Of a stretch of DNA of 13,309 bases, positions 1-13,309 are shown in pieces. The first letter of the stretch is position 1. Every line of letters starts with the position of its first letter. The notes beneath the pieces were generated by a model. The model saw nothing but the letters and a program-made list of their open reading frames with translations. It did not search any database and was not told where the DNA came from. A program made the position numbers and the translations under genes. Origin of the DNA: Pseudomonadota bacterium (GTDB lineage: Bacteria > Myxococcota > Bradymonadia > UBA4248); assembly GCA_017629415.1 (NCBI GenBank), contig JAGBXG010000417.1, forward strand, positions 1 to 13,309, read 5' to 3'.

Positions 1-249
1 CTCCCAAACGGGGAGAACGCGCCGAAGGCGCGATAGTGGGGCCAGATGAGCGCAGCGAATCAGGTTTCTCCCCAACGGGGAGAACGCGCCGAAGGGCGAT
101 AGAGAGGTCTTGATGAGCGCAGCGAATCCGTTTTCTCCCCAACGGGGAGAACGCGCCGAAGGCGCGATAGTGGGGCCAGATGAGCGCAGCGAATCAGGTT
201 TCTCTCCATTTATGGAGAGAACGCCCGAAGGGCGATAGAGAGGTCAAAA
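1..249. repeat. Tandem 67-bp double-hairpin repeat, four units in an A-B-A-B pattern
   Basis: Four units start at 1, 68, 135 and 202, each exactly 67 bp apart. Each opens with a hairpin (CTCCCC-AAC-GGGGAG in units 2 and 3), followed by a second hairpin (CGCGCC-GAA-GGCGCG in units 1 and 3) and then GATAG. Units 1-3 end with ATGAGCGCAGCGAAT. Units 1 and 3 are nearly identical, while units 2 and 4 share CGAAGGGCGATAGAGAGGTC, so the larger period is 134 bp. Unit 4 changes both stems in a compensated way: CTCTCCAT/ATGGAGAG and CGCCC-GAA-GGGCG. The rest of the gene-free stretch to 320 holds a 10-bp palindrome at 254-263 and a repeated AGGTCAAAA at 241 and 271. No gene is visible. The array lies downstream of the lipoprotein gene on the minus strand. 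Confidence 0.85.
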
Positions 250-320
250 AACGATGCGCGCATGGGGGTGAGGTCAAAACCGAAGCTGACGAAGGAGATG
301 CGCAATATGACGAGCAAAAA

Positions 321-1520
321 CTAGCGAAGCCGCGTCACAGTATATAAGCCATGTGCTGGAATCTTTGCTTCATAACCGTCTACTGAAAGATCCAATTCCC
401 AGTCCATATCAATGCGGTATTCAATCGGTTTCGCAAATCTTGAAGCAATATTGCGCTGGAATGCAGGCAAATCAGCGTAATAATCAATGGCTTCGGGTAC
501 GCCTGTGAGCATCCTAAAACGTGCCTGATTATCTCCATCATGACCCACAATTTCCTGACGCATGTCAATTTCATAACCATAGTGGGCATCATCCAGCCAA
601 GTTTCCAATGTTGTGCGGTCTAATGTTGTTGCACTCAGCACAGGAACGCCTTCAAACGCCACAAACATAAATCCGAATGGCTTCGCTTCATATTTGGCAC
701 TCGGCACATAATAGCGAAACTCAACGAGCAAATCGTCCGACAGCTTCCTGAAGTCGGCCACTTCATCGAACATATCATAAACATTCAATGTGGTAGCATA
801 ATGGTTGCCATAAGCTCGCCCGTTCACATTAACCGGCTGACCATCCACAGTAACCACGCCCTTTGTCACAGGTTCGTGATACGTCAGCACACCATATTTA
901 AAAACTTTATCGGCAGAATTACCGAAATAAACGTTGCCGGAACCAGGTTTCCAACCTTTCACAGGAATTTCGTAAGCAAAATCCCCCCGTTCAAACGTTC
1001 CGGACACATGGAACTGACCATCTGCAAACTTCAGTGCATAATCCCCAAACACAAGCTCCAGCCGATCCGAAGACGCGCTCCAGGCACCTTTTTTGTAATT
1101 CTGTGAAATTTCAAACGTTTCAGCTTCAACATCGCCTTCATATCGTTTGACATAACCGCGCACTTTTCCTTCATTTCGGCTGAATGCAAAATTTGAAATT
1201 TCAAACTTTAGCCGCACTTCATAAGGCCGCGTATAAATATAAAATTCCCATTTTTGAGTATAACCGCCGGAATCCGACATCAGCGGCAAAATATCCCCCA
1301 AAGTAAAAGCTGCAGTACCTTGCGTATAAACGGTCACTGCCGTCTCAGGCAATGCCGACAAATCGACTTGGGGTGCGTCCTGTACACTCGCTGTATCTGC
1401 CGACAGCACGGCACTTTTTTGTTCTGCGTTATCAACCGATGTCACTGCCTCAGTCGCCACATTGGATGTGCCACAGCCCATCAAAAATATAACTGCACCT
1501 GCCCAAAATATTCGTTTCAT
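321..1520 (-). CDS. Lipoprotein with lipocalin-like (CrtC/AttH/Svf1-type) C-terminal half
   Basis: This is a predicted 399-aa exported lipoprotein. The start at 1520 is chosen because AGGAG lies 8 nt upstream and the product then begins with a proper lipoprotein signal: Lys-Arg, a hydrophobic core, and the lipobox LMGC with the modified Cys at residue 16. An upstream in-frame ATG at 1556 would add 12 residues that spoil the signal peptide. A low-complexity linker follows to about residue 60, then a beta-rich body with many aromatic residues. The segment near residues 215-242 (a Gly-Val-Val-Thr-Val strand, then GRAYGNHY) resembles the conserved core of the CrtC/AttH/Svf1 lipocalin-like superfamily. 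That assignment rests on pattern memory, so the function is unknown; binding of a hydrophobic ligand is a guess. It is transcribed divergently from the VWA gene. Confidence 0.8.
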   Translation of the reverse strand: MKRIFWAGAVIFLMGCGTSNVATEAVTSVDNAEQKSAVLSADTASVQDAPQVDLSALPETAVTVYTQGTAAFTLGDILPLMSDSGGYTQKWEFYIYTRPYEVRLKFEISNFAFSRNEGKVRGYVKRYEGDVEAETFEISQNYKKGAWSASSDRLELVFGDYALKFADGQFHVSGTFERGDFAYEIPVKGWKPGSGNVYFGNSADKVFKYGVLTYHEPVTKGVVTVDGQPVNVNGRAYGNHYATTLNVYDMFDEVADFRKLSDDLLVEFRYYVPSAKYEAKPFGFMFVAFEGVPVLSATTLDRTTLETWLDDAHYGYEIDMRQEIVGHDGDNQARFRMLTGVPEAIDYYADLPAFQRNIASRFAKPIEYRIDMDWELDLSVDGYEAKIPAHGLYTVTRLR

Positions 1521-1586
1521 CTCACAAACTCCTGAAAATCGTCCATCCCCCAACAAGCTTTTACACCAGTTTATGCTGCAACGCGA

Positions 1587-1601
1587 TTATGCTATAATCT
1601 G
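1587..1601. promoter_or_regulatory. Symmetric -10 palindrome, candidate bidirectional promoter
   Basis: GATTAT-GCT-ATAATC is a perfect inverted repeat between two divergent genes. On the plus strand it supplies an extended -10 (TG at 1592-1593 and TATAAT at 1595-1600). On the minus strand the same bases read CATAAT, a 5/6 match to a -10, placed for the lipoprotein gene that starts at 1520. Candidate -35 elements are weak on both strands. The transcript toward the VWA gene would have a leader of about 185 nt. Confidence 0.5.
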
Positions 1602-1703
1602 AAATGGTTTTCTTTCTGCCGTTTTCGGCAATATTGGCTTCACAGATGTTGCTATCTGCAAGACACGCCAAACCGCTTCACTCAAATATAATTTCTGCCG
1701 TTC

Positions 1704-1773
1704 GGCTATGTCGGCCGATGGCCTCCATACGCCTCACAGGCGCCGCTATCGGCGAAAATCGCCGATACGCGCC
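1704..1773. repeat. Pair of CTAT...ATACGC hairpins in the VWA gene leader
   Basis: Two hairpins share the same borders. The first runs from GGCTATG (1704-1710) to CATACGCC (1726-1733), with an inner GGCC-GAT-GGCC stem. The second is TATCGGCGA (1747-1755), loop AAA, TCGCCGATA (1759-1767), extended outward by GGCGC (1739-1743) against GCGCC (1769-1773). The second hairpin ends 19 nt before the start codon at 1793, so if transcribed it could affect translation. The same hairpin type appears as a pair at 9130-9219. Confidence 0.7.
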
Positions 1774-1792
1774 GCCCCTCCATATATAGACC

Positions 1793-4630
1793 ATGAAACA
1801 CATCATTTTCTGGCTCATTCTCCTGGCCCTGCTTGCCATGAACCTCCTGGCATTCGGCCACTATATCTGGATGCCCGGCATCGATACTGTCGAATTCACG
1901 AATTTCGATATTATCACATGGCTCAATCAGCTCCCCTTGATCTCTTTGGCTGAACCGCAGACCATCATCCAATACTGTGCTTTTCATCTCCAATGGCTGG
2001 GACTGCTGGCATTTTGGCCTATACTCCTCATACCAGCCAGACATACCCTGTGCGATTTTCCACTTTGGCAACGCACTCTCAGTGCTTTCCTGCGTGTCGC
2101 CTTACTGGCATCCCTCACGCTTGCCATTGTCGATATCGAAAAAACATCCGAAACAAGCCTGGTTTCCATCATTTACGTCGTCGATGTCAGTCCTTCTGTA
2201 CCCGATGAAATGCTGAATGCAGCCCATGCTGAAATTACCGATGCCCTCAGCAAAAAATCCCCCGAAACCAACATTCAAATCGTCACATTCGCGGACAAAC
2301 CGCGCATCATGCCCATCCCCAGTGACGGCAAACTCCCGGCTTTCAACCGTCATATCCATGAAAATCAAAATTCGCCAGAAAACGTTCTTGTCCAACCCGA
2401 TACCGAACAACTCAACAATACCGAACAATCGGACAATGTCACCGATATCGAATCGGCTTTGCGTTTCAGCTATGCCCTATTCCCCGAAAATCATGTCCGT
2501 CGCATCGTTCTCTTAGGCGACGGCAACCAAACTCGAGGGGACGTTCTCTCCGAAGCAGCTCGCGCGCGCGCCCAAAATATCCGCATCGATGTCAAACATC
2601 TGGCGACATCCCCCGTTCGCGAAATCATGATTAAATCCCTTGATATCCGCGAACGTGACAACCTGCGCGTCGGCCAACCCTTCGAACTTACCCTTCAAAT
2701 CGAATCGACACACGAAACACAAACACAAATTACCGTTGAAAAAAATCAAATCACAGATCCCAAGCTTTCCCAAACGATCTCCCTTACACCGGGCGACAAT
2801 TTTATCACACTGACAACAGAAGCCGATGCCCCCGGAAAGCTCGATCTGAAATTTGCTCTTGCCGGCATTTCACCTCAAGACGATCGGTTTTTTGAAAATA
2901 ATACCCTCATCGATCAGCTCGATATCCTCGGAAAACCTAAAATTCTCTACATCGAACAAAATGCCTCCAATGCCAGTTATCTCGAACGTGCATTGGCGGG
3001 TTACGGCGAATCTCAAGGTCAAAACTTTGATGTTGAAGTCAGAACCGGCACCGGTTTGCCGACTTCGATGAAGGAAATGCTCAAATATTCTGCCATTATC
3101 CTCGGTGATGTGCCCAAAGAAACATCGAACGGACGTATCAACGTCACCTCCCAAAACATGAATCTCATTCAGGACTATGTTCGAAAACAAGGCGGCGGAT
3201 TCATTGCTTTAGGCGGCGAACAAGCTCTCGGTCCCGGCGGATACGAAAACACACCCATCGAAAAAATCCTCCCCGTCGAATTCAAAAACGAAACACCGCA
3301 AAAACAACAGTCTTCAGCCATTGCTCTCGTCATCGACAAATCCGGCTCCATGGGCGAAAATAGAAACCTTGAAATCGCCAAAGAAGCTGCAAAAGCCAGT
3401 GTTTCTGCCCTCAATCCTCAAGATCGCGTCGTCGTCATCGGATTTGACGATGCCCCTTACACCGTTGTTCCAGCCACTCGCGCGGTCAATCGATACAGCA
3501 TCAATGATAAAATCTCACGCATGCAACCAAATGGCGGCACAAATATCAAAGATGCCCTCGAAATGACCTATCTCGAACTGGCTATGGTCTCGGCCAAAAC
3601 AAAGCATGCCATCCTGCTCACCGACGGACGAAGTCCTTATTCTGGCATCGACGCACTCGTGCGCGAAATGGCAAGAGCCAAAATTACCGTATCAACCATC
3701 GCATTAAGCAACGCAGATACAACACTCCTGAGCCGTATTGCAAACCTTGGCAAAGGCCGTGCCTATATCGCCAAAGATGCAAACTCCGTCCCAAGACTTT
3801 CTGTCGAAGAAACCAATCGCGTTGCCAATCAAGCCGTTGTCGAAACCCCATTTACCCCCCAGGTCGCCAAATCCCATGACATGATTAAAGGTGTGACATT
3901 CCAAACCTTGCTCGGATATGTCGGCACCAAAGCAAAACCCGGTTCACAAACCATTCTGACCGCGCCTGGAGGTGCCCCCGTGCTCGCGCATTGGTCACTC
4001 GGTACTGGCAAAACAACGGTCTTTACAAGCGATGCCAAAAACAGATGGGCATCCGGCTGGATCCGACAATCCTCAAGCTTCTCAAAGTTCTGGGCACAAG
4101 TCGTCCGTGCCACCATGAAAACAGACGAAGAAACACAATTCGATATGATCGTACACCGCGAAAATGATCGCGTACGCATCATTGTCGATGCCATTTCCGA
4201 AAACGATACATTCCTGAACGGACTTGCCATTACAGCTGAAATCACACGGCCAGACGGACAGCCCATGACGCTCACTCTGCCGCAAACAGCCCCAGGGTTT
4301 TACGAAAATACTTTTGCATTACCCGCTTACGGCACTTACAGAGCTAAAGCAGAACTCATGCAAAATGGCGAATCTATCGGATTTGCCCAAAATACTTTCT
4401 CTTTCCCATACGCCCTCGAGTTTGCACAGCCTGAACCTGATTTTGCCTTGCTCGATGCCGTGGCACAAACCACAAATGGAAAAATTAATCCGGATTTCGA
4501 TACCACTGCCGATCCCGAAGGCATCAAAATCAAATCCTTTACCCCGATTTGGCATTATTTCCTGTTCGCAGCACTGGCGCTGCTCTTGCTCGATGTTTTC
4601 TTCCGACGAGTAAGACTAGCCAAACACTAA
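1793..4630 (+). CDS. Tandem VWA-domain membrane protein with glutamine-amidotransferase-like domain
   Basis: This is a 945-aa predicted inner-membrane protein. Hydrophobic segments at residues 4-22, 66-82 and 98-114 anchor the N-terminus, and one at 919-937 with a basic tail ends the protein. The first VWA domain (about 124-275) has a MIDAS-like set: DVSPS at 131, T217 and D243. A beta-rich linker follows, then a glutamine-amidotransferase-like fold (about 380-500). This has a GGGFIALGG segment but no Cys at the expected nucleophile turn, so it is probably non-catalytic. The second VWA domain (about 508-665) has a complete metal site: DKSGS at 515-519, T583 and D611. The architecture resembles BatA-like and GATase1-like VWA proteins, which bind partners rather than catalyse. 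Stop TAG at 1787-1789 leaves ATG 1793 as the first start, but no Shine-Dalgarno is evident. It appears monocistronic; no MoxR-type ATPase gene lies nearby. Confidence 0.92.
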   Translation: MKHIIFWLILLALLAMNLLAFGHYIWMPGIDTVEFTNFDIITWLNQLPLISLAEPQTIIQYCAFHLQWLGLLAFWPILLIPARHTLCDFPLWQRTLSAFLRVALLASLTLAIVDIEKTSETSLVSIIYVVDVSPSVPDEMLNAAHAEITDALSKKSPETNIQIVTFADKPRIMPIPSDGKLPAFNRHIHENQNSPENVLVQPDTEQLNNTEQSDNVTDIESALRFSYALFPENHVRRIVLLGDGNQTRGDVLSEAARARAQNIRIDVKHLATSPVREIMIKSLDIRERDNLRVGQPFELTLQIESTHETQTQITVEKNQITDPKLSQTISLTPGDNFITLTTEADAPGKLDLKFALAGISPQDDRFFENNTLIDQLDILGKPKILYIEQNASNASYLERALAGYGESQGQNFDVEVRTGTGLPTSMKEMLKYSAIILGDVPKETSNGRINVTSQNMNLIQDYVRKQGGGFIALGGEQALGPGGYENTPIEKILPVEFKNETPQKQQSSAIALVIDKSGSMGENRNLEIAKEAAKASVSALNPQDRVVVIGFDDAPYTVVPATRAVNRYSINDKISRMQPNGGTNIKDALEMTYLELAMVSAKTKHAILLTDGRSPYSGIDALVREMARAKITVSTIALSNADTTLLSRIANLGKGRAYIAKDANSVPRLSVEETNRVANQAVVETPFTPQVAKSHDMIKGVTFQTLLGYVGTKAKPGSQTILTAPGGAPVLAHWSLGTGKTTVFTSDAKNRWASGWIRQSSSFSKFWAQVVRATMKTDEETQFDMIVHRENDRVRIIVDAISENDTFLNGLAITAEITRPDGQPMTLTLPQTAPGFYENTFALPAYGTYRAKAELMQNGESIGFAQNTFSFPYALEFAQPEPDFALLDAVAQTTNGKINPDFDTTADPEGIKIKSFTPIWHYFLFAALALLLLDVFFRRVRLAKH

Positions 4631-4637
4631 ACTCCCC

Positions 4638-5010
4638 TTTTTGCTCGCCAGTTGGCGCACTTTCTTCGTCAACTGCGTTGCTCTGCTCAGTCACGTGCGC
4701 CAGCACGCTCCTTCGCTTCGCGCCTTGTTTCCTCGAATTTGCATCCAACTGGCGGCAAAAAGTTTTATGGTCACCAGTTGCCGCACTGTCTTCGGCTGCT
4801 GCGTCATTCCAGTCGGTCACGTGCGCTGGCACGCTCCCTCCTTTCATGCCTTGCTTCCTCGAAATCACATCCAAATGGCGGCAAAAAGTTTTATAGTCGC
4901 CGTTTGCCGCACTTTCTTCGGCTGCTGCATTGCTCTACTCACGTGCACCAGCATGTTCCTTCGCTTCGCGCCTTGTTTCCTCGAAATTGCATCCAACTGG
5001 CGGCAAAAAA
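4638..5010. repeat. Three 126-bp repeat units with inverted ends
   Basis: Anchors GCAC at 4657, 4783 and 4909 are 126 bp apart. The units differ at many positions; unit 3 has a 4-bp deletion around 4940. The array starts with TTTTTGCTCGCCAGTTGG and ends with CCAACTGGCGGCAAAAAA, which are near-perfect inverted repeats of each other. The same ends meet at each internal junction (CAACTGG at 4747-4753 against CCAGTTG at 4774-4780), so each unit has its own inverted ends. Each unit also holds a small GTGC-N4-GCAC/GCAT hairpin. The array begins directly after the VWA stop codon. Open frames through it are explained by the period being a multiple of three. Confidence 0.8.
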
Positions 5011-5043
5011 CAGTTGCAATGACGAAGTGTTAAGTTCACCCAA

Positions 5044-5075
5044 GGCGGAATGGGATACAGGGTTCCCATTTCGCC
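5044..5075. repeat. 12-bp-stem inverted repeat in convergent spacer
   Basis: GGCGGAATGGGA (5044-5055) can pair with TCCCATTTCGCC (5064-5075) around an 8-nt loop. Eleven pairs are perfect and one is a G-U wobble in RNA. There is no T-run, so it is not a classical terminator, though it sits between two convergent genes and could slow transcription from either side. Confidence 0.55.
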
Positions 5076-5136
5076 CCCAAAACGTCAGCAACCAGTACCC
5101 GTCCAACCCACGAAAAACACCCATCTTTGCAGGATT

Positions 5137-5182
5137 CCAAAGGGGCTCAGCCCCTTTGGTAGGGTCCGGGGCAAAGCCCCGG
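5137..5182. repeat. Two adjacent GGGGC/GCCCC hairpins
   Basis: CCAAAGGGGC-TCA-GCCCCTTTGG (5137-5159) has a perfect 10-bp stem. CCGGGGC-AAA-GCCCCGG (5166-5182) has a perfect 7-bp stem. Palindromes of this look are widespread in bacterial intergenic DNA, so they are probably a common repetitive extragenic palindrome type. They lead into the tandem array that follows. Confidence 0.75.
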
Positions 5183-5187
5183 CGGGG

Positions 5188-5269
5188 TTTGGGGCGGAGC
5201 CCCAAAAGGAAAACTAGTGTTTGGGGCGGAGCCCCAAAAGAAAACTAGTGTTTGGGGCGGAGCCCCAAA
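5188..5269. repeat. Tandem 31-32 bp hairpin repeat, three copies
   Basis: TTTGGGGC-GGA-GCCCCAAA occurs at 5188-5206, 5220-5238 and 5251-5269, separated by AAGGAAAACTAGTG-like spacers, giving periods of 32 and 31 bp. The array ends 28 bp before the stop of the signal-peptidase-like gene on the minus strand, so transcripts of that operon would run into these hairpins. No T-run is present to make a clear terminator. Confidence 0.8.
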
Positions 5270-5296
5270 AGAACTTTGCATATGCCTAGCTGGCGC

Positions 5297-6490
5297 TCAT
5301 CTCAAATGCAGCCCGTATCTTTCAAAAGGCTGTTCATCTTGGGTGTTATAAATGACATAACGCGGCTGCCCTTTAATTTCGCTTTGATGCACGATGGAAC
5401 CATAAGTTGACCGTACACGATCGCGGCGCACTTCACGATTATCTTCAAGAACATAATAATAATCTTCTTCAAGCGTAATTGTGTTTGTTTGAGAAAACAG
5501 CAGCTGATTAGGCGCCAAAATGGGATACCATTTAGCGGGTTCATCCATATTTTCATTGAGTTCCATCAGATGTGGCAATTCATAAGTCAGAATAGCACGC
5601 TCATAAACGCCGTTTTCGGCTTGGTTATGCAGCTGTGTCAAGCTTTTGCCATTCACGGACGGCTGCACTCCGTGAAGCTGCACCTGGTCATGCGGTTTAG
5701 CAATAACACGGCCAAAAAATGCTCGTCTCCGAATGATATCGTTCTCTAAAACTTCTTCTTCAATAAAGACGAGTTCACCGTAATCCGGTTCATCAAACCA
5801 AAAAGCATGTCTGTCGACGAGTATGAGATCACCGCGCATCATGCCAGGCATCATGGTATCATTGCTCATCCAAGTCCGCTGAAAGATAAAATCAGACACG
5901 ACATAAAAAGCAAAACCAAACGGCAGCCAAAATGTCAGTATGGCCAAACTGAACTGTATCCAAGGTTCAATGGGGCGAACATCGAGCAGTTTGCAGACAA
6001 AAGTATGAACAAAACCAATGCCCCAAAAAACGACAATGAGCACGAAAAGGGTCACATACAGCGGCACAGGAAAAAATCCGATTTCCGCAGACAGGCCTGA
6101 GATCAGCAGAAGTGACACCGATATGGCAAGATTCATCACAATACCGTGCGAACGCTTCTTGCCTAAAAAAACGGCGGTTCCAGGAGATAGAAAAGCCGTA
6201 ACAGAGGCAGCAGTCATCAGACCAAGCTGTGCATGGGGATCCATTTCAACAGTGGGTGCTGCATAAAATCCTGCCTCCAACGCATCCCATTCAGCATCCA
6301 ATGCTGTTTCATGCATTTCGGCATCGTTCACATCATCCGAAAGTAAAGCTTCCGAATGACAATCCTTAAGCATTTCACTGTCATCCTCCCCTTGTTCGTG
6401 TACACCCATACCTTGAGACATGGCGGCATCTTGCGGTTCCGCCATGTCTTGAATTTGCGCGGATTCGGTAGAGTGACTCGAACAAGACAT
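5297..6490 (-). CDS. Signal peptidase I-like membrane protein, probably catalytically inactive
   Basis: This 397-aa product is the last gene of a four-gene operon, starting 11 nt after the murA stop; AGTAGG overlapping that stop may serve as its ribosome binding site. Residues 1-85 are acidic and Met-rich. About four membrane segments follow (near 92-110, 117-136, 142-165, 178-200), then a domain with signal peptidase I order: MMPGMMRGDLILVDR (box B, 213-227), YGELVF (box C, 237-242), GRVIAKPHD (box D, 260-268), VNGKSL (279-284) and YYYVLEDNR (box E, 344-352). In active enzymes box B has a nucleophilic Ser before Met-x-Pro and box D begins Lys-Arg. Here these positions are Thr212 and Gly260, and GDNR is EDNR. 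The fold assignment is fairly firm. Inactivity is an inference; Thr212 might act with Lys265 instead. It is longer than typical single enzymes because of the extra N-terminal region and membrane segments. Confidence 0.85.
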   Translation of the reverse strand: MSCSSHSTESAQIQDMAEPQDAAMSQGMGVHEQGEDDSEMLKDCHSEALLSDDVNDAEMHETALDAEWDALEAGFYAAPTVEMDPHAQLGLMTAASVTAFLSPGTAVFLGKKRSHGIVMNLAISVSLLLISGLSAEIGFFPVPLYVTLFVLIVVFWGIGFVHTFVCKLLDVRPIEPWIQFSLAILTFWLPFGFAFYVVSDFIFQRTWMSNDTMMPGMMRGDLILVDRHAFWFDEPDYGELVFIEEEVLENDIIRRRAFFGRVIAKPHDQVQLHGVQPSVNGKSLTQLHNQAENGVYERAILTYELPHLMELNENMDEPAKWYPILAPNQLLFSQTNTITLEEDYYYVLEDNREVRRDRVRSTYGSIVHQSEIKGQPRYVIYNTQDEQPFERYGLHLR

Positions 6491-6501
6491 CAGAAAAGCG
6501 C

Positions 6502-7791
6502 CTACTTAATGATCTGTCGTTCGATATGTGCCCCAAGGCTTCTCAGTTTTTCGTCCACGCGTTCGTAACCGCGATCGATCTGTCGAACGTTATAAATGGT
6601 GGACTGGCCTTCGGCGGTAAGTGCGGCAATGAGTAATGCCATACCAGCACGAACATCGGGAGACTCCAGACGCGTACCCAAAAGTTTGCTTTTACCAACG
6701 ACAACAACGCGGTGCGGATCACACAGAATAATCTGAGCACCCATAGAAACGAGCGAATCCACAAAGAACATGCGGCCTTCAAACATCTTTTCAAAAAAGA
6801 TGACAGTACCTTCACACTGTGTGGCAATGGTAATCGCAATACTCATCAGATCGGTCGGGAAAGCCGGCCATGGCGCATCATCAATCTTGGGAATGGCATT
6901 GTGCAAATCGGCACGAATCCGCATTTCCTGATTTCCGGGTACGATAATGCCATTGCCGTCCGGAATAATTTTAATGCCGAGCTTTTCGAACACCATACGA
7001 ATCATGCGCATATCCGTCATGCGGACATTTTCGATACGGATTTCAGAGCCTGTCGCAGCTGCCAAACCAATGTATGAGCCTATTTCCAAGTAATCGGAAC
7101 CAATCGTATGCTCAGTACCATGCAAACCGCCGGTACCATGTATGGTCAAAGTATTTGAACCAATACCATCGATATGCGCCCCCATTTGGCTCAGCATGCG
7201 GCACAATCCTTCCACATGAGGCTCGCAGGCGACATTGCGGAAAACCGTCTTACCTCTGGCAAGCACAGCCGCCATCACGGCATTTTCAGTCGCCGTCACG
7301 GAAGGTTCATCGAAAAAAATATCGCTGCCAGTTAAATATTTGGCATTGAGATGATAGGCGCTGCCAATATCGATATCGCTGCCAAGACCTTGAAACGCGA
7401 GAAAGTGCGTATCCAGTCTGCGTCGCCCGATGACATCGCCACCCGGAGGCGGAAGATGGACTTCGTGATGTCTGGCAAGCATGGGACCGGCAAAAAGAAT
7501 GGAAGCACGAACTTTTTTGCAAAGGTCTTCGCTTAAAGAAGTCTTGTTCACACCGGCGCCGCAAAGTCTCACACTGTTATCAGCAAAAAAAGCTGCCTCA
7601 CCGCCGAGATCGCGAATGATTTCCATCATGACCTCAACGTCTTTGATGCGTGGAACGTTATGTAAAATGACTTCTTCGGAAGTCAAAAGACTGGCCGCCA
7701 AAGCGGGAAGCACCTCGTTTTTGTTGCCGCCAGGCGTGAGCGTCCCGCTCAGCTTATGGCCGCCTTCGATGACGAATCTTTCCATGTTCAT
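6502..7791 (-). CDS. murA: UDP-N-acetylglucosamine 1-carboxyvinyltransferase MurA
   Basis: This cytoplasmic enzyme transfers enolpyruvate from PEP to UDP-GlcNAc, the first committed step of peptidoglycan synthesis. The 429-aa product is full length for the family. Visible hallmarks are GGNKN (Lys24 and Asn25, matching E. coli Lys22 and Asn23), the [10 protein letters not shown] helix, the PPGGD loop at 115-119, FPTDLMS with the catalytic Asp, DVRAGMA carrying the conserved Arg, and [10 protein letters not shown] near the end. In the loop, Asp119 replaces the Cys that fosfomycin alkylates in most bacteria. ATG 7791 overlaps the upstream stop as ATGA, suggesting translational coupling. ATG 7785, two codons later, has AGGAAGG 6 nt upstream and gives MERFVIEGG, which aligns better with family N-termini, so either start is possible. 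It lies in an operon with a DUF2058-like gene and the signal-peptidase homologue. Confidence 0.96.
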
Positions 7792-8249
7792 CCTTCCTGT
7801 CGTCTCATGACGATGATGCGTTTTTTATCGATAGCCTCGATCGACAGCGCACTGGCGCGTCTGACAAGAATATAATCGTCGAGGTCCTCGTTTGCGACAA
7901 TGGCATATTTGCCGCGTTCAAGCAAAGCTGTGGCTACATCGGAAAGCATCATGCAATCGATGTGATGATCGAGCGTCTGAAAATAAAACTTCTTTCGACC
8001 GGAAATATCGCTCAAAGCCGCCCCACGATAAGCTAATGCCAAACGCTCTTTCTGATGGGCGGCACTGTCAACAGCTGCCTGCGTTTTGACCGACTCAGCA
8101 GCTGGCACAACAGACTTGCTTTCCGCCTTCACTTCACCGCGTTTCAAATCGCGATGCTGCTGCTGTTTTTTTTCATGCTCGGCTTTCTTGGCCTTCTTGG
8201 CATCAGCAAGACCGGCTTTTTTTAAAGCATCTAATAAATTGTTTGCCAT
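7788..8249 (-). CDS. DUF2058-like (YaiL-type) small protein
   Basis: This is a 153-aa predicted cytoplasmic protein. The start at 8249 is supported by AGGAAG 5 nt upstream, and it begins 1 nt after the stop of the preceding lipoprotein gene. Residues 1-45 form a Lys-rich charged helix beginning [19 protein letters not shown], followed by a linker to about residue 65. The C-terminal half (about 86-150) has strand-rich segments including KKFYF, a leucine helix ending [10 protein letters not shown], and a final [10 protein letters not shown]. This order matches the DUF2058/YaiL family of gammaproteobacteria (helical basic N-terminus, small beta C-terminus), whose members are annotated as nucleic-acid associated without a firm function. 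No signal peptide or membrane segment is seen. The stop codon overlaps the murA start by 4 nt. Confidence 0.85.
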
Positions 8250-8250
8250 T

Positions 8251-8934
8251 TTACTTCCTGAACTTCATGCCGGCAACATCACGTTTGGCAATCATTTCTG
8301 AAATCTCATGGCGATCGGTCGTAAACTTGCCTTTCTTGCTGACAGCCATGCCATGAAATTCTTTCGTTGAAATCAGACCAGTAACCGGTTCGACAAAGCC
8401 GGTACTCGTGTACAAAACATAATCGCCTGTCACATCTACCGTCATACCCGGCTTAAGATATGGATGATAATAAGGGTGATATCCCGTCACTAAAATCGTC
8501 TTATTGCAGCCTTCAGGCGATTGAATCGTCACAAAAAGATTGCGGCATTTGTACGAATGCGTATCCACCTCTTCTTCCGGCTGACCGCGTTTCTTGGCTT
8601 TCTTCGGCAAAGTAACTGCCGGACAATCTTCCGAAACCGTCTGAATCACGCCTTTGACACGAATCTCTTTGTTCAAATATTTCTTTTGCTTAAAAACAGC
8701 TTCCCAGGTCGTCAAAATACCTTCATCCTGAGAAACAGAAGACTCAATCACAGACGAAAAATCAGGTCTGTCCGGAAAAGCCAGCTCGACTTTGGGAGCA
8801 ACCTGTGCATGCAGAGTCACCGTCTGCTTTTCTTCTTCACAGCCGGAAAGACCCAACAAAGCACAGCCCAACAAAATACCTGACCCCAAAATATTTTTTT
8901 TCAAACAACGCAACATCAGCAATCTCAATCTCAT
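8251..8934 (-). CDS. Predicted lipoprotein with possible OB-fold domain
   Basis: This is the first gene of the operon, 227 aa. The N-terminus is strongly basic, then hydrophobic, ending in lipobox LSGC with the lipid-anchored Cys at 32, so export and lipidation are likely. After an acidic linker (33-75), residues about 75-190 look like a beta barrel: NKEIRVKGVI, an internal Lys-rich loop (109-125), a strand LFVTIQSP, and MTVDVTGDYVLY followed by GFVEPV. This resembles OB-fold proteins of the tRNA_anti-like type, but the match is by pattern only. Two of the mature Cys residues (104 and 130) flank the Lys-rich loop and could pair. The function is unknown. ATG 8934 lacks a clear Shine-Dalgarno; ATG 8916 (MLRCLKKN) is an equally good start and gives a more usual 25-residue signal. 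Confidence 0.82.
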   Translation of the reverse strand: MRLRLLMLRCLKKNILGSGILLGCALLGLSGCEEEKQTVTLHAQVAPKVELAFPDRPDFSSVIESSVSQDEGILTTWEAVFKQKKYLNKEIRVKGVIQTVSEDCPAVTLPKKAKKRGQPEEEVDTHSYKCRNLFVTIQSPEGCNKTILVTGYHPYYHPYLKPGMTVDVTGDYVLYTSTGFVEPVTGLISTKEFHGMAVSKKGKFTTDRHEISEMIAKRDVAGMKFRK

Positions 8935-8955
8935 ACCAGAAACAGGAACATGCCT

Positions 8956-8985
8956 AAATTAACATTTCATACCATACCGTATCAA
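8956..8985 (-). promoter_or_regulatory. Possible promoter of the four-gene operon
   Basis: On the minus strand, TTGATA (8985-8980) is a 5/6 match to a -35. After 18 bp it is followed by TAATTT (8961-8956), only a 3/6 match to a -10. It is placed just upstream of the first operon gene at 8934. The -10 is poor, so this is tentative. Confidence 0.25.
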
Positions 8986-9069
8986 ATCGACCAACGACAA
9001 TTACACAAAACGGCGCAAATACACACCTCACTCGCCCGTTCCTCATCGGCTTATCCCCCATACCTGAGC

Positions 9070-9254
9070 ATGCATGCGGGGCGTTGCGGGGCGGCAGCCC
9101 CGCTTCGGGGGTAGGCGCGTATTGCGGCAGGCTATGCCGGCTTTGCGCCGACTTGCATCGGCACTGCAGCCGACATACGCCCGCCGCGCGCGGAGCTATG
9201 CCGGTACCCGGCATACGCCGCGCAATAGCGCCGCAGGGGGCCAAAGCCCCCTGC
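9070..9254. repeat. GC-rich cluster of palindromes, including a second CTAT...ATACGC hairpin pair
   Basis: This block fills most of the gene-free stretch between 8935 and 9411. It contains GCGGGGC-GGCA-GCCCCGC (9086-9103), which overlaps the alternative CCCCG-CTT-CGGGG (9098-9110). A long hairpin then runs from GGCTATG (9130-9136) to CATACGCC (9174-9181), with inner stem GCCGA/TCGGC (9147-9151 and 9158-9162). TATGCCGG-TAC-CCGGCATA (9197-9215) follows. A closing 9-bp stem is GCAGGGGGC-CAAA-GCCCCCTGC (9233-9254), with no T-run after it. The two CTAT...ATACGC hairpins match those at 1704-1773. DNA from 9255 to 9342 is AT-rich with nothing else visible. Confidence 0.75.
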
Positions 9255-9342
9255 AAAATCATCCTCAAATTTCACATCCTAAAACATGCTTCATAACTTC
9301 CTCAAACAATAGCCCGACAAACATGCATTCCATATAAAAAAA

Positions 9343-9351
9343 TGCTATTAT
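9343..9351 (+). promoter_or_regulatory. Extended -10 promoter of the cysteine-repeat lipoprotein gene
   Basis: TGC-TATTAT is an extended -10 located 60 bp upstream of the start codon at 9412. The core ATGCTATWAT is the same as at 1591-1600, ahead of the other plus-strand gene. No convincing -35 is seen, which is usual for extended -10 promoters. Confidence 0.45.
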
Positions 9352-9411
9352 AGATGATGGTGTGTTTTTTCGGACTTACATGCAAATTTTTGCTCGAATA
9401 AGGAATAAACC

Positions 9412-12400
9412 ATGAACAAACGATTTCTTTTTAGCCTTCTCGGCGCATTGACAGTCCTCGCCGGCTGCTCAGACGATTCGGTTCCAGGCGTGTCTCTCAA
9501 AACCCCATGCGAGACAGAAGGCGCCACTTCATGCAGCGCGATTGGCGAACTTCTCGTCTGCACCAACGGCTTTTTTGAACCCCAGGCTTGCGCCGAAAAT
9601 GAGCGGTGCCGCGTCGAAACTGACGGCGCAACATGCGCAGAAGCCTGCATTCCTGAACAATTCCCAATCAGCTGCAGCGGCGAAGAAGGTATCCGCACAT
9701 GCGATTCCAACGGATTTGTCAAAGTCGAACCATGCGAAACCGGCAATATTTGCCATGATGCCATGTGTATCGACGAAAGCCGGACAACATGCGACAACAC
9801 CTATCTCACACAATGCCGCGATGATGAAATCGTCACCGAATGCAAAAACGGATGGGTTGTCAGCCATCTGTGCGAAGAAGGCAAAGTCTGCAATAATGGA
9901 CTCTGTGTACTCCCAGAATCCTGCGACAGCACCACACATATCCTCAGCTGCGCCGACCAAAACACCATCAGAGCATGCCAGAACGACCTTATCGTCAATA
10001 TCAAATGCGGCGAAGACAAATTCTGTGACAACGGTGAATGCGTCAAAGATACCGCATGCAATGAAAAAACATTTACACTTGTCTGTACCTCAGAAAATGC
10101 CGTAGAAACATGTGTCTATGAACACAAAACCGTGACAAACTGCAATGCCGGTGAAATCTGTGAAAACGGCGTTTGCCAATCCCTCGATGAACCGTGCACC
10201 GAAGAAGGCGCCGTGACCTGCGATTCCGCCAACATCACCAAAACATGCAAAGACGGCGTATGGCACAAAAGTTATTGCAATGTCGGCACCGAAGTCTGCA
10301 TCGACGGTGTCTGCTCCGATAAATCTACCGCCACCGTATGCATCGAAAATTCATACGCCCCAAGATGCGATGTCAACGCCACATTGACTTGCGAATTCGG
10401 CTATGTCGTCAAACGCGAATGCACCGCCAACCAACACTGCGATGCCGGTATTTGCTATGACAATATTCAAGAAGGCGATGTCTGCGATGAAACCACATTT
10501 GTCCAGCAATGTTTCGACGACGGTTTCGTTGCCGTTTGTGTGAACGGCACGGTCACCAAAGTCACATGCGGAGAACAACGCTGCCAAGCAGGCGCATGCG
10601 TGAACAAAGCTTGTAATACCACCACATTCACCCCGGAATGCCGCGGCCATTTTGAAGTCACGGCATGCGTTGATCATGCGGTCACCAAAGTCAACTGCGA
10701 ACCCAATACACATTGCGTCGATGGCACTTGCATACCCGATGCAAATCCCGGCGATCCCTGCAATCCTGAAACCTTTACAACGACATGTAGTTCTGAGGGC
10801 AAAGTTCTGAGCTGCGAAACTCAAGACGGCGTTTCCACCATCGTCGCCACAGAATGCACCGGCAATAAAGCCGTCTGCTTCAATGGCGCATGTGTGGCCT
10901 GCAATCCCAACACCTATACCCAAACCTGTACACCGTCAGAATCCTCCACAACAGGTCCTCTCAAAACATCTTGCAATCCAGATGGTACCTTAAACCCTGA
11001 ACTTTGTCCCATCGGTTCCGTATGTTTGGGAACAGAATGCGCGCAATGCAATCCTGCCACATCCAAACCCGGATGCCTCAATGCAACAACGGCTCAGCTT
11101 TGCAAAGCTGACGGCTCATTTGAAAACAAAGCATGCAACGCCGGCGAACAATGCCTCGAAGGCACCGGTTGTACAACTGCCTGTGACAGCAATGGCCAGT
11201 GCGCCGCAGACCACTATGTCTGTGTCGCCGGTCTCTGTGTTTTCCAACCAGAATGTACCACCAGCTCTACCCCCATCTGTCACGATGAAAAAAGCCATAA
11301 AATCTGCCAGGCTCCCGGTATCTATTCCACACCAACCCCCTGCAAAAGCAACGAAAAATGTGAAAATGGGGTCTGCGTTGGAAACGAATGCGACAGTAAT
11401 ACCTACGGCACCCAATGTGACGGCAAATCCCCAACCACTTGCGTCAACGGCTATATTGTCAAAAATACCGCATGCTCAGGCAATACACCTTACTGCGTTG
11501 ATGGCACATGCAAAGCCTGTAAACATGGCGAAACTGCCATTCAATGCTCCGGCAACACCGCCATCATCTGCGCCCCCAATCACACACTGACAACACAAGC
11601 TTGCGCCAATAACGAAGTCTGCAAGCCCGTCGAAGGTTGCGTCAGCAAATGCCCAGGCTTCACAGGCGACTCATGCAATGCAGACGGCAACCGCGTCTAT
11701 TGCGCAGACAACGGCAGTACAGCCATCGAAGTCTGCGATTTCACCGAAACATGCATCGCCGGCACTTGCACAGACCGCACAGGTAATGTTTGCAACAGAG
11801 AAATCTATCAAAACACCTGCCATGCAACGCCTTATGGCTCTGCACTCGAATACTGCCATCCCACGCTCGGTGTGCAGTTCAGAACTTGCACCACATCCGG
11901 GTCATCCACGAACTTCTGCGGCACCATTAACGGCGAAACTGACTGCTTCCAGCGCTGCACTGCTGCCGAGACAAACCCGATATGCGGATACTTCAATCAG
12001 GATTTGCTTGAGAACAACTATGCCATGGGGGTTTGCACCGCAGGTACCGATCATACCGGCAATCAAGCTTACGGTTATCTCCCCAAACTTGGGGTCTGCC
12101 GCGAATACGGCGACAGCACCATCCTCTATTCCAGTTCATGCTATCACACCGGCTCCACCGTCGAATTCAAAACCTTTGTCTGTGAATCCATGGGACGCGG
12201 TACTTGTGATGCCACTTCCGGCGCTTGCACAGGCGCTGTCGAATGCAACGACACAGATACCAGATGCGATGGCCTGACCGCAAAATCCTGCGAATACGAT
12301 CCCGCACTCCAAAAGAATGTCCTTCTCAGCATGGATTGCAGCAATCTCGGCGATAAAGCTTGCGTCACCTATACCGTCAAAGGAAACAAACGTGCTGTCT

Positions 12401-12606
12401 GCAAAGGCACAGAAACTTACAACAATGTCACGCCGGCTTACAGCGTCTCTTCATTGGGCACATGCAATGCGGACGGCAAAAATGCCAATATCCTCCACAC
12501 CCTGCATTACCTTTCGTCCAACCACTTCGGTTTCTACAGCACAGGTTGTGCCGCTGGCTGTGAAACAAAGACAGAAAACGGCATCACATTCTCGTACTGC
12601 AAATAA
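9412..12606 (+). CDS. Large cysteine-repeat lipoprotein, about 18-20 six-Cys units
   Basis: This 1064-aa secreted lipoprotein starts at 9412, with AAGGA 7 nt upstream and a clear signal: MNKRFLF, a hydrophobic core and lipobox LAGC (Cys19). From residue 32 it is a chain of 40-50-aa units. Each has roughly C-x(6-8)-C-x(7-9)-C-x(8-10)-C-x(5-6)-C-x(4)-C, typically beginning CN/CD plus a TF/TY pair and ending in VC-x-NG-x-C or similar. Units diverge in sequence while the cysteines stay. From about residue 850 the spacing loosens into an irregular Cys-rich C-terminus ending FSYCK. No catalytic motif, LPXTG or MYXO-CTERM-type anchor is seen. Similar Cys-rich repeat lipoproteins are frequent in Myxococcota and Bradymonadales. 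The even cysteine pattern suggests a disulfide-bonded rod on the outer surface. It is transcribed alone, with hairpins downstream; the ligand or role is unknown. Confidence 0.93.
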   Translation: MNKRFLFSLLGALTVLAGCSDDSVPGVSLKTPCETEGATSCSAIGELLVCTNGFFEPQACAENERCRVETDGATCAEACIPEQFPISCSGEEGIRTCDSNGFVKVEPCETGNICHDAMCIDESRTTCDNTYLTQCRDDEIVTECKNGWVVSHLCEEGKVCNNGLCVLPESCDSTTHILSCADQNTIRACQNDLIVNIKCGEDKFCDNGECVKDTACNEKTFTLVCTSENAVETCVYEHKTVTNCNAGEICENGVCQSLDEPCTEEGAVTCDSANITKTCKDGVWHKSYCNVGTEVCIDGVCSDKSTATVCIENSYAPRCDVNATLTCEFGYVVKRECTANQHCDAGICYDNIQEGDVCDETTFVQQCFDDGFVAVCVNGTVTKVTCGEQRCQAGACVNKACNTTTFTPECRGHFEVTACVDHAVTKVNCEPNTHCVDGTCIPDANPGDPCNPETFTTTCSSEGKVLSCETQDGVSTIVATECTGNKAVCFNGACVACNPNTYTQTCTPSESSTTGPLKTSCNPDGTLNPELCPIGSVCLGTECAQCNPATSKPGCLNATTAQLCKADGSFENKACNAGEQCLEGTGCTTACDSNGQCAADHYVCVAGLCVFQPECTTSSTPICHDEKSHKICQAPGIYSTPTPCKSNEKCENGVCVGNECDSNTYGTQCDGKSPTTCVNGYIVKNTACSGNTPYCVDGTCKACKHGETAIQCSGNTAIICAPNHTLTTQACANNEVCKPVEGCVSKCPGFTGDSCNADGNRVYCADNGSTAIEVCDFTETCIAGTCTDRTGNVCNREIYQNTCHATPYGSALEYCHPTLGVQFRTCTTSGSSTNFCGTINGETDCFQRCTAAETNPICGYFNQDLLENNYAMGVCTAGTDHTGNQAYGYLPKLGVCREYGDSTILYSSSCYHTGSTVEFKTFVCESMGRGTCDATSGACTGAVECNDTDTRCDGLTAKSCEYDPALQKNVLLSMDCSNLGDKACVTYTVKGNKRAVCKGTETYNNVTPAYSVSSLGTCNADGKNANILHTLHYLSSNHFGFYSTGCAAGCETKTENGITFSYCK

Positions 12607-12628
12607 TCTGCAGCTCCCCAAAATAACT

Positions 12629-12668
12629 TTTGTGTACGCACTCACTACGTTGTCAAGGCGTACACAAA
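12629..12668. repeat. 11-bp-stem inverted repeat after the cysteine-repeat gene
   Basis: TTTGTGTACGC (12629-12639) pairs perfectly with GCGTACACAAA (12658-12668) across an 18-nt loop. It lies 22 nt beyond the stop codon at 12606. No U-run follows, so it is not a classical intrinsic terminator. It could protect the mRNA 3' end or be a protein binding site. Confidence 0.6.
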
Positions 12669-12706
12669 GTCACAAGTTCCGATGGCATCTTTGTTAAAGT
12701 TTGAAC

Positions 12707-12740
12707 CATAAAAAAAGCCGCTTACGCGGCTTTTTTTATG
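12707..12740. terminator. Bidirectional intrinsic terminator, copy A
   Basis: A perfect 15-bp stem with loop TTAC is made of GCCGC/GCGGC flanked by A7 and T7 runs, so it works in both directions. It would end the transcript of the cysteine-repeat gene about 100 nt past its stop. It is a near-exact copy of the terminator at 12924-12961 and came with the duplicated 3' end described at 12747-12862. Confidence 0.88.
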
Positions 12741-12746
12741 ATTTTC

Positions 12747-12862
12747 TCATGATTTTTTGCTCTCGTCGGCCCCAAGTATCACGCTTTGTTCCTGATCGTT
12801 CTTTGGAACAGCATTAACAAATTTGTTCTTGTAAGTGCCGGCTGGAAGTTCGATCTTTTTCG
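12747..12862 (-). pseudogene. Decayed duplicate of the 3' end of the PEGA-domain gene
   Basis: On the minus strand this segment reads SKKIELPAGTYKNKFVNAV, then PKNDQEQSVILGADESKKS and a TGA stop. It parallels the intact gene's PKKIELPAGTYKIKFVNAE, QKIDQEQSVTLGAGEVKKV. Loss of one base near the end (AAAAAAGTCATGA versus AAAAAATCATGA) creates the early stop. Homology ends at about 12862, so the PEGA N-terminal half and linker are missing, and no start codon or ribosome site remains. The duplication includes the terminator: 12695-12862 corresponds to 12913-13083, about 219 bp apart at the hairpin. Substitutions are scattered, so the copy is not recent. Confidence 0.82.
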
Positions 12863-12902
12863 ATAAATCTGGAAGTTCCTTTCGGTAAATCTGGAAGTTC
12901 CA
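12859..12902. repeat. 22-bp direct repeat, two full copies
   Basis: TTCGATAAATCTGGAAGTTC (12859-12878) and TTCGGTAAATCTGGAAGTTC (12881-12900) repeat with a 22-bp period. A partial third CTGGAAGTTC at 12842-12851 lies inside the decayed gene copy, and TTTCGATAACG follows at 12907-12917. The repeat therefore seems to have grown from sequence at the broken end of the duplicate. CTGGAA-G-TTCCAG (12891-12903) is also palindromic. Confidence 0.7.
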
Positions 12903-12923
12903 GCCATTTCGATAACGTTTGAA

Positions 12924-12961
12924 CCATAAAAAAAAGCCGCTTACGCGGCTTTTTTTTATGG
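12924..12961. terminator. Bidirectional intrinsic terminator, copy B, overlapping the PEGA gene stop
   Basis: A 17-bp perfect stem with loop TTAC has core GCCGC/GCGGC with A8 and T8 runs. On the minus strand the stop codon TAA (12958-12956) of the PEGA gene lies inside the stem, so the terminator begins within the coding end. This is the probable original from which copy A at 12707-12740 derives. Confidence 0.88.
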
Positions 12962-13309
12962 TTTTCTCATGACTTTTTTGACCTCACCGGCCCCAAGGGT
13001 CACGCTTTGTTCCTGATCGATCTTTTGCTCAGCATTGACAAATTTAATCTTGTAAGTGCCGGCGGGAAGCTCGATCTTTTTCGGTGTCGTACCATAATCT
13101 TTGCCATTGATAATGACATTGCATGGCGGCTTACTGGCAATCTGCATGATGCCAGGAACATTACCAACGGGGGCGGGAGCAGCCTGAGCCACAGGTTCTT
13201 CTTTCTTAGGAGCTGGTTTAGCTTCTTCTGTCTTAGCTTTAGATTTCGCCGTTGTTGTCTTTGAAGATGTCGATTTAGGCTTATCTGCTGCAGGCGCAGG
13301 CGCAGGAGC
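12956..13309 (-). CDS. PEGA-domain protein, 3' part only (runs off the window)
   Basis: The reading frame is open from the window edge at 13309 to TAA at 12956, giving 117 visible C-terminal residues; the true start lies outside. A GTG at 13192 could serve as a start but lies within the linker, so it is unlikely to be real. The first half is a low-complexity Ala/Pro/Lys/Thr linker with AP and KP repeats. The C-terminal 65 residues are a PEGA domain: ASKPPCNVIINGKDYGTTPKK, where the usual PEGA-like turn reads GTTP, then LPAGTYKIKFVN and a final strand SVTLGAGEVKKV. PEGA domains are surface or periplasmic beta modules, often at the C-terminus of myxobacterial kinases or cell-envelope proteins. 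What lies N-terminal is unknown. The terminator overlaps its stop codon. Confidence 0.85.
   Translation of the reverse strand, partial: APAPAPAADKPKSTSSKTTTAKSKAKTEEAKPAPKKEEPVAQAAPAPVGNVPGIMQIASKPPCNVIINGKDYGTTPKKIELPAGTYKIKFVNAEQKIDQEQSVTLGAGEVKKVMRKP

Follow-up and report, generated by a model that had tools for sequence, protein, structure and literature searches.

An apparently inactive signal peptidase I homologue and its family across a bacterial class, probably Bradymonadia

The gene and its protein

The window analysed here, a 13,309-nucleotide stretch of a Bradymonadia genome, carries on its minus strand the gene order lipoprotein, DUF2058, murA and target gene. The target is an intact open reading frame starting 11 bp past the murA stop, and its position after murA, as described in an earlier sequence-only reading, was borne out for this window. 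The features of the locus are as follows.

6502..7791, minus strand: murA, 11 bp upstream of the target gene; the adjacency is not conserved
5297..6490, minus strand: open reading frame of the pseudo-signal peptidase, 397 aa, ATG at 6490
6239..6490, minus strand: acidic N-terminal tail, residues 1-84, with the motif FYAAPTVE (charge count, model)
5885..6154, minus strand: three long predicted membrane helices, residues 113-137, 142-165 and 175-202 (predicted model)
5348..5932, minus strand: S26-like domain, residues 187-381 (TIGR02227 match), presumably on the extracytoplasmic side
5846..5869, minus strand: box B equivalent MSNDTMMP, residues 208-215 (alignment with LepBs)
5711..5713, minus strand: Gly260 codon at the catalytic Lys site, in box D FFGRVIA (DNA read, alignment)
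5435..5446, minus strand: box E equivalent EDNR, residues 349-352, with Glu349 replacing the glycine

The 397-aa protein matched Pfam Peptidase_S26 (45.1 bits, cut-off 22.9, E 1.4e-11) and the NCBIfam signal peptidase I model TIGR02227 (54.0 bits, cut-off 47), both far above chance. A search of solved structures with the single sequence returned weak matches only, all of them to E. coli signal peptidase (E 0.055-0.26), and SipA of Streptococcus pyogenes was absent from these sequence matches. In the predicted model the fold matches LepB from residue 202 on. Both marks of the S26 superfamily were thus found, namely a profile match above the curated cut-off and, in the prediction, the signal peptidase I (SPase I) beta fold.

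In addition to the three long helices, the model has a short helix (residues 85-99) ahead of an SPGT break and, at low confidence, another at 60-77, so that the "about four membrane segments" counted earlier were roughly right. The acidic N-terminal region proposed at the same time is real, with a net charge of -14 over residues 1-60 and a model pLDDT below 50 at residues 1-58. The tail also contains PTVE, mostly as YxxPTVE (window 6245-6256), in 19 of 30 aligned rows, which is possibly a phosphothreonine site.

Elsewhere in the window, tandem repeats lie at 1-240 (67-bp unit, 3.6 copies), 4645-5009 (126-bp, 2.9 copies) and 5187-5273 (31-bp, 2.8 copies), the latter two just past the end of the target gene. 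A 945-aa protein with VWA and glutamine-amidotransferase-like domains is encoded at 1793-4630, and a cysteine-rich repeat protein of 1064 aa, which starts like a lipoprotein and has no Pfam match at E 0.01, at 9412-12606.

The catalytic site

Reading of the DNA together with alignment to canonical LepBs confirmed the earlier claim of a signal peptidase I homologue without both catalytic residues: Thr212 (codon 5855-5857) stands at the catalytic Ser site and Gly260 at the catalytic Lys site. The Ser-Lys dyad that defines type I signal peptidases is thus missing. The LepB alignment proposed as a check showed Ser and Lys at these two columns in 50/50 control LepBs, which are the best S26 matches of 50 genomes. 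Misalignment of the boxes was considered as the cause of the missing dyad and is unlikely, because all the canonical controls aligned correctly; near the Lys site, two rows were poorly aligned, L165 of the family and L249 from outside it. Asn210 sits where canonical LepBs carry Ser or Thr, a position that has the oxyanion role in LepB. Box E reads LEDNR followed by EVRRDRVRS, and its change to EDNR and then RRDRVRS had been described correctly.

The window protein was aligned with 29 homologues, among them P0001 (99% identity to the window protein). In these 30 rows the nucleophile site is occupied by Thr (20), Asn (5), Ser (4) or Ala (1), and the general-base site by Gly (24), Ala (5) or Ser (1), with Lys in 0/30. 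Asn210 and Glu349-Asp350-Asn351-Arg352 are invariant, and among the 38 invariant columns there is no Ser, Lys, His or Cys. As to whether orthologues keep Thr and Gly, absence of the dyad held throughout; the residues themselves did not, the Ser site being variable and the Lys site Gly, Ala or Ser.

The earlier reading also offered the alternative of an unusual dyad that would keep the protein proteolytic, for instance Thr212 paired with Lys265. Both residues are indeed present in the window protein, and Ser occupies the nucleophile site in some relatives (4/30 rows, and 8/40 of the loci described below). However, Lys265 occurs in only 8/30 rows and together with Thr212 in just five, of which P0001 is one; its position turns to Cys, Leu, Arg or Met among relatives, and close relatives show Asn, Ala or Arg at the Ser/Thr site (Arg in L091, the same gene as in L137). 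With no nucleophile or base among the invariant columns either, the Thr212/Lys265 dyad was rejected on conservation, and a protease of this kind is highly improbable.

Spread of the family in the class

The murA of the window is 85-92% identical to murA of seven MAGs (L001-L007), four of which are labelled ruminant gut, and one window-type protein was found in each of these seven genomes. A profile of the 30 rows matched 47/57 genomes of the class at E <= 0.001, the weakest of these matches possibly being other S26 proteins. Family loci were read in the 40 best-scoring of the 47 matching genomes, with one family protein in each. Lys is present at the Lys site in 0/40, and the Ser site holds Ala (16), Ser (8), Thr (6), Asn (5), Gly (3), Arg (1) or Val (1). 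Equivalents of Arg146, Asp273 and Arg275 are retained in 43/43 family rows of a combined alignment (the window protein, the 40 loci, L208 and L209). A 28-row profile also finds proteins of Persicimonas caeni (G021) and Bradymonas sediminis (G009) that are publicly named signal peptidase I and have neither Ser nor Lys at the two sites; these two members suggest that the class is Bradymonadia. Judged from their sequences, these proteins are one old family of dead SPase I homologues, with one member read per genome in 40 genomes. No description of this inactive S26 family was recognised in the open-access papers searched.

Two further S26 types were observed in the class. A shorter second paralogue of about 240-300 aa occurs in the gut relatives (L087, L088, L089, L090, L096, L098, L248), with Leu at the Lys site in 7/7, a Ser site that is Ala in five, Asp in one and Ser in one, and GDNR kept; this paralogue, in the same genomes as the family, is apparently also dead. 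A third type in other class genomes (L246, L247, L250-L261) has Arg at the Lys site, a box B that is mostly RGNTMAPN-like, LRRVL or similar in box D, and CDNR or CDHR in box E.

Working LepB in the same genomes

The control LepBs came from 50/57 class genomes. An intact LepB was read in 36/40 genomes in which the family protein was read; in G006, G014, G032 and G048 the family protein was read and no member of the 50-LepB set was, although the shorter L245 of G014 carries Ser and Lys. In two regions (L083 1-972, L085 1-1014) a canonical LepB gene lies directly behind a zinc-ribbon gene, with apparent FHA domains recognised by eye.

The coexistence of both proteins, and the fold that the target is predicted to share with LepB, would suit a regulatory or decoy subunit, which pairs with active LepB or captures its substrates and thereby alters cleavage. 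The genes are, however, apart where both share one listed contig (about 24 kb, in G011), and the family gene recurrently neighbours genes for an ABC exporter and a TPR protein, as described below. Such a subunit is therefore rather unlikely.

Remodelling of box E and selection

According to PMC4049620, the box-E glycine of LepB packs against the catalytic Lys, and SipA has Asn140 at this position, which its authors explain by the absent Lys. Among 166 aligned S26 rows of all types, which are related by descent so that the counts are not independent events, the glycine is kept in 56/57 rows with Lys and replaced in 93/109 rows without it. The sole Lys row without the glycine is L249, which is short and poorly aligned, and the 16 rows that keep the glycine without Lys include each of the six short gut paralogues in that group of the alignment. 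When 29 database rows were left out, of which five nearly duplicate fetched loci and one nearly duplicates the window protein, the glycine was replaced in 64/80 rows without Lys.

The NG86 dN/dS was 0.014-0.15 in the five closest family pairs, four of which come from a single cluster of four near relatives; these five pairs are from outside the gut lineage, and the window gene was not among the pairs tested. Five more distant pairs gave 0.14-0.41, values that are unreliable at a dS above 1. The close pairs tested are under purifying selection. A decaying pseudogene or a functionless protein might have been expected from the loss of the catalytic residues and from a divergence faster than that of murA (about 48% vs 92% identity in the same relative). 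Against this stand the dN/dS far below 1, which rules out a pseudogene for the pairs tested, the 38 invariant columns over 30 rows, the matches in 47/57 class genomes, and an internal stop in only one of the listed matches (TAG, G030), so that decay has very little probability.

Evolutionary relationships

Twenty regions were picked from the listed profile matches as an out-of-class sample, two of which, L208 (G052) and L209 (G055), are labelled out-of-class in the first tree and belong to the class, leaving 18 out-of-class S26 proteins. Ser and Lys are kept in three of them (L200, L203, L204), and 15 are without Lys. The three are multi-membrane S26 proteins of other Myxococcota that resemble the target in a PGLG-type N-terminal membrane region (by eye) and in having an S26 domain; unlike the target, they keep Ser and Lys. 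Another of the sample, L201, combines Ser with His at the two catalytic positions, a pairing of the eukaryotic signal peptidase type.

The first tree (78 rows, careful method) has weak deep branches and no single clade for all family rows. A starred branch (97/97) separates 12 rows from the other 66, these being six LepBs, the Lys-keepers L200, L203 and L204, and L201, L212 and L217 without Lys. The second tree was made by a quick method from 58 of the 78 rows; the 20 dropped were six short paralogues, OL198, OL199, OL212, OL216, OL205, OL214, L135, L160, L162, L163, L169, P0019, P0027 and P0029. In this tree the 40 family rows all fall to the same side of an unstarred branch with support 94. 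A single ancient catalytic loss is possible or likely on these trees, and the degenerate out-of-class lines suggest further losses.

Gene neighbourhood

Among relatives with at least 2.3 kb downstream of murA, the target gene lies behind murA in 0/5, while DUF2058 relatives occur in 5/7 and relatives of the lipoprotein upstream of murA also in 5/7. A role in a murA operon was dropped as a general feature, and the envelope role built on it is unsupported as stated, other neighbourhoods being recurrent instead. Of the 32 non-gut loci, 20 have a divergent multi-membrane TPR gene within 650 bp upstream and 23 have one within 3 kb; in 17, an ABC exporter gene follows on the same strand within 300 bp, with a second ABC exporter gene next in 15 of these. 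The TPR membrane protein was suspected by eye to be an O-antigen ligase and matched no ligase family. In the eight gut loci, a CBM9-like protein precedes the family gene in five, and in four the gene is followed by those for a semialdehyde dehydrogenase and an outer-membrane barrel protein; three of the eight gut contigs end within 650 bp upstream of the gene. The window neighbourhood is unlike both. Among the neighbours that were annotated, which were only some of them, there is no sortase or pilin. Context does not point to one partner, because the neighbourhood in gut members differs from that in the rest of the class and the window matches neither.

The recurrent neighbours raise the possibility, somewhat better than that of a LepB regulator and still doubtful, that the S26 domain has given up peptide binding and serves structurally in a membrane complex, together with the ABC exporter and the TPR protein with its several membrane segments. 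The 17/32 and 20/32 non-gut loci cited above argue for it, as does the variable former Ser site; yet neither gene was found beside the eight gut members, and neither adjoins the window gene. A conceivable parallel is the ABC transporter of S. aureus that bypasses signal peptidase (PMC5013292).

Comparison with known systems and proposed function

The target shares with LepB the predicted fold, the order of the boxes, the MxP of box B and the equivalents of Arg146, Asp273 and Arg275; it differs in having lost both catalytic residues, in the replaced box-E glycine and in a longer membrane part. The DSR of LepB box E was not seen by eye in the gut lineage. Descent and predicted fold place the protein in the S26 superfamily, but by the defining feature it is no signal peptidase. 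Among its closest known parallels is SipA/Spy0127 of S. pyogenes (PDB 4n31, 4k8w), in which Ser and Lys are lost and the box-E glycine is replaced, as in the target. SipA is described as part of a Gram-positive pilus gene cluster and as having a small cap domain (PMC4049620), whereas the target has three to four predicted membrane helices and an acidic tail. SpsA of Staphylococcus aureus, a Gram-positive unlike the host of the target, is likewise described as an SPase I paralogue that is inactive and accompanies an active enzyme (PMC12445088).

That a pseudoprotease has been kept for another purpose, as the sequence-only reading supposed, is well supported by the family-wide dyad loss, the intact LepB in most of the same genomes and the low dN/dS of the close pairs tested. 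The reading preferred here, with a probability of roughly 0.6, is that this catalytically dead SPase I homologue works like SipA and holds an exported polypeptide, or a partner in export or assembly, without cutting. Three to four membrane helices would anchor the protein, and the S26 beta domain would project from the membrane as in LepB. With Lys lost throughout, Ser mostly lost and the site remodelled, cutting appears to have been abandoned; the Ser retained in 8/40 family loci speaks against full loss of the nucleophile. The exported chain, or the partner from an export or assembly machine of the envelope, may then sit in or beside the former peptide cleft. As a scaffold, the protein would have the exporter and the TPR protein (in non-gut members), LepB or an exported substrate as candidate partners. 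Cleft binding is unproven even in SipA, because SipA tolerated a mutation meant to block its cleft (PMC4049620). More tentatively, at well below even odds, one ancestral catalytic loss may have left a multi-membrane SPase as a subunit that holds chains without cutting them, within an export system specific to the class that includes the neighbouring ABC exporter and TPR membrane protein; this subunit would now be kept class-wide in these Gram-negatives and misnamed signal peptidase I.

For annotation, the window protein clears the curated signal peptidase I model TIGR02227 despite the lost dyad, and public records give this name to the Bradymonas sediminis and Persicimonas caeni members, both without Ser and Lys. 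Inactive SPase I homologues are known from the Gram-positives, as SipA and SpsA (PMC4049620 and PMC12445088). A class-wide Gram-negative family would offer a clean system for what the signal-peptidase fold does without cutting.
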